Assembly: GCA_027623995.1 (NCBI GenBank)
Contig: JAQBUF010000008.1
Coordinates: 1 to 64,000 of the forward strand
From: Nitrospirota bacterium
GTDB taxonomy: Bacteria > Nitrospirota > Nitrospiria > Nitrospirales > UBA8639
DNA: 64,000 nucleotides
Reading direction: 5' to 3'
Part shown: positions 1 to 64,000 of the stretch, in pieces
How positions within the stretch are numbered: position 1 is the stretch's first letter
How the letters are laid out: each line of letters begins with the position of its first letter
Notes under the pieces: generated by a model
Told to the model about the DNA's origin: nothing
The model's input: the letters and a program-made list of their open reading frames with translations, nothing else
Databases searched by the model: none
Position numbers and translations under genes: made by a program

Positions 1-81
1 AGCCATTTTTGGATTTTGCCAGGTGCGTCAAGAGGTTGTGCGGACTTTTGTGATCCAACTGCCGTTTCTAGGTTGAAGGAA

Positions 82-105
82 GGCAGCATGAGATGCTGCA
101 GCTAC
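82..105 (+). repeat. REP-like palindrome, copy 1
   Basis: A perfect 7-bp stem (GCAGCAT / ATGCTGC) with loop GAG is followed by the tail AGCTAC. The same arrangement recurs at about 58.1-58.6 kb with different stem bases. It lies just downstream of the first minus-strand gene and has no T-run, so it is not a simple terminator. The structure is seen directly; calling it REP-like is inference. Confidence 0.7.
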
Positions 106-115
106 AACGCAAAGA

Positions 116-742
116 TTATTCCAACAAATGCCGCTTATCTTTCATCGCTTCGAGGCGAAAGACGAGATCTTTGACAGGACATTCAGAGCAGGGTTGGGTA
201 GGATTATCAGACCAGGGGATAGTGGAAAATACTTTCACGGCTTTGAGACGACCGTCTTTGAGAAGTTCAATAAACGTAATCGCATCATTCAAGGACTTGG
301 CCTTCCAGGTGACAGAACGAATAGCCTGATGCGGCTGCTTGAGCGGAACGTTGATCATAAACACATTCGGAGCCACTTCTTGCGGAGGTGGTTCCAGTGT
401 TTTGGCCAGCCCTTCCATCATCCCGCAGAGCTTCTTGATGGCTCCCTGAATATCTTCACCCTCGATGTGGAGTTTCCCCACAAACTCTGATTCACATACT
501 CCGAGCAAAGAATCGACCGACGATTGCGGGTCTTCTAACACCGACACGGTCGCCACGGCTTCCTGGACATCTAATGAAGCCAAGGGAATCGACACCAGTG
601 GAGCCTTGTCCTTTTTCCCTTCCACTTTCTCTTCCGCAGCCCAGGCCATCACCGAAACGCTTAGGCCAAGGAACAGAATCAAGCACCAAAGGTTTGCCCA
701 ATTGGCAAACCTTGTTCTCAGAAAGCTAGGTGATCGATCCAT
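116..742 (-). CDS. Exported hypothetical protein
   Basis: I do not recognise a family. The ATG at 742 is preferred over an upstream one because GGAGGGGA lies just ahead of it and the longer frame would overlap the next gene. Residues about 10-36 form a charged start, a hydrophobic stretch and an AWA-A cleavage-like site, so secretion to the periplasm is likely. The rest is soluble, acidic to neutral, with a CGMM segment and two other cysteines near the C-terminus (QPCSECPVKD). It follows the DUF4197 gene by about 16 bases on the same strand, so the two are probably co-transcribed. Confidence 0.6.
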   Translation of the reverse strand: MDRSPSFLRTRFANWANLWCLILFLGLSVSVMAWAAEEKVEGKKDKAPLVSIPLASLDVQEAVATVSVLEDPQSSVDSLLGVCESEFVGKLHIEGEDIQGAIKKLCGMMEGLAKTLEPPPQEVAPNVFMINVPLKQPHQAIRSVTWKAKSLNDAITFIELLKDGRLKAVKVFSTIPWSDNPTQPCSECPVKDLVFRLEAMKDKRHLLE

Positions 743-758
743 CAATTTGTCCCCTCCA

Positions 759-1484
759 TTATTTCTTCGCCCCAAACACATCTTTCAAGAGTTCCGTCAC
801 CCGAGCGCCAGGATCCGTGCGGATCTTTTGCTCTTCCTCGGCTAATACATGAAACAGTCCCTTGAGGCTGTGATCAACCACGTATTGATCAGGATCAAAG
901 GTCAATGACTCCATAAATGGGAGAGAATCATACTTCCCCACCAGTTCACGGTATTGCCTCGTCACGCCGACCTGATTAAACGCGGCTTCGACTTGTGGAC
1001 GAAACATCGCGCTCAGTTTGTCCGTGGTTTTTCCTTGAAAATATTCAGTGGCGGCAGTATCGCTTCCTTTAAGAATACCTTGGGCATCTTCAAACGACAT
1101 GGCTTTGATCGCATCGACAAAGATCGGCTTGGCCAGGGCCGTCGCCTGCTCAGCCCCTCGGTTCATGCTCACAACGAATTCATCCAATTGAGGGCCATAC
1201 CCGACAAATCTTAATGCCTGATCAAGTTTCTGGAGTTGCGCAGGCATGGCAATTTTAATGGCCTCGTTTTGCAGGAAACCATTGGCCGCCCCAGTAAGAT
1301 TCACGGCATTGCCTGCGCCAACTTCCAAGGCCTCTTTTAATCCCGCAATAACCTTGTCTTCGCTGAGTTCAGTTGGGGCAGTCAGACCAAAGGATTTGGC
1401 CTTCTCCATGAAATCGTCAAAAAATCCAAAGCTCTGCGCGGGCATAAGAAAAACTATTCCTGAGAGGAGGATGGCGATATTCAT
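759..1484 (-). CDS. DUF4197 family exported protein
   Basis: A 241-residue protein with a short N-terminal signal sequence ending near QSFGF, followed by an all-helical body. Features typical of DUF4197 are visible: an early glycine/alanine-rich helix (LKEALEVGAGNAV), FLQNEAIKIAMP, MNRGAEQATALAKPIF, FKG/LKGSDTAATEYF and the C-terminal YVVDHSLKGLFHVLAEEE block. The family is secreted and its function is not established. A ribosome site (AAGGAG) lies just upstream of the start. It leads a two-gene minus-strand unit. Confidence 0.8.
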   Translation of the reverse strand: MNIAILLSGIVFLMPAQSFGFFDDFMEKAKSFGLTAPTELSEDKVIAGLKEALEVGAGNAVNLTGAANGFLQNEAIKIAMPAQLQKLDQALRFVGYGPQLDEFVVSMNRGAEQATALAKPIFVDAIKAMSFEDAQGILKGSDTAATEYFQGKTTDKLSAMFRPQVEAAFNQVGVTRQYRELVGKYDSLPFMESLTFDPDQYVVDHSLKGLFHVLAEEEQKIRTDPGARVTELLKDVFGAKK

Positions 1485-1694
1485 AATTGATTGACTCCTT
1501 TATATAAAACTTGGATACCCATACCTCCATTGAACCGTACCCCCGAAGGTTTTGCAAACTGGCACTGTGACCCAGTGCACAGCATTCCGGGACTCGTTTC
1601 CATAAGTTTGCACGTACTCACCCCCCCTTGTTAGGTTCCACAAAATTGATAATAATCCCCCCGTCGGCCTAGACCCTTAGGAGATCCAGGATTC

Positions 1695-2752
1695 ATGAGA
1701 TCCGCCATTTTCGTGTACATCGCCCTCTTAATGCTTGCGGTAAGTGGACCTACTCATGCGGCTTCAACTTTAGGCCACATACATCTGAAAGATGGCAGCC
1801 AACTTCATGGAGAAATTATATCCATGGTCGGTGGAACCCTCAAAGCCAAAGCGAGCTTCAGCCCTGGGGACCCTATACCTATCGCTTGGAGTGAGGTCAC
1901 TGGCCTCACAACAAAAGGTTCCATTGTCCTGGTACTCACTAACGGTGTGACTTTGCACGGCACCGCTCACCCCGGAGAGCCAGGCACCATTCAATTCGCC
2001 ACCGACCTGATTAAAGTTACCATCCCCGCCCTGGTGGAAACGGTCATCGCTATTAATCCACCAGCAAAGAAGCCCGTCCATTACAAGGGCAATATCAACT
2101 TTGACGGATCCCTCACCGCCGGCAATACCGACCTCACACAGGCCAACTTTCTCGGCGAGCTGGTCATACGCGGGGATGTCCTTCGATTATCGTTGCTTGG
2201 ACGATGGAATTATTCCGAAGATTCCGGGTCTATCATTACCCGCAACGCCTTCGGTAACATCAAACTCGACCTGTTCCTCACCAAGCGTTTTTACCTGTTC
2301 ACCAGTGCCCTGTTTGAACAAGACACGTTTCAAGATATTCAACTTCGGACATCTGTTAGTATCGGGCCCGGCTATCAATTTATCATGAAAGATGATTTTT
2401 CCAGTCCCTATTTGCGCAATATGGAACTGGATGGCGAGATCGGTCTAGGGTTTTTTAATGAAGACTTTAAAGTCGCCGCCGATCAACAATTTGTGACTGG
2501 CCGATGGGCCGCGAATTTAGATTGGCCAGTGCCCCCTGATGTCACCATCTTTCATTAACACCAAGGCTTTCCTTCACTGGAAGATTTCACCGATTTTTAC
2601 ATTACCTCGCAACAAGGCATTCGAATCAAAATCATGGGCAATTTTACCACTGGGCTCCAAATGAACTGGCGATATGACAACACGCCTTCGACCGGGAAAA
2701 AAGCATCGGACTTCCAATACCCTTGAACTTCGGCTATAGCTTTGATTCATAA
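1695..2752 (+). pseudogene. DUF481 (YdiY-like) outer-membrane protein, broken
   Basis: The intact part (1695-2558, 287 codons) has a signal peptide ending near THA-A, a beta-rich N-terminal segment and the start of a DUF481 barrel (YKGNINFDGSLTAGNTD, RWNYSEDSG). An in-frame TAA at 2556-2558 stops it, but the same frame then continues with family-like sequence (HQGFPSLEDFTDFYI, GLQMNWRYDNTPS). A second stop at 2724 is avoided by adding one base, which restores LNFGYSFDS and a stop at 2750-2752, a plausible barrel C-terminus. So one nonsense and one single-base lesion separate this from a gene of about 352 codons. Decay and sequencing error are both possible. Confidence 0.75.
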
Positions 2753-2953
2753 ACAATCACAAAAATTGCAGCTTGGGCTCAACAATACAACACGCAAGGA
2801 GGCGGAATGGCGTGTGAGTATAGACGTAACACCACCACAAAATTAGGCTTTCGTTATTTTTCTATAAGCCTGCTATAGTCACACGCCTCTGTTGGGTATA
2901 AGGCGGAGGGTTTAACCGTTACCATTTGATCATATGTTTTGCAGGAGGACATC

Positions 2954-5170
2954 ATGAATCGGGATCGTCAGCTAGGAATTCGAATAGTTCGAAATTGGCT
3001 TGTGGCCATCGTATTGATCGGCGTGACTCAAGGCTGTACTGGCCTTCAGTACGGGGAGCATGTCACCAAATTTGGCCGGCCATTGTCCGATCCCGTGTCT
3101 CCTCCCGTGAGCGTGACGATCGAACCTGGCCAACACACCAGCCCTATCAAGACTCAACAAACCTTCACCGCCGTCGTGAAGGATGCCCAGGGAAAGCCCG
3201 TCTATAGCACCGTCGTCGAATGGATTCTCGCACGGGCAAATGGAGCCGTCGGAGACATCATCGAAGTCGAACAAGATCCATATCTTCGTGCCTTGAAAAT
3301 TGATAACACCTACGCCATTGGCGGAGCCAATAAGCGAGGTGAATCCACCGTCACATTAACCTCCGTGCAAGAAGGTAGCACCCATCTCATCGCAGTCGTC
3401 CAAGATATTAAAAACAAAAGTCAACATAAAGCCTTTGCCGTGATGCACTGGCTGGATGCGGAATGGGATTTTCCCGCTGATGGGGCACAGAAAGTGGGAT
3501 CATCACGAACCTTGGCCACTGCCGTAAGAAAAGCCTCCACGGGCGCGCCTCTTGCTGGATACCAGGTAAAATGGAACGTCACCGCCGGGCCAGAAGCCTA
3601 TTTTGATGAAAGCGGACAAGCCGAAGCCATGACCGAAACAGATGAGCATGGCGTGGCCCGAGTCACCTTATCTCAACGAACCCCAGGCCCCGGCGGTAAT
3701 GCCGTGCATATCAATGTGATCAAACCAGAAACACCAGGACGAGAATGTTGTCCCTCCGTCAGCGGGGTAATTGCCAAAAGCGCGACGAGCACCACCTGGA
3801 TGGCGCCTTCCGTGACATTAGAGCAACAATGCCCGTCGGCGCTGGTGTTAGGTGATGTGGCCGAATTCCCCATCACCCTCACCAATACGTCACAGGTCGA
3901 CGCCAGCCAGATCGTGCTGAAGAGTACCATTCCCGCTGGAATGGAATTTGTCGGATCAAACCCACAAGCGCAGTTGTCAGGAAGTTCTCTGACCTGGAAC
4001 CTCAGCGATGTCCCTGCCCAAACAAGCCAGCAAGTCATCGTTCGAATGAAAGCGATTGCCACTGGAACCCATATGAACGAAGTCCTCGTCCAAGGCAGTG
4101 ATGGAGTGCACAGCCAATCAATATGTACGGTGGCTGTTGGTGAGCCCGTGCTGTCCCTCTCGCAAACATGTCCTTCTAAAGTCAATGTAGGAGATAGCGC
4201 TGAATTCAGTGTTACCGTGGCAAATACAGGGACAGGAGAAGCCACAAATGTCCAAATCACCGATGTGGTGCCCAGCGGCATGACACATACTTCTGGTCAG
4301 CCCGAAGTCACTCGGCAAATCGGCGTCTTGCCCGCAGGGTCAACCGTCACCGAAGTCTTTTCCTTCTCAGCAACTAAAACTGGAAGTGCCTCAAATATGG
4401 CACGAGTCACCGGCGGGAAAAATTTGAGCGAACAAACCAGTTGTGATGTCGCTATCGAGAAACCCAGTATTGCCATAAAAAAGACTGGTCCCGAAAATCG
4501 CTTTCTCGGAACGATGGCAACGTACACCATCGAAATCAGTAACCCAGGTAGCGCCCCAACCACCGGGGTCGTCGTTCAAGATACCCTACCCCCTGGGTTG
4601 ACCTTTGAAAGCGCGAATCCTCCAGGGAATCACCTCCCCAAGACCAACACCGTTTCATGGAACCTTGGGGTCATCGCACCTGGAGAAACCACGACATTGA
4701 AGGTCACCGGACGGGCAGCGTCCGAAGGTCGACATTGCAATATTGCTATAGTCAACACGGAACGAGGACTTCAGGAACAGGCCGAAGCATGCACCACGAT
4801 AGAAGGTGTAGCCGCCCTTCGCCTAGAAGTCACGGACAACCAGGATCCCGTGGAGCTTGGCACACAGACCACGTATTCCATTGTCGTGACGAACCAAGGA
4901 ACGGCCAATGCCACGAACATTAAAATCGCAGCGACGGTCCCAGAGGGAATGGAGTATGTTTCCTCTACAGGATCGACCGCCAGACTCGTGGTCGTGGGAA
5001 AACTGGTAGATTTCGACCCCGTTCCAGTTCTCAAACCGAAAGACAGCCTCACCTTTACCGTGACAGCCAAAGGGGTCCAGTCTGGTGATCTCCGCTTCCG
5101 AGTGGAAATGAATGCTGACCAACTCACCAGCCCGGTGCTTGAAGAAGAAAGTACGAAGTTGTATCAATAA
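2954..5170 (+). CDS. Lipoprotein with Ig-like and DUF11 repeat domains
   Basis: The start at 2954 has AGGAGG eleven bases upstream; an earlier TTG at 2939 is less likely. The N-terminus (residues about 12-28) is a hydrophobic signal ending in the lipobox-like GVTQGC. Two Ig-like/invasin-type segments (VSVTIEPG..., YQVKWNVTAG...) are followed by four DUF11-type repeats, each starting with a GD/GT-x-x-x-(Y/F) strand and containing (V/T)xN(T/P/Q)G and (I/V)P.GM or LPPGL. DUF11 repeats occur in large surface proteins. A cell-envelope structural or adhesive role is inferred. A strong terminator follows. Confidence 0.8.
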   Translation: MNRDRQLGIRIVRNWLVAIVLIGVTQGCTGLQYGEHVTKFGRPLSDPVSPPVSVTIEPGQHTSPIKTQQTFTAVVKDAQGKPVYSTVVEWILARANGAVGDIIEVEQDPYLRALKIDNTYAIGGANKRGESTVTLTSVQEGSTHLIAVVQDIKNKSQHKAFAVMHWLDAEWDFPADGAQKVGSSRTLATAVRKASTGAPLAGYQVKWNVTAGPEAYFDESGQAEAMTETDEHGVARVTLSQRTPGPGGNAVHINVIKPETPGRECCPSVSGVIAKSATSTTWMAPSVTLEQQCPSALVLGDVAEFPITLTNTSQVDASQIVLKSTIPAGMEFVGSNPQAQLSGSSLTWNLSDVPAQTSQQVIVRMKAIATGTHMNEVLVQGSDGVHSQSICTVAVGEPVLSLSQTCPSKVNVGDSAEFSVTVANTGTGEATNVQITDVVPSGMTHTSGQPEVTRQIGVLPAGSTVTEVFSFSATKTGSASNMARVTGGKNLSEQTSCDVAIEKPSIAIKKTGPENRFLGTMATYTIEISNPGSAPTTGVVVQDTLPPGLTFESANPPGNHLPKTNTVSWNLGVIAPGETTTLKVTGRAASEGRHCNIAIVNTERGLQEQAEACTTIEGVAALRLEVTDNQDPVELGTQTTYSIVVTNQGTANATNIKIAATVPEGMEYVSSTGSTARLVVVGKLVDFDPVPVLKPKDSLTFTVTAKGVQSGDLRFRVEMNADQLTSPVLEEESTKLYQ

Positions 5171-5242
5171 AATACGTTTGAGCTAGACGAGAGGGACAAG
5201 CACTTTTTCTTTCGCCACTCTTAAACATTTGAAGATGAAAAT

Positions 5243-5296
5243 GGGGTTGCTGTTTGGCCTGCACATTATTGAGGCTCAAACCAACCCCCTTTTTTC
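5243..5296 (+). terminator. Rho-independent terminator
   Basis: GGGGTT and GTTTG segments pair with CAAAC and AACCCC around a CCT/AGG inner stem, and the hairpin is followed by six T's. It closes the DUF11 lipoprotein gene. Confidence 0.75.
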
Positions 5297-5391
5297 TCAC
5301 TTCCATTTCATTCGCTCGGGTAGTGTCATCTATGGTAAGTAGATATTCGATGAAGATCTAGAACGTCCTCCTCCCTAGGCCAATACGACCA

Positions 5392-7671
5392 ATGAATATT
5401 TCTCAACCCCACAACGCTTCCCGATCTTTCTGGCACCTTTTCTTTTTTGTCTTGATTCTGTTTTTACTTCTCCAGCAAGGGCAACGTGGGTTTCTTTTTT
5501 CAGAAGCCCTCACCATAGAAGTCCCTGACCTGGAAATCCTCCTTAAAACCGCGATGACCGGCTTTCGAGCGGATGCGATTGTTTCAACATTGGCTGTAGG
5601 ATTCGCCGCCCTCCTCGCGTGGTGTTACCTTGCCCTGCGCAATGGCTGGTCAGACGCCAGACGAATGTTGAGAGATCCCGACAGCTTCAGAGGCGCATTC
5701 CGAACCTCAAGTTGGATGGTTGGTGGGGCCTTGATGCTGGTGCTCATGGTGGATATGGGTTACTACCACTATGCGCATACCCATTTGGATTTTGTATTTT
5801 TTGAGTTTATCGAAGACCTGATATTCCCACGCGAACAGTCTGGGGTCGTGACAGAAAACACGCCGGCTCCCAACCAAGCCCTTCAACAAACTGGAGCAGA
5901 GCTTCAGGAAATTAAAAAGTGGTCTTGGATCGTCGCTGGATTTTTTGGCGTAGAAATTTTGTTAACGCTGGGTTGGTGGATTGGCTTTCGCACTCTGCTT
6001 TCGCCCCTGTTCACGCGGTGCCATTCCCTTTCGCCCACCATGACCAGATATTTCTTGGTCCTTTGTCTGACCGGCGGACTCATGGGATTCAACTGGTATG
6101 GTCCATGGGGCATTCAGCGGGCGAACATTACCAACTCGGTCTACTACATGTTAGCGCAAAATCCTCTCTGGCATGCAGGAGAAGTCGGCATTGGGTCAGT
6201 CTTCTATCGATTGAGCGGGGCAACAGCAGGGATCGTCAGCACGATGCCGATGAAGGAGGCCGTGATCGTCAGCCAGAGTGCCCTTGGCCACCCTGAACAA
6301 TTCCTCAATCCTCAATATCCTCTTCTTCGACATACCGCGCCACAGGAAAATAGCATCAAATTCAAGAAGCCCGTCAATGTCTTACTGCTGTTCGTCGAAG
6401 GCTTGGACCGACGTTACCTGGGGCAAGCGATCAATGTAAATAATCCAAGTGATTTGCGGCAGACATTTTTCAACAACCCTCCGCCTACCCCTGAAAACAA
6501 AGCCAATGCCAACACCTCATCAGAACATATTCGATTAACACCGTTCCTCGACCGCCTTGGCACCGAAAGTATTTATTTCGACAGATTTTTTTCCAACGGG
6601 GACATGACCGCCCGCGCGTTATTTTCTACCCTCTGCTCCTATTATCCTCGTCGAGGGTGGGCCGTCATGCGAGCTCGGTATACGCATGAATTTTTGTGCT
6701 TCCCGGAAGTCCTAAAACAGGCTGGCTATTGGACTGAAATGGTGGTCGGACAAAATCGCGATCGCAACTACGACCACATTGCCTTATTCCTCGCAAGGAA
6801 TGGCATTCACCAATTTTTAGACGAAAATAGTTTTCCTCCTGATGCTCAAAAACTCGGCTTAGGCCTCACCGATGAATCGCTATTTGATTTCGTGTATGAG
6901 CGAGTGAAGGATTTGCGAAAAGAATCGAGGCCATATTTCCTTTCCACGCTGACCGTAGGTACGCATCACCCCTATCAATTCCCCATGGTTCATCCTGACC
7001 TTGAAGTCCTACAGAAACATCCCGACCAATATGTTCCCGCCTTGAGGTATTTGGACCTGGCTTTGGAAAGATTCTTTGCAAAGATGCAAAAAGAAGATCT
7101 CTTTAAAGACACGATGGTTTTGGTCCTAGGAGACCATGGCCGTCATGAGGGCATTGGCGGAAGTGACCCTGCTGCGCGCGGAAGCCACTTTTTGGTTCCG
7201 TTCTATATCTGGATCGACCCATCACTGGAATCCGACGTTCCCACTCGATCCAAAGTCATTTCCCACATCGCCAGCCAAGTGGATATTGGCCCGACCATCT
7301 TAGCCATGAACAATCTCACCCCAGCTATGGCTCCTTTCTTGGGACAAGATTTGAGTTGTGCCTTCCATACCGATTGTTTGGCGAATAATATCGCCTTCGT
7401 CAGCGGGGCACACGATGATGCCATTGGCATCGTCAATCAAGATTTCATGTGGCTGTATCGCTTCAAAGTCAAAACCTTCTTTCGGACAAGCCTTGATGGA
7501 CAACATCCTGAACAAGACCCCGTGTTTTCTGAGTTGGCACCAGAATTAAGCGACATCAACTCCCCACTCTATAAGATTCGCCAACAGATGTTCGGACTGT
7601 ATGTCAGCTCGAATGTCTTACTTGAAGAAGGACAGATTTGGTCCAAAAAAGAGTTTGCCAAAGAGTTCTGA
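5392..7671 (+). CDS. LtaS/MdoB-like membrane sulfatase (phosphoglycerol transferase family)
   Basis: The N-terminal 230 residues contain about five membrane segments (roughly 14-33, 57-80, 105-125, 170-192, 215-230). A periplasmic alkaline-phosphatase-like sulfatase domain follows. Visible landmarks are GDMTARALF with a candidate nucleophile Thr near 406, GTHHPY, GDHGRHEG near 580-587 (metal binding) and RGSHFLVPFYIW. Members transfer phosphoglycerol or phosphoethanolamine to glycans or lipids outside the inner membrane. The substrate here cannot be told. The length (759) is within the family range. A methyltransferase gene follows after 226 bases. Confidence 0.8.
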   Translation: MNISQPHNASRSFWHLFFFVLILFLLLQQGQRGFLFSEALTIEVPDLEILLKTAMTGFRADAIVSTLAVGFAALLAWCYLALRNGWSDARRMLRDPDSFRGAFRTSSWMVGGALMLVLMVDMGYYHYAHTHLDFVFFEFIEDLIFPREQSGVVTENTPAPNQALQQTGAELQEIKKWSWIVAGFFGVEILLTLGWWIGFRTLLSPLFTRCHSLSPTMTRYFLVLCLTGGLMGFNWYGPWGIQRANITNSVYYMLAQNPLWHAGEVGIGSVFYRLSGATAGIVSTMPMKEAVIVSQSALGHPEQFLNPQYPLLRHTAPQENSIKFKKPVNVLLLFVEGLDRRYLGQAINVNNPSDLRQTFFNNPPPTPENKANANTSSEHIRLTPFLDRLGTESIYFDRFFSNGDMTARALFSTLCSYYPRRGWAVMRARYTHEFLCFPEVLKQAGYWTEMVVGQNRDRNYDHIALFLARNGIHQFLDENSFPPDAQKLGLGLTDESLFDFVYERVKDLRKESRPYFLSTLTVGTHHPYQFPMVHPDLEVLQKHPDQYVPALRYLDLALERFFAKMQKEDLFKDTMVLVLGDHGRHEGIGGSDPAARGSHFLVPFYIWIDPSLESDVPTRSKVISHIASQVDIGPTILAMNNLTPAMAPFLGQDLSCAFHTDCLANNIAFVSGAHDDAIGIVNQDFMWLYRFKVKTFFRTSLDGQHPEQDPVFSELAPELSDINSPLYKIRQQMFGLYVSSNVLLEEGQIWSKKEFAKEF

Positions 7672-7897
7672 CAAAAAGTTATTCAACGGATAACGCGCAC
7701 GGCTCATGGGGAAATTTTTCTTGACCCGTGCCAACGCACAACATCATTTTTAGGATTCTCATCGAATCTAATCAACCGAACTTGCGGTCACGGACGCCAA
7801 TAACTACAGTGCCCCTGAGTGGTATCCAGACAATCTGGAATCACAAATTTCTCACGATGAGACTTTCCATTTTCACCGATAACCCAGGCATCCAAAT

Positions 7898-8614
7898 ATG
7901 AGCTGCATGATATGTCACAACCCGTCGCCTGAGTTTTTATTCAAAGCCAAAGGCTTTGATATCCATCGATGCCCCAACTGCCTATTGGACTTTACCCACC
8001 CATTGCCACCAGAAGAATCGGTCACGAATGCCTATCAGCACGAAACTCCAGTCGAACGCACGACATTCAATCAGTTCCGTAAAACGCTGAAATGCAAAAC
8101 TCGACTGAGGGCTATTTCCAAGCTGGCGCAAGTTCACGGACGGGTCCTAGACATCGGTTGCTCTGAAGGGGATTGGGGAGGAGCGGTAGAAGGGAAACCC
8201 GAATGGGCATATATGGGCCTTGAGCTCCATAATGGATTATGTCGCTATGCCCAAGCTCGAGGGCTAAACGTGGTGCAAGGAACCCTGGCTAGTCAAAATT
8301 TCCCCAACGAAGAATTTGCTTTAGTCACCATGACGCATGTCTTGGAACATTTGCATGACCCGCGTGGGACGTTGCTGGAAATTTCTAGGGTGTTAAAGCC
8401 TTCGGGCTTAGTGGTTCTTGAGGTCCCCGATAATAGTCATCCAAAATCTGAACGTAAAAAGAAGCAGGGACGATGGTATGGACCACCGGCCCACCTCTGG
8501 TATTTTTCCCAAGACAATCTTCATCGCTTACTCAACGATCTCGGGTTTACTCCTCTTTTGAGTAAGCAAACGATTTTGAAACCTTATGTTTGGGTGGTGG
8601 CCAGGAAAAATTAA
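7898..8614 (+). CDS. Class I SAM-dependent methyltransferase with N-terminal zinc-ribbon-like motif
   Basis: Residues 3-28 carry two CxxC pairs (CMIC, CPNC), a likely zinc-binding knuckle. The Rossmann methyltransferase fold follows: motif I LDIGCSEGDWG at about 85-95, an acidic strand end (LELHNGL), and HVLEHLHDP at about 150, a feature of the Methyltransf_11/23 group. YGPPAHLWYFS in the C-terminal third is seen in methyltransferases acting on sugars or lipids in surface-polymer clusters, but the substrate is unknown. No strong ribosome site is visible before the ATG. Confidence 0.8.
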   Translation: MSCMICHNPSPEFLFKAKGFDIHRCPNCLLDFTHPLPPEESVTNAYQHETPVERTTFNQFRKTLKCKTRLRAISKLAQVHGRVLDIGCSEGDWGGAVEGKPEWAYMGLELHNGLCRYAQARGLNVVQGTLASQNFPNEEFALVTMTHVLEHLHDPRGTLLEISRVLKPSGLVVLEVPDNSHPKSERKKKQGRWYGPPAHLWYFSQDNLHRLLNDLGFTPLLSKQTILKPYVWVVARKN

Positions 8615-8664
8615 TATCGGTTCCACCTCGTCGGTTTTGATTTTTTTAGGGAGTGATTAATTTA

Positions 8665-8860
8665 TAGCGGGGTTTCGCCCCCGCCGACGAGGTCCTTTTG
8701 TTTCGGCAAAAGGACCCAAAACCATTTCTGCCCGTCTCCGGCCCCAAGGGGGTCCCTCCGCCTACGCCCCGAATAAGATGGCGAGAGAACTCGCTGCGCT
8801 CAAACAGCTCTCGCCAAAAAGTCGATTCGGGGTTCCGGCTCCGCCGCATCCGAAGGCTGG
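8665..8860 (+). repeat. Dispersed repeat, copy A
   Basis: A GC-rich stretch beginning GCGGGGTTTCGCCCC, passing through a CCTTTTGTTTCGGCAAAAGG palindrome and ACTCGCTGCGCTCAAACAG. Copy B at 8972-9168 is the same unit in reverse orientation, so A and B form an imperfect inverted pair. The short open frames that cross it on both strands are products of its composition, not genes. Confidence 0.75.
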
Positions 8861-8971
8861 ATACCACAAAATGGAAAACCTTCAAAACACAACTCCAGCT
8901 TTTTCGATAGAACAATTCGCTCCAAACCAATTGGCCTCATTCGTTCAAAAATATGTTGTCCTCTTCTGCCT

Positions 8972-9168
8972 CCTGCCTTCGTGCGCGGCTGGGCCGGCAC
9001 CCCGAATCCTCCCTCTTTGGTGAAGACTGTTTGAGCGGAGCGAGTTTCTGAGCCATCTTGATTCGGGGTGGTGGACCAGTTCCCCGTAGTTCCGCGCACG
9101 GGCAAAAATGGTTTTGCCTCCTTTTGCCGAAACAAAAGGAGGTCGTCTGCAGGGGCGAAACCCTGCAT
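8972..9168 (-). repeat. Dispersed repeat, copy B (inverted)
   Basis: Read on the minus strand from 9168, it follows copy A closely: GCAGGGTTTCGCCCC, the same CCTTTTGTTTCGGCAAAAGG palindrome, CAAAACCATTTTTGCCCG and ACTCGCTCCGCTCAAACAG, then the GATTCGGGGTGCCGG end. Spacing and order match copy A with scattered substitutions. Confidence 0.75.
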
Positions 9169-9207
9169 CTTTCAAGCCTAAAAAGGGAAGCGTCTCCTTT
9201 TCAGCAT

Positions 9208-9305
9208 CGAATTAAGATGGCTCAGGAACTCGCTCCGCTCAAACAGTCTTCGCCAGAATAGTCGAATTTGGTCTCGCGCCGAAGCCGCGCCCAACGCAGG
9301 GGAGA
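9208..9305 (+). repeat. Dispersed repeat, partial copy C
   Basis: Repeats only the second half of the unit (AAGATGGCTCAGGAACTCGC, CCGCTCAAACAGTCTTCGCC, then a diverged GC-rich end), in the same orientation as copy A. With A and B this fills most of the 900-base gap between the methyltransferase and the SWIM gene; the rest of that gap is AT-rich with no gene I can support. Confidence 0.65.
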
Positions 9306-9514
9306 TACTACTGGGAAAAAACCCAGTTGTCATATTTTTGGAAACCCTATTAAAAAACAATACTCATCTTTGCCCTCAACTCATGTAGCCCAAAAAGGGA
9401 AGCCTCCCCCTTATTTCATCTTTCTCTTCAACATTCTTCAAATTTGAAACAGCATCCAACTTTTTATGCAAGGGATTCTAAGATAGTGTAAACTCCATTC
9501 ATATTTTTAAACAT

Positions 9515-9907
9515 TTGGGTAACACAGTGGAATCAAAGTTATATTTTCTCAATAGTGACGATAATCCAAACCCAGAAAATTACGTCAAATTACTGGTACA
9601 AGGTTCCGCTGCCGAACCGTATGAGGTGAAGTTTTGGCTCCGAGGGAACAACCTTACCGGGCATTGCAGCTGTCCTGCTGGCATGAATGGACAATATTGC
9701 AAACATCGTTTTCGTGTCTTAGATGGAAATATTGAAGGGGTAGTGAGCGAAAACATTGAAGAAATTGCAAAGGTTCAGAGCTGGTTACGTGGCACTGATG
9801 TTGAAGAAGCTTTGATAGAGGTTCGTGAAGCGGAAGCTGCAGCTGAGGTTGCAAAACGACGGCTATCCGCTTTAAAAAAGAAACTCGCTCGCAAATTGCT
9901 GGATTAA
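9515..9907 (+). CDS. Small SWIM zinc-finger-like protein
   Basis: The protein (about 130 residues) carries CSCPAGMNGQYCKH at about residues 51-64, which fits the SWIM pattern CxC...CxH, a zinc-binding motif linked to DNA or protein binding. The C-terminal half is a charged helix rich in Ala, Glu and Arg, ending in a lysine/arginine-rich tail (coiled-coil-like). No ATG is available: it begins at TTG 9515 or GTG 9527, both with weak ribosome sites, so the start is uncertain. It stands just after the repeat block, which suggests an accessory location. Confidence 0.6.
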   Translation: MGNTVESKLYFLNSDDNPNPENYVKLLVQGSAAEPYEVKFWLRGNNLTGHCSCPAGMNGQYCKHRFRVLDGNIEGVVSENIEEIAKVQSWLRGTDVEEALIEVREAEAAAEVAKRRLSALKKKLARKLLD

Positions 9908-9917
9908 GATATAACCA

Positions 9918-10205
9918 ATGCAAAATTTCATTGAAGGATTTCAATGGGCCATACCGGAAGCATTCCATGATGCTCTTTCAATATGTTCCTTCAATCGAGG
10001 AGATGTCTTTTACAGCCATCAGTGGGGGTATCTGTCATCTGAGAATCTGGCTCGTCAAAGTTCTCAGGAGTTCTTCAGCATTCAAATCATTGATGCTCAG
10101 AGTAAAAGTGCTCCTACAGAGTTACACTCAGATGAAGGGGGAGGTAAAAAGCGCCTCCATAGGTTCCATAAAAATTGGAATGCGCCAATTGTTGTTGCTG
10201 GGTGA
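9918..10205 (+). CDS. Possible hypothetical protein
   Basis: An open frame of 95 codons starting 10 bases after the SWIM gene. The first 65 residues look protein-like (FQWAIPEAFHDALSICSFNRGD, split by ordinary residues), but the end overlaps the minus-strand HD-GYP-like gene. I recognise no family. It may be the remains of a gene cut at the same join that truncated the HD-GYP-like gene. Confidence 0.25.
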   Translation: MQNFIEGFQWAIPEAFHDALSICSFNRGDVFYSHQWGYLSSENLARQSSQEFFSIQIIDAQSKSAPTELHSDEGGGKKRLHRFHKNWNAPIVVAG

Positions 10206-10896
10206 GGCGTCCCCCTTTGTATTGGATTTCACCATCATCCGAGACTTCGCCGATATCATGAAATAATGCCGCCATCCCCACCATATGGGCGTCATTAGGG
10301 GCGAGGTTCAAATCCCGAGCCACCACCATACTGAGGATGGCGGTATTTAACGAATGGTAATAAAACTCGTCCCCGATCTCGTTGTTTCCCATGAGATTCA
10401 TTAAGGCGACTAACGATCCATCATTGCTTAAAATGTCACCTAAGACATTCATGAGTTCTTCGGCTTTTCTCATTCCTTTGACATACCCACAGGTCACTTC
10501 CCGCATGAGAACTTTATTTTCATCGAGGACTTCTTGATAGGCCTGCTCGGCTTCCAGAAGTTGATTCCGTCGGTGGGCAAAGGCCTGCTTACGTTCCTCT
10601 TTTTCCTGGATCATTGCGAGGTCTTCAGCAGGATCATTTCCCGGATCATCGTCGGACCGTTCGATATTGACTTGTGGCTCCTCAGGTTCCGGTTCCACAT
10701 GAGTCGTTGGGGGAGGATCTGAGCGGTCAAAGTCATACAGGATTTTGACATTTCGTAATGACCGAAGCGTCTCAAGGTCTTTTTCTGTTTTGATCTTAAA
10801 GGTATTGGTGGGAAAGGGATGGCTGAACCAGGACCCGACTAATTTAATATATAGTCCCAGTCTCAGGTCGTTGGCATTGACACGTTCAAAGGCCAT
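10114..10896 (-). CDS. HD-GYP-like protein, C-terminally truncated
   Basis: The N-terminus (FERVNANDLRLGLYIKLVGSW) matches the DUF3391-type domain that precedes HD-GYP phosphodiesterases, with the typical KIKTEKDLETLR segment. A proline- and acid-rich linker and a helical region follow, then the HD core: YYHSLNTAILSM and AALFHDIGEV near residue 215. The family normally continues for about 120 more residues with the GYP motif, but here the frame ends 40 residues after the HD pair with unrelated sequence. It is therefore unlikely to hydrolyse cyclic di-GMP. Start at 10896 is well supported by the N-terminal match. Confidence 0.7.
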   Translation of the reverse strand: MAFERVNANDLRLGLYIKLVGSWFSHPFPTNTFKIKTEKDLETLRSLRNVKILYDFDRSDPPPTTHVEPEPEEPQVNIERSDDDPGNDPAEDLAMIQEKEERKQAFAHRRNQLLEAEQAYQEVLDENKVLMREVTCGYVKGMRKAEELMNVLGDILSNDGSLVALMNLMGNNEIGDEFYYHSLNTAILSMVVARDLNLAPNDAHMVGMAALFHDIGEVSDDGEIQYKGGRLTQQQQLAHSNFYGTYGGAFYLPLHLSVTL

Positions 10897-11675
10897 AGGG
10901 GGTCGTCAGTCGTGATAAAAAAATAATGAAGGCCAGAAGGATCGGCCCTCGGATGTTCCTTGAAACCTCGCTGACCCTTATCATCTCTCTCCGACTCGAT
11001 CTTCACAGGAAGGCATCTGTCATTGGAGAAGGGGTGCTGATCAATTCAGTATGTCGGTTTTTGAGGGGGGATTCTTAATCCTTGTCCGCTCTTTCATGAG
11101 CGAGGAACGTGCGTCCTTGGATAAGTGGAATGGCCTTGATCTGCATCGTGTTTCCTCATGGGACGTATGGCCATCTACGCTGTTTTTCCTAACGGAGAAA
11201 GGGTGATCCGGTTGGCTGACTGGCTGGTCTTTTCAAAAAAATACCCTGGGTTTTTGTCTGATCGTGAGCCTCGTGCAGATTTGAGTGTTGACGGGATTTT
11301 CGCCAGACCCATACATGCCAGAGACCGATGTGCAATGAAAGTCCAGAGTCCTGGGTCGGTGTGATCGTCGTTGATTGATTGGCTTTTCCGGAAAATGGAT
11401 TGTGCCAGGTCATAATGAGGAGCCCTCCATTGGCAGGGTATGATCATCATGGTTTCATCTGGTTGGGCGTCCTGCTCAACGTCTCTTGTTATGTCACTGT
11501 CGATCTTTATCGGAGATGAACTCTTTCAACTAAAGTTGGTCCAAGTTGATTCCTTCTGTGGCCTGGGAGTACAACATAAGGAAGAGACTTGTCCTAAGAA
11601 AATTAATCAATTTGTTTGGTTGAGGGATGTCCTCTGGCAAGCATTTCAATACACGAACAGAGATGAGGTGGTGTG
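10897..11675. other. Long gap without a supported gene
   Basis: About 780 bases between two divergent genes. Several short frames exist on both strands but none shows a ribosome site plus family-like sequence. The right end must hold the promoter and ribosome site (GAGGTGG) of the next gene. I see no repeat, RNA gene or insertion-sequence end. Confidence 0.5.
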
Positions 11676-12530
11676 ATGATGCGGAGGATGTGTGGGTTGG
11701 TTCTTCCTTTAGTGGTTCTAGTGGGATTCTCTGGGATAGTGTTCTTGGTTTCGCCTCTTCAGGCCGCGGATTTAACGTCTTCGGAACAACTTGGAAAAGA
11801 TGGGGCTCCCATGATGTTCATCCCCGCGGGTCCTTTTCAGATGGGGGTCACCAAATGGGCCAGAGATGGAGGGCGTGATGAATATCCCAGCCATGAAATC
11901 GATCTGCCAGACTACTATATTGATAAATATGAAGTGACGAATGGCCATTATTTGGAATTTATTCGTGAGACTGGGCACCGTGCCCCCAAACACCGTTCTG
12001 ATGACACCAAAGACTTATGGCAAGATGGGCTCATGCCGGAATCGATTGCCCTGTTGCCTGTGATTAACGTCGATTGGTTTGATGCGAAGGCCTATTGTGA
12101 ATGGGCGGGAAAACGGTTACCGACGGAGGCTGAATGGGAGAAGGCCGGAAAAGGCACGGATGATCGTCGATTTCCCTGGGGCAATGTTGAACCCACGCAT
12201 AAACACCTCAACTTTAATCAGAAATGGCGCGGCGAAAAAACCCTTGTTCCTGTTGGGATTTATGAGCCTGGAAAAAGTCCGTATGGCTTGTATGATATGG
12301 CTGGGAATGTCTGGGAGTGGGTCGCGGATTGGTATGATGTGGCCTATTATTCAAAGAGCCCACGGGTGAACCCGAAAGGTCCAGATCAAGGCAAATGGAA
12401 AGTCCTTCGAAGTTCAGGGTGGCAAGTTGAAACACCTCAGGTTCGGGTGTTCACCCGTGTGGCGAGTGATCCTTACGATCGGAATCATTCTACTGGTTTT
12501 CGGTGTGCCATGAATGCTTCAAAATCCTAA
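11676..12530 (+). CDS. Exported formylglycine-generating-enzyme-like (SUMF1) protein
   Basis: A signal peptide (MMRRMCG then a leucine/valine-rich core ending at LQAAD) precedes a complete SUMF1/FGE-sulfatase domain. Clear landmarks are FIPAGPFQMG, DYYIDKYEVTNGHYLEF, VDWFDAKAYCEWAGKRLPTE (split here as VDWFDAKAYC and EWAGKRLPTEAEWEKA), FPWGN, YGLYDMAGNVWEWVADW and the closing STGFRCAM. True FGEs oxidise a cysteine to formylglycine in sulfatases, but many bacterial members only bind ligands. The double-cysteine active site of aerobic FGEs is not obvious, so catalytic function is unproven. Confidence 0.8.
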   Translation: MMRRMCGLVLPLVVLVGFSGIVFLVSPLQAADLTSSEQLGKDGAPMMFIPAGPFQMGVTKWARDGGRDEYPSHEIDLPDYYIDKYEVTNGHYLEFIRETGHRAPKHRSDDTKDLWQDGLMPESIALLPVINVDWFDAKAYCEWAGKRLPTEAEWEKAGKGTDDRRFPWGNVEPTHKHLNFNQKWRGEKTLVPVGIYEPGKSPYGLYDMAGNVWEWVADWYDVAYYSKSPRVNPKGPDQGKWKVLRSSGWQVETPQVRVFTRVASDPYDRNHSTGFRCAMNASKS

Positions 12531-12591
12531 AAGTGCTTATATTTTTGAGTCGGATGGGGTCTAAACAAATTGGAGGTAAAAACGAAAGAGG

Positions 12592-12616
12592 AAAGATGCC
12601 TTGGTGGGAGCATCTT
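12592..12616 (-). terminator. Possible terminator of the CheY-like gene
   Basis: AAAGATGC pairs with GCATCTTT; read on the minus strand the hairpin is followed by CCTCTTTCG and five T's. The tract is interrupted, so this is tentative. Confidence 0.35.
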
Positions 12617-12641
12617 TGATAACCTTCAGAACGTGAATGAA

Positions 12642-13025
12642 TTATGCTGGTGGTTCAGGAACAGTGAGAAGTTGGTTGACCACCGTGAGGAAATTTTTCA
12701 AGTCAAAGGGCTTAGCTAAGATTTCCCGTGCACCCAAACGTTGGGCGATATGAAGCACATTGACAGCCCCTGGGGCAAATCCGCCAGAGATCGCCAACAC
12801 ATTGACCTGGGGATCCTGCTGTCTGAGTTCAGTCAATGTTTCGAACCCATCTTTTTCAGGGAGGATCATATCTAAAATGACCAGGTCTGTGAGCCCTTTT
12901 TTGTAATGTCTCAACCCATCCGCGCCATCCTCGCATTCAGTGACCTCGTGACCTTCCTGCACCAATGTCTCTTTCAATAATCCCCGAACCTGTGGTTCAT
13001 CTTCAATGAGTAGAATTTTGGCCAT
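12642..13025 (-). CDS. Single-domain response regulator (CheY-like)
   Basis: The 127 residues form one receiver domain. Acidic residues ED near 8-9, the phospho-acceptor Asp in LVILDMILPE near 52, Ser in AISGG near 80 and Lys in LAKPFD near 104 are all present. There is no output domain, so it must act by protein contact, in phosphorelay or at a motor or enzyme. It is separated by about 260 bases from the neighbouring regulator on the same strand and may be transcribed alone. Confidence 0.85.
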   Translation of the reverse strand: MAKILLIEDEPQVRGLLKETLVQEGHEVTECEDGADGLRHYKKGLTDLVILDMILPEKDGFETLTELRQQDPQVNVLAISGGFAPGAVNVLHIAQRLGAREILAKPFDLKNFLTVVNQLLTVPEPPA

Positions 13026-13289
13026 GATGACACTCCTTATTCCGTATCCTCGAATTCGCCATGAATTTCCTTGGCCGCCTAAATGATTAGGAAACTTTTC
13101 GACTCTTCCCTTGTCTAGGGTTTGACCAAGGGAGGGCAGTTCATGTGTTCAAACGAATGGGTATTCCAAGTATGAATTTCAGAATGACAAAGAAGGAAAG
13201 AAAGGAGTATCAGGTAAACCCCTTGAAAACATTAAAAAATTACCTGAGAGGAAAGGTTAAATATGCTGAGGGCCGTTTAGCTCGGTGCC

Positions 13290-13956
13290 TTATGGCTCTA
13301 CTGAGACTAAGCCCTGACGAATGGCGTACCGGACTAAACCGGCCAGATCATGAATATCCAATCGTTTCATGAGTTCGGTCCGATGGGTTTCTACTGTTTT
13401 AATACTGAAGGTTGATAAGCTGGGCAATATCTTTCGTGGTTTTTCCTTCGGCAACGAGCTGGAGAATTTCTCGTTGGCGGGAAGTCAGGTCTTTTATTGG
13501 CTCTGATCCCAGGGGAGGTTGTTGTAAAAACTTTGACACAATTGATTTAGAAATCGCAGGGGAGAGGTACATTTCTCCTCGCATGACAGATTTGATCGCT
13601 AATTCTAATTCTGACGGGTCAGCACCTTTGACCAAGTAGCCACTGGCTCCCACCAGTAATGCCTCTCGAACATATTCTTCATTGGTGTGCATGGAGAGAA
13701 TAATGATGTGGATTTTCTCGTGTACCTTTTTGATGCGAGGGATCGCTTCTAACCCATTGAGTCCTGGTATGGCAATATCCGTGAGTAAGATATCTGGCGA
13801 ATGCAGGTTGACCAACTCTATGGCTTCTCGACCGTCGTTGGCTTCCGCAACGACGGTGATGCCTTGGATATTTTCCAAGAGGGCGCGGATCCCTGCACGA
13901 ATTAAGGCGTGGTCATCAGCTAACAGGATGCGGATGGTGTCCATAAGGATAGTCAT
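13290..13956 (-). pseudogene. NarL/FixJ-type response regulator with frameshift in the HTH
   Basis: The receiver domain is complete (DDH near the start, LLTDIAIPG acceptor Asp, LSMHTNEEYV, YLVKGAD). The LuxR-type HTH begins normally ([24 protein letters not shown]) but the frame stops after INLQY at 13399. Removing one base at about 13407 restores [18 protein letters not shown] and then [17 protein letters not shown], with a stop at 13290-13292 and a normal length near 222 residues. The recognition helix is therefore lost in the sequence as given. The two ATGs at 13956 and 13944 are both possible starts. It lies downstream of the hybrid kinase on the same strand. Confidence 0.8.
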
Positions 13957-14171
13957 TGCAGGGGCATTTTTTCCAGTATGTGAAGTGGGAAATGTCTACG
14001 CTTTTCAGCCCTTTGGCCATGTTGAGAGGTCATCTCCAAAAGTATCGGCTATGAGGGGGAATGGGTTTCTTCGATCATGGTAATTCCTTTGAGTAGGCAA
14101 GCGTTGAATCAAAGTTCTAGCATGTCTTGGGCGGGAGGTAAATATTCCTGGGGAGGAATGGTGTTCGAGGA

Positions 14172-16136
14172 TTATCCATCAAGAATCTTCCGGATTGCGT
14201 GCCCGAGGTCATGATAGGTTAACGGTTTCATCAGGAAATCACGAATTCCTAGGCTTCGAGCTTTTTCTGGTGACATGGTGTGGCTAAAACCGGTACACAA
14301 AATAATGGGGAGGTCTGGTCGAAGGGTTAACAGTTCGCGGGCCAGAAGTTCTCCTGACATATTAGGCATGGTTTGGTCGGTCACGATCAGATCAAACCGC
14401 AGAGGATCTTGGCGAAATAGGGCCAAGGCTTCAATGCTACTGGTGCTAATAACAGTTGTGTAGCCTAATTGGGTGAGCCATTCTGCTCCAAGGCGAGCCA
14501 AGGGTTCTTCATCATCGACAAAGAGGATGGTGGCTGTCCCGCCCACCAGAGGAAGGATCGTCTGAGTTGGCGGTTCCAAGTATTCAAGTACTTGTGGGAA
14601 ATAAACTTCGACGGTGGTTCCTTCTCCTATGCGACTGGAGACAGAAATGGCTCCCCCATGACTCGTGACGATTCCATGAATGACTGAGAGACCGAGTCCT
14701 GTGCCTTCCCCAATGTTTTTGGTCGTAAAGTAGGGGTCAAAGATTTTAGGCACGAGGGTTTGAGGGATGCCGTGTCCGGTATCCTGGATCGTTAACCGAA
14801 GATATGGTCCCACTTGCAGGTCGGGGTGCTGTTTGGTGAGCGCCCGCGATACCTCTAGGTCTTCAAGCGTGACGGTGAGCGTTCCTCCAGTTTCCCGCAT
14901 GGCATGTTCGGCGTTGGCGCAAAGGTTGAATAGTACTTGATGGATTTGGGTAGGGTCGGCCAAAATCGTGTATTGAGCTCGCAGGTCTTGAACAATGGTA
15001 ATGGTGGTGGGCAGTGATGCACGGAGTAACTGAAGGCCTTCTTCGATAAGCGGTCCTAGATGCAAGGGTTTTCGTTCAGGTTTTTGTTGATGGCTAAAAG
15101 CCAAAATTTGTTGGACCAGGTGTTTGGCTCGTTTCCCGGCAAGTTGAATTTCGTGTAAATACGATGAGACTTTCTCTTGATCGTGGCTTCGAAGCATCGA
15201 GAGTTCCGTATAGCCGAGAATTGCCGCTAAAATATTATTGAAATCATGGGCGATTCCACCGGCCAATGTGCCAATGGCCTCCATTTTTTGGGACTGATGA
15301 AGTTTTTGTTGAGTTTCACGTAAGGCAGTCTCGGCTTCCTTCTGATCGGTCATATCTTCCCACAATCCTGCGAGTCGGTATATGTCCCCCTCTGCATCTT
15401 TAACGGGAAAGGTGCGTTCTCTAATCCAACGAATCTGGTTGCCGGGTCGAAGAATTCGATATTCATTGCAACTTTCAGTCAGGATAGTGTCGGTCAAGGC
15501 GCGGTGCATGTGAGGTCGGTCTTCCGGATGGATGAAGTCCTGAAATGACAAAGGATTGTTCAGCAAGCTTTGGCAACTTTGTCCCCAAATGGTTGCATAG
15601 GCCGGGCTCACATATAAGAGTTGACGACGGCATGGGGTGCTGAGCCAAAACACTTCATGGATATTTTCCGCCAGCTGACAAAATTGTTCATCCCGCTCCT
15701 GAAGGGATGCCGTGCGATCGGCCACTGCACGTTCTAATTCTTCAGTATATTGGTCTAAATGATTGAGGATCGCTCGATCAATTTGATGGAGGAGTTCCTT
15801 AGGATCGCTGCCCTTTTCAATATAAGCCATGACCCCCAAATTTATGGCTTCTTTGGCGGTATCAAGTGAGCTAAATCCGGTATTGATGATGATTTGTAAT
15901 CGGCGATTATTGGCTCGCAATTGTTCAATGACTGAAATCCCTTGTTGGTCTGGCAATTGAAGGTCGATCAACGCAATATCAAATCGTTGCTGTTGAGCTT
16001 GCGTGATGGTATCTGCCGCGGTTTTGCAGCCCACGACCTCATAGCCTTCTTCGCGCAAAAGAGCCACAATGGTTTCCAATTGAGCATCGTGGTCTTCTGT
16101 CACAAGGATGCGGCTATATCGTGATCTGGTGGACAA
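14172..16136 (-). CDS. Hybrid histidine kinase (REC-PAS-HisKA-HATPase-REC)
   Basis: The domain order over 654 residues is: N-terminal receiver (about 10-125, acceptor in IALIDLQLPD), PAS sensor (about 150-270, YRILRPGNQIRWIRER), HisKA with GGIAHDFNNILAAI (phospho-His near 300), HATPase_c with NLCANAEHAM (N box), DTGHGIP (G1), and GTGLGLSVIHGIV (G2), and a C-terminal receiver (FVDDEE, VTDQTMPNMSG, MKPLTY). No membrane segment is seen, so it is cytosolic. A receiver ahead of the kinase suggests it is itself controlled by another kinase, plausibly the CACHE kinase encoded upstream in the same cluster. Confidence 0.85.
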   Translation of the reverse strand: MSTRSRYSRILVTEDHDAQLETIVALLREEGYEVVGCKTAADTITQAQQQRFDIALIDLQLPDQQGISVIEQLRANNRRLQIIINTGFSSLDTAKEAINLGVMAYIEKGSDPKELLHQIDRAILNHLDQYTEELERAVADRTASLQERDEQFCQLAENIHEVFWLSTPCRRQLLYVSPAYATIWGQSCQSLLNNPLSFQDFIHPEDRPHMHRALTDTILTESCNEYRILRPGNQIRWIRERTFPVKDAEGDIYRLAGLWEDMTDQKEAETALRETQQKLHQSQKMEAIGTLAGGIAHDFNNILAAILGYTELSMLRSHDQEKVSSYLHEIQLAGKRAKHLVQQILAFSHQQKPERKPLHLGPLIEEGLQLLRASLPTTITIVQDLRAQYTILADPTQIHQVLFNLCANAEHAMRETGGTLTVTLEDLEVSRALTKQHPDLQVGPYLRLTIQDTGHGIPQTLVPKIFDPYFTTKNIGEGTGLGLSVIHGIVTSHGGAISVSSRIGEGTTVEVYFPQVLEYLEPPTQTILPLVGGTATILFVDDEEPLARLGAEWLTQLGYTTVISTSSIEALALFRQDPLRFDLIVTDQTMPNMSGELLARELLTLRPDLPIILCTGFSHTMSPEKARSLGIRDFLMKPLTYHDLGHAIRKILDG

Positions 16137-16166
16137 TGGAGGCGTACTCTTTCCGAGTCCTGGACT

Positions 16167-16928
16167 CTATGATGATAGAGGTTCTTGTGGTGGTTTGTGA
16201 ATCGCATTTGAGGCTTGTTGGCCTGAAATGCGGGTGAGTAAACTTAACAAATGATCGAGATCAAGAGGCTTTTGGAGAATGGTATAGGCTGTTTGCCTGA
16301 CTGCCTCACGTGCAATCTTTTCAAATTCTTCTTCTAATCCTGACATCATAATAGCGAGGGTGGTTGGGGTGAGATGTTTAATGGCGAGATAGAGTTCAAG
16401 TCCAGTCATGGCGGGGAGGGCGACATCGATCAAGACAATATCGAAGCGGATTTGTTCCACCAATTCAAGCGCATCATGTGGAGAAGTGGCGACGGTGACT
16501 CGGTAGCCTTGGTCTCGCAGTTTGTCATGAATGCGTTGCCCTTCGTCTTGATCGTCCTCAACCACTAAAATAGCTGTTTCTTGAACGTCTTGAATCAGGT
16601 TGATGACGCGCTGCAAGTTGAGCGGTTTTGAGAGAAACGCCACCGCCCCTTCATCTAACGCTACGCGCTTTAAATCATCGACCACATAGGCGCTCATGAG
16701 AATGACTTTGATTCCCTCTTGATGCCGTCGGATTTTTCGAAAGGCATCGACGCCATTTAACCCCGGCATGTGTACGTCCATGAGGACCACATCAAAAGCC
16801 TGTTGCTCGCATCGTTCCACGGCTTGGTCGCCGGTGGCGGCCTCTGTCACCGAATATCCCTCTTCTTCTAAGATTGCCGCTAAGGTCAGCCGCATATTTT
16901 TTTCGTCGTCAACGACTAAGATGTTCAT
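16167..16928 (-). CDS. Double-receiver response regulator
   Basis: Two consecutive receiver domains in 253 residues and no output domain. The first has DDEK, VVLMDVHMPG and FLSKPLN; the second has EDDQ, IVLIDVALPA and LQKPLD, each with acceptor Asp and the conserved Lys. Such proteins relay or integrate phosphoryl signals. The gene sits about 30 bases from the hybrid kinase and about 80 from the CACHE kinase, all on the minus strand, so a shared transcript and pathway are likely. Confidence 0.85.
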   Translation of the reverse strand: MNILVVDDEKNMRLTLAAILEEEGYSVTEAATGDQAVERCEQQAFDVVLMDVHMPGLNGVDAFRKIRRHQEGIKVILMSAYVVDDLKRVALDEGAVAFLSKPLNLQRVINLIQDVQETAILVVEDDQDEGQRIHDKLRDQGYRVTVATSPHDALELVEQIRFDIVLIDVALPAMTGLELYLAIKHLTPTTLAIMMSGLEEEFEKIAREAVRQTAYTILQKPLDLDHLLSLLTRISGQQASNAIHKPPQEPLSS

Positions 16929-17009
16929 GCTTCGCGTCCTACTTTTTGGTGCCAGATAAAAAAAGGGATACTTTACACTGGGCCGGTGAAGTTTGTCACT
17001 AGTGTCTCT

Positions 17010-19140
17010 TCATGTAGGCGGATGGTAGACCGGAAGGCGAATTTGAAAGGAGGCCCCACCGTCCTGTTTATCCATGGAAAGGATTGTCCCGCCATGACGT
17101 TCAATGATTTCTCGACATAAGGTCAAGCCTAACCCGGTCCCTTTGGCTTTGGTGGTGAAGAGTGGTTCAAATAACTGGGCACGGTTTTCTTCTGCAATGC
17201 CAGGGCCGGTGTCAGAAATTTCAATCTCGGATATGTCAGAACAATGCTGCGCATGGATGGAGATGTGGCCCTGTGATTCCATCGCCTGCCTGGCGTTATG
17301 AAGAACATTGTGGAGTACTTGAATAAACTGTTGAGGGTCCACCCAAATGATAAAAGGCTCCGATTCCAATTCAACATGGAAGGTGACTGTCTCGGGAAAG
17401 GGTTTTTCTTTAAGGACCTTTTCCAAAAGGGATTGGAGTGAGATGTTTTGTTTGATGGGTTCTTTCCCTCTGGCGACTTCTAGCAGACCTTGAATGATGA
17501 GGTCACTATTGTGGACTTCTTCTTCTAACATATCCAAGTACCGTATGGTCTGGTTATCAGAATTCGTGATCCGGCGTTTTAGCAAAAAAATCGCATTTCG
17601 CATGGCTCCCAAGGGGTTGCGCAATTCATGGGCAATGCTTCCTGAGAGTTGTCCCAGAGTTGCGAGCTTGGCTTGCGTGATGAGTGCGGCTTTGCTTTTG
17701 TCCAGTTCGGCCTCCACTTGCAGAGTTCGTTGCTCTTGTTCGGCAAGCAGTTGTGCTTGTAACTGGTAGAGCCGATTTGTGGTCTCTTTACGATCAGTGA
17801 TATCCACCATCGTGCCTTCTATGTGCTGAATGGTTCCGCTCCTATCTTGCACAGCGCGGATATTTCCCGAGGCCCATCGGATTTTTCCATCTCGACGGTA
17901 AAATTCGAATTCGAAATTGTTGATGGAGCCCCTGGCCTTGAGTGTTTGAAGAAGCTCCTGGCGCTGGTTTGGGTTAACATAGAATTGCTGGGCTAGGTCT
18001 GACATGGACTGTATGAGCATCTGTGGCGAGTCATACCCCAAGATTTTCGCCATGGCAGGATTGGCACTAATGAATTGGCCGGAGGGTGTGCTTTGAAATA
18101 TTCCATCGGGGGCATTTTCGAAAATCTCTCGGTACTTGGTTTCTGCCGCCATGACCTGTTGATGTTCGGATTCCACCTTGCGGGCTGACCAAAAAATAAT
18201 GCCGATTAGTGGGAGAAGCACGAGACTGATTCCTGCCCCCAGTTGGAAAATCTTGCCGTGGATGATAGGGAGGACATCAGCTTGGTCGATGCGAAGGAGA
18301 ACCCCCCAATTGGGATTGGGAAAATCATGAGTGGTTTGAGTCTGGGCAAAGCCTGTGATGACGGGAACGCCCCGCCGTTTGTGAATTTCTTCAATAAATC
18401 CGGATTTTCCTGAGGTGACAAGATTAGCTGAGGGCAGATCCAAGTCTGTCAGATTTATCGTTCGCTCTTCATGTAAAATAGAGTCTAGGAGAATCAGGCC
18501 TTTCTTGGTCAAGAGCTGCCATTCCACCGGGCTCTGAGTCTGTCTGGCTTGCTGAATGGCCTGTTGTGTTTTGGCAAAGATAGGATCCAAATGTGAAAGT
18601 GCAACCTCTGCCACGAGGCTTCTTTTGGTATTCCTTGAATGGGATGCCAGTGCACGAGTAAATATCAAGGACATATCTTTATTTGCCTCATCAAAGTGGC
18701 GGGGCAACTTCAATGTAGTAGGTGCGTCCGCTTTGAATGGCTGTGAGTCCTTGTAACTTTTCCCATTGTGGGTTGTTTTGAGGGTCCTGGAGAGATGAAT
18801 CTCGTCTTCCTGAAGGGTCGACAATAGAAAGGGAGCGAACGGCTGGATAGGAATTTTGGAGATTTTTTAGAATGCTGGTCATGGTTTCTGGATCTTGAGA
18901 TTCAGGTGCAAGGGATTGGGCGATGAAATCAATATCTTCAACTCGCTCGAGGATCCATCGATCAATTTTGTCGGCAATGTCCGTGGCGGCTAGGGCCAGG
19001 CTTTTTCCAGAATTCGCTAAAAGGTCGCGTTGAATGGCATGAAATCCATAGGAACCAATGATGACTAACGAAAATAGGATGCCAATGATCAACAGAAGCA
19101 AGCGGGTGAAGGGACGATGATGAGGGAGGTTGGAAGCCAT
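17010..19140 (-). pseudogene. Membrane sensor histidine kinase (dCACHE-PAS-HisKA-HATPase), frameshifted
   Basis: Two frames make one gene. The first (19140-18691) holds a membrane segment at about residues 13-35 and the first half of a periplasmic CACHE-like domain, ending at YYIEVAPP. The second frame continues from FDEANKDMSLIFTRALAS through the rest of the sensor, a second membrane segment (LGAGISLVLLPLIGIIF), a PAS domain (APDGIFQSTPSG), HisKA (GSIAHELRNPLGAM), and HATPase (LHNARQAM, DTGPGIA, GTGLGLTLCREI). The frames differ by one base at about 18690-18704. If the shift is real the sensor is split; if it is an error, the product is a normal kinase of about 710 residues. Confidence 0.8.
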
Positions 19141-19327
19141 CGTGCTCTCTCATGAAAGGCTTTGTGTGAGACCAGTAGTTTGCGAATGACGAGAATGACC
19201 CTATCACGTTCTCGAATTTCTGTGAATAGAAGTATTGAAAACAAGGGTCGATGGAGAGAGTTGGTGTCCTTCATTTAATATGAATCTGTTGACGTTCCAT
19301 GGGCGTTGAAGAGAAGGTGGGAACAGG

Positions 19328-19796
19328 GTGCAAGAATGCCATCTCACAAATAATGCTCTCTGGCTTTTTGGACTCGTTGGAGTAATTCTTCTGAAACTTA
19401 CCGGGTGCTCAGGTATTCCTGTCTCGGAAGTGAACGGTGTTGCATTAGAGCGACTCTTTTCTTCGGACCTTGACCGTCTCTCAAATGTTTCTGGAATGTG
19501 GGAGTATTGTGAGGGCCAGGTAGTGTATGATTTACTCTTAGATGGGCAGGGGAATGGATCGTATGATTGGCAGCAGGGCCACTTTAGAAACCGTGGTGTT
19601 GACGCAGGGTCAATGGAAAGGGACATGGGTCCAAGTTGGTAATGATCGAGAAGGTGGGTTTGAGGCTCGGCTTGCTGATAATGGCCTGTCGGCACGAGGA
19701 AGATGGTGGTACACGAGGGTAGGACATGATACCGATCCTTTGGAACCAGGGGGCGAATTTACCTTGCAACGCAAAGGCAGGCTTGAAGGATGCTGA
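19328..19796 (+). pseudogene. Small lipoprotein, frameshifted
   Basis: The first frame (from GTG 19328, preceded by GAAGGTGGG) gives a signal with a lipobox-like LKLTGC and then GMWEYCEGQVVYDLLLDGQG, ending at 19642. From about 19590 a second frame carries a natural-looking continuation: TVVLTQGQWKGTWVQVG, FEARLADNGLSARGRWWYTR and PGGEFTLQRKG, stopping at 19796. Together they describe a small beta-rich lipoprotein of about 155 residues. No family is recognised. One single-base lesion lies near YDWQQGHF. Confidence 0.6.
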
Positions 19797-19943
19797 TATG
19801 GAACAAAGACCCACTTGTCAGGAAATGATTGTGGTGATGTTTTGTAACGTCCTTGCTACCCATTGTTCGTTCCGATTCTTTGGAAGATATTACTAATGAT
19901 TTTGTTGTATTCTACCGAAGGATATTAATAGAGCTGTTATTCC

Positions 19944-19972
19944 TTGACACAGAACGCTGTGGGAATTATTCT
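19944..19972 (+). promoter_or_regulatory. Sigma-70-type promoter for the transglycosylase gene
   Basis: TTGACA at 19944-19949, a 17-base spacer and TATTCT at 19967-19972 lie about 40 bases ahead of the start of the MltD-like gene. Confidence 0.6.
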
Positions 19973-20011
19973 CATCAAGAATGCTTGTGAAGAGCCGAAA
20001 ATATTAAGAAA

Positions 20012-21700
20012 ATGAGGCACTTAGGTATGAGTGTGTTCCAGGAATCTATGCTAAATCGAGTCGCTCTGTGTTCGATCACGTTACTGTTGTGGGGGGCCTC
20101 TTTGGGATTAGCCCAATCGAACTCCTTAACTAAGCCTTCACAGCTAAACACATCGACCCAATCCAGCACGTCAAACCTTGGAGAGACTGGGCTAAATCAT
20201 TTTGTGAGTACCGAATCCCCCCAAGTGTCTGACCCCAATATGATAGCTACTAAGTCTTTGTTGGATACAACGGATACCGATTTGTTTAAGAGCACAATTT
20301 CTGTTCCTCGTGAAAGTGCTGAGGCTATAGATGACAAGATGCTTCCGGCTAACCCTCAGCTTAATCAAAGCCAAGCCTCCGGTGTATTGAGAGAGGTCTT
20401 ACTTCACAAGGTTTCTTCCGCCTCGTCGTTGGAATTGGATAACATTTCCAATGGTACAGGCTTGGGCTTGCCCCAACTTCCTCTTTCAAATATCAAAGAC
20501 GGCTCTGCCCAAAAGATCTGGCGCTATGGGAAGCTTTTCGCGACGTCTTCCAGTGAGGTTGAGCCTGAACCCGAAATGCCCTATGGGGAAGTTTCTCTCA
20601 TTCTGAATCCCTCCGTCGAACGTAAAATTCGATATTTCCAAACGGTGATTCCAGATCGTTTTCAAGAATGGCTCGATCGGTTTCAGAAGTATAAGCCTGT
20701 GGTAGAACAAATTTTTGCTGAACTTGGGTTGCCTCAAGAATTGGTGTATTTGTCGATAATCGAAAGTGGGTTTAATCCAAGAGCGTATTCTCGTGCACGG
20801 GCAGCCGGTCCTTGGCAATTTATGAAAGGCACTGGAAGTGCCTATGGGCTTCGAGTCAATTGGTATCTTGATGAGCGGCGTGATCCCATTAAATCTTCGG
20901 TCGCTGCGGCTCAACATTTACGTGACTTATATGACCGATTTGGAACATGGCCTTTGGCGTTGGCTGCCTATAATGCGGGGACAGGGAAAATTTCGCGTGC
21001 CATAAAAAAAAGCGGAACCCGTGATTATTGGAAAATTCGGCAGACACGGTATATCCGACGAGAGACGCAGGAATATGTGCCAAAATTTATGGCGGCCACA
21101 ATCATTGCCACCAACCCAACCTTATTCGGCTTTCGCGTGGGGAATGACGATTTGCATGCATACGATGAAGTGCTGATGAAAGATACGATTCACTTGCGCG
21201 CGATTGCCAAGAAAACAGGATTGGCGTTCGAAGACCTGAGGCATTTAAACCCTGAATTGCGTCGTAGTATCACTCCGCCCCAGAAAGATGGCTATTTTTT
21301 AAAGGTTCCCGTGGGAATGGGCTCTCATGTGGAAAACATTCTAGAAGAGCTGAAGCAATGGACGCAACCACCGCCTCAGGCAAATTGGTATCCCGTGAGA
21401 TCGGGTGATAGCCTGTCCGTGATTGCCCATCGGTTTAATATGAACGTGGGTAAATTAAAGGGCTTGAATAATTTGTCAGGAAATTTGATCAATGTAGGGC
21501 AACGCTTACGTGTCAGTGAGGGGGCCGAGGTCTCTGAGCCCTCATCAGGGGGAGACGCGAGGTGGTATCGGGTTCGTAGTGGAGATAGCCTATGGACGAT
21601 TGCTAAACAATTTAGTGTGAGTGTTCGGGATCTGAAGGTCTTAAATAATCTGCGTAGCAGTTTAATACAAGCAGGTCGAATGTTGATGGTCAGCCGCTAG
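20012..21700 (+). CDS. MltD-like lytic transglycosylase with two LysM domains
   Basis: The protein cleaves peptidoglycan glycan strands in the periplasm. A signal sequence (LCSITLLLWGASLGLAQ) and a long low-complexity Ser/Thr region precede the SLT domain, where ESGFNPRAYSRARAAGPWQF (about residues 250-270) contains the catalytic Glu and the SRARAAGPWQF motif of family 1D. LAAYNAGTGKI and the RRETQEYVPKFMAA segment follow. Two LysM repeats (WYPVRSGDSLSVIA and WYRVRSGDSLWTIA) close the protein and bind peptidoglycan. The start could also be the ATG at 20027 or 20048. Confidence 0.9.
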   Translation: MRHLGMSVFQESMLNRVALCSITLLLWGASLGLAQSNSLTKPSQLNTSTQSSTSNLGETGLNHFVSTESPQVSDPNMIATKSLLDTTDTDLFKSTISVPRESAEAIDDKMLPANPQLNQSQASGVLREVLLHKVSSASSLELDNISNGTGLGLPQLPLSNIKDGSAQKIWRYGKLFATSSSEVEPEPEMPYGEVSLILNPSVERKIRYFQTVIPDRFQEWLDRFQKYKPVVEQIFAELGLPQELVYLSIIESGFNPRAYSRARAAGPWQFMKGTGSAYGLRVNWYLDERRDPIKSSVAAAQHLRDLYDRFGTWPLALAAYNAGTGKISRAIKKSGTRDYWKIRQTRYIRRETQEYVPKFMAATIIATNPTLFGFRVGNDDLHAYDEVLMKDTIHLRAIAKKTGLAFEDLRHLNPELRRSITPPQKDGYFLKVPVGMGSHVENILEELKQWTQPPPQANWYPVRSGDSLSVIAHRFNMNVGKLKGLNNLSGNLINVGQRLRVSEGAEVSEPSSGGDARWYRVRSGDSLWTIAKQFSVSVRDLKVLNNLRSSLIQAGRMLMVSR

Positions 21701-21721
21701 CCCTGCCAATTAACTCTTCTT

Positions 21722-22507
21722 TTATTTTCCCTGGTCAGTCTGGGTCTTTTTGTCAGTTGCGGTGGAGCTGTCATTTTTGGGCGATTCCTCGGGAGTCTCT
21801 TGAGGAGGTTCAAGCACTCGAATGCGCATCATGGCCTCATTGACATACGGTGAAGCAGGATATTGATCTTGAATGTGCTTGTAATGGGTGAGCGCTTGCG
21901 AAGTATTATTATCTGACTCTTCAAGTTTCGCTAGCTCGAACATGACTTGGTCTTTATTGAGGGCTCCCGGGATGTTCAATACTTGCGTATAGGCGTCTAG
22001 TCCCTTTTGTTTTTGATTATGTAAAATATAGGCGGAACCAAGACGCTGGAATACTAACCCTTGGAGTGTTGGATTGTTTGTGAATGAGGAAACATAATGT
22101 TCATAGGCTTTAATGGCGTCAGGGAAATTTTCTCGTTCGGCATGGGCATTTCCTAGGAAATACCAGGCAAGTTCCGCGCTTGATGACCGAGGATACTCAT
22201 CAAGAATCTGTTGATAGAGGGTCATGGCCTTGTCGAGATTGGATTTACTGGCATCTAAGTCATCTAACGAACGATCTAAGTATAGTTGTGTGGCCTGGCG
22301 TTCTAAGGTGAGTGATTCTTGCTCGCTTTGATTCTGGAGCCAAAATATAGCGCCGATGGCTAGGGCCATTATACAGACCAATAAGGCCACAATTAGAACT
22401 GCGTTGCGGTGTTGTTCAGCAAATAGCCAAATTCGTTCGGTCCTCGACAGAAGTTCTTGATGCTCTGAGGGCGATGGCTGATTGATATCTCGAAGTTTGT
22501 AACTCAT
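21722..22507 (-). CDS. Membrane-anchored TPR protein (YfgM-like)
   Basis: A cytosolic N-terminus of about 38 residues leads to one membrane segment (AVLIVALLVCIMALAIGAIF), then four or five tetratricopeptide repeats such as LYQQILDEYPRSSSAELAWY and FPDAIKAYEHYVSSF. A charged tail ends in EESPKND...TQTDQGK. The layout resembles the YfgM/TPR_21 group involved in envelope protein handling; that function is an analogy only. It is convergent with the transglycosylase gene, their ends only 21 bases apart. Confidence 0.7.
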   Translation of the reverse strand: MSYKLRDINQPSPSEHQELLSRTERIWLFAEQHRNAVLIVALLVCIMALAIGAIFWLQNQSEQESLTLERQATQLYLDRSLDDLDASKSNLDKAMTLYQQILDEYPRSSSAELAWYFLGNAHAERENFPDAIKAYEHYVSSFTNNPTLQGLVFQRLGSAYILHNQKQKGLDAYTQVLNIPGALNKDQVMFELAKLEESDNNTSQALTHYKHIQDQYPASPYVNEAMMRIRVLEPPQETPEESPKNDSSTATDKKTQTDQGK

Positions 22508-22700
22508 AGTTCGTGACTCTAATGTGTGTATTTCTTAGGAATTTGGATGTCGGTTTAAGGCCTTTGGCCTTATACTCACATGAATGGGCCTTGTCAAATC
22601 TATCGCATTCATACCGTTACAAAAAATCACATAAAGAAATTATGCGATAAACAATTGGCTACTTTCAGGAATTTAAAATAAGTTATGAGAGAAGGCTAGG

Positions 22701-22728
22701 TTGACATGGGGCACATGATTGATATAAT
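22701..22728 (+). promoter_or_regulatory. Consensus sigma-70 promoter for tRNA-Val
   Basis: TTGACA at 22701-22706 and TATAAT at 22723-22728, both perfect consensus hexamers with a 16-base spacer, end 29 bases before the tRNA-Val gene. Confidence 0.8.
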
Positions 22729-22757
22729 TCACACACTGTTTTTGAAATTGATTCAAT

Positions 22758-22833
22758 GGGCGGATAGCTCAGTTGGGAGAGCATTGCCCTTACAAGGCAG
22801 AGGTCGCAGGTTCAAACCCTGTTCCGCCTACCA
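22758..22833 (+). tRNA. tRNA-Val (anticodon TAC)
   Basis: A full cloverleaf: 7-bp acceptor stem GGGCGGA/TCCGCCT (first pair G-T), D arm with AGTTGGGA, anticodon stem TTGCC/GGCAG around CTTACAA, T arm GCAGG-TTCAAAC-CCTGT, and an encoded CCA. 76 nucleotides. Confidence 0.95.
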
Positions 22834-22954
22834 TTTTCGTGCCATAGATAAGTACAGAGAGCCTACGGCAAGTTGGCTCAGTGAATTCTTGGATATTTTC
22901 CCAAGAGATGGCTGGGTAAATCGGCTAGAATTAAGGGCTGCGTTTATAGTGTGT

Positions 22955-23031
22955 GGGGCCGTCGTTCAGCTGGTTAGGACGCCAGATTGTCAATCTGGAG
23001 GTCGCGGGTTCAAGTCCCGTCGGCCCCGCCA
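22955..23031 (+). tRNA. tRNA-Asp (anticodon GTC)
   Basis: Acceptor stem GGGGCCG/CGGCCCC, anticodon stem CCAGA/TCTGG around TTGTCAA, T arm GCGGG-TTCAAGT-CCCGT, discriminator G and encoded CCA. 77 nucleotides. It lies 121 bases after tRNA-Val and is probably read from the same promoter. Confidence 0.95.
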
Positions 23032-23118
23032 TACACTTCTCAACCTTGTTTTTCCTAACCCCCTTTCCAAGACTATCGATTTCTTCCCATTTCCCTACAC
23101 GCACAACCGGAGGCTTTG

Positions 23119-23838
23119 ATGTTCTCTAGTAATCCTATGGAAATGCTTGGATCCCTCGGGGCCGTCTCGATCTTCGTGCTTTTCATTCTTTTGGTGTTCT
23201 CTGTCTCCTCGTGGGGAATTATTATTTATAAATGGAGAACGTTTAACGCCATAGACTATGAAGAAGAGCAATTTCTTCAATCCTTTGAACGATCACAATT
23301 TAGCGCTGAAAAATTTGAACATTTGAAAAAGATTGGAACTTCATTCCCGTTGAGCCCAAGTGGATCGGTGTATGTCGGCGTCGCTCGAAAAATTGACCGG
23401 TTATTCGGAGGCCAAGACATCCTTGAGGGAAACCGAGGAAAGCGGTGGCCAGATCGGCAGTATCTTGAAAAGGTTGTACAGTACATCGTTCAGGGGAAAA
23501 TCAATCAACAAGAACGTTACCTTCCATTTTTAGCGACGACAGGAAATATTACGCCGTTTATTGGGCTGTTCGGGACGGTCGTTGGTGTGATCAATGCCTT
23601 CAGTGAGATTGGGGAGCAAGGCTCAGCAAGCATTGCCGCGGTTGCGCCTGGTGTGTCCGAAGCTCTGGTCGCCACAGCTGCTGGTTTATTTGCGGCGATT
23701 CCTGCTGTCGTGGCCTATAATTTCTTTCTCACCAAAATTCGCAAAAGCACCTATCGTGTGGAAGCGTTCAGCATTGAATTTCTCAATGGCCTGGATGAAT
23801 TGGCCAGCGAAGTCAATGAGGCTGAAGTCGTTCGGTGA
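23119..23838 (+). CDS. tolQ: TolQ (MotA/TolQ/ExbB proton channel)
   Basis: TolQ and TolR form the inner-membrane proton channel that powers the Tol envelope system during division. Membrane segments are visible near residues 12-35 ([20 protein letters not shown]), 130-150 ([20 protein letters not shown]) and 168-195 ([20 protein letters not shown]), the last two with the conserved GLFGTV.G and ATA.GL..AIPAV motifs. The ATG at 23119 has CCGGAGG eight bases upstream. The stop overlaps the start of tolR. Confidence 0.9.
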
Positions 23839-24269
23839 TGTTTGAATCCCGCCATCGTCGCTTTTTATCGGAGATCAATATTATCCCGCTGGTGGATGTC
23901 GTTCTGGTCTTGCTGGTGATCTTTATGGTGACGGCGCCCATGCTCCATCGAGGTATTGATATCACTCTTCCCCGTACTGCTTCCAATACTATCACTCCAG
24001 ACGAACGCCTCATTATTTCCATTGAAGCTGACGAGGCGATCTATGTAGGAAAGGATCGTGTCACCATTATCAGTTTACGCAAGCGCCTGCATGAGGCGAA
24101 AGCGTTGAATCCGTTGGTGTCCGTGTATCTTCGAGCCGACAGTAAAATTGCCTATGGGCGTATTGTTCAGATTATGGATGAAGTCAAGCGAGTGGGTATT
24201 GAACGATTGGGAATGGTGACGAGCCCCAAAGGGACAACATTGGAAGAAGAATCCGTCAACCTCTCCTAG
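23838..24269 (+). CDS. tolR: TolR (ExbD family)
   Basis: One membrane segment after a short N-terminus: SEINIIPLVDVVLVLLVIFM with the conserved proton-carrying Asp (near residue 19) in PLVDV. The periplasmic domain includes VYVGKDRVTI and a LRADSKIAYGRIVQIMDEVK segment typical of ExbD/TolR. It starts inside the last codon of tolQ (ATGA-type overlap), so the two are translationally coupled. Confidence 0.9.
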   Translation: MFESRHRRFLSEINIIPLVDVVLVLLVIFMVTAPMLHRGIDITLPRTASNTITPDERLIISIEADEAIYVGKDRVTIISLRKRLHEAKALNPLVSVYLRADSKIAYGRIVQIMDEVKRVGIERLGMVTSPKGTTLEEESVNLS

Positions 24270-24296
24270 GTAGGAGACAACGAAGAGTCGTTAGTG

Positions 24297-25799
24297 ATGT
24301 CCTATGCCAGCCATGCAAATCTCGTTACGCTTCAATTGGCTGATTCGTCCGTGCAGGGGGATGGCCGATTTAAATGGATGTTGGCGATTTCCCTTGTTAT
24401 CCATTCGGTGTTGCTTTTGGGTCTCATGACCGTACGATTCGCTCCGTCGATTCAACATCCGCTAGCGTCCTATCGTGTTGATTTGGTGACCCTTCCGGAT
24501 CCTCCAGTTGCTCCGTCAGAAAATTCCCGGATCACACAAAAGGTCGCGAAGGCCCCGCCTCCAGAAAAAGCCAGGACTGCAACACCCGTAATGCCGCCAT
24601 CCTCCCCGAAGGCGGTGGAACCTATTCAGACAGAACGTGTAACCCCATCAATTGTCGATGCCTTGGAAAATATCGCCGTTCCCAAATCGAGAGATATTAC
24701 GCCGATCGTGAACGCGCCGACTGTGACAAAATCGTTAGCTGGACCTGAAAAGACAAATATTGAAACTGCCGAGATTGTGATGCCTGTTGTTCCACAGGCC
24801 CCCAAGTTATCTCCTCGGAAGGCCTCACCACCATTGGCCGTACCAGCCCCTTCGGTTCCAGCGACGAGTTCACTCACGGAAACATTGAAACAGGCCGTCC
24901 AGTCGGTTCCTGTTCCGCAAAAATCGTCCCAATCGAAAGCGCAGACATCTTCATTGGAAAAGGTCACTTCTCTTCCTGTTCAATCTGATGCCATGGATGT
25001 TGCCTCTCCGAAAATTACTACTCCTGGGCAGGCTCCCCAGTTAACAAAAATAATTCCCATGCAATCCTCAAAAAAAGGGGACTTAAAGACTCCTCGTCAA
25101 GATCGAATGTCTGATTCAATGAAGCAAGTCGTGCAATCGGTTGTGGTGTCTGAGGTGCAAAAAACCAAAGTTTCACCTCAAATACCTACTGAGGCTGTAG
25201 CCATTCCTATTTCTCCACCTCAAAACACTTCACAAACACCTCGGGAAAAACTTCAAGGCATGGTTATGCCATCCGAAGCGCCCAACTTGGCAAAACTCGA
25301 CGTGGCGAACGCGCGAAAGTCCTTGCCTGAGAAATTGCTTGAGAATCCTCTGGAAAATAATCAGTCCAATGTGTTGGAACCAAAAATTGCGAAGTTGATT
25401 ATTCCAGACGTTCAAGTTCCTGAGGCACATCATATTCTGTCAAAGCCTACGAAGAGCGGAGTCCAAAATGCGATCACTGCTCTCCAAGTTTCAGGATCTT
25501 CGCCTGAGGGCAATGCATATTGGGGACGAGTCTGGTCAAAAATCGACCGAGAATGGGTGGCCCCTCCGGTTGAGGCTCTGTCAGGAAAACCACTTCAAGT
25601 GGTGGTGGCGTTTCGAATCGAAAGAAATGGAAATGCGAAGAATCTTTCGATCGCACATTCTTCTGGAAATGAGTATTATGATTTAGCCGCGAAACGTGCG
25701 ATATTGGATGCATCGCCACTACCGCAGTTTTCGTCTGATATGCCTGAGTCGCACTACGAGATACAATTTCAATTTACCGTTCACGTGGAATCTAAATAA
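24297..25799 (+). CDS. TolA-like protein with TonB C-terminal domain
   Basis: Residues about 28-50 (WMLAISLVIHSVLLLGLMTV) form the N-terminal anchor with the Ser/His pattern (SLVIHS) that contacts TolQR. A very long Pro/Lys/Thr/Ser-rich periplasmic spacer (about residues 60-395) follows, then a C-terminal TonB/TolA fold (YWGRVWSKIDREWVAPP, VVVAFRIERNGNAKNLSI, AILDASPLPQF). The role is to carry force from TolQR to the outer membrane. The spacer is proline-rich rather than the alanine/lysine helix of enterobacterial TolA. It stands between tolR and tolB. Confidence 0.8.
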   Translation: MSYASHANLVTLQLADSSVQGDGRFKWMLAISLVIHSVLLLGLMTVRFAPSIQHPLASYRVDLVTLPDPPVAPSENSRITQKVAKAPPPEKARTATPVMPPSSPKAVEPIQTERVTPSIVDALENIAVPKSRDITPIVNAPTVTKSLAGPEKTNIETAEIVMPVVPQAPKLSPRKASPPLAVPAPSVPATSSLTETLKQAVQSVPVPQKSSQSKAQTSSLEKVTSLPVQSDAMDVASPKITTPGQAPQLTKIIPMQSSKKGDLKTPRQDRMSDSMKQVVQSVVVSEVQKTKVSPQIPTEAVAIPISPPQNTSQTPREKLQGMVMPSEAPNLAKLDVANARKSLPEKLLENPLENNQSNVLEPKIAKLIIPDVQVPEAHHILSKPTKSGVQNAITALQVSGSSPEGNAYWGRVWSKIDREWVAPPVEALSGKPLQVVVAFRIERNGNAKNLSIAHSSGNEYYDLAAKRAILDASPLPQFSSDMPESHYEIQFQFTVHVESK

Positions 25800-27140
25800 A
25801 TGATGGGCACAAGACGCTGTCTCATACTTTTTATCGGTCTGTTGAGTCTTGGCGGTTTGTCGCTGATTGAGTCAAAGGCTGCCGATGTATTTTTAGAAAC
25901 CAAACGCTCAGATTTTCAAAAGATTCCCATCTGGATCATGGGATTTGGAGATGGCCAAGCGGGCAGTGACTCAGGCAAACCCATTGGTGCTCAGATGGCG
26001 GAAATTCTGAAGGCGGACTTGACGCGCTCTCAAGTGTTTGAGGTGTTGGACGCGCCCATGGCTCCTTCAGTATTCGCCAATTCCCATTGCCAGGCAACGG
26101 AGCCCTTAGCGAAAGCCAAAGAAAGTGGAGCGACGGTAACCACTTGGGGGCGAATTGGACGAAAGAATGGCAAACTCGTGATGGAGGGGTGCGCCTTCGA
26201 TGGTGGCAATGAAAATTTGGACATGGGGAAGCGATATGTGGGTGGGCCGATTACGCTCAAATTGCTTCGTCTCATGGTGCATCTGTGGGCCGATGAATTG
26301 GTGTCACGGTATACCGGGGATCCTGGCATTGCCAGAACGAAAATTGCCTATGTGTCCGAAGATGCCAATGGCAATCGAGATCTATACGTGATGGACTATG
26401 ATGGATTTGGTCCCAAGCGGGTCACGGCGGATCGTCGATTAAGTTTAATGCCAGCCTGGTCTCCCGATCAACGATCTGTGGTGTATACCACTTACAAAAA
26501 AAACAATCAGGAAATCGTCCAGCTTCATTTAGCTTCTGGATCAAAGAAGAGTCTGGTCAAGGCTCAAAGTCTTAATATTACCCCGGCTTTTTCCCCCAAT
26601 GGGGAATTGTTGGCCTTTGCATCGGCAGCTGATGGGAACTCGGATATTTATACCTTGAATGTGAAGACACAAGAGTCGGTCAAGCTGACGTTTGATGCAA
26701 GTGCCGATCTCTCGCCCACCTGGTCTCCCAATGGGCGAGAAATGGCGTTTACCTCGGATCGAGGTGGGCGTCCTCAGATTTACCTGATGAGTGCGGATGG
26801 GTCGAATGTTCGACGTCTAACTTTCAAGGGAGAATATAATGCGGCCCCGGCCTGGTCCCCACGTGGGGATTGGATCGTGTATGTGTGTCAAATGCCAAAA
26901 GTGGGATTCAAGTTATGTCGGATCACCCCTGATGGGCAAAAGCGCGAGCAGATTACCTTTGGGCCTACAGAGGAAATTGATGACTCTCCCTCATGGGCCC
27001 CAGATGGTCGTCACCTCGTCTTTAGTTCGACGAGGGGTGGCAAGAGTCATATTTATATGGTGAATATGGATGGAACCGGGTTGGAACAATTGACCTCTGG
27101 GGGAACGCATCATAGTTCTCCCTCGTGGTCGCCGTTATAA
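25800..27140 (+). CDS. tolB: TolB periplasmic beta-propeller
   Basis: A signal sequence (LILFIGLLSLGGLSL) precedes the TolB N-terminal alpha/beta domain (WIMGFGDGQ, LKADLTRSQVFEVLD) and a six-bladed propeller whose blades repeat PAWSPD, PAFSPNGELLAFAS, PTWSPNGREMAFTSDRGG, PAWSPRGDWIVY and PSWAPDGRHLVFSSTRGG. TolB binds TolA and Pal-type lipoproteins below the outer membrane. The length, 446, is normal. It begins directly after the TolA-like stop (ATGATG at 25800). Confidence 0.9.
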   Translation: MMGTRRCLILFIGLLSLGGLSLIESKAADVFLETKRSDFQKIPIWIMGFGDGQAGSDSGKPIGAQMAEILKADLTRSQVFEVLDAPMAPSVFANSHCQATEPLAKAKESGATVTTWGRIGRKNGKLVMEGCAFDGGNENLDMGKRYVGGPITLKLLRLMVHLWADELVSRYTGDPGIARTKIAYVSEDANGNRDLYVMDYDGFGPKRVTADRRLSLMPAWSPDQRSVVYTTYKKNNQEIVQLHLASGSKKSLVKAQSLNITPAFSPNGELLAFASAADGNSDIYTLNVKTQESVKLTFDASADLSPTWSPNGREMAFTSDRGGRPQIYLMSADGSNVRRLTFKGEYNAAPAWSPRGDWIVYVCQMPKVGFKLCRITPDGQKREQITFGPTEEIDDSPSWAPDGRHLVFSSTRGGKSHIYMVNMDGTGLEQLTSGGTHHSSPSWSPL

Positions 27141-27258
27141 CACTTCTTCTTGTCCTGCCGTTACCAAACTGATCGTATGCTGTGACATCCCTGGAATATG
27201 AAAATCTGGCTTTTGACGATATCCTGCTAGGTTGTGTATGCATGAGGAGACTCCCAAA

Positions 27259-29085
27259 ATGATGAAACGAAATATCCGATCGAGTGCGACGAATATCGTC
27301 AGTTGGCATGTCCCTCTGCGTGGTCTTGTTCCGATGATCCTGATGGGGCTTCTGGTTCTCAGCTTGTCATCCTGTGTCGCTCAACAGGCCGATCTCGTTC
27401 GGTTTCAACAAGAGTTTGAGGCCAAAATAGCCAAACTGGACCAAGAAAAACAAAACTTGCAATCGACCCTGGCTGAGGCTAATCGTGTCATTCAGGAATC
27501 CAAGAATGAGTTGGCGAAACAAAAATCGGAAGTCTCGGGATTAGTTCGGGATCGTGCAAAGTTTAATAGTGAATTGCGGAGCATCAAGGAAGAAAATCTT
27601 ACACAATTAAGCGGCAATTTGGAGTCTGAATCCCATAGATTGCAACGTCTCGAACGTGTTGTTGATGATCTGATGCAGGGAGTCAAATCCCTCGAAGGGG
27701 ATTTGGTGTCACGTGATGAAGCTCGTGCCAAGGAAACCGTGACGCTTCGTGATAATGTTCAAAAAGAATTTGACCTGCAAAGTAAGACCATGAGTGAACA
27801 GATGGCAGGATTTCGTGCATCGTTAGTGGAATTTAAAGATGCCCTTGCCGAGGTTGATACACGGTTAGTGGCCGAGACCAAACGCGCGACAACCGCCGAA
27901 ACCAATATGAAGAATGATGTTGGGGCACAACAAGCCGCCCTGCAAGTCAAACTGGATTCGGACACGAAGACACTCAAGCAGTATTTGGAGCAGGACGTCC
28001 ACACGAGCATCAGTTCGGTGGCCAAGACCTTACAAGAGGTGAATGCGACGCTGGGCACTCAGCTTGATGGCCAAGGTGCGGATCTCAAGGCGCAATCTGC
28101 CGTACTTTCACAGTTAAATACCAAAGTGGGGACGGAACTTGCGGCGTTGAAAAAACAAGATGAAGTGACGCACCAAAATCTAGAAAACTTGACGAAAACG
28201 ATGACACAACTTCGAAGCGGGTTGGATTCCGCTGGTTCCCAACTTGGGGCCAAAATCGATGAGCATGCGCAATCTCTTCAAAAGTCCAGCGGACAATTAA
28301 CGCATTTGGAGAGCCAGTATGCTGCGCTGTCAAAAAAACTGGAGTCGGATACCCAGGCCCTGCGCGGATATTTAGATAAGGATATTCGAGCGAGTTTGCA
28401 ATCCATGGCCAATGCAGTGGAAGCAGAAAAAACCAGAGGAGGAGAATCTTCCAAAAAGCTTGAATCCATGATTCAACAGTTGGAGAAAACCTCCAAAGCG
28501 GATGTGACCCAGATGAAAACGCAGTTGGCTGGGCAGGACCAACATGTCAAAGATTTAAATCAATCGGTGGTGACCATGCGGGGAGTCCTGGATTCAATGG
28601 CCGGGATGTTAGGCAAGCGGAGTGATGATCAAATGCAGGAAATTGGTAAATTGGCTGCACAATTGGATCAAGTGAAACAGGAGCAGTCATCGGGGATCAG
28701 CCAGAAAGATATCAATATGCAAACACTTTCGGCACATTTGAATGAAGTGACCACGAGCGTGCAATCCGTGGTGTCAACCCTGGATCAGGTCAAGACTTCC
28801 TTATCGTCGCGACTTGATCAGCAGGCAGCTCGTTTGGCAGAACAAGAGCAGCGTCTTACTCAGACCACGGGAAGTTCTGTATCCTCTCAAAAGCTGAATG
28901 AAGAATTACAGGGTAATGTTCAACACCTGAATCAATTATCCACAGCGATGGGTCAATTAAAGACGGTGGTCAATAATATTGGAACCACGCTTGGGAAAAA
29001 GGTGGATGAACATGAAGGTAAATTGGCTGGGCTGGCTCAGCAGGTCCAACAACTTCAATCTTCCCGAGGGTCGAAAGCCAAATAG
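27259..29085 (+). CDS. Long coiled-coil lipoprotein in the Tol operon
   Basis: GAGGAGA precedes the ATGATG at 27259. A signal core (MILMGLLVLSLSSC) ends in a lipobox (LSSC), so an acylated envelope protein is likely. The remaining 550 residues are almost entirely heptad-type helix with no aromatic core. Units recur: LDSDTKTLKQYLEQDV and LESDTQALRGYLDKDI lie about 129 residues apart, and LG.K.DEH...L segments recur several times. It occupies the place where Pal is usual between tolB and cpoB, but has no OmpA-like peptidoglycan-binding domain. No named family is recognised. Confidence 0.7.
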   Translation: MMKRNIRSSATNIVSWHVPLRGLVPMILMGLLVLSLSSCVAQQADLVRFQQEFEAKIAKLDQEKQNLQSTLAEANRVIQESKNELAKQKSEVSGLVRDRAKFNSELRSIKEENLTQLSGNLESESHRLQRLERVVDDLMQGVKSLEGDLVSRDEARAKETVTLRDNVQKEFDLQSKTMSEQMAGFRASLVEFKDALAEVDTRLVAETKRATTAETNMKNDVGAQQAALQVKLDSDTKTLKQYLEQDVHTSISSVAKTLQEVNATLGTQLDGQGADLKAQSAVLSQLNTKVGTELAALKKQDEVTHQNLENLTKTMTQLRSGLDSAGSQLGAKIDEHAQSLQKSSGQLTHLESQYAALSKKLESDTQALRGYLDKDIRASLQSMANAVEAEKTRGGESSKKLESMIQQLEKTSKADVTQMKTQLAGQDQHVKDLNQSVVTMRGVLDSMAGMLGKRSDDQMQEIGKLAAQLDQVKQEQSSGISQKDINMQTLSAHLNEVTTSVQSVVSTLDQVKTSLSSRLDQQAARLAEQEQRLTQTTGSSVSSQKLNEELQGNVQHLNQLSTAMGQLKTVVNNIGTTLGKKVDEHEGKLAGLAQQVQQLQSSRGSKAK

Positions 29086-29122
29086 GCTAGGTCAAGGCTG
29101 GGAAAGGTAATAAAGCTCTCAC

Positions 29123-29632
29123 ATGAAAATGGTCTTCAGGCAGGTTGTATGGTTGCTGATTGTGTGTGTGTGTCTACTAGGAATGGGCTCTCTGGTGTTG
29201 GCAAACCAAGGCAAGGTGATGTTGATTCAAGATGCCGCTGCAGTGGCCTCGGGACCAGTGACACCGAGTCAGGCGTTTCATTTTGCGTATCAGGATTATC
29301 TCAAGGGACATTATGATTTGGCACTCACTGAGTTTGAGAAATTTATTTCGGACTTTCCGAAAAGTTCAATGGCTCCAAAAGCCTATTATTATATGGGCGA
29401 ATGTTATGAGGAGCAGAATAATTTGAAAGAGGCGGCTCGTGCCTTGACGACCCTTCTTGAGCAGCACGAAACAAGCCGACAAGTGCCTGCGGCCTTATTT
29501 AAATTAGGTAAGGTGATGGAAAAAGCTGGTCATCCTGAGAAGGCCAAAGCCTATTGGAGCAAGCTGATGAAAGACCATCGTGGGTCTCCTGAGGCGAAAT
29601 TGGCCAAACGCAGTTTCGATCGAATTCCATAA
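29123..29632 (+). CDS. CpoB/YbgF-type TPR protein of the Tol system
   Basis: A signal peptide (LLIVCVCLLGMGSLVLA) is followed by three tetratricopeptide repeats: AFHFAYQDYLKGHYDLALTE, YYYMGECYEEQNNLKEAARA and ALFKLGKVMEKAGHPEKAKA. These match the C-terminal TPR part of YbgF/CpoB, which links Tol energy to peptidoglycan synthesis. At 169 residues it lacks the N-terminal trimerising coiled coil, which may be supplied by the neighbouring coiled-coil lipoprotein. That split is inference. Confidence 0.8.
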   Translation: MKMVFRQVVWLLIVCVCLLGMGSLVLANQGKVMLIQDAAAVASGPVTPSQAFHFAYQDYLKGHYDLALTEFEKFISDFPKSSMAPKAYYYMGECYEEQNNLKEAARALTTLLEQHETSRQVPAALFKLGKVMEKAGHPEKAKAYWSKLMKDHRGSPEAKLAKRSFDRIP

Positions 29633-29699
29633 CCCCCTTTCCAAGCGCTCCCCTCTTTTATTACCATAGGCTGTTCCGTTGGCCTGATTCAGGATCTCT

Positions 29700-31532
29700 A
29701 TGACGATGCCTCTAGAACCTAAAATTCGCGTGTTGCCCGATGCTGTCTCTTGTCAGATCGCGGCGGGAGAGATTGTGGATCGACCCGCCTCGGTGGTGAA
29801 AGAGTTGATCGACAATAGTTTGGATGCTGGTAGCTCCATGATTGTGGTGGATATTCTTGATGGTGGGAAACGCTTAATTCGTGTGACCGATAATGGCGAA
29901 GGCATGACGCGGGCTGATGCCCAATTAGCTTGCCAACGGTTTGCGACCAGTAAACTGTCCAGCGCACAAGACTTGCTGAGTATTGCGACCTATGGGTTTC
30001 GAGGGGAGGCACTCCCCAGTATTGCCTCGGTGTCGAATTTTCAGTTGCTCACGGCGACAAAGGACGCGTCGGTGGGAACTCAGCTGACTGCTGAAGGTGG
30101 ACCCGTATCTTCGGTTGAAGAGCATGCTTCATCCCCTGGGACTAGAATTGATGTCGGGGAATTATTTTTTAATACTCCGGGCCGTCAGAAGTTTCTAAAA
30201 TCTACACCTACTGAGTTCTCTCATATTTGCCATGTGGTGCAACAAGCGGCTCTCACACGACATTCAACCCAATTTCGGTTGCGACACAACGACCATGTCG
30301 TCTTCGACTTTCCCGTAGTGCATTCGTTGCAGGATCGCCTCCTGCAACTCTATGGGATCAAATTAATAGACCAGATGTTGCCCATCGAATGTGAGCGAGG
30401 AGCGGTAACCGTACGAGGTATTGCGATCAATCCTTATCATGCTCGTACTGGCCGAACACCACAGGAAATATTTGTGAATGGTCGATCTATTAAAAATACG
30501 ACCATCTCCCATGCGATTTATGAAGCCTATGGATCGTTCTTGCCCAAAGGACGTCATCCGATCTTTGCCCTATTTCTTGACATCGATCCTCGGGACGTGG
30601 ATGTCAATGTGCATCCTTCTAAACGCGAAGTGAAATTTTCGAATCCAGATATTGTGCATCGAGTAGTGAAAGAGGCCGTGGTTCGGCCTCTTCATCGAAA
30701 GTCTACGATACGATCAACAGATGATGGGGCAGTGTATGGGACCGATTTGGCTCAGGAAACATCCTCACCTGTTGATCCAAGAGATTCTTCCTCCTCAGAT
30801 GTGATGACATTGCGTCCAGTGAACCTGGATTCCACGAAAGAGGGGGGAATTCATTCCATTGGGGAGTCTAAGAACATCGCTCAGCTGTTTTCCCAGGGAA
30901 CCCGTGAAGAGGAATTCGTTCACGAAGCGAGAGCTTCGTATTTACTCGAGCCAGACTTTACCGTTCGCGTCTTAGGCCAAATAAGTCACACGTATATCGT
31001 GGCGCAAGTGGGTGAGGAATTCCATGTCGTGGATCAGCACACGGTTCATGAACGAGTGTTATTTGAACGCCTCTGGCGAAGTTGGTTAGAAAAGTCTGTG
31101 CAATCGCAAGCGTTATTAATCCCTGAGCCAATTGACGTGCAACCGCATAGCGCCGCGCTCTTACAATCTGCCTTACCTGAGTTAGAGAGCTTGGGATTGG
31201 AATTGGAGCCCTTTGGGGCCTCCGCTTTTGTGTTGCGATCCGTGCCAGCATTGCTGGGGCAAATGGATTATGCCGCGCTCGTGCAAGATATGATTGATGA
31301 TCTGACCGAATGGAAATCCTTGGATTCGATCGAGAAACGCATTCGTCCCGTGTTAGCGTCCATGGCCTGCCAAGGTGCGGTGCAAGCTGGGCGTGCCATG
31401 ACTGAACCGGAAATGAAGCTGGTGTTAGAAGATTGGGTGAAGGAAGGGTTTCCCATGACCTGTCCTCATGGGCGACGGGTTACGATGCGATTTTCTCTGG
31501 ACGAATTGCACCGAATTTTTCGGCGGATATAG
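29700..31532 (+). CDS. mutL: DNA mismatch repair protein MutL
   Basis: MutL couples mismatch recognition to strand cutting. The GHKL ATPase is complete: AAGEIVDRPASVVKELIDNS (about 20-40), DNGEGM, FATSKL and GFRGEALPSI, with NVHPSKREVKF near residue 305. The C-terminal domain has DQHTVHERVLFE, matching the endonuclease pattern DQHxxxE(x4)E, followed by ACQGAV and CPHGRR. It is therefore probably the nicking type found in bacteria without MutH. 610 residues is normal. The stop is 5 bases before miaA. Confidence 0.95.
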   Translation: MTMPLEPKIRVLPDAVSCQIAAGEIVDRPASVVKELIDNSLDAGSSMIVVDILDGGKRLIRVTDNGEGMTRADAQLACQRFATSKLSSAQDLLSIATYGFRGEALPSIASVSNFQLLTATKDASVGTQLTAEGGPVSSVEEHASSPGTRIDVGELFFNTPGRQKFLKSTPTEFSHICHVVQQAALTRHSTQFRLRHNDHVVFDFPVVHSLQDRLLQLYGIKLIDQMLPIECERGAVTVRGIAINPYHARTGRTPQEIFVNGRSIKNTTISHAIYEAYGSFLPKGRHPIFALFLDIDPRDVDVNVHPSKREVKFSNPDIVHRVVKEAVVRPLHRKSTIRSTDDGAVYGTDLAQETSSPVDPRDSSSSDVMTLRPVNLDSTKEGGIHSIGESKNIAQLFSQGTREEEFVHEARASYLLEPDFTVRVLGQISHTYIVAQVGEEFHVVDQHTVHERVLFERLWRSWLEKSVQSQALLIPEPIDVQPHSAALLQSALPELESLGLELEPFGASAFVLRSVPALLGQMDYAALVQDMIDDLTEWKSLDSIEKRIRPVLASMACQGAVQAGRAMTEPEMKLVLEDWVKEGFPMTCPHGRRVTMRFSLDELHRIFRRI

Positions 31533-31536
31533 CGCG

Positions 31537-32583
31537 ATGATTGACAGCGAAAACAATACGAACACTGGTGAGGCCTGGGAGACATCTCAGCGTCCTGTGA
31601 TTGTGTTAGTTGGTCCTACTGCGATTGGAAAAAGCCGAGTGGCGATGGACGTGGCTAAGGCTTTGGGGACGGAAGTGCTTACCGCTGATTCCACCCAAGT
31701 CTATCGCGGTATGGATATTGGCACCGATAAACCCACATCTGAGGAACGCGGGGAAGTCCCTCATCAACTGATTGATCTTGTTGATCCTGATGAGCCCTTC
31801 AATGCTGGTGAATATCGGCGTCACGCTGTCGTGGAAATCGATCGCCTGCATCGCGAATGCCGAATTCCTTTGGTGGTCGGTGGGACAGGACTGTATGTGC
31901 GAGTCTTATTACGAGGGCTCTGGCCTGGGCCACCTGTGGATTGGGTCTTACGCCGTGCATTAGAACAAGAGGCGCAAGCCCGTGGGCTGACAGCCCTGTA
32001 TCAAGAGCTAGTGGACGTAGATCCTAAGCGGGCTCGTTTGGTGCATCCTAACGATTCAGTCAAAGTGCTTCGTGCCTTGGAAATCTTTCGCCAAACTGGG
32101 GTGCCTGCGAGTCAGGCTCATCAACAGCATGGGTTTCAGGACCGACCGTTTACAGCACTGGTCCTTGGTCTGACCATGGATCGGGACGCGCTCTATCGAC
32201 GTATCGAAGAACGAGTTCATATTGAAATCGACAAAGGTTTGGTGGACGAAACGCGTCGACTGATTTCTCAAGGGTATGCACGGAGCCTGACGTCGATGAA
32301 AAGCTTGGGCTATCGACAGATGGCGGGGTATCTCGAAGGGGAGTATGACTTTGATGAGGCGGTGCGTCTGCTGAAACGGGATACGCGTCATTTTGCCAAA
32401 CGCCAAATGACGTGGTTTCGGAAAGAGCCAGACATTGAATGGGTACATGTATTGCCCGAAGAATCCGTGGCCAGCGTAACGACTCGCATATTAAAACATG
32501 TGGAACTTTTTTTGAAAAATGTTGAAGCCGGGGGTATCCAGAGGGATGCCTGTGAAAATGTCACTGAAAACGTAGGGAGATGA
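31537..32583 (+). CDS. miaA: tRNA dimethylallyltransferase MiaA
   Basis: MiaA adds a dimethylallyl group to A37 of tRNAs reading U-starting codons. VGPTAIGKS is the P-loop (near residue 25); DSTQVYRGMDIGTDKP, PHQLIDLVDPDEPFNAGEY and VVGGTGLYVRVLL are the family signatures, and SLGYRQMAGYLEG with FAKRQMTWFRK marks the C-terminal half. The ATG at 31537 is chosen because it follows the mutL stop closely; the longer frame overlaps mutL. Part of a mutL-miaA-mtnP-kinase run. Confidence 0.93.
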   Translation: MIDSENNTNTGEAWETSQRPVIVLVGPTAIGKSRVAMDVAKALGTEVLTADSTQVYRGMDIGTDKPTSEERGEVPHQLIDLVDPDEPFNAGEYRRHAVVEIDRLHRECRIPLVVGGTGLYVRVLLRGLWPGPPVDWVLRRALEQEAQARGLTALYQELVDVDPKRARLVHPNDSVKVLRALEIFRQTGVPASQAHQQHGFQDRPFTALVLGLTMDRDALYRRIEERVHIEIDKGLVDETRRLISQGYARSLTSMKSLGYRQMAGYLEGEYDFDEAVRLLKRDTRHFAKRQMTWFRKEPDIEWVHVLPEESVASVTTRILKHVELFLKNVEAGGIQRDACENVTENVGR

Positions 32584-32589
32584 GAGGGA

Positions 32590-33480
32590 ATGGCCGTACA
32601 ACCTCGAGCTGACATCGCGGTAATTGGCGGAAGTGGTTTGTATGAAATGGAAGGCCTCACGCGTGTACGTGAAGTCCGAGTAAACACCCCATTTGGAAAA
32701 CCTTCTGATGCCGTGGTGGTCGGAACATTGTCGGGTCAACGTGTCGCGTTTTTATCACGCCATGGACGTGGGCATCGAATTAGTCCATCGATGATCAATT
32801 ATCGGGCTAACATCTATGCGCTCAAATCCTTGGGTGTGACGAGAATCTTTTCTGTCAGTGCTGTGGGGAGCATGAAGGAGTCTATTGAACCAGGGCATCT
32901 GGTGTTGCCAGATCAGTTCATTGATAGAACCACGCAACGAGCGGGTACCTTTTTTGATCAAGGGCTGGTGGCGCACGTGGCCTTTGCCGATCCGATCTGT
33001 GGTGACCTCTCAGGCATTGTGCATCGCGCGGCCAAAGAGGTGAGAGTTACCACACATGTGGGAGGCACCTATGTGTGTATCGAAGGACCTCAATTTTCCA
33101 CCAAGGCCGAGTCGAAACTCTATCGTCAATGGGGCGTCGATGTCATTGGCATGACCAATATTCCTGAGGCCAAGCTCGCGAGAGAAGCGGAAATCTGCTA
33201 CGCCACCCTGGCCTTAGCCACGGATTATGATTGCTGGCATGAATCCGAGGAATCAGTCACGGTGGAAGGCATTTTGAAAATCATGCATGATAATGTGGTC
33301 CAGGCCAAAAAAGTTATTCTGCAAGCACTGCAATACACGTCCGAGCCACGAACCTGTGGTTGTGGGACGGCTTTGCAGCAAGCCATGGTGACCTCCCCTG
33401 TCGCGATCTCCGCAGCGGTCAAAAAACGATATCAATTATTTTTGCCACCTCAACCGAAGAAGAAATCCAAAAGGAGTTGA
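32590..33480 (+). CDS. mtnP: S-methyl-5'-thioadenosine phosphorylase
   Basis: The enzyme phosphorolyses methylthioadenosine to adenine and methylthioribose-1-phosphate in methionine salvage. GGSGLYEMEG (N-terminus), RHGRGHRISPSMINYRANI, SVSAVGSM, IEGPQFSTKAES, DVIGMTNIPEAKLAREAEI and TDYDCWHESEESV are characteristic, the last favouring MTA over purine nucleosides. The C-terminal 40 residues are extended and lysine-rich. It starts 6 bases after miaA. Other methionine salvage genes are not in the window. Confidence 0.9.
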   Translation: MAVQPRADIAVIGGSGLYEMEGLTRVREVRVNTPFGKPSDAVVVGTLSGQRVAFLSRHGRGHRISPSMINYRANIYALKSLGVTRIFSVSAVGSMKESIEPGHLVLPDQFIDRTTQRAGTFFDQGLVAHVAFADPICGDLSGIVHRAAKEVRVTTHVGGTYVCIEGPQFSTKAESKLYRQWGVDVIGMTNIPEAKLAREAEICYATLALATDYDCWHESEESVTVEGILKIMHDNVVQAKKVILQALQYTSEPRTCGCGTALQQAMVTSPVAISAAVKKRYQLFLPPQPKKKSKRS

Positions 33481-33484
33481 TGAC

Positions 33485-34399
33485 ATGGGAAGATTGTTAG
33501 TGGTGGGTTCTGTGGCCTTTGATACGGTCAAGACCCCATTCGGGGAAGTCGAAGATGTCTTGGGAGGCTCGGCCACATACTTTTCAACCGCGGCCAGTTT
33601 TTTTACTGGAGTCGATCTGATTGCGGTGGTTGGTGAGGACTTTCCTGAAGAGCATATTGAATTTTTAAAAGGTCGAGGCATTGACGTGTCTGGTCTTGAA
33701 CGTCGAAGCGGAAAGACGTTCCGATGGAAGGGTGAGTACTCGTACCAACTCAATGAGGCTCAGACACTTGATACCCAACTCAATGTGCTAGAAACGTTTC
33801 GTCCCAAAATCCCCGATCACTATCGGAACCCGGATTTGTTGTTTCTTGGGAACATTGATCCAGAACTTCAGCTCGATGTGTTGAACCAAGTCCAACGCCC
33901 TAAGCTCGTCGCCTGCGATACCATGAATTTTTGGATCGGTGGCAAGCGTGATGCGTTGTGGAAGGTATTAGAAAAAGTTGATGTGTTGGTCATCAACGAT
34001 GGAGAAGCACGAGAACTTGGCCAGGATTCCAATCTGGTCAAGGTGGCTCAGGATGTTCTCGCGCGTGGGCCCAAGCATCTGATTGTCAAACGAGGCGAAT
34101 ATGGCGTGCTGATGTTTAACAAGACACATACCTTTGGCGCTCCTGCATTTCCCTTGGAAGTGGTCAAAGATCCCACCGGGGCTGGGGACACATTTGCTGG
34201 AGGATTCATGGGACATTTGGCGGCAAGTGGAGATTTTTCAGATGCGGGGTTACGACGAGCCATCGTGTTTGGTACCGTGATGGCCTCCTTCAATGTCGAA
34301 GCCTTTAGTCTTGACCGTTTGCGTGACCTGGTCTATAAGGAAGTGGAAACCCGCTTTCGAGAGTTCAAGCGACTCACGCATTTCGAGGACCTATCGTAA
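33485..34399 (+). CDS. PfkB-family sugar/nucleoside kinase
   Basis: A ribokinase-type fold of 304 residues: GGSATYFSTAASFFTGVDL near 27-46 (substrate lid and GG motif), VINDGEARELG, HLIVKRGEYGVLMF and the catalytic anion hole DPTGAGDTFAGGFMG near 228-242. The family phosphorylates sugars or nucleosides. Next to mtnP (5-base gap, coupled), a role on a ribose or adenosine product is plausible, but the substrate is not shown by the sequence. Confidence 0.85.
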   Translation: MGRLLVVGSVAFDTVKTPFGEVEDVLGGSATYFSTAASFFTGVDLIAVVGEDFPEEHIEFLKGRGIDVSGLERRSGKTFRWKGEYSYQLNEAQTLDTQLNVLETFRPKIPDHYRNPDLLFLGNIDPELQLDVLNQVQRPKLVACDTMNFWIGGKRDALWKVLEKVDVLVINDGEARELGQDSNLVKVAQDVLARGPKHLIVKRGEYGVLMFNKTHTFGAPAFPLEVVKDPTGAGDTFAGGFMGHLAASGDFSDAGLRRAIVFGTVMASFNVEAFSLDRLRDLVYKEVETRFREFKRLTHFEDLS

Positions 34400-34556
34400 C
34401 AAGGCTCAAGAATCTTGGGCTTTCCACATTATCAGTAAGGCTGGTGAAAAAAATAGTCTGGTTGGTAGATCCAGGAGCGTGAAACGTGTATGTTCCACAT
34501 TCAGGGTTTTCTCTTATGGCCAATTTCGTGCGATGAAGGATTATTGAGACTGACGT

Positions 34557-35516
34557 ATGGATTCCTTAGGAACATTTTTTCGAGAAGCGCGTGAAGCTCA
34601 AGATTTAACGCTTGAGCAGGTAGCGGCCTCCACCAGGATCCAGGAATCCTATTTACAGGCTTTAGAGGAAGAGCGCTTTACCGTGCTTCCTCAAAAAGTC
34701 TTTACGAAGGGCTTTGTACGAACCTATGCTCGCACGCTGGGCTTAGACGAAGAAGAGGCCTTCCGACGTTTCTCAGCCTCAGCTGGCTCTCACTATCAAC
34801 AAGAAGAAGAAGCGCAGCAACAAGTTATCCAACGTGAGGAGGATGATCGCAAAGGGAAAGCCAATAGAAATGCCGTGATTATTCTGACGGCCGTGATCTT
34901 GATTGGGCTCGCGTTTATTTTGCCGCGAGAGCAATCAGCGCCACCTTCAACTCCGGCGAGTTCGCCACAAAAGGGAAAGCCCTTAACCTCGGTTGAATCA
35001 GCCAATCAAGCGAAAGAGTCTGAACATAAAGCCTCAGGTGATGCAGCGGTAGATCTAAACGGCTCATCGGATACCCAAGATCCTATCTCCCTTTCGAAGA
35101 CAAAAGAGGTTCCCCCTCCGTTTTTAGCAGCATCCAAACCTGCAACTACACTTCCTGTCGCTCCGAAGCCTGATCCCAAACGAGGAGATGTCGTCCAAGA
35201 GGTCCCTGTGGTCACCACGGATGAGCCACGGAAGACCATGCGTTCTCCATTTGAACCAGGCCGGGGAGAACAGGATGGCCCAATCATGTTGGAACTCGAA
35301 GCCTTAGAAATTACCTGGGTAGTGGTGCGTTCCGATGATCGAGAGCCACATGAAGCGTTATTGCAACCCGGAGAACGTGCGCTGTGGCGGGCTCACGACC
35401 GATTTTTGTTGACGCTCGGGAATGCTGGTGGAGTCAAGGTCACTCTCAATGGACAACCCCGTGGACCCTTTGGTAAGCCAGGAACGGTGATTCGCGACCT
35501 CGAAGTAAAGCCATAA
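34557..35516 (+). CDS. RodZ-like helix-turn-helix membrane protein (DUF4115)
   Basis: The N-terminal Xre-type HTH (LGTFFREAREAQDLTLEQVA, STRIQESYLQALEEERF, VFTKGFVRTYARTLGLD) matches RodZ. A membrane segment (NAVIILTAVILIGLAFIL, about 105-122) is followed by a Ser/Pro-rich linker and a C-terminal DUF4115 beta domain (ALEITWVVVRSDD, LLQPGERALWRAHDRFLLTL, NGQPRGPFG). RodZ ties MreB to the cell-wall elongation machinery; some relatives act otherwise. A 150-base gap ahead suggests its own promoter. Confidence 0.8.
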   Translation: MDSLGTFFREAREAQDLTLEQVAASTRIQESYLQALEEERFTVLPQKVFTKGFVRTYARTLGLDEEEAFRRFSASAGSHYQQEEEAQQQVIQREEDDRKGKANRNAVIILTAVILIGLAFILPREQSAPPSTPASSPQKGKPLTSVESANQAKESEHKASGDAAVDLNGSSDTQDPISLSKTKEVPPPFLAASKPATTLPVAPKPDPKRGDVVQEVPVVTTDEPRKTMRSPFEPGRGEQDGPIMLELEALEITWVVVRSDDREPHEALLQPGERALWRAHDRFLLTLGNAGGVKVTLNGQPRGPFGKPGTVIRDLEVKP

Positions 35517-35567
35517 ACAGAGTAGCCTTTTTTTAAAGGCTCTCCAACCGTAGATATTATCCCCTTC

Positions 35568-36002
35568 ATGACGGAATCATTTCTGGACATTCCACTCCTC
35601 ATTAAAACCGCCGAGGCAGCTTTTCAGCATGCTGTGGCACCCTCTTCAGGGTTTCGTGTGGGTGCCGTGCTACAAACCGAGGATGGGGTGTTGTTTACGG
35701 GATGTAACATCGAGAGTCCGGTGTATCTGGGGATGTGCGCTGAACGTGTGGCGTTATTTAAGGCCCTATCAGAGGGGTTTCGTCGCTTTTATGCTTTGGC
35801 CTTGGTATGCGAAGAAGGGATGGCCTGTCCTCCTTGTGGCACTTGCCGACAATTACTCTGGGAGTTTGCTCCAAGCTTACAGGTCATTACGGTCGATACA
35901 GGCAAACCTCCGCAGATTTACAAGATTATTGATCTTCTCCCTATCCCATTTGAACGTGGTGAACGTGATCCCTTTCGTACAAAGAAAAATTCATCAATCT
36001 AG
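35568..36002 (+). CDS. cdd: Cytidine deaminase
   Basis: It deaminates (deoxy)cytidine for pyrimidine salvage. SSGFRVGAVLQTEDG, TGCNIESPVYLGMCAERVAL (Cys and catalytic Glu) and CPPCGTCRQLLWEF (two zinc cysteines) give the complete active site. 144 residues is normal for the homotetrameric type. A small palindrome (AGCCTTT/AAAGGCT around a T-run) sits ahead of it, just after the RodZ-like gene. Confidence 0.93.
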   Translation: MTESFLDIPLLIKTAEAAFQHAVAPSSGFRVGAVLQTEDGVLFTGCNIESPVYLGMCAERVALFKALSEGFRRFYALALVCEEGMACPPCGTCRQLLWEFAPSLQVITVDTGKPPQIYKIIDLLPIPFERGERDPFRTKKNSSI

Positions 36003-36289
36003 TCTTCCATGATTCAACCTCAGTCATTCGTCGTTTTTTCTTCCCATTAACTCATTTTCTCCACATTTTATCTCGTCAGATCAACCCTGATTAATTCTGA
36101 ACGCCCTAGGCCAAGGGCGGACTACGTTAAGCATCGTATCGACAATCTAAATTTTTCATCGTTAAGTAAGAGGGGGAATGTTGAGAGAATATTTTTTCGG
36201 GAGGGAACTCTATCTTTTTCCTATTTAACGGGGGGGAAGAAGTCTGATACACCATTTCAGAGCATTATTGATATTCCCGCTGAAAGGTT

Positions 36290-37576
36290 TTGAATTGTTT
36301 GATCCGTAAATTGACACAGGTTTCGCTGACCAAATCGAAGGCTACCCAAAGAACGCATTGGCTTGAGTACGTCATTAGTCTCATAGCGATGTTTATGTTC
36401 CTGGGGGATAGTAAAATGAGTTGGGGGCAGGTATCAGGCTCGAGTGTCACCCTCCCATTTACGGGAGCTTGGAATCCAGCCCCTGGAGACTTTACGGCAA
36501 TATTTCCAGGGAAAGGCGTTGTTCTTGGCCCTTTTCGTATTCATCCATTTTTGGGGTTGGGTGAAACCTTTACGGATAATGTATTTCGAAGCAAAAATAA
36601 TCGAAAAAGTGACTTTATTCATTTCTTATCCCCTGGCGTTCAACTACAAATTCCCATGGGGCAACATCAATTTGCAGTCGATTATCGGGTGATTCAACAG
36701 GTGAATCAACGGTTTTCTGAAAATGATGTTCTCACTCAAGATGCCTCGGGGCAAGTTTTTTTAAATTTTCCCAATGGCCTAACGGTGAATCTTCAAGGCG
36801 GACATATTGAAGGATTTGATAGAAGAGGGAGTCAATTGGATCTTCAAACAACAGGCCTAACCACGTGGAATACCAATACGTTTATCGGAGAGGCTGAGTT
36901 TATTGGTTCTTGGGCAGGGGTTCGAATGAATGCTGAGTCTACGCAATGGAATTATGAAAATAATAACCAAGCTCCGGCCCGTGATCGGACAAGTCATGAT
37001 GTGGATCTCACGTTTTTTGGCTCAGTGACCTCGAAAACCTACGTCCTGTTGAGCTTCGGTGCCAGCAAGGAAAACTATTCTTCCAACATTCAACTTGATA
37101 GCACGAGCTATCGAGCCAGTACTGGCCTGCGATGGGCTGCCACAGGAAAAACCACCGGTGAGATTCAGGTGGGCTATGAAATTTTAAATTATGATCGAGC
37201 TCCTGTCATCCAACCTACAGGATCGTTGCTCAGTGATGGTGGCGATAAGCAGGAAATTCTTCGAGTGTCTGGGGAGCTGGAATGGCGACCGACATCACGC
37301 ACGTTTTTAACGTTCAGCCCCTTTCGATCACTTGAACAATCTGCCGTGTTTAATACGGCAGTGTTTACTCGAACGGGCGTCGATCTTGCGGCGCGACAGC
37401 AACTTGGCTCCCGAACGACGATGAGAGGAAATTTCCAAGTCGATTATGATGAATTTGCCAATGATAATGATTCAACTTCCAGTAGTGCGAGAACTGATAT
37501 GCGATGGGTCGCAGGCATCAATCTTGAGTATCGGGCAGTTCAATGGCTGGGATTTGGCCTTGGATATAGTTTTTAA
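36290..37576 (+). CDS. Outer-membrane beta-barrel protein of an exopolysaccharide cluster
   Basis: The translation has no ATG near its start; TTG at 36290 or 36299 (with AAAGGTT upstream) is followed by a hydrophobic segment (YVISLIAMFMFLG) and a cleavage-like SWGQVSG. The mature part is all beta with alternating aromatic residues: FLGLGETFTDNVFRSKNNRK (split FLGLGETFTD / NVFRSKNNRK), QHQFAVDYRVIQQVNQRF and the closing YRAVQWLGFGLGYSF, a typical barrel terminus. It resembles BBP2_2-type proteins preceding export genes, as here. The export lipoprotein follows after 80 bases. Confidence 0.75.
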   Translation: MNCLIRKLTQVSLTKSKATQRTHWLEYVISLIAMFMFLGDSKMSWGQVSGSSVTLPFTGAWNPAPGDFTAIFPGKGVVLGPFRIHPFLGLGETFTDNVFRSKNNRKSDFIHFLSPGVQLQIPMGQHQFAVDYRVIQQVNQRFSENDVLTQDASGQVFLNFPNGLTVNLQGGHIEGFDRRGSQLDLQTTGLTTWNTNTFIGEAEFIGSWAGVRMNAESTQWNYENNNQAPARDRTSHDVDLTFFGSVTSKTYVLLSFGASKENYSSNIQLDSTSYRASTGLRWAATGKTTGEIQVGYEILNYDRAPVIQPTGSLLSDGGDKQEILRVSGELEWRPTSRTFLTFSPFRSLEQSAVFNTAVFTRTGVDLAARQQLGSRTTMRGNFQVDYDEFANDNDSTSSSARTDMRWVAGINLEYRAVQWLGFGLGYSF

Positions 37577-37656
37577 CAACGAAGTTCTTCGGTCAATCAA
37601 TTCGATTTTTTTAGTAACACCATTACTTTGGCTATTCAAGGAATACTCTGAAAAGG

Positions 37657-38169
37657 TTGATGATGTTCATGTGTTCACTACGGAATAGGAATCGATGTTG
37701 GATTGCCCTTATGGTTGGGCTGCTCTTGTTTCCTGGATGTGGAATCAACCAGGTCAAGGATCAAAAGTCCAGGGGGAAAGTAGAGAGAGGTAATTTATTG
37801 GAAACCTACCGAGTGGGGCCCAATGACGTGTTGAAAGTTGAAGTATTTGATGAGGAAAATTTAACCACGGAAACCAAAGTGAGTGGTCAGGGCACAATAA
37901 AGTTTCCCTTAATTGGGGAAGTGCCTGTTAAAGGATTGACCCTGAAGGAGATAGAAGAAGCTCTAACATCAAAATTACAGGCTGGTTATCTCAAAAATCC
38001 GAAACTGACATTGGCGATTACGAGCTATCGCAATGTGTATGTCAGTGGAGAGGCCAAAACCCCTGGTGCCTTTCCCTTCAAAGAGGGGTTAACCGTTTTG
38101 AAAGCGATTACCTTGGCCGGGGGATGGACTGATAGGGCATCTCAGGGTCTCGCCCCCGGCATTCCATAA
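37657..38169 (+). pseudogene. Polysaccharide export lipoprotein (Wza family), 3'-truncated
   Basis: Start near 37657; a signal core (WIALMVGLLLFPGCG) has a lipobox Cys. The export domain is well preserved: YRVGPNDVLKVEVFDEENLT, GTIKFPLIGEVPVKGLTLKE, YLKNPKLTLAITSYRNVYV, then the SLBB-like GEAKTPGAFPFKEGLTVLKA and ITLAGGWTDRAS. Family members continue with a second strand pair (KIIR..., VVP). Here the sequence changes to QGLAPGIP and stops at 38169, within the 3' end of brxA on the other strand. The last 30-40 residues are lost. Outer-membrane export would probably fail. Confidence 0.8.
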
Positions 38170-38557
38170 GGTAGTCTTCCCAAAGTTGCTTAGAGAGCTT
38201 CGGGCGAAACAGGCGGAATTGCTCTCGCACGACTAAATCCAGGAAGTCTCCCAATAGCGGGCTATGTTTAATGGCCGCAGCGAGGCACGCCTGGGTGGCG
38301 ACTACACTGGACCCATCCCGCACCAGTTTCCACAATTCTGGCTTCATGAGAGCCAGCCTAGCCCGAATCAATCGACCCAATCGCCTCGCGGTTTCGGGGT
38401 TTCTGGTCTGCAGGATGTTTTGAGAGTAAAGGGCATCATCCCACTCCTTTTCACCGATCCCTTGAAGGAGCAAATCTGCCATCATTCGGGATTCGGGGAC
38501 CTTTAAGGACCCAGCGGTCAGATCAGCGGAATATCGCTTTTCTTCTGTTCCGATCAT
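38108..38557 (-). pseudogene. brxA: BrxA (DUF1819) of a BREX system, truncated and isolated
   Basis: The 149-residue frame starts KRYSADLTAGSLKVPESRMM (split from its Met by TEE) and continues ADLLLQG, NILQTRNPETARRLGRLIRA, LVRDGSSVVATQACLAAAIK, LGDFLDLVVREQFRLF and WEDYLMECR. This is the pattern of BrxA/DUF1819, usually about 190-210 residues. The C-terminal third is missing and the frame runs out in sequence complementary to the truncated export gene. BrxA is a DNA-binding accessory protein of BREX phage defence; no other brx gene is in the window, so this is a relic. Confidence 0.75.
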
Positions 38558-39265
38558 AAGTTTTTACATTATGTTGAAGGATCGCACCATAGGCTACATC
38601 CATCCCCCACCATAATACCCGTGAAAGGGGAATAAAATAACCCCGCCTGGCCACTATTGGCGTATTTTCCGCTGCCATTATACTTCAACTGATTAAATAA
38701 ATGCTGTCATAAATGGGGACTGCGAGGTCTATAGCGGCGGCAACTTCTGCCTCTCTTTTAGCCTGAAACATAACCGAGTCTTTTTGGGGGACCCTGCGTA
38801 TGTAGGACAATGGCTAGTTCCGACTTGGAAGTACAGTGGTCTGGACGTTTTCTGAGGTATGCAACTAATTGGGTGGAAGCAAGTTTGATTGATTAATTCC
38901 TTCCCGATAATCGAAGGGCCATGGTTCATCCGGGTATTTCAAATAGGAAGTATGGGAGGTTTTTTTCTTGGGGGCGATTCCACATAAATAATCTACAAAC
39001 AGGCCAGCACCCGTCAGGCGAATCCTTTGGTTGTCTGTGACATGTCCACTCTTCCCCGCAAGCATATATTCTTTAAGGCTCTTCTCCAAAGTGAGTGGGT
39101 GATTATGGGTTGTTTTCAAATGGGCTTGGGTCGGAAATGGGGTCGGAAATGGGGTCGGGAGTCTTTTTAACACACTTCGCATGGTCCGTTGACACATGGT
39201 GGCCTCTAGCCCAAGTTGGAAAGTAATGACTCCCGACCCCTAACGTGACCCCTCTCCGTTACGGT
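38558..39265. other. Accessory gap with small repeats, no supported gene
   Basis: About 700 bases upstream of brxA. It contains an open frame of 110 codons at 38865-39197 (minus) without a clear ribosome site, two 12-base GGGGTCGGAAAT-type units at 39129-39151 and the inverted repeat listed separately. Base composition varies. The region is likely eroded mobile or island DNA. Confidence 0.5.
39151..39240. repeat. Inverted repeat GGGGTCGGGAGTC
   Basis: A perfect 13-base inverted repeat: GGGGTCGGGAGTC at 39151-39163 and GACTCCCGACCCC at 39228-39240, 64 bases apart. Copies of GGGGTCGG precede the left arm in tandem. This could be the residue of a small mobile element or a REP-type sequence. Confidence 0.65.
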
Positions 39266-39565
39266 CTATACACTGGCTTCGGTCAAAAACGAAGAAGCTC
39301 GACGAACTTTAATTTTTCCCCGTTCGACCTGAGCAAGATCATAGGCCTGCTGAAGGGCAAGCCAACTCTCGGCCGTTCCGTCAAAAGCTTTTTCCAGCCT
39401 CACGGCCATTTCCGGGGAAATACCGGCCTGGCCATTGATGATCCTGGAAAGCATGTGCCTCGTAATTCCCAGTATCTGTGCTCCCTCGGTCACCGTCAGG
39501 CCAAGGGCTTCCAGACAGTCACGCCGGATCGACCGGCCCGGATGCGGGGGATTATGCAGTCCCAT
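39266..39565 (-). CDS. higA: HigA-family antitoxin
   Basis: 99 residues: [40 protein letters not shown] and [20 protein letters not shown] make up the HTH and helical core of HigA addiction antitoxins; [15 protein letters not shown] closes the fold. The HTH normally represses its own operon and binds HigB. AAGGAGT precedes the ATG at 39565. The usual upstream higB toxin gene is missing; a VapB-like antitoxin gene is there instead. Confidence 0.85.
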
Positions 39566-39579
39566 GACAATACTCCTTT

Positions 39580-39813
39580 CTAATGGTAATCAACCAAATT
39601 CACGTCCATGGCGTTTCCGCCCTCAAACCAAAGGACTTCAAGATTCCCCTCCCACTTCACCTTGCCTCGAAGTTCCAGGATTTCTTTACGTTTTTCTTTC
39701 TTCAGGAGTTCTTCCAACGCGAGATGGACGAGTGCTTTCTTGGTTTTATACTTAAACACCTTCATCCCTTCCTTGACCAGCTTGTCGTCCAATTCAATAT
39801 TCGTTCGTCCCAT
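39580..39813 (-). CDS. vapB: VapB-like antitoxin
   Basis: [40 protein letters not shown] and [18 protein letters not shown] match VapB antitoxins (ribbon-helix-helix start plus toxin-binding tail, type DUF2191). The usual family tail ends soon after; here 15 more residues ([16 protein letters not shown]) follow. VNLVDY resembles the first residues of a VapC PIN toxin and may be what is left of it, which is weak evidence. No vapC follows; higA begins 14 bases on. A good AAGGAG ribosome site is present. Confidence 0.75.
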
Positions 39814-40058
39814 CGGGGATTTCTCCTTTCCACCGACAAGTCTGTACCACAGTGTGGTGTATAAAATAATGTAATTTGGTGTATTAGGAAAATCAGCGGA
39901 AAGGCTGACACAATGGGATGGAGAACCATATGACTTTGGATAATTGGGAACAACTGATACGGAATCAAGGGGTCATCGACATTGAAACCCACAGGTCTGA
40001 AACAGTTTTTTCCTTTGGTGGGCTATCGGGGGGGTTATGCGTAAATGCCCGAAAAAGA
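39814..40058. other. Gap between vapB and the tRNA-Lys fragment
   Basis: AT-rich, with CACAGTGTGGTGTA-like direct and inverted bits near 39848-39890. I see no gene or strong signal beyond the vapB promoter region. Confidence 0.4.
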
Positions 40059-40116
40059 TGGTGGGTCGTACAGGGGTCGAACCTGTGGCCCGCTGATTAA
40101 GAGTCAGCTGTTCTAC
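40059..40116 (-). other. 3' fragment of tRNA-Lys (possible attachment-site copy)
   Basis: The first 52 bases (40059-40110) are identical to the 3' end of the intact tRNA-Lys gene at 40731-40806; five of the next six also match. This covers CCA, acceptor 3' strand, T arm and anticodon arm. The D arm and 5' acceptor strand are absent, so it cannot fold as a tRNA. Similar bases (GCC.GAAAA) continue on its left side too. It is in the same orientation as the intact gene, as expected for an integration-site duplication. Confidence 0.8.
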
Positions 40117-40180
40117 TAAAACAATACGCAAAGATAACGCCACTAGGTTAGTGGTACTAAACCTCTAACCACCGAAGGGA

Positions 40181-40438
40181 TTATCGCCGATAGATATCGC
40201 GACGATGACCAATGCTCACAATAGTAACTTGTTCCTTGGCATCGTTGACCTCGAAAAGAATTCGATAGGTTCCTACTCGTATGCGATAGAGGGGAATGCC
40301 GGTCAACTTTTTTGAACCTCGTGGATGGGGATTTTCTGCCAAAGAGAGTATCGATTTGTCCACCCTCTTCAAGGTTGAATCGTCGAGCCCTTCAAGCTCT
40401 CGACGGGCCGAGGGCTTAATCAGGATCTGATAGGTCAC
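40181..40438 (-). CDS. RelE/ParE-family toxin
   Basis: 85 residues: YQILIKPSARRELEGLDDST, ADK-type helix (KRVDKSILSLAENPHPRGSK, split), KKLTGIPLYRIRVGTYRILF and the closing VSIGHRRDIYRR. This is the RelE/ParE fold with the conserved RVG.YRI.F strand and the HR..IYR tail. RelE toxins cut mRNA on the ribosome. It overlaps the antitoxin-like gene by 4 bases (ATGA), so translation is coupled. The pair lies between the tRNA-Lys fragment and the intact tRNA-Lys. Confidence 0.85.
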   Translation of the reverse strand: MTYQILIKPSARRELEGLDDSTLKRVDKSILSLAENPHPRGSKKLTGIPLYRIRVGTYRILFEVNDAKEQVTIVSIGHRRDIYRR

Positions 40439-40647
40439 AAACGCCCGGACCTCTTTAGTGCTTGCCGGACTTTTTCGTATGGCACCACCCGCTCATTTTC
40501 ACGTTCCAACCATCGCACGACATCAATGAGATCTTGTTTGAGCGTAGGTTGCACTAATAAACGCTTAAGAATGGTTTCGCGTTGGGGACGGGGAAGAGAC
40601 TCAAAAGCCGTGACAAACACTTCTGCTGTGGCATCAGCTGTTTTCAT
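40435..40647 (-). CDS. Probable antitoxin partner of the RelE-like toxin
   Basis: 70 residues: a helical N-terminus (AEVFVTAFESLPRPQRETIL) and a charged C-terminus (LERENERVVPYEKVRQALKR), the usual size and composition of the small antitoxins encoded immediately before RelE genes. No specific DNA-binding fold is recognised. The role follows from its position and coupling to the toxin. Confidence 0.65.
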   Translation of the reverse strand: MKTADATAEVFVTAFESLPRPQRETILKRLLVQPTLKQDLIDVVRWLERENERVVPYEKVRQALKRSGRL

Positions 40648-40730
40648 TGTAGACAGATCCTCTTAATATTTTTGATTCTTTAACGATGTCACAACATCGC
40701 TATCAAGATTTTTCCGATCGCCAGAAAATA

Positions 40731-40806
<76 letters not shown>

Positions 40807-40868
40807 ACCCAAGGTGGAAACTGATGGTATTTGGTGACGTGTATTTCGTATTTCTTAAATTCTTTTTA

Positions 40869-40944
40869 TGGTGCGCCTGGCAGGATTTGAACCTGCGGCA
40901 CCTGGCTCCGGAGGCCAGTGCTCTATCCACTGAGCTACAGGCGC
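40869..40944 (-). tRNA. tRNA-Arg (anticodon CCG)
   Basis: On the minus strand: acceptor stem GCGCCTG/CAGGCGC, D arm GCTCAGTGGATAGAGC, anticodon stem CTGGC/GCCAG around CTCCGGA, T arm GCAGG-TTCAAAT-CCTGC, encoded CCA. It lies upstream of tRNA-Lys and both may be one transcript. Confidence 0.95.
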
Positions 40945-41055
40945 GTTCTATCGAAAATCTCGTGTAAATTCAACTCTCTAACGCCTGGCTCGACGCTATC
41001 ATCTTTGGATTGCGCTTGTCGAGTGTTGGTTAGCAACAAGCCCCCCAACTTTCAT

Positions 41056-41952
41056 CTAATCACAAGGCAGTTTTTCTTGAGTGGTGTCTTGTGTTTCTTT
41101 GATGATGAAACCGCCTTCGTCGATGATGTCTTTTGGTTCTTCTAATACGACTTCAAGTAAGAGCTTCACGCCTTCGGGGGTGAGCCCATTGGATGGGGCG
41201 ATAAAGCGTTTACGCGCAATAGCTCGTTCGGCTGGGTCATCGGGTTCGTAATACCCGAGCAATTCGCCGCTGGTATTCGCAGCAGTCAGGCGTGTAGCCC
41301 AATCTTCCATGAGCGGATCGGTCCAGGCACGAATCCCTTCGACCTCTCGATGCTGTTCCAATTTTGTCCAGAGTTGCCAACCAATGAACACGGCCCAGGT
41401 TTCGTTGATCACTTCCCAGGCATCTTCTTTTGACAGAAACCGCATTTCTGTGGCGTCTCGTCGCTGCCGCACTGGATTGATTCGCACGAATCGATAGTGA
41501 CAACGCAGTTGTTCATTGGCGAAGGTGAGCACTCGATTGGCGTTGGCACTCAGCGCCTCAGGTCCCGGCCCATTGAAGAGGTAATCCATATAGGCATGCA
41601 GGAGTTCGTGGTACAGGAGGCTTACGTCGTGGTGGGTCATGCCATCCAACGACTTCAGCACGCCTCCTGCACTATTAAATGACAGCCGCATGTTGAGAAT
41701 CATCCGATGGTCTTCGGGATGATACTCGGCGGCATACGTGCGAAGGTCTTCAAAGACGACCGTGACAAAGTTGGGGTCGATCTCTTTGAGAAATTGGGTA
41801 GGTAAGCCTAAGCCTTCGGCTTCTTTTATTAAATTCGGCCAGGCATTGGCGGAAACATTGTAATTTTCCGCGCTCTCCGCAAACCGAACCAGGCCCAACA
41901 CGATGCCCAACAACAATATCCCCAACACCCATTTCAACGTTCCCTGCATCAC
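41056..41952 (-). CDS. Exported protein with a HExxH metalloprotease-like motif
   Basis: A signal segment (LKWVLGILLLGIVLGLVRFA) precedes a mature domain of about 270 residues. YHELLHAYMDYLF, near residue 117, contains HELLH, the zinc-binding pattern of metallopeptidases; downstream Glu residues in INETWAVFIGWQ could supply a third ligand. No named family is recognised. It could be a structural relative rather than an active protease. The gene follows the helicase gene with 6 bases between them, suggesting co-transcription. Confidence 0.6.
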   Translation of the reverse strand: MMQGTLKWVLGILLLGIVLGLVRFAESAENYNVSANAWPNLIKEAEGLGLPTQFLKEIDPNFVTVVFEDLRTYAAEYHPEDHRMILNMRLSFNSAGGVLKSLDGMTHHDVSLLYHELLHAYMDYLFNGPGPEALSANANRVLTFANEQLRCHYRFVRINPVRQRRDATEMRFLSKEDAWEVINETWAVFIGWQLWTKLEQHREVEGIRAWTDPLMEDWATRLTAANTSGELLGYYEPDDPAERAIARKRFIAPSNGLTPEGVKLLLEVVLEEPKDIIDEGGFIIKETQDTTQEKLPCD

Positions 41953-41958
41953 GATATC

Positions 41959-44064
41959 TTACCCCCAGTGATAAGGCTCGCCTTCATCCACCACACTCCA
42001 TGCATCGACGAGTTCCGCTGGCACTTCGTCCAAAAATCTTGATGGTTTGGATAGGATCGACCCAGTTATTTTATCATACACATTTATCGGGAAGGTGAGG
42101 TAGAGATGTGTTTTAGCTCGTGTCACCGCGACATACAAGAGCCGTCGCTCCTCTTCCAAGTCATCATCGGTGAGAAACGAATACGAAGAGGGAAATCGCC
42201 CATCCACAAGCCAAATGACAAACACGCACCGCCATTCCAATCCCTTCGCGGAATGAATGGTAGAGAGTACGAGCCGTTCATCATCACGGTCTTTCCCCTC
42301 CACATCCAAGACACTTGCATCCGGCGGTTCCAGGGTCAGGTCAGCGAGGAAGTCGCCCAAGCTACTATACCGCTCGGCCATCCCTTGCAGATGCTCCAAA
42401 TCACGAATGCGCTTGGGATAGTCGTCGTACTGGTCTTTCAATATCGGGAAATAATATTCGAGCACTTGGCTGATTTGGTCAGGCGGAGATCCATCTTCCA
42501 CATGCCCGACGGCATCGAGCGCGTCCGCTAGGTTTCGCAAGCCAATAGCCGAACGTCCCGATCCTTCGCGCAACACCTCACTGGGGGTATCGCTATTGAC
42601 CAGTTTCGCCACCAAATCTTTTGCGCGTTTTTGCCCAATGCCCTCAATCAATAACAACAGGCGATTCCAGCTCACGCTATCGAGTGGATTGTGGATCACG
42701 CGCAGATGAGCCAACATATCTTTCACGTGCGCGGTTTCGATAAACTTGAAGCCGCCCCGCTTGATAAAGGGGATGTCTCGCTTGGAAAGTTCGATCTCTA
42801 AATCAAACGCATGAAAGCTCGATCGAAAGAGCACGGCCATCTCATTGAGCGGCACGCCTTCTTCCCGCAACTCCAAGATCTTTTGCGCGATGAATCGTGA
42901 TTGCGGATTTTCTCCAGCCGCTTGGACCAAAGCTGGCCGCTCGCCACCTTCCTTATTCGTGAAGAGGGTCTTGCTGTACTTTTCGGCGGCCCCTTCGATG
43001 ATGGCATTGGCCAATCCCAACACAGACTGCGTGCTGCGATAGTTTTCTTCCAACTTGAAAATTTGCGTGCCGGGAAACAGGGTGGGAAATTCCATGATGT
43101 TGCGGAACGTCGCCCCACGAAACGCATAGATCGATTGCGAATCGTCCCCGACCACCATCACGTTGTCATGCGTTGAGGCCAAATTGCGCACAACCTCAGC
43201 CTGCAATAGATTGGTGTCTTGATACTCGTCGACTAAAATATAGCGGTAGGTTTCCGAAATCATTCGTCTGGCGGATTCATCCTTGATTAACAACTCCCGC
43301 AGGCGCATCAGGAGATCGTCGTAATCGACTAATTGCCTGGTGCGTTTGGTGAACTCATATCCTTCCTGCAGCTTGGTGAGATCGCCGAGATATTCGCCAA
43401 AATGGCTATACTCGTTAAGCAGGACATCGTCTAACGGCTTAAGGGTATTCGCACATTTGCTGAACATGTCTGTAATGGTTTTCTTACGCGGAAAACGTTT
43501 GCCCGTTTCGCTGAAACCAATTTGCCCACGCACCTGACTCACCAGATCTTCGGAATCCCCACGATCCAAGATCGTGAAACCTGGCTCCAATCCAATCGAT
43601 CGGCCAAAGCGTCTGAGCAAGATATTGGCCACGGAATGGAAGGTCCCCCCCATGACGCGATCGCTTTGCTGGCCGATCAGCAACCCCACGCGCCCCAACA
43701 TTTCCTGAGAAGATTTCCGGGTGAAGGTCAGAAGAAGTATCGAGGCTGGATCCACACCCATTTCGATGAGGCGAGCCACGCGGTACACTAAGACTCGCGT
43801 TTTACCACTCCCAGCACCGGCGATCACGAGCGATGGCCCATTCACCACTTCCACAGCGGCTAATTGTTGGGGATTGAGTTCCTGGGCGTAATCTCGAGAA
43901 AGTGGACGAACCGGGGTATCGGCACTCGGGCGCTTGAGGACATAGACTTTGGATTCAGGCTTCAGGGTATCCATTGATTCAAATTCGGAAGGTTGGAAGG
44001 TCTCACAAGAAGAGGCATTTTTCACCCCTTTGCCGTGTATAACACACGGTCCGGTGGTGTGCAA
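41959..44064 (-). CDS. UvrD/PcrA-like ATP-dependent DNA helicase
   Basis: All superfamily 1A motifs are present: AGAGSGKTRVL (Walker A, about residue 83-93), LTFTRKSSQEM (Ia), DYDDLL, LVDEYQDTN (II), VGDDSQSIYAFRGA (III), EENYRSTQSVL (IV), LSTIHSAKGLEW (V) and LLYVAVTRAK (VI). These enzymes unwind DNA 3' to 5' in repair. The start is uncertain: ATG at 43974 (MDTLKPES) is nearer the usual N-terminus than 44064. The 701-residue frame is near the Rep/PcrA length. A HExxH protein gene follows. Confidence 0.9.
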   Translation of the reverse strand: MHTTGPCVIHGKGVKNASSCETFQPSEFESMDTLKPESKVYVLKRPSADTPVRPLSRDYAQELNPQQLAAVEVVNGPSLVIAGAGSGKTRVLVYRVARLIEMGVDPASILLLTFTRKSSQEMLGRVGLLIGQQSDRVMGGTFHSVANILLRRFGRSIGLEPGFTILDRGDSEDLVSQVRGQIGFSETGKRFPRKKTITDMFSKCANTLKPLDDVLLNEYSHFGEYLGDLTKLQEGYEFTKRTRQLVDYDDLLMRLRELLIKDESARRMISETYRYILVDEYQDTNLLQAEVVRNLASTHDNVMVVGDDSQSIYAFRGATFRNIMEFPTLFPGTQIFKLEENYRSTQSVLGLANAIIEGAAEKYSKTLFTNKEGGERPALVQAAGENPQSRFIAQKILELREEGVPLNEMAVLFRSSFHAFDLEIELSKRDIPFIKRGGFKFIETAHVKDMLAHLRVIHNPLDSVSWNRLLLLIEGIGQKRAKDLVAKLVNSDTPSEVLREGSGRSAIGLRNLADALDAVGHVEDGSPPDQISQVLEYYFPILKDQYDDYPKRIRDLEHLQGMAERYSSLGDFLADLTLEPPDASVLDVEGKDRDDERLVLSTIHSAKGLEWRCVFVIWLVDGRFPSSYSFLTDDDLEEERRLLYVAVTRAKTHLYLTFPINVYDKITGSILSKPSRFLDEVPAELVDAWSVVDEGEPYHWG

Positions 44065-44176
44065 CGAGGCTCCAATACCAGACTTTTGCTAAAAACTTGG
44101 CCTCCGCCGGATGTACTTGCATAGCCATTTCCGCATTTGGTTATAATGGTTTCTTTGCGCATATTTTGGAGACACT

Positions 44177-45046
44177 ATGGATATTAAAAACGAATACGGA
44201 CAAATTCTTGATGACTTGGCCACCACGATGCTGGGTGTGGCGCGTGAATCGGTTTCCATGGTCAAGCGAAGCGATCAAGCCCTTTCGACGAAATTAACCC
44301 GTGAGCAGGAATGGGAAGTCTATCTGGAATTCATCAAAGTCATGTTTAACCTCGCTGATCGTGCCTCTGCTTTCTATATCCCTTTGCAACAACAGCCCCA
44401 ATTCATGGATAGCCTTGAAGATTATGTCAGTGATCGCCTCACGACCCTGCTGGCCCCTTCTATGAGTTCGGCAGAAATTGATGATCAGGAAGTTGTGCTC
44501 TCCGTTGGCCAAGCCGTCGGTGAAAGCCGACAAATCTACGAAAAATACAAATTCGTGTTTTCTGAAGACACGAAGGACCGGAATGCTTTGTTCCAACATG
44601 CAGCTGAGCGAGTTGCCGGACGCGCTGGAGGCACAAATAATCAAGCCATTATTGCCGCTTCGACCCTGTGCATCAGTGCTGTCATTCCAGCGATGATCGC
44701 CCTCTTTGAAGGCAAACCCGGGGAAGTGAGTTCTGCGGAAACTCCCTCTGCGGAGGCAGGAACCGCAGCAACAACGCAAACGACCCCTTCAAGCTCTGGC
44801 TCTTCAGAACCTTCCATACCCAGCGCTCAGGCCATTAAGCTCATTAGTGTAATGTCGAGTATTACCGGTGAGGAATTTGAGACCCGATGGGGCCTCTTTC
44901 CTAAATTTCGGAGTGATCTCCAACCTGAGCAATTAAAGGAAATCACCAAGCATATGAACCGAGTATCACAACTCGTGGGCGACCGTTTCGCCATCCTTTC
45001 CTTAAAGATTTCTCAAGAAACAAAACAGCCATCAGGCAATGCCTAA
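44177..45046 (+). CDS. Conserved-looking hypothetical protein
   Basis: 289 residues, mostly helical, without a signal peptide. A single hydrophobic stretch (AIIAASTLCISAVIPAMIALF, about 155-175) could be membrane-inserted or buried. A Thr/Ser/Ala-rich linker (about 180-215) precedes a C-terminal helical segment. No family is recognised. A TATAAT at about 44139 may be its promoter. It stands between the helicase and the glucan phosphorylase. Confidence 0.55.
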   Translation: MDIKNEYGQILDDLATTMLGVARESVSMVKRSDQALSTKLTREQEWEVYLEFIKVMFNLADRASAFYIPLQQQPQFMDSLEDYVSDRLTTLLAPSMSSAEIDDQEVVLSVGQAVGESRQIYEKYKFVFSEDTKDRNALFQHAAERVAGRAGGTNNQAIIAASTLCISAVIPAMIALFEGKPGEVSSAETPSAEAGTAATTQTTPSSSGSSEPSIPSAQAIKLISVMSSITGEEFETRWGLFPKFRSDLQPEQLKEITKHMNRVSQLVGDRFAILSLKISQETKQPSGNA

Positions 45047-45117
45047 TTCCCCCTTGTTCCTACCTAAAGTCTTATTTGGATTGTACCGACCTTCTGTTAT
45101 GCAACGGGGGACCTAAC

Positions 45118-47289
45118 ATGAGCAACGCAACACAACAGCACGCAACAGATCATAACATTCACTTTCCACGCTTACATGAACTCTCGATGAACGTCTGGTG
45201 GAGTTGGACACCTGTCGCTCGCGAAGTCTTTGAAAACCTGGATCAGACCTTGTGGCGACAGTCGCACCACAACCCCGTTAAACTACTCCAAGAAGTCATA
45301 CCTGAACGGATAGCAAGCCTCTCTCAGGATGTCACCTTCACTAGGAAGTATGAAGCTGCGGTGAAGGCCTATGATGAGTACATGGCGAAAACTGACCACT
45401 GGTTTGGGTCGAACTTTCCACAAGTCGCGAATGCGCCAATCGGTTATTTTTCAGCAGAATTTGGCCTACATAATTCCATCCCTATTTATAGCGGCGGACT
45501 CGGCGTGTTGGCAGGAGACCACTTTAAGGAAGCCAGTGATTTAGGTATTCCCTTGGTCGGCGTGAGCTTCATGTATTCTCAAGCGTACTTCCGACAGGTC
45601 ATTGGACCTGATGGGTGGCAAGAAGCGATCAATGAGCGATTCGACCGAACCTCCTCAGCCATTCAACCAGCCTTGCTCCCTACTGGGGAACAAGGCCAAA
45701 TCACTGTTCAATTAGGGGATCGTCAAGTTCATTGTTTGATTTGGTTCATTCAAGTCGGACGCCTTCGGCTGTATTTATTGGACACGGATGTCGCCGACAA
45801 TCAACCTGATGATCGAACCCTCTCTGCCCGTCTCTATGGCGGTGACAAAGAAACTCGCCTCTGCCAAGAAATCCTCTTAGGCATTGGTGGCGTCCGGGCG
45901 CTGAGATCTCTAGGTATCCAACCACGCATGTGGCATGCCAATGAAGGCCATGCGGCCTTTCTTAATTTGGAGCGTATGAAAGAGTTACTCCAACAAGGCT
46001 TGTCCTACGACGAAGCGTTGCCCCAGATTCGTGACAGCTCCCTGTTTACCACTCATACCCCCGTCCCAGCCGGGCACGATATTTTTTCCGAAGAGCTCAC
46101 CGAACAATACTTTTCTGCCTATTGGAAAGATATGGGCTTAAGCCGCGAGGACTTTTTTGGGCTAGGGCAACACCCTCAGGAAGACCCTGGCCAATTCCAT
46201 ATGACCGCCCTGGCTATTCGGCTATCCACTTCGATTAATGGTGTCAGCGAAGAACATGGGCGCGTATCGAGAACCATGTGGCACAGCATGTGGCCCGAGT
46301 GCTCGGAAGACCAAGTTCCCATTCAATTTGTCACCAACGGCGTCCATGTCCCAACGTGGATTGCTCCGGAGATGAGCCATCTATATTCGAAATATTTAGG
46401 GCCCCAGTGGCAGGATCAATCCGACGATGCCGCCCTGTGGCACCGAGTGCTGGATGTGCCTAATCATGAATTATGGGAAGTTCGAACATTTCTTAAACGC
46501 AAATTGCTAGGCTTCATCAGGCAACGGATCCAAAATGGGTGGACCCAAGGCCGGTTAGAGGCTCAACAGGTTCTTGCTGGCGGAGCCCTTCTCAATCCAT
46601 ACGCGCTGACCATTGGCTTTGGCCGACGTTTCGCCACGTACAAGCGGGCAAACCTCTTATTTTATGATCCAGACCGCCTCAAGGCCCTTCTTCAAAATCC
46701 TTGGCAACCGGTTCAATTTGTATTCGCGGGGAAAGCCCATCCTGCGGACACACCCGGGCAAGAGTTGATCCACGAAGTGTATCAGTTTGCCAAACGACAT
46801 GACTTTGGCGGACATATCACGTTCCTTGAAGACTATGACATGCATGTGGCCAAGTTCCTTGTCCAAGGAGTCGACGTGTGGCTGAACAATCCCCGCCCAC
46901 CACTCGAAGCAAGTGGGACCAGTGGTCAAAAGGCGGCCCTCAACGGAGTGCCCAATCTCAGCGTGTTGGATGGTTGGTGGAAAGAAGGCTATGATGGTTC
47001 CAATGGTTGGGCTTTTCCCTTTGCCACCGAAAGATTGGAAGAAGCCGCTCAGGACCGTCATGATGCCGAGGCCCTGCTCCATCTCTTAGAGCAGGAAGTC
47101 ATTCCTCTCTACTATCAGCGTGAACAGGATGGGATTCCACATGGATGGGTGAAGATTGTGAAAAATGCTATCCGCACCAATGCGCCACGGTTTAGTGCCA
47201 GACGCATGCTCAAAGATTATGTCCGCGAGTTTTATGCTTCGGAACGCACGATCAAAAGCCCAGTGCAACCATTAGAGCAAGTGCGTTAA
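45118..47289 (+). CDS. glgP: Alpha-glucan (glycogen) phosphorylase
   Basis: The enzyme splits glucose-1-phosphate from stored alpha-glucan. It begins with a DUF3417-type N-terminus (FPRLHELSMNVWWSWTPVAR), then FSAEFGLHNSIPIYSGGLGV, MWHANEGHAAF, TTHTPVPAGHD, FVTNGVHVPTW and GFGRRFATYKRANLL. The cofactor region reads EASGTSGQKAALNGVPNLSV: the PLP lysine is kept but the usual Met before it is Gln. The ATG at 45118 is chosen for its GGGGGA site; the product is 723 residues, typical of the short bacterial type. A strong terminator follows. Confidence 0.9.
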   Translation: MSNATQQHATDHNIHFPRLHELSMNVWWSWTPVAREVFENLDQTLWRQSHHNPVKLLQEVIPERIASLSQDVTFTRKYEAAVKAYDEYMAKTDHWFGSNFPQVANAPIGYFSAEFGLHNSIPIYSGGLGVLAGDHFKEASDLGIPLVGVSFMYSQAYFRQVIGPDGWQEAINERFDRTSSAIQPALLPTGEQGQITVQLGDRQVHCLIWFIQVGRLRLYLLDTDVADNQPDDRTLSARLYGGDKETRLCQEILLGIGGVRALRSLGIQPRMWHANEGHAAFLNLERMKELLQQGLSYDEALPQIRDSSLFTTHTPVPAGHDIFSEELTEQYFSAYWKDMGLSREDFFGLGQHPQEDPGQFHMTALAIRLSTSINGVSEEHGRVSRTMWHSMWPECSEDQVPIQFVTNGVHVPTWIAPEMSHLYSKYLGPQWQDQSDDAALWHRVLDVPNHELWEVRTFLKRKLLGFIRQRIQNGWTQGRLEAQQVLAGGALLNPYALTIGFGRRFATYKRANLLFYDPDRLKALLQNPWQPVQFVFAGKAHPADTPGQELIHEVYQFAKRHDFGGHITFLEDYDMHVAKFLVQGVDVWLNNPRPPLEASGTSGQKAALNGVPNLSVLDGWWKEGYDGSNGWAFPFATERLEEAAQDRHDAEALLHLLEQEVIPLYYQREQDGIPHGWVKIVKNAIRTNAPRFSARRMLKDYVREFYASERTIKSPVQPLEQVR

Positions 47290-47308
47290 GGCCTTCGAAA
47301 CTTTTGCG

Positions 47309-47365
47309 ACACTATCCTCTATAGTGTTTCCATAAAAAAAGACCAGCCGAGGCTGGTTTTTTTTT
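47309..47365 (+). terminator. Rho-independent terminator after glgP
   Basis: A small hairpin (ACACTAT/ATAGTGT) is followed by seven A's, ACCAGCC-GAG-like loop-GGCTGGT and a run of eight T's (47341-47365). The A and T flanks make it usable in both directions. Confidence 0.85.
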
Positions 47366-47508
47366 ATTTCTTCACTCGCAACTCGCCATGATTGACTAAC
47401 GCATTACTCGAAATTCAGCCTGATATGCGTCAGACTTTCTCAGAAGCCAAATCTTTAGTAGAATCCCAGAGACTGTATTGAACCACTACGTGCTCGGGAG
47501 AAGCTATC

Positions 47509-47949
47509 ATGATCAAGTTTGTCGGTATACTCCTTCTTTTAGGAGGAATTTTTTGGGCTGGGTTTTACGTTGGCCAACAACCACCAGAGAACGTCAAGCG
47601 AACCTTACGCACAATGTCGGAAGATGTCGTCGAACGGACCTTAGGATTAAAAGAAGGCCAGTTAAATCTCAAACAAGAATTTCTTGAAGCGAAGTCTCGA
47701 TTTCTTGAAGGGAAAGCTGAAATCTTAGATGGGGAGTATGGGGAAGCTGCGGAAGAACTTGAAGAGGCTCTTGGCCATTTGAAAAATGCGATAGGAATCC
47801 AGGGAAAGAAAACCTCTCAAGTCGTGATTGATGGGCTTGTGGCCAAGCTGAATGACATCAAGCAATCATTGGCTTCAGGCCAGGAAGTATCTCAGGAAAA
47901 AATCAAAGAAGCCCAGAAAGAACTCGATTCCCTAATTTCCAAGGAATGA
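47509..47949 (+). CDS. Small membrane-anchored coiled-coil protein
   Basis: One N-terminal membrane segment (FVGILLLLGGIFWAGFYVG, residues 3-21) followed by an amphipathic, Glu/Lys/Leu-rich helical body of 120 residues with heptads (LNLKQEFLEAKSRFLEGKAE, EAAEELEEALGHLKNAIG). No family is recognised. Likely exposed in the periplasm and oligomeric, which is inference. Confidence 0.6.
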   Translation: MIKFVGILLLLGGIFWAGFYVGQQPPENVKRTLRTMSEDVVERTLGLKEGQLNLKQEFLEAKSRFLEGKAEILDGEYGEAAEELEEALGHLKNAIGIQGKKTSQVVIDGLVAKLNDIKQSLASGQEVSQEKIKEAQKELDSLISKE

Positions 47950-48001
47950 AAGAAAGCCTTCAACGCATGACTCGTCACGCTTTACGCATGGGATTTCTTC
48001 T

Positions 48002-48892
48002 TTAGGCGTTGGCTGCTTCGGCTTCCTTTACCTTCGATCCGTCTTTCTTCCAGGAAGCAAGAATTCGTTCAATCCTCATTCGTACGACCATATCTGGGTC
48101 TTTCATCAAAGGTTTAATGGCCGCCCGTCCTCGGAGATCACCAATTTTTTCTAATGAAGCCGCCGCAGTCAACCGGACCAGCCAATCTTCGTCCTGAAGC
48201 AAGGCAATGAGTGGATCAACAGCCTGAGGATCTTGAATGTCTCCCAAAGCAAGAATTGATTGTTTTTTGACGAAATCGTCTTGGCTATTGAGTGCTTCAA
48301 TTAGTTTAGGTACAGCAGGGGTTCCAAGATCAACGAGGGCACGTGTGGCATCATCTTTGAACTCATCGCTTTTGAGATAGGAAATTAACGGATCGAGAAC
48401 ACGCTCATCGTTAATTTTACCCAACGTCCGAATGACATATTTCCGAGATTCCCAATCACGGATATATCGAACAAGCATATCCACCGCTGGAGTACCCACT
48501 TCGGCAACGGCTTCCACGGCGGCTTCCCTCACCTGCCAGTCACCGTCTCGCAGTGCTCGAACCAGTGGTTCCACACATCGCTCATCAGCCATTTCGCCCA
48601 GCGTAATGACGGCCTCACGTCGCACAACCCAATCAGTGTCTTGCAACAAGTCAATTTGAATGTCGATCTCATCTTTAACTTTTTCTTCTTCGAGCTCGTA
48701 TTCCTGCTCGTCTTCTGTTTCTCCTTCGGCCTGTTCGGACTCAGCTGAAGCGACGACGTCCCCATCCATCAAGGACTCAGCAACTTCATCAACCATTTCA
48801 TCCGTCACAACCTGCTCCGAATCAGCAGACTCCAGAGACTCAGAATTTTCAGCTTCCGCTTCTTCTGCAGAAGCCTTGAGATCTTCACTCAT
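48002..48892 (-). CDS. HEAT-repeat (PBS lyase-type) protein with acidic N-terminus
   Basis: Residues 1-75 are highly acidic (Glu, Asp, Ser) and probably disordered. Six HEAT repeats follow, with the signature DxxW/VR..A...L at the start of each: DTDWVVRREAVITLGEMADE, DGDWQVREAAVEAVAEVG, RDWESRKYVIRTLGKINDE, SDEFKDDATRALVDLG, SQDDFVKKQSILALGDIQDP and DEDWLVRLTAAASLEKIGD. Such repeats scaffold protein contacts. A lysine-rich segment ends the protein. No enzyme activity is indicated. Confidence 0.85.
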   Translation of the reverse strand: MSEDLKASAEEAEAENSESLESADSEQVVTDEMVDEVAESLMDGDVVASAESEQAEGETEDEQEYELEEEKVKDEIDIQIDLLQDTDWVVRREAVITLGEMADERCVEPLVRALRDGDWQVREAAVEAVAEVGTPAVDMLVRYIRDWESRKYVIRTLGKINDERVLDPLISYLKSDEFKDDATRALVDLGTPAVPKLIEALNSQDDFVKKQSILALGDIQDPQAVDPLIALLQDEDWLVRLTAAASLEKIGDLRGRAAIKPLMKDPDMVVRMRIERILASWKKDGSKVKEAEAANA

Positions 48893-48966
48893 AACTCAAC
48901 TCCCCTTTCAGGCACCTCAAATTGGGCCAACGTCAGCCCTCCTGTACTTCTGTATCCGCCCCGAAC

Positions 48967-49167
48967 TTAGGCAGCGGCCTTCTTTTTCCCTGCGGCTTGG
49001 GCGATTCGCGCCGCCTGAGAACTAACCTTGCGTTGCGCGCGTTTGAGATGTTTGTGAAGATTTCGCAAACTTTCATCCCCCTCGGCGTTTTCGCTTTTGG
49101 CACGGCCTTCAGTCACTTTTTTCTTTAACGTTTCCAAATCTTCTGCCACTGTTCGCTTTTTACCCAT
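48967..49167 (-). CDS. Small basic protein, function unknown
   Basis: 66 residues, about 30% Lys plus Arg: KKRTVAEDLETLKKKVTEGR, LRNLHKHLKRAQRKVSSQ and an Ala/Lys tail KKKAAA. The tail recalls small nucleic-acid-binding proteins. AGGAG lies eight bases ahead of the ATG, which supports translation. It precedes the HEAT-repeat gene by 75 bases on the same strand and may share its transcript. Confidence 0.6.
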   Translation of the reverse strand: MGKKRTVAEDLETLKKKVTEGRAKSENAEGDESLRNLHKHLKRAQRKVSSQAARIAQAAGKKKAAA

Positions 49168-49367
49168 GTATTTCTCCTCAACTAATAATGCCCATCCTGA
49201 GCCCGGTCTTCTCTACTATTTAGGAAGTCTAGTCAACGCCATTCCTGGGTGTCAACTTTACAAAAAATGGCTAGGTAAGGGACGTTGTGAGCTATTCAGT
49301 GAAACCCGAGAGAGACCTCATTCTACGCAACTTAAAATTTTCAGTGCCCACACCAGAACAGGATGGG

Positions 49368-49865
49368 CTATCGTTGCCATCGCTCACAGAAACTCCGCTC
49401 GTACGCCAAGATTTTCCAAGCCTCATCTTCCGTAATCGTCACGGGAATCATGGGGACCATGCCCGTCCCAGGGCTTCCATTTTTGAGAATCCAGAACAAC
49501 TCCCCGTCACGCCGTCGTGCATGAAAGCGACAATTCGTAAAGTTTCGAGGGCCTGGCTTGAGCTGTCGACCTACCGCACCATCTCCCAAGCCAAATTCCC
49601 CATGGCAACTGACACAGGTACCTTTTCCCTCATAGAGGGCTTTGCCTTCGGCAATGATATTGGGATGAGCCGCCTTGGTTGATCCAAAGGGCGGAACTAT
49701 GGCCCTGGCGGCAGACCGCTCTGCCACCGGAATCCTGGGTCGCAAGGGTTCGACTTCTTGAGCAAAGAGCGGTGCCCACAGAGGAGTGAGCAAGAAACAA
49801 AGTACGATGCCATACGAAATCGCCCTACCCCCATGAATATTCTCAGATATAGTCCTTCGCACCAT
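49368..49865 (-). CDS. Exported class I c-type cytochrome (paralogue 1)
   Basis: A signal segment (ISYGIVLCFLLTPLWAPLFA) leads to a monohaem domain. CVSCH near residue 86 binds haem. The sixth-ligand region is probably GTGMVPMI, and RNFTNCRFH with GELFWILKNG are shared with the paralogue encoded upstream. The mature size of about 125 residues fits a periplasmic electron carrier. It is separated from paralogue 2 by a strong hairpin. Confidence 0.85.
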   Translation of the reverse strand: MVRRTISENIHGGRAISYGIVLCFLLTPLWAPLFAQEVEPLRPRIPVAERSAARAIVPPFGSTKAAHPNIIAEGKALYEGKGTCVSCHGEFGLGDGAVGRQLKPGPRNFTNCRFHARRRDGELFWILKNGSPGTGMVPMIPVTITEDEAWKILAYERSFCERWQR

Positions 49866-49888
49866 TTCAACCCATCACCAAAGGAAGA

Positions 49889-49919
49889 AGCCCCGTTTAG
49901 GCTCAGCCTAAACGGGGCT
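49889..49919 (-). terminator. 15-bp hairpin between the cytochrome genes
   Basis: AGCCCCGTTTAGGCT and AGCCTAAACGGGGCT are perfectly complementary around a single C. On the minus strand it is followed by TTCTTCCTTT. It probably ends, or partly attenuates, the transcript of the upstream cytochrome gene so that the second is expressed less. Confidence 0.65.
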
Positions 49920-49972
49920 CCATCAAAATTCAACTTCCCCTCTATTATGAAGAGGTTCTGAACATTGAGCAC

Positions 49973-50431
49973 TTACTTCTTGCAGAAACTCCGTTCGTAC
50001 GCAATCACTTTCCAGCCTTCTTCTTCAGTAATAGTGGCTGGAATCATGGCCACCATTCCAGTACCGGCACTGCCATTTTGCAGGATCCACATTAATTCAC
50101 CATCTTTCCGTTTCTTGTGGAATTTGCAGTTGGTGAAATCACGTGGACCTGGATTTAACACTTTACCAGCAGGGCCTTGGCCATTACCATCTTTACCATG
50201 GCAATTCACACAAGTACCCTTTCCTTCAAAAATCTTTTTGCCTTCAGCAATGATGTCTGCTGGTGCATCTTCCAATTTTCCAAACGGAGCTTTCATCTTT
50301 TTGGCTGTACCACGATCTGACGTTGGCACACGTGGCTTCAACGGATCTTTTTCAGCACCAGCAAAGGCAAAATCACCACCCAGAAAAGCAAACGCTGTCA
50401 ACAAACTACATAACATTAAAAACTTCTTCAT
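49973..50431 (-). CDS. Exported class I c-type cytochrome (paralogue 2)
   Basis: Clean signal peptide (MKKFLMLCSLLTAFAFLGG, cleavage near AFA-G). CVNCH near residue 76 is the haem site; GTGMVAMI supplies candidate Met ligands and RDFTNCKFHKKRKDGELMWI is shared with paralogue 1. The redox partner is unknown; in a nitrite oxidiser such carriers could link nitrite oxidation to a terminal oxidase, an inference that depends on the organism guess. AGGAGG precedes the ATG. Confidence 0.88.
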   Translation of the reverse strand: MKKFLMLCSLLTAFAFLGGDFAFAGAEKDPLKPRVPTSDRGTAKKMKAPFGKLEDAPADIIAEGKKIFEGKGTCVNCHGKDGNGQGPAGKVLNPGPRDFTNCKFHKKRKDGELMWILQNGSAGTGMVAMIPATITEEEGWKVIAYERSFCKK

Positions 50432-50783
50432 GCATTCCTCCTTTTGATAAAAAATCCATCATGACTAAGCAGGCCATAGACACCATGGAGACCATATTAT
50501 CCTGTCCCCAATTTCTGTACCAATTTTTATGTTACTCTCTGCACGTAAAGAAACCTAAATTACCCAAAACTCGGCGAAGATAACAACAGAATTTTCTCCT
50601 GTCAAGAAGTAGGCCATTTCCCTCCATCAAGCTCGTAACACATTGAAATATTTCACGTTCTGAAAGGTCGAGATATGAAAAAACCCCTCTCCATTTTTTG
50701 GGCCGCGACTCAGAAGACCCTTCTTCAAATCAACCAGATTTTTAAGGACCTAAAGATGAATAAACCATGGATGATTCGTTTAC
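50432..50783. other. Gap ahead of the cytochrome genes
   Basis: About 350 bases. It must hold the promoter of the cytochrome pair. A 52-codon frame at 50675-50833 (plus) runs into the end of the epimerase gene and has no clear support. I see nothing else. Confidence 0.45.
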
Positions 50784-52373
50784 CTACAAACGATGGAATC
50801 GAGAGGTCAATGATTCCTGTCGGGAAACCCTGAAAAACGATGGCCAAGGCTGAGGCTGAATTTCAGAAGACTGCACTTTCGCCATGAACTCTCGAAGACG
50901 TTTTAAGGTCATAGAAGGGTTTTTCATTATCTCCACCTCATTACCCTTACTCAGCTGCCTGACCAATAATAATTCACTGGGGGTAGGTCGAGTTGTGAGT
51001 TTAAGCACTTTATCGACTAGTGCCGGTTCAGCTGATTCATGTTCTCCGACTAATTCTTCATAGAGCTTTTCCCCAGGTCGCAACCCGATAAAGGTGATGG
51101 GAATGTCTTGATCAGGAACATAGCCTGAAAGTCGAATAAGGTTTCTTGCAAGATCAATGAGCTTGATCTGCTCGCCCATGTCCAAGACATAGGTCGCACC
51201 TTGCTCCTCTAAAGAAGCGGCATGAAGCACCAAATGCACGGCCTCCGGAATCAGCATAAAGTAGCGACGAATTTCAGGATGCGTAATGGTCACAGGCCCT
51301 CCGGCTTCAATTTGTTCTTTGAAACGAGGAACCACACTGCCATTACTGCCTAACACATTGCCAAATCGAACCGTTGAAAATCGAGTCAGACTCTTCGTCG
51401 AGATGTCCTGAACCATGAGTTCCGCAATACGTTTCGTGGCACCCATCACACTTGAAGGATTCACCGCCTTATCGGTGGATATCAGCACAAATCGTTCCAC
51501 CCCAACTTGATCAGCCACTTCCGCAGTCAGCCGAGTGCCAAAACAATTATTTTTTATCGCCTCACTCGGATTCAATTCCATCATCGGCACGTGTTTATGC
51601 GCCGCCGCATGAAACACAATATGCGGACGATATACTTCCATCGTCTCTCGCAAACGTCCCTCATCTGTAATATCCCCAACCACGGTATGAATGATTGAAG
51701 TATATCCGTGATCACTCAGTTCCTTGCCAATCATATACAAACTATTTTCATGTCGCTCGTACAGGATGACCGATTCAGGCTGTAAGGCCACCAATTGTCG
51801 GCAGAGCTCAGAGCCAATGGACCCTCCTGCCCCTGTGACCAAGACCCGCTTTTTGGCAACCATTTGATAGACAGCCTCGGACTTCGTCCCAATGGGCTTC
51901 CTCAAGAGCAAGTCTTCAGGGGCCACCTCTCGAATGGAACTTGCAAGATTTCGGTCATCTAGGCAATGCCCGAATTCAGGAAGAATCTTCACTGACACTT
52001 TTAAACATTCAATGTCAGAGATAATTTCATTAAGCCGCATCGAATTATTACCCGGAAGAACAATCAATAACTCACGCACTGCTGTTTTGTTGAGGATTGC
52101 GGCAAGATCCTTTCTGAGACCAAGCACGGGAACTCCATGAATTCGTTGACCAGACATGGATAGGTGTTCTTCAACAATTCCCACCGGTTCATATTGGGAG
52201 GAACGAGCCCCCTTGAGTTCGTGAATTATTTGTTCGACACGATCTCCCCCACCGAGAATGAGCACCTTCCTTTTTTGATTCCACACCATTCGCTCCTTGC
52301 ACATTCTCCCAATCAGCCGGAATCCTAACTGAAAAGCGATTACACACAGACCATCAAGCACCAGAACGCCCAA
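50784..52373 (-). pseudogene. CapD/FlaA1-type sugar dehydratase/epimerase, 5'-truncated
   Basis: The surviving 529 residues include the end of the membrane region (VLVLDGLCVIAFQLGFRLIG), a first Rossmann domain (VLILGGGDRVEQII) and a complete SDR domain: VTGAGGSIGSELCRQL, FHAAAHKHVPMMELNP, SATKA-type VMGATKRIAE with ISTDKAVNPSS and the TVRFGNVLGSNGSV motif. Family members have four N-terminal membrane segments and 600 or more residues; here the first three are gone and the only start is a TTG at 52373 on the join. It modifies nucleotide sugars for surface polysaccharide. Catalysis might survive if expressed. Confidence 0.8.
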
Positions 52374-53752
52374 TCTATCGTCGTGAAAATGCGTTTTTGG
52401 CCATGGTTGATGACGATCCCATCAGAATAGCTTCGCAAGGTACCCACACTTTGATGCATCCCAGCCCAAAAGGAATCTTCAGATTCCGCGAACGCGATAC
52501 CATACATATCGTGGAGGATGGTTTTGCTATCTACCCAATTGGGATTGCCTACGACGCGAGAACTTGCGCCATATTGGCTCAAAAAGAGATAGAGGGGGGC
52601 AGGGTTTTCCGCCGTTCCTTGTTTGGCTTTGGGATAGTGAAGGAAATAGAATTGGGTGGCACGGGGTTCCATTACATAGGGAGGTTCTAGCCACGCCACG
52701 CGAATGTGGATGTGTGGACGTCGTTTTTTCTTTGGATTTTTTGGGGCGACTTTCTTAAAGGTCACAAATTGGGGAAATCGCATTTGGCTTTCGTTGATCT
52801 TCGTGGTGGTATTGCGTCCTTCTTCAAACAGGTTCAGGTTCTCCTTCCCATCCATGGCCACACTAAGGGCATAGTAATATTGACGTTCCCGCGTTGCACT
52901 GATAACGGCCAACCCTGTCGTCCTGTCTAGGGGATCCTCGCCCTCGCGTATTGCAAAACGGGATATTCGCTGATCTATTTTAACCTTGCCCGGCAATAGG
53001 GGAGAGCGTTTGGTGCCTGGAGGAAACTCGAGGGTTTGGATGGCCAATGTATTCCAACTAGAAAGGGCTTCGGGAATTTCGCGAAGGAGGGTGGCCTCGT
53101 GGATCGTCGCCGAGGTAATGGGTTGGGTATGGCCATAAATGCGATAGGAGAGATCCCGCTTTTTGCGGGCATTGAGAATGGATTGTTCCCAATCTTCAAA
53201 GAGGGGATGATCCTGCCCCACAATATCTTCGACTTCTGTCCAGGTGAGAAACGTCTGGCCTTGGCGATGCTCTGCTCGTAAATGGGAAATAGTGGGAATG
53301 GTGTTTCCGACGTGGCCTACCGTGGTGACTTCGAGTATGGCGTGTTGTAAATTGATATTTTGATTGTTGGCTTGAATGGTCAACCCTTTGTTGGTTGTGG
53401 TGTCTTGAATCCACTGTTGTACCGTAGAGAGCGCATCCAAACGCTTGTCATCAGGAGCCGAAGCCTTGAGTGGGTGGGGTCCAAGGCCCACAGGCACCAG
53501 CTCAAGCACATTGTTAAATTTTAGGTTGGTTGTGGGAATGCGGATGACCGCCCGATAAATCGTGGTATTTGAAGGGAGTGCTGATACATCAAAGGTGAGA
53601 TGCTTGCCCTCGAGTTCGAGGGTGTTGGGAAAACTACAATGGGGAGCATTGCCAAAGGTATGGGTCACAAGCCCCTTTTGTGCAGATCCGTCTACTGGGA
53701 GAGGAAGGAAAACCAGAACCCATACAAAGAGCAAACTTTTGGTGATAGTCAT
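52340..53752 (-). pseudogene. Exported esterase-like protein, 3'-truncated
   Basis: ATG at 53752 begins a signal peptide (SLLFVWVLVFLPLPVDGSA). The mature part has fibronectin-like strands (FLTWTEVED, YYYALSVAMDGK) and ends with an approach to an alpha/beta hydrolase: FLSQYGASSRVV, SEDSFWAGMHQSVGTLRSYS and NHGQKRIFTTIDW. In proteins of this type the next part is usually R.Y..GGSMGG with the nucleophile Ser. Here the frame instead runs out (AFWCLMVCV) in the 5' end of the truncated epimerase. The catalytic domain is lost. Confidence 0.7.
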
Positions 53753-54010
53753 CGCTTCTGACCGATGTTTTCTGTGGAAAATTAGGTGGAGAAAGGCCGA
53801 ATGGTACATCAAAAACTCAGATATTAAAAAAATGGATGCAAGGAAATGCGATGAGTTGTCATTAGTAGATCTATCGGATCAATGGCATTGTCAATTTAAC
53901 CTGGGGTTGCCATGCCTGGGCGACCTGAAAGCCAAAACGCACAGCTATCAATGCCATCGCGCTGCCATACTTGAATATTGGGGAATAGCTATGAATTCAA
54001 GATCCAGAGG

Positions 54011-54265
54011 TTACCCATACCGAATTTTGAGTAGGAGGATCCATCCAGCCAAGAACAAGGTTACCGCATTCGCGAGGGCCAAGGGCCAATCATGGTTGAT
54101 GATGGCATACACACACCACAGCGACACGCCTGTGGTTAACACGGAATACATACTCAAGGAGAGGTCTTTCGTATGCTTTGTTTTGACAATCTTTATGGCC
54201 TGTGGAAGAAACGCCGAGGTGGTACATGCCCCAGCTACATATCCCAGGATTGTGATGAAATCCAT
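54011..54265 (-). CDS. SemiSWEET sugar transporter
   Basis: 84 residues with three membrane segments: ITILGYVAGACTTSAFLPQA, SMYSVLTTGVSLWCVYAII and ALANAVTLFLAGWILLLKI. The PQ motif (FLPQ) in the first helix and the size are those of bacterial SemiSWEETs, which dimerise to carry sugars through the inner membrane. The substrate is unknown. It stands alone, with 240 bases of non-coding sequence on its 5' side. Confidence 0.88.
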   Translation of the reverse strand: MDFITILGYVAGACTTSAFLPQAIKIVKTKHTKDLSLSMYSVLTTGVSLWCVYAIINHDWPLALANAVTLFLAGWILLLKIRYG

Positions 54266-54413
54266 TTTAAGGGCCTTCCGTTTTTAGGATATCCTGGCTC
54301 TCTTAGGAAAGCTTAAGGTCTCTACCCGTATTTTCAATTTAATGATTGGCCTGTTGAATTAATAAGGTCCAAGACCCATAGATGTTCCAGATCAGACGAC
54401 CGACACCAGCGAG

Positions 54414-54573
54414 AGGGAATGTTCAAAAAAGTCCGTCCAGCAAGGCCGCAGCTATTTTGACGCGCGGAGCGTACTCTCAGTACGTGAGCACGGCAAAATG
54501 GCGACCAATTGCCTGTGCGAACCGTTTCGGCAAAGCCAGGGAACGCCGCTGGCGGCTTTTTTCAACATTCCCT
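54414..54573. mobile_element. MITE-like element with terminal inverted repeats
   Basis: Left end AGGGAATGTTCAAAAAAG and right end (reversed) AGGGAATGTTGAAAAAAG match at 17 of 18 bases, with further GCC/CCAGC similarity inside. The 160-base interior has CGCGGAGCGTACTCTCAGTACGTGAGC-type palindrome, given here in parts: CGTACT, CTC, AGTACG. It encodes nothing. No target duplication is evident at the edges. Confidence 0.75.
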
Positions 54574-54805
54574 GAATATTTCCCTTTGAGTCCGGTCTTC
54601 GCCTGAAGAGAATCCATTGCGTGGCAATGTCTTACGCAGTACGGAACCATGGTTCGTGGCTCTCCGTGAGGATCGGGTAGCGTTCGGCCCCCAGTTTAGC
54701 CTGGCCTGAAATGTAGAAAGCACGAAATTCGAGTGATTGCTGGTTTATCGTAGTTTTCTTGGCTGGATCTGTTCTGGGTAATTGAAATGAAAAGTCAACA
54801 GGCCC
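54574..54805. other. Gap between the MITE-like element and the RRM gene terminator
   Basis: About 230 bases with no supported gene, RNA or repeat. Confidence 0.4.
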
Positions 54806-54850
54806 AAAAAAAGCGGAGCGGCTGGTTTTTTCACCAGCCGCTCCGCTTTT
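54806..54850. terminator. Bidirectional terminator of the RRM gene
   Basis: AAAAGCGGAGCGGCTGG at 54809-54825 pairs perfectly with CCAGCCGCTCCGCTTTT at 54834-54850, a 17-bp stem with an 8-base T-rich loop and A/T flanks on both sides. Confidence 0.85.
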
Positions 54851-54871
54851 AAAGATCTTATCTCGTGACGA

Positions 54872-55204
54872 TTAGAACCGGCCTCCTCGGCCTCCTCGAT
54901 CGCCTCGGTCACCACCGCCACCACCAAAGCCGCCGCCACTGCCGCCAGAGCGAGGGGCCATTGGTTTGGCTTCGTTCACGGTTAAGGTACGGCCACCCAT
55001 TTCTGTGGAGTGCAACGCTGAAATGGCCGCTTCCGCCTCACTTGGGGATGCCATTTCGACAAAACCGAAACCGCGAGATTGGCCGGTGTACTTGTCCGTG
55101 ATTACTCGTGCGGATTCTACGGTGCCATGTTCGCCGAACAAAGCTTCAATTTCAGATTCGGTCGCAGAATACGGTAATCCACCAACATAAATTTTTGAAC
55201 CCAT
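54872..55204 (-). CDS. RNA-binding protein with one RRM and glycine-rich tail
   Basis: RNP2 KIYVGGLPY (residues 4-12) and RNP1 SRGFGFVEM (about 43-51) sit in a complete RRM; the tail (about 84-110) is Gly/Arg/Asp-rich with GGRGGRF. These small proteins bind single-stranded RNA and are often cold-induced in bacteria; regulation here is not shown. AAAGGAG is well placed. It has a 450-base upstream region and its own terminator. Confidence 0.9.
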   Translation of the reverse strand: MGSKIYVGGLPYSATESEIEALFGEHGTVESARVITDKYTGQSRGFGFVEMASPSEAEAAISALHSTEMGGRTLTVNEAKPMAPRSGGSGGGFGGGGGDRGDRGGRGGRF

Positions 55205-55658
55205 GGGGTTTCTCCTTTAAAAAAAAATGACACTGTCTTGTTTTAGAGAGAACGAATGGGGAAGGTGGGGTCCGTCGACGCGAAACTGATGCGGTTAGGG
55301 GCTGACTTCCGAATGAACTCTTCGACAAAACAATCTCGGTTACGGACCTTGATTATTTTTTCCTTATCGCTAGGTCCAACGCGATAAAGTAAGATCACCA
55401 TAGCAGGTCATCGGGCCAAAAGATAGTGGGCAATTTCAAGTGCCACATCCTGCAAATAAATTATACACCTAAGTGTATCGCTGTATCCTTTGTACTTAGG
55501 GTTGTCCAGGCGCTATGGATTTTTCGAGCAGAAATAACGGGTTATGGTCCAAAACCTCATCCAGGTTTATTTGACCCTCCACTGTTTCTTTCGCTATTTT
55601 CCTATTTGGAATAAAAGTCTTTTTAACTTTCATATTCCCTCAAACAGGAGACATTGAG
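55205..55658. other. Divergent intergenic region of the RRM and ferritin-like genes
   Basis: About 450 bases between two divergent genes. The RRM ribosome site lies at its left edge and CAGGAGAC, the ferritin-like gene's, at its right. A long 5' leader for the RRM gene is possible. No gene or clear promoter pair was found. Confidence 0.45.
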
Positions 55659-56114
55659 ATGAACGATCAGGAAACGCAACAGGCGGTTGGCATTCTCAAC
55701 CGGATTATGGAGCATGAGTTGGCAGGAGTCGTACGGTATACTCATTACGCTCTTATGGTCTATGGCTATAACCGCATTCCTATCGTGTCTTGGCTGAAGA
55801 GTAACGCTGACGAAAGTCTCGTCCATGCGCATAAAGCTGGGGAACTGGTCACCTTACTTGGAGGCCACCCGTCGCTGAAAATCGGGACATTGTTGGAAAC
55901 TGAGAAGCATGATGTGGGAGATATCCTGCGGGAAAGCTTGGAGCACGAGAAGGTTGCTGTCGCCTCCTATTACGAACTCCTGAAAGTCTCCGAAGGAAAG
56001 TCCGTTCTGTTGGAAGAATATGCGCGAGAGATGATCGTTGGCGAAGAGTTACATCTTGACGAGGTGAACAAGATGTTGCGCAAGTCAGGCGATGTTCAAC
56101 TATTTCGCCCTTAA
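55659..56114 (+). CDS. Bacterioferritin/Dps-like ferritin-family protein
   Basis: 151 residues in four helices. Di-iron-type ligands are visible in [43 protein letters not shown] and [15 protein letters not shown]. It could store iron or act as a small iron-dependent enzyme. The heme-binding Met of BfrA is not clearly placed. AGGAGAC precedes the ATG. Phosphoglucomutase follows 49 bases on. Confidence 0.8.
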
Positions 56115-56163
56115 CCCTACGATCAAGACTAGTATTCTTTATGGACGATGTGGAGGAGACAGC

Positions 56164-57819
56164 ATGAAGCATGTGAGTCCGCTCGCAGGGAAACCAACTG
56201 AGCCTTCCATGCTCGCGAACATTCCCAAGTTGGTGACAGCGTATTACGCAGGTCGGCCAGATCCATCGGTGCCCGAGCAACGAGTAACATTCGGCACCTC
56301 AGGACATCGCGGCTCATCCTTCAAGAATTCCTTCAATGAAGCGCATATTCTCGCGATCACCCAAGCCGTCTGCCTCTATCGTCAGCAACAATCTATTGAC
56401 GGACCGCTCTTCCTGGGTATGGACACCCACGCGCTTTCCGAGCCTGCTTTTGCCAGTGCCCTCGAAGTGCTGGCGGCAAACGGGCTTGCGGTGATGATCG
56501 ATCGAGAGCAGGGCTATACCCCAACACCGGTTATCTCCCATGCCATCCTCACATACAATCGCGGGCGACGAACAGGTCTTGCCGACGGTATGGTGATTAC
56601 GCCCTCTCATAATCCTCCAGAAGACGGTGGCATCAAATATAACCCTCCACATGGTGGTCCCGCAGATACGCACGTGACCAACTGGATCGAGGAACGTGCG
56701 AATGCATTCCTTGCCGAGGACCTGCGTGGGATCATGCGGATTTCGTATGAACAGGCCCTCCGCGCTGCGACGACATCCCGATATGACTATGTCGGCTCTT
56801 ATGTTGGCGACCTTGGAGCCGTGATAGACATGGAGGTGATTCGGAACGCACGACTGGCCATTGGAGTAGATCCGCTAGGTGGTGCAGGAGTGGCGTATTG
56901 GGGACCTATCAGCGAGCGTTACGGTTTCGACGTGAACGTGGTGAATGATGCGGTCGATCCGACCTTTCGCTTCATGAGCGTGGACTGGGATGGGAAGATC
57001 CGAATGGACTGCTCATCACCGTATGCCATGGCTGGACTGATTGCCTTGAAAGATCGGTTCGACATCGCCTTTGCTAATGATACCGACCACGATCGGCATG
57101 GAATCGTCACACGCAGTGCTGGGCTGATGAATCCCAACCACTATTTGGCCGTGGCGATTTCTTATCTCTTTACACATCGTTCGGAATGGAGCGCGGATTC
57201 GGCAATCGGAAAGACAGTCGTGAGTAGTCGCATGATCGATCGAGTCGCTGGCAAGTTGGGACGACGTCTCGTTGAAGTGCCGGTGGGGTTCAAATGGTTT
57301 GTCGATGGGCTTCTTGATGGGTCCCTTGGCTTTGGGGGAGAAGAGAGTGCTGGGGCGTCCTTTCTTCGTCGTGACGGAACGGTGTGGACCACAGATAAAG
57401 ACGGCATCATTCTGGATCTTTTAGCCGCAGAAATGATGGCGAAAACAGGGCGGGATCCTAGTCAGCTCTACCTTGACCTCACGAACGAGTTGGGAGTTCC
57501 AGTCTATGAACGGATTGATGCTCCGGCCACATCGGCGCAGAAGGCCATTCTCAAACGGCTTTCGCCGCAACAAGTGCAGGCTTCCGAACTCGCGGGAGAG
57601 AAAATACAAGCGATCCTGACGGCGGCGCCAGGCAATGACAGCTCTATTGGGGGGCTCAAAGTGATTACTGAGAACGGTTGGTTTGCCGCCCGCCCATCGG
57701 GCACTGAAGATGTCTATAAGATTTACGCTGAAAGTTTCAAAGGAGAGGACCATCTCCACCAGATTCAGGAGGAAGCGCAGATTCTGATTGAGAAAGCCTT
57801 TTCCTCTCTCTCCTCTTAA
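56164..57819 (+). CDS. pgm: Phosphoglucomutase (alpha-D-glucose-specific)
   Basis: Converts glucose-1-phosphate and glucose-6-phosphate. [40 protein letters not shown] (phospho-Ser in TPSHNP, about residue 143), [12 protein letters not shown] (metal loop DxDxDR, about 302-309) and [15 protein letters not shown] are all intact, and [15 protein letters not shown] near the end binds the phosphate. The ATG at 56164 follows GGAGGAG and gives 551 residues, as for E. coli Pgm. A partner of the glucan phosphorylase in this window. Confidence 0.92.
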
Positions 57820-58023
57820 TTCGCCAAAATTAACATATGGGCACCTCTAAAAACCGTCCTTTTCCGCGATGGCTGCGTCGGTCGCGTGCTCAAACCCTCC
57901 TGTATCCGCCCATACACTCCGTTTTTCCGCGCGCGGCTTCCTTGGATCATACGCAATATATGGTTCTACCCCTACCACCACCCAATTCTGAATATATGGA
58001 CCTTCCTCTCCCTGTCTTTCTTG

Positions 58024-58083
58024 TATAGCTGCACGATCTTACCAGCCTTCGCCGAAGCGGCTTCGCGCAGGCAGGTCGTGCCC
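58024..58083 (-). repeat. REP-like palindrome, diverged copy
   Basis: GCACGA and TCGTGC are separated by 39 bases containing the palindrome CTTCGCCGAAGCGGCTTCG, and the tail AGCTAT replaces AGCTAC. It looks like an expanded relative of the family. Confidence 0.45.
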
Positions 58084-58120
58084 TCTTCCAACGGAACAAT
58101 GGCCCCTGATGCGAGGAAGA

Positions 58121-58144
58121 GGCAGCATGAGATGCTGCAGCTAC
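58121..58144 (+). repeat. REP-like palindrome, copy 2
   Basis: Stem GCAGCAT/ATGCTGC, loop GAG, tail AGCTAC, identical over 24 bases to copy 1 at the left end of the window. Confidence 0.75.
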
Positions 58145-58372
58145 ACAAAACACTCGACGACGCGCTTCGCCCGAAAGGAGAGGCGAAATAACCAACGAGG
58201 GGAGCCTCATGCCACAAGATTATTTTCACCTGACTGTATTGTGCTGCCAGACCCCTAAATTCGGTATGATCCGCTTCCTTGCCCTCACGAAAAATTCCTG
58301 GTTTTTAGAGGTGCCCATATTAAAAAAGTGAAGCGTCCCTTTTTTTGCCCCATTTTTCATCTTTTTAAATTT

Positions 58373-58396
58373 GTAGCTGCGGCATCTCATGCCGCC
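58373..58396 (-). repeat. REP-like palindrome, copy 3 (inverted)
   Basis: On the minus strand: stem GCGGCAT/ATGCCGC, loop GAG, tail AGCTAC. Two stem positions differ from copy 1 and both arms changed together. Confidence 0.75.
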
Positions 58397-58436
58397 TCTT
58401 CATTTGCTTTCTCGACCCATGACAATGTCCGAAGAT

Positions 58437-58460
58437 GGCACGATAAGATCGTGCAGCTAC
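58437..58460 (+). repeat. REP-like palindrome, copy 4
   Basis: Stem GCACGAT/ATCGTGC, loop AAG, tail AGCTAC. It faces copy 3, giving an inverted pair 40 bases apart. Confidence 0.75.
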
Positions 58461-58587
58461 AAAAGAAATGCACCTGAGGAATTCCACCTTCAGACAAAAT
58501 GGCAAACTTAAAGTGTCTTATTTGAAAGTTAATATACTATAGTCACTCCGGCCTTCGTAACCAATTCGGCGAAGGAGGCTCGGCGGA

Positions 58588-58611
58588 GGCACGATTAGAT
58601 CGTGCAGCTAC
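58588..58611 (+). repeat. REP-like palindrome, copy 5
   Basis: Stem GCACGAT/ATCGTGC, loop TAG, tail AGCTAC. GGCGAAGGAGGCTCGG lies just upstream. It closes the non-coding stretch 57820-58658. Confidence 0.75.
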
Positions 58612-58658
58612 AAAAAATCTCAGGGGGAAATTCCACAGTGCGACAAATGGGCAGGCTC

Positions 58659-60974
58659 CTAGACCAATTCAGTTCCGTGCATTCGAGCGAACAGCTCCCA
58701 ATTAAATGGTTTTGGTGCTACGGCATGCAGGGGGATTGGCTGAATGGTTCCCGAGTCTCGGTAGGCTAACATGCATCCGATGACTTGGTCGGGTTGTTCA
58801 ACCAAACGCCGAATGGCTTCGAAGGCTAAATGTTGGGCCATGGTTTTATCTATGGGAGTAGGGGAAGCCCCTCGTAGCGTATGGCCTAGAATGGTGGCCT
58901 TGGTCGCCACTGAGAGAGGGTAAGGCCCAGATCGTGTTTGAAGGTGAGTCCACTGGGAAATCCTACTGGCAACATAGTCCACCAGCCCATGGACTCCGCC
59001 CTCTGGATGATGATGGTGAGGTGTGCGCTCGGCGACAATAATGATATGGCTTTTATTCCGGACGCCCAACGTCTGCTTCAATGTTCCCAGAATGACCTCC
59101 TCGATATAGGCATCCGGATCGGGATGTTCATTGACCAACAGTCCCTCAGCGCGTGCTTGGTAGGCACACATTAAGGCCAGGTGGCCTGATCCTGCCCCCA
59201 TGACCTCCACGAAAAACACACTCCCCATTGCCGCACTCGTCGCTTTCAACGACTCGATTGATTGGTTGGCCAGGGATACAGCTGATTGAAGCCCTAGTGA
59301 CGTGGTTCCGGCGATGTTGTCGTCGATCGAACCTGGAATCCCGACGACCTGTACACCAAACCGTTCATAGATGGCACGAGCCCCACGCATGCTTCCGTCC
59401 CCTCCCATTACGATTAACGCCCCATCCTCCATGTACGGTGTGAGATGATGTATGGCGGCTAGTTGCACCTCTTCATCTTTAAAATCTTCAAACCGGCTAC
59501 TTCCAATCGGGCTGCTGGCGTGATTGCTCATGCCACGCGTGTCCTGTTCTGTCCCCAACTCAATCCAATCGTTCGCCAAGCCTAGAAATCCATGTTGCAC
59601 GAAATAGACTTCGAGGCCCAATCGGTTCCCTGTGACGCGGAGTTCCTTCAAGGCCGCACCGGCTCCAGCAAAATCCCCACCGGAAACCAGGGCGACGAGC
59701 CGCCGAATTTGACGCGGTTTCAGGGTGACCTTCCCGCGACGGTCTTGTTCCACCGTCATCCAGGCCTCGCGGGCCGCTCGTTCTCGCTCTGAAAGACCGA
59801 CTGCGGTGGAATACCCTGATAATTGCCCATGCTCAAAGGTCAGGAGCACGACGTTGTCCTGTCCTTCCTTATAGGCTCCAAATTCTGAAAAGGCCTCACT
59901 GAACGGACGAGGATCCAGAAAAATTAAGAGCGCCCGCAATGTCGAGCTGTGCGTATACAAACATAGGACTTTTCCCCGATGGGCCTGGCCTAATTGATGG
60001 AACCCATCGACCAACTCCACATAGAGTTCAAAAAACGAATGGCCTCCCGGATAACTGTACAGCGGATGTTTAATCAGGCGCTGGGCTGTCTTCGTCTCGA
60101 CTCCAAAGGCCTTGGCGGCTTCTTCTATTTCTACGGTTTTCTCAATACCGGTGGCCCATCCGAAGTCTTGTGATTCTAATGCACATTCAATGACGGGCTG
60201 CGTCGCCTTGGCTGTATCGGGGGACAGGATAGCGACCACCCGTTCAAAGAGTTGACGAGTATTGGGACTGTTACTCACCATATGGATAAAGGATTCAGGA
60301 TTCAGATAATTATGCAGGTGGAGAAAATCCAGTTGTCTTCCTACCAGGCCTAACGTCCTGGCAAGGGCGGTTCCGATGGTCTCAGCCTTGGGAATGCCCC
60401 GCTCAGGGTCCAGAATGTTGCTGAACCGGCGCCCCACACGAAATGTCTTACTGTCCATCTGCGACACTCCATGTCGCATGGTCAGAAAAATGGTCCGGTC
60501 GCTTAAATCCCTGGGCATCAGCCAAAACAGGTCGTTTCCTATGTCCAGCACTATTCGACCTTCAGCCAAATTCGGAGTCATCTGGTCGCGTGGTACGATT
60601 GCTACGGGGCGACGTCGTGTTGGTTTGAGCGTGGCTCCAATTGGCGCTCGCATTAAGGACGAAAGCTCGCCTTGGGCGAGGAGCTGATTCCAAGCAGCGA
60701 AAAACACCACATCATCTCCTCCGCATTCTTGTTGAATCAGCTGGTGTCTTGCGTTTCGGTATGCTGCGGCATTGGCAAAGCCTCCTTGCGCCTCCTGGAC
60801 AAACGCTCTGATTGCGGCCATGGCCTCTCGTGCACGTTGTGGGCGATCTTCCGATGAAGCTGGAAGGGGAGGTAGTTTCACCCCCTCTACGGGCGGACGC
60901 TGAGCCATTGCCTCTCCATAGGAGAGGAGACCCTGGATAGTCACGAAATCTAGTGTTTCCGCTTCTGCATTCAT
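58659..60974 (-). CDS. Histidine phosphatase / phosphofructokinase fusion
   Basis: 771 residues in three parts. Residues 1-150 are helical and unassigned. About 160-400 is a histidine-phosphatase fold: LTMRHG with catalytic His168, YPGGHSFFELYVELVDGF and THSSTL with His342, most like the FBPase-2 branch. About 425-771 is a PfkA-type domain: LVSGGDFAG, MGGDGS (524-528, ATP type), GIPGSIDDNIAGT (545-557) and VEVMGAGSGHLAL. Compared with PfkA, TIDND became SIDDN (base Asp kept), MGR became MGA and, in the phosphatase, GES became GHS. Both activities are therefore uncertain. Divergent from pyk. Confidence 0.85.
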   Translation of the reverse strand: MNAEAETLDFVTIQGLLSYGEAMAQRPPVEGVKLPPLPASSEDRPQRAREAMAAIRAFVQEAQGGFANAAAYRNARHQLIQQECGGDDVVFFAAWNQLLAQGELSSLMRAPIGATLKPTRRRPVAIVPRDQMTPNLAEGRIVLDIGNDLFWLMPRDLSDRTIFLTMRHGVSQMDSKTFRVGRRFSNILDPERGIPKAETIGTALARTLGLVGRQLDFLHLHNYLNPESFIHMVSNSPNTRQLFERVVAILSPDTAKATQPVIECALESQDFGWATGIEKTVEIEEAAKAFGVETKTAQRLIKHPLYSYPGGHSFFELYVELVDGFHQLGQAHRGKVLCLYTHSSTLRALLIFLDPRPFSEAFSEFGAYKEGQDNVVLLTFEHGQLSGYSTAVGLSERERAAREAWMTVEQDRRGKVTLKPRQIRRLVALVSGGDFAGAGAALKELRVTGNRLGLEVYFVQHGFLGLANDWIELGTEQDTRGMSNHASSPIGSSRFEDFKDEEVQLAAIHHLTPYMEDGALIVMGGDGSMRGARAIYERFGVQVVGIPGSIDDNIAGTTSLGLQSAVSLANQSIESLKATSAAMGSVFFVEVMGAGSGHLALMCAYQARAEGLLVNEHPDPDAYIEEVILGTLKQTLGVRNKSHIIIVAERTPHHHHPEGGVHGLVDYVASRISQWTHLQTRSGPYPLSVATKATILGHTLRGASPTPIDKTMAQHLAFEAIRRLVEQPDQVIGCMLAYRDSGTIQPIPLHAVAPKPFNWELFARMHGTELV

Positions 60975-61180
60975 TCTTCACCTCATTTTCTAGTTGCCAA
61001 CCGGCCGAACGCGATAATTTTTGTCGCCTAATGTTTTTGAGCTCTGTTGTATATTGAGTGCCTGACTTGGAAGGTCATGGCATCTTTGCCTATTCGTCAG
61101 GGTCCCTGGCCTCAACATCATTGACCTATGATGGAAATAACTCCAAGATTAGAGAGATGTTATCTTCCCAGGAAGGACTT

Positions 61181-62581
61181 ATGCAAAAAACACGAATCAT
61201 CTGCACAATCGGACCGGCGACAGAATCTTACGAAATGTTGCGCAAAATGTATGATGCCGGCATGAACATTGTTCGGTTGAACATGTCTCATGGCGATCAC
61301 GAATCCCATGCGAAAGTCATCAAACATATCAAGACGCTCAATAAAAAAGTCAAATTTCCTATTCCGATTATCCTGGACACGCAAGGCCCTGAAATCCGGA
61401 CCGGGGATTTGGTGGCCGATCTTGATTTACAGCAAGGCTCTATTGTGTCCATCACCGCGCGCGGGTCTCAGGATGTGGAAGAAAGTTCTATTCACATCAA
61501 CTATGCCGATTTAATCGAGACCGTGAATGTGGGAGATAAAATTACGGTGGATAATGGGTTGATCAATTTTGAGGTGTTGGAAAAACACGATCGCCTTATG
61601 CAGTGCCGTGTGATTGATGGGGGTATCTTGAAAAGCAAGCGCCATGTCAATTTGCCAGGGATTCGTGTCAATCTTCCTGCGATTACCCACAAGGACGAAA
61701 AAGATATTGTGTTTGGCTTGGCCGCAGATGTGGATTTTATTGCCCTGTCTTTCGTTCGAGAGGTTGAGGATATTCGGCAATTAAAACACCTCATGGGTAG
61801 CAAAGCCGGAAGAATTAAAATCATTGCGAAAATTGAAGATCAGGAAGGGGTTCGCAACCTGGAAGACATTATTCAGGAATCGGATGGCATTATGGTGGCT
61901 CGTGGAGATTTGGGCGCGGAAATTGATCTGGAGGATTTGCCGAATGTGCAGCGCCGAATTGTCCGGCTCTGCGCGGAATATGGAAAACGCGTGATTGTCG
62001 CCACCCATCTCCTGGAATCGATGATTCAAAATCCCATCCCCACCCGCGCCGAAGTGACGGACGTGGCCAATGCGATTTATGAAGAAGTCGATGCGGTGAT
62101 GTTATCTGGAGAAACCACGGTCGGGAAATATCCGATTAAATGTGTGGATCATCTGCGAAAAATTGCGATCAAAACCGAAGCGATTCCAGGCTTGCAATTT
62201 GCGAAACAATTAAGATCGACACAAGACAAACAGCAATTGGCCATCGCGGCGGTCCAGCTCGCCGAAGGGTTGCAGGCCAAAGGGATTGTGGTCATTACCA
62301 GAAGAGGCATCATGGCCGATTTCGTCTCCAATTGCCGTCCTTTTTCCACGAACATTTATGCCTTTACCAATGGGAGTCAGTCTCGTCGGACCATGACGCT
62401 CAATCGAGGCGTGTTTCCCTTCAGAATCAATTTTAGCTCAGATCCTGAAAAAACATTGCAAACGGCCTTTAGGATTTTAAAAGAACGTGAACATTTTGCC
62501 TCAGGGGAAAAGGTCGTGATTATCTCGGACGTGTTGGCACAACAACGGGTCGATTCCATTCAAATTCGAGAACTTCCATAA
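61181..62581 (+). CDS. pyk: Pyruvate kinase
   Basis: Makes pyruvate and ATP from phosphoenolpyruvate. CTIGPATESYEML, RLNMSHGDHESH, LDTQGPEIRTG, IIAKIEDQEGVRNLEDII (catalytic Lys region), GIMVARGDLGAEIDLEDLPN and VMLSGETTVGKYP are intact. The C-terminal domain (residues about 345-467) ends EKVVIISDVL and is normal. The ATG at 61181 follows AGGAAGGA; the upstream 41 codons are not needed. 467 residues. It is divergent from the phosphofructokinase fusion. Confidence 0.93.
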   Translation: MQKTRIICTIGPATESYEMLRKMYDAGMNIVRLNMSHGDHESHAKVIKHIKTLNKKVKFPIPIILDTQGPEIRTGDLVADLDLQQGSIVSITARGSQDVEESSIHINYADLIETVNVGDKITVDNGLINFEVLEKHDRLMQCRVIDGGILKSKRHVNLPGIRVNLPAITHKDEKDIVFGLAADVDFIALSFVREVEDIRQLKHLMGSKAGRIKIIAKIEDQEGVRNLEDIIQESDGIMVARGDLGAEIDLEDLPNVQRRIVRLCAEYGKRVIVATHLLESMIQNPIPTRAEVTDVANAIYEEVDAVMLSGETTVGKYPIKCVDHLRKIAIKTEAIPGLQFAKQLRSTQDKQQLAIAAVQLAEGLQAKGIVVITRRGIMADFVSNCRPFSTNIYAFTNGSQSRRTMTLNRGVFPFRINFSSDPEKTLQTAFRILKEREHFASGEKVVIISDVLAQQRVDSIQIRELP

Positions 62582-62640
62582 GGCCGCAGGGTCTAGGTTG
62601 AAGATTTCCGGCTCTTATCCCTACCCATAAATCTTATACC

Positions 62641-63150
62641 ATGAACGATCCAGTGACCTATCGATTCTTGATGCCCGAGGATATTCCTGAAGTCCATGAG
62701 TTGATCAAGGATGTTTTCCTTCCGGACATTGCGCCTCATTATTCATCTGAAGGACAGGAAGAATTTTTGCGGTATGTTGAGCCAGACGCTCTTCATGCTC
62801 GAGGCAAGGAGAACCACTTCGCTCTGCTGGCCGTATTGAACGATGAAATCATCGGGGTTATTGAAATTCGAGATCATAGTCATCTCTCGCTCCTCTTTGT
62901 GAATGTGCCTCATCAACGTCAAGGTCTGAGTAAAGAGCTTCTTCGTCGAGGGTTGGAAAGCTGTCTGAAGAATAGAGTGGATGTCTTGACCCTGACCGTG
63001 CATGCCTCTCCGAATGCCGTCGGTATTTACGAGAAGCTTGGGTTTCGCCAATTGCAACCTGAGCAAGTTTCTCATGGCTTCCGCTTTACCTTGATGGAAT
63101 TGAATTTGTTGGACTGTGATTTGTTGAATGGCACCTCAGAACATAATTAG
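62641..63150 (+). CDS. GNAT-family N-acetyltransferase
   Basis: 169 residues. EVHELIKDVF is the first helix; GVIEIRDHSHLSLLFVN, VPHQRQGLSKELLRRGLESC (acetyl-CoA pyrophosphate loop QRQGLSKEL) and TVHASPNAVGIYEKLGFRQL are the GNAT core. The acceptor is unknown. It follows pyk by about 60 bases, probably in the same transcript. Confidence 0.88.
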   Translation: MNDPVTYRFLMPEDIPEVHELIKDVFLPDIAPHYSSEGQEEFLRYVEPDALHARGKENHFALLAVLNDEIIGVIEIRDHSHLSLLFVNVPHQRQGLSKELLRRGLESCLKNRVDVLTLTVHASPNAVGIYEKLGFRQLQPEQVSHGFRFTLMELNLLDCDLLNGTSEHN

Positions 63151-63192
63151 CAAAAGAATCTCTCAAGGAATATTCAACAAAATGGATTTTGT

Positions 63193-64000
63193 ATGTACCT
63201 TGTCACGAAAAGTTTAACCTCCATACGGTTTTATTTCATTACTCTCTGTGTATTTGTGAGTGCCTGCGCGCATGAAGACCTTGGTCATCATGGATCGACA
63301 ACTGCGGAGCCTTCCGTTATTGAGGTGACCCTCCTTCAGATGAATGATGTGTATGAGATAGAACCTCTCAGTAAAGGGTCGGTGGCTGGATTGGCGCGAG
63401 TGGCGTACTTACTGAGAGACTTGGAACGCCATGATCCTAATACACTAGCGATATTGGCCGGAGATTTTCTTAGCCCTTCAGCTATCGGTACGGCAAAGGT
63501 TCAGGGACAACGACTTCATGGGCAGCATATGGTCGCGGTTCTCAATGCCTTGGGGTTGGATCTTGCCACCTTTGGTAATCATGAGTTTGATCTTTCCGAA
63601 GATGAATTGCTTGCGCGTCTTCAGGAAGCCAAGTTTCAATGGTTAGCGACGAATGTCAAAAGAAATAATGGGGTTGAGTGGCCGGGAACGACTCCCTATA
63701 CAATCATTCCGGTAATTGGGCCACATGGCGATCAATTACGTGTAGGGTTTTTCTCAATCACGATTCAAGAACTTAGCGACAAGGCGAAGACTTATACCTC
63801 TATCGAGAATTATGCCATAGCCACGCAACAGGCGCTGGAGTATTTACAACCACGAGCAGATGTCATCGTGGCTATGACGCATTTGGATGTGGTGGATGAT
63901 CAATTATTGGTCGAGCAATTCCCAGATATTGACTTGGTCGTGGGCGGGCATGATCATACCAATAGGCTTCTTCACCGAGGGGCGAACCATACACCCATTG
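63193..64000 (+). CDS. 5'-nucleotidase/metallophosphatase-like lipoprotein, cut by window end
   Basis: Starts at ATG 63193 and stays open to the end of the window (269 codons). The N-terminus is a signal with a lipobox (FVSAC near residue 25). Metallophosphatase motifs are TLLQMNDVYEI, ILAGDFLSPS, FGNHEFDL (Asn-His-Glu) and VGGHDHTN. YBR-type 5'-nucleotidases remove phosphate from nucleotides in the periplasm. The C-terminal nucleotide-binding domain would lie outside the window. Confidence 0.85.
   Translation, partial: MYLVTKSLTSIRFYFITLCVFVSACAHEDLGHHGSTTAEPSVIEVTLLQMNDVYEIEPLSKGSVAGLARVAYLLRDLERHDPNTLAILAGDFLSPSAIGTAKVQGQRLHGQHMVAVLNALGLDLATFGNHEFDLSEDELLARLQEAKFQWLATNVKRNNGVEWPGTTPYTIIPVIGPHGDQLRVGFFSITIQELSDKAKTYTSIENYAIATQQALEYLQPRADVIVAMTHLDVVDDQLLVEQFPDIDLVVGGHDHTNRLLHRGANHTPI

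Follow-up and report, generated by a model that had tools for sequence, protein, structure and literature searches.

What does a protein do that carries a histidine phosphatase-like half and a PfkA-like phosphofructokinase (PFK) half on one chain: interconvert fructose phosphates in both directions, bind them without turnover, or something else? Such a protein is encoded in the window, the whole 64,000-nucleotide stretch of a Nitrospirota contig analysed here. A first-pass annotation described one 771-residue two-domain protein and named a gene-model error joining two proteins among the findings that would refute it. The window translates as a single uninterrupted reading frame of 771 codons (Table 1), and full-length, open orthologues with 62–90% identity were found in named Nitrospirota genomes throughout the class (the one to which GTDB assigns Nitrospira), one of them on the closed chromosome of Candidatus Nitrospira defluvii. 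A gene-model error was ruled out by these intact orthologues. A promoter scan of the region gave no signal above chance.

Table 1 Features of the fusion gene and its neighbourhood in the window. Counts refer to orthologues carrying the stated residue.
Feature	Position	Strand	Evidence
Fusion gene, histidine-phosphatase-like and PfkA-like halves, 771 aa	58659..60974	-	Single ORF; intact full-length orthologues across the class
N-terminal helical region, residues 1-125, contains VFFAAWNQLL	60600..60974	-	AlphaFold helices 13-25, 44-63, 69-83, 88-100
Histidine phosphatase branch 1 fold, residues about 150-395	59790..60527	-	AlphaFold model pLDDT 89; Foldseek PDB; Pfam His_Phos_1
R167-H168-G169, nucleophile His motif	60468..60476	-	Invariant 84/84
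S234-N-S-P-N238-T239, second catalytic Arg position = Asn238	60258..60275	-	N 84/84; aligns with Arg of SVLKRA, E. coli GpmA
L266-E267-S268, proton-donor Glu position = Ser268	60171..60179	-	S 83/84; E/D at 267 83/84; aligns with LNE of GpmA
P309-G-G-H312-S313, GES-like motif	60036..60050	-	Glu position = His (66) or Asn (18) in 84 orthologues
T341-H342, second catalytic His	59949..59954	-	H 84/84
PfkA-type phosphofructokinase domain, residues about 424-751	58722..59705	-	Pfam PF00365; Foldseek best matches bacterial PFKs
GGDGS 524-528, ATP-type Gly104 and Mg Asp103 kept	59391..59405	-	84/84
SIDDN 549-553, base Asp127 = D551 kept, Asp129 = N553	59316..59330	-	D551 84/84, N553 83/84
Ser585 replacing Arg162	59220..59222	-	S 81, T 3 of 84
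M592-G593-A594, MGR arginine (Arg171) to Ala	59193..59201	-	A 84/84
K692 (Arg243 to Lys), H698 (His249 kept), R701 (Arg252 kept)	58872..58901	-	83/83 each
Pyruvate kinase (pyk), divergent neighbour	61058..62581	+	TIGR01064 511 bits
Phosphoglucomutase (pgm), neighbour on other side	56164..57819	+	TIGR01132 931 bits; adjoins fusion in G001 too
Alpha-glucan phosphorylase, 11 kb away, context only	45076..47289	+	TIGR02094 828 bits

Several loci carry broken or partial copies. A frameshift splits the fusion of Candidatus Manganitrophus GAC4 (L064:5941-8318) and of G097:C1 into 482-aa and 393-aa frames, through either a sequencing error or a real split; since sister genomes have the fusion intact, we tentatively favour an error. 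Decay of the phosphatase half in some species was considered and rejected, because the sole suspect (G009/L050) retains the protein sequence in stretches across frames, and its frameshifts look like sequencing errors. In G007, fragments from the two ends of a divergent fusion gene occur at four contig ends (C37:162158-162448 [L027], C51:4-294, C6:5-112, and C26:5-112), which would fit an assembly broken by two copies that share an identical middle. A partial second copy, covering the C-terminal 80 residues with 77% identity and one stop, sits ca. 4.6 kb downstream of the intact gene at L033:12908-13135 (G023:C44:4128-4370).

The assignment of the N-terminal half to the histidine phosphatases was borne out, although the window protein itself falls under the Pfam His_Phos_1 cut-off (14.2–16.1 bits against 21.7). 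All 25 orthologues scanned matched this family (best E 3e-5), as did 51 of 52 members. The AlphaFold model of residues 1–414, built with an alignment of 52 sequences, reached a pLDDT of 89 and a pTM of 0.88, and Foldseek placed it against phosphoglycerate mutases (PGM), CobC, TIGAR, PhoE, and PFKFB in the PDB (TM up to 0.78 on the target). The full-length model was of moderate confidence (pLDDT 71, pTM 0.50). Residues 1–125 had no Pfam match. The N-terminal half is predicted by the model to be a branch-1 histidine phosphatase fold that is not specifically FBPase-2-like; PFKFB is indeed among the matches, as the first-pass label implied, but PGM, CobC, TIGAR, and PhoE match as well, and the Pfam scan of the fusion found no P-loop 6-phosphofructo-2-kinase (6PF2K) domain.

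In histidine phosphatases, a second Arg and a proton-donor Glu take part in catalysis; the donor is the Glu of the LNE(R/I) motif, not the Glu of GES. Profile alignment to GpmA, CobC, and YtjC of E. coli (E=2.6e-6), together with a HMMER alignment to GpmA for the proton donor, assigned these two positions to Asn238 and Ser268. The branch-1 catalytic set is thus incomplete: the RHG motif and the second His are retained, the second Arg is Asn, and the donor is Ser, so that two of the five catalytic residues are gone in nearly every orthologue. Glu/Asp267, beside Ser268, might be a substitute donor. The first-pass annotation had taken the His in the GES-like motif for a change of the catalytic acid; His or Asn does occupy that position, but it is not that of the catalytic acid, and the replacement of the second Arg had been missed.

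These losses bear on the idea that fructose bisphosphate made by the kinase half is hydrolysed by the phosphatase half, as an analogue of PFK-1/FBPase or of PFK-2/FBPase-2. Two folds on one chain beside pyk would suit such a switch, and the conserved RHG His, second His, and Glu/Asp267 might support residual hydrolysis, yet the second Arg is absent from every orthologue and the usual donor from all but one. Of 60 relatives, 57, the window genome included, have a class I FBPase, which means that FBP hydrolysis is already provided for; GlpX was found in none of the 60. The protein has no P-loop domain that would make F2,6BP. Like PFKFB, the fusion carries a kinase together with a branch-1 histidine phosphatase on a single chain, with a presumed link to sugar phosphates. 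The kinase of PFKFB is an N-terminal P-loop domain, whereas that of the fusion is PFK-1-like (PF00365) and C-terminal, and the catalytic Arg and Glu are missing from its phosphatase. Opposing activities on one chain, as first proposed, are hence poorly supported; because active-site residues are changed in both halves (those of the kinase half are given below), a simple PFK/FBPase-2 switch is unlikely, and we consider any bifunctional switch improbable. Replacement of FBPase by the fusion was rejected on the presence of class I FBPase in the same 57 relatives.

A stand-alone relative of the phosphatase half was found at L146:1216-2625 in G352, a genome of another class of the phylum, and was the only one among 296 genomes of the phylum. 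This 469-aa histidine phosphatase has in common with the fusion the N-terminal helical region (LFYLAWNGLL against VFFAAWNQLL in the fusion), RHG, the Asn-Thr that replaces the second Arg motif, and a KEGQD motif. In contrast to the fusion it has no PFK domain, it is 25% identical, and it passes the His_Phos_1 cut-off (28.6 bits) that the window protein does not reach. Since the relative has the helical region, Asn-Thr, and KEGQD, the atypical phosphatase type may be older than the fusion. A plasmid collection searched with the N-terminal half of the fusion and with this relative gave no match.

The kinase half matched Pfam PF00365 at residues 427–722 (E=2e-57, 194.9 bits against a cut-off of 30.9), and Foldseek ranked bacterial PFKs at the top in the PDB (TM about 0.8 on the target). 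We compared its residues, in PfkA literature numbering, with those of E. coli PfkA in 84 distinct orthologues. On the donor side, G11, R72, D103, G104, and S105 were invariant, as was the base D127. G104 and G124 were both present in 84/84, so the PPi-type GGDD and Lys124 signature of PPi-dependent PFK is absent. On the acceptor side, M169, G170, and E222 were retained in 84/84 and H249 and R252 in 83/83, whereas four acceptor-handling residues were replaced in a fixed way: R162S/T (84/84), R171A (84/84), R243K (83/83), and D129N (83/84). The single exception at position 129, L185, keeps Asp and is the first branch among the fusions in a small tree. The effector residues R21, R25, R54, R211, K213, and H215 were all replaced, and the usual ADP/PEP effector site is gone. 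The fusion thus shares with PfkA of E. coli and G. stearothermophilus the fold, GGDGS, Gly124, Asp127, Arg72, Glu222, His249, and Arg252, and differs from it in the four acceptor-side replacements, in the effector residues, and in the addition of a phosphatase-fold N-terminus of about 420 residues.

The motifs listed in the first-pass annotation (RHG His168, His342, GGDGS, the base in SIDDN, and MGA) were as described and conserved across the 84 orthologues. Its reading of TIDND as SIDDN needs dividing: D129N is shared, but N128D is local (19/84), most orthologues having (S/T)IDNN. It had overlooked R162S, R243K, and the loss of the effector site.

In PfkA, Arg162 of the adjacent subunit binds the F6P phosphate (PMC12203962) and Asp129 binds Mg (PMC10339645). 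PPi-PFKs in which Arg162 is replaced phosphorylate F6P and also S7P (PMC10339645), so replacing R162 is not by itself enough to stop catalysis. D129N with R171A is a more unusual pair than R162S. S7P phosphorylation in place of transaldolase was considered and is unsupported by gene absence, as 58 of 60 relatives have a member of the transaldolase family.

Another account would make the fusion a standard ATP-dependent 6-phosphofructokinase whose N-terminal domain is decorative and whose replaced residues matter little. No other PF00365 gene occurs in the window genome, which is 99.7% complete, and adjacency of pfk and pyk is typical of glycolytic loci. However, both NCBIfam PfkA equivalog cut-offs were missed (TIGR02482, 179.5 against 371 bits; NF002872, 183.6 against 253 bits), and the four acceptor-site residues are replaced, whereas 11 stand-alone PFKs of the same class that we examined all keep D129 and R162, and all but one, which has Lys, keep R171. 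We give this account little credence. In four stand-alone PfkA proteins of the class (ca. 330 aa; L168, L171, L172, and L173), GGDGS reads GGNGS or GGTGS, the Mg-binding Asp103 being replaced, and the remaining active-site residues checked are canonical except for one R171K.

Changes at positions 129 and 171 are also known from the C-terminal half of yeast and mammalian PFK-1, which has neither catalysis nor an ATP pocket and serves to sense F2,6BP (PMC12203962). Like the fusion, this half has the PFK fold with Asp129 changed to Asn and Arg171 to a small residue; that of muscle PFK reads SNN and MGG there. This likeness, together with the phosphatase half lacking its second Arg and proton donor, supports an alternative in which neither half turns over at a useful rate the phosphorylated metabolites and ATP that the two bind. 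The protein would then be a sensor or effector adjusting glycolysis, e.g., via pyruvate kinase or another PFK. Another PFK is indeed present in most genomes with the fusion. On the other hand, the regulatory half of muscle PFK has lost the base Asp127 and the ATP site, both of which are invariant in the 84 fusion sequences, and the fusion has no tandem PFK duplication. Some genomes, moreover, keep the fusion as their only PF00365 gene. Such a double pseudo-enzyme is the main rival of the altered kinase preferred below, but less likely than it. The data are compatible with the pair suggested at first, a regulatory one that would bind fructose phosphates without turning them over, and also with an active, altered kinase, given the invariant ATP site and base.

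The link to Nitrospirota was substantiated by the occurrence of the fusion in 118 of 197 sampled genomes of the class; a phylum-wide scan with the N-terminal half gave strong matches only within this class, and the fusion was not found elsewhere in the phylum. Counting PF00365 genes across the 197 genomes, 93 have the fusion and another PFK, 25 the fusion only, 39 another only, and 40 neither; the association with another PFK (93/118) has an odds ratio of 3.8 that is not phylogeny-corrected. Of the fusion-only genomes, 13 are at least 97% complete. The 25 genomes indicate that the fusion needs no other PFK, and the 39 and the 40 that the gene is dispensable. Within the PF00365 family, which these counts cover, the fusion shows no simple dependence on another PFK and is no simple substitute for one. 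In genus g4 of the window's family (e.g., G005, G012, and G018; about 2–3 Mb), no sampled genome has a PF00365 gene, and no glucan phosphorylase was found in the g4 genomes checked, which suggests a loss of sugar catabolism in this genus.

Both halves are maintained under purifying selection, with dN/dS of 0.02–0.06 in the kinase half and 0.08–0.17 in the phosphatase half. The fusion kinases group as a single clade (support 100/100). Its stem is long, at 3.4 changes per column, and the branches that follow are short, which is the pattern of a functional shift. The clade lies nearer to PfkA than to the PPi types, its exact attachment being unsure given the long stem. The fusion most likely arose once and is specific to one class.

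The neighbourhood was as first reported, with pyk beside the gene and pgm nearby. pyk adjoins the fusion in most loci, usually divergently and sometimes in other orientations, and this adjacency is kept even where pyk is only 36–42% identical to that of the window. Alpha-glucan phosphorylase occurs in 39 of 60 relatives, namely 24 of 26 with the fusion versus 15 of 34 without it, in our own tally, which is confounded by phylogeny.

Taken together, the residues kept and replaced point away from an ordinary glycolytic enzyme; more probably, the fusion is a specialised kinase or sensor of sugar phosphates. Our tentative preference, held with slightly less than even confidence, is for an ATP kinase of the PFK fold whose turnover or acceptor has changed, joined to a mostly non-catalytic phosphatase-fold binding module. 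We prefer an altered kinase because the base and the ATP site are strictly kept while the acceptor side is equally strictly rebuilt. The low dN/dS of both halves, the long stem, the canonical residues in the stand-alone PFKs, the 25 genomes with no other PF00365 gene, the persistent pyk adjacency with pgm and alpha-glucan phosphorylase in the same window, and the activity of PPi-PFKs with replaced Arg162 (PMC10339645) are all in its favour. Against it, the Mg-binding Asp129 and the near-universal MGR Arg are both lost, at positions also changed in the non-catalytic half of muscle PFK, so that turnover could be abolished, and the gene is dispensable.

As an altered kinase, the PFK half would still bind ATP-Mg and a phosphorylated ketose and keep its general base, with the acceptor and phosphoryl-transfer side rebuilt by R162S/T, R243K, R171A, and D129N. 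It would not be regulated in the manner of PfkA, the ADP/PEP effector site being gone. The phosphatase half would most likely bind a phosphorylated metabolite and tune or assemble the kinase half without fast hydrolysis. The fusion may then act with pyruvate kinase on a sugar-catabolic route, probably glucan-derived, in autotrophic nitrifiers. A more speculative proposal, which we regard as somewhat unlikely, is a metabolic sensor that combines a PFK-1 fold with a histidine-phosphatase fold, two enzymes of opposite type that have been disabled or slowed. It would respond to sugar phosphate and ATP and steer nitrifiers towards either glucan breakdown or CO2-derived gluconeogenesis, as an independently evolved counterpart of the regulatory pair PFKFB and PFK-1 on one chain.

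The architecture is new, with known domains within a known superfamily; we found no description of a phosphatase-PFK fusion in the open-access literature searched and no mention of one in a 2025 review of the PFK superfamily (PMC12203962). Complete pathways for glycolysis and gluconeogenesis are reported from the genomes of Nitrospira and relatives (PMC8115632), and control of glycolysis in these bacteria appears little explored. Many nitrite-oxidising bacteria carry this conserved fusion beside pyk, and its two active sites lack the same textbook residues in almost all species. If the sole PFK-family protein of many such organisms is a remodelled fusion, its automatic annotation as 6-phosphofructokinase would be unsafe, and the fusion would offer a clean natural case of PFK active-site rewiring in which the base and the ATP site are retained.
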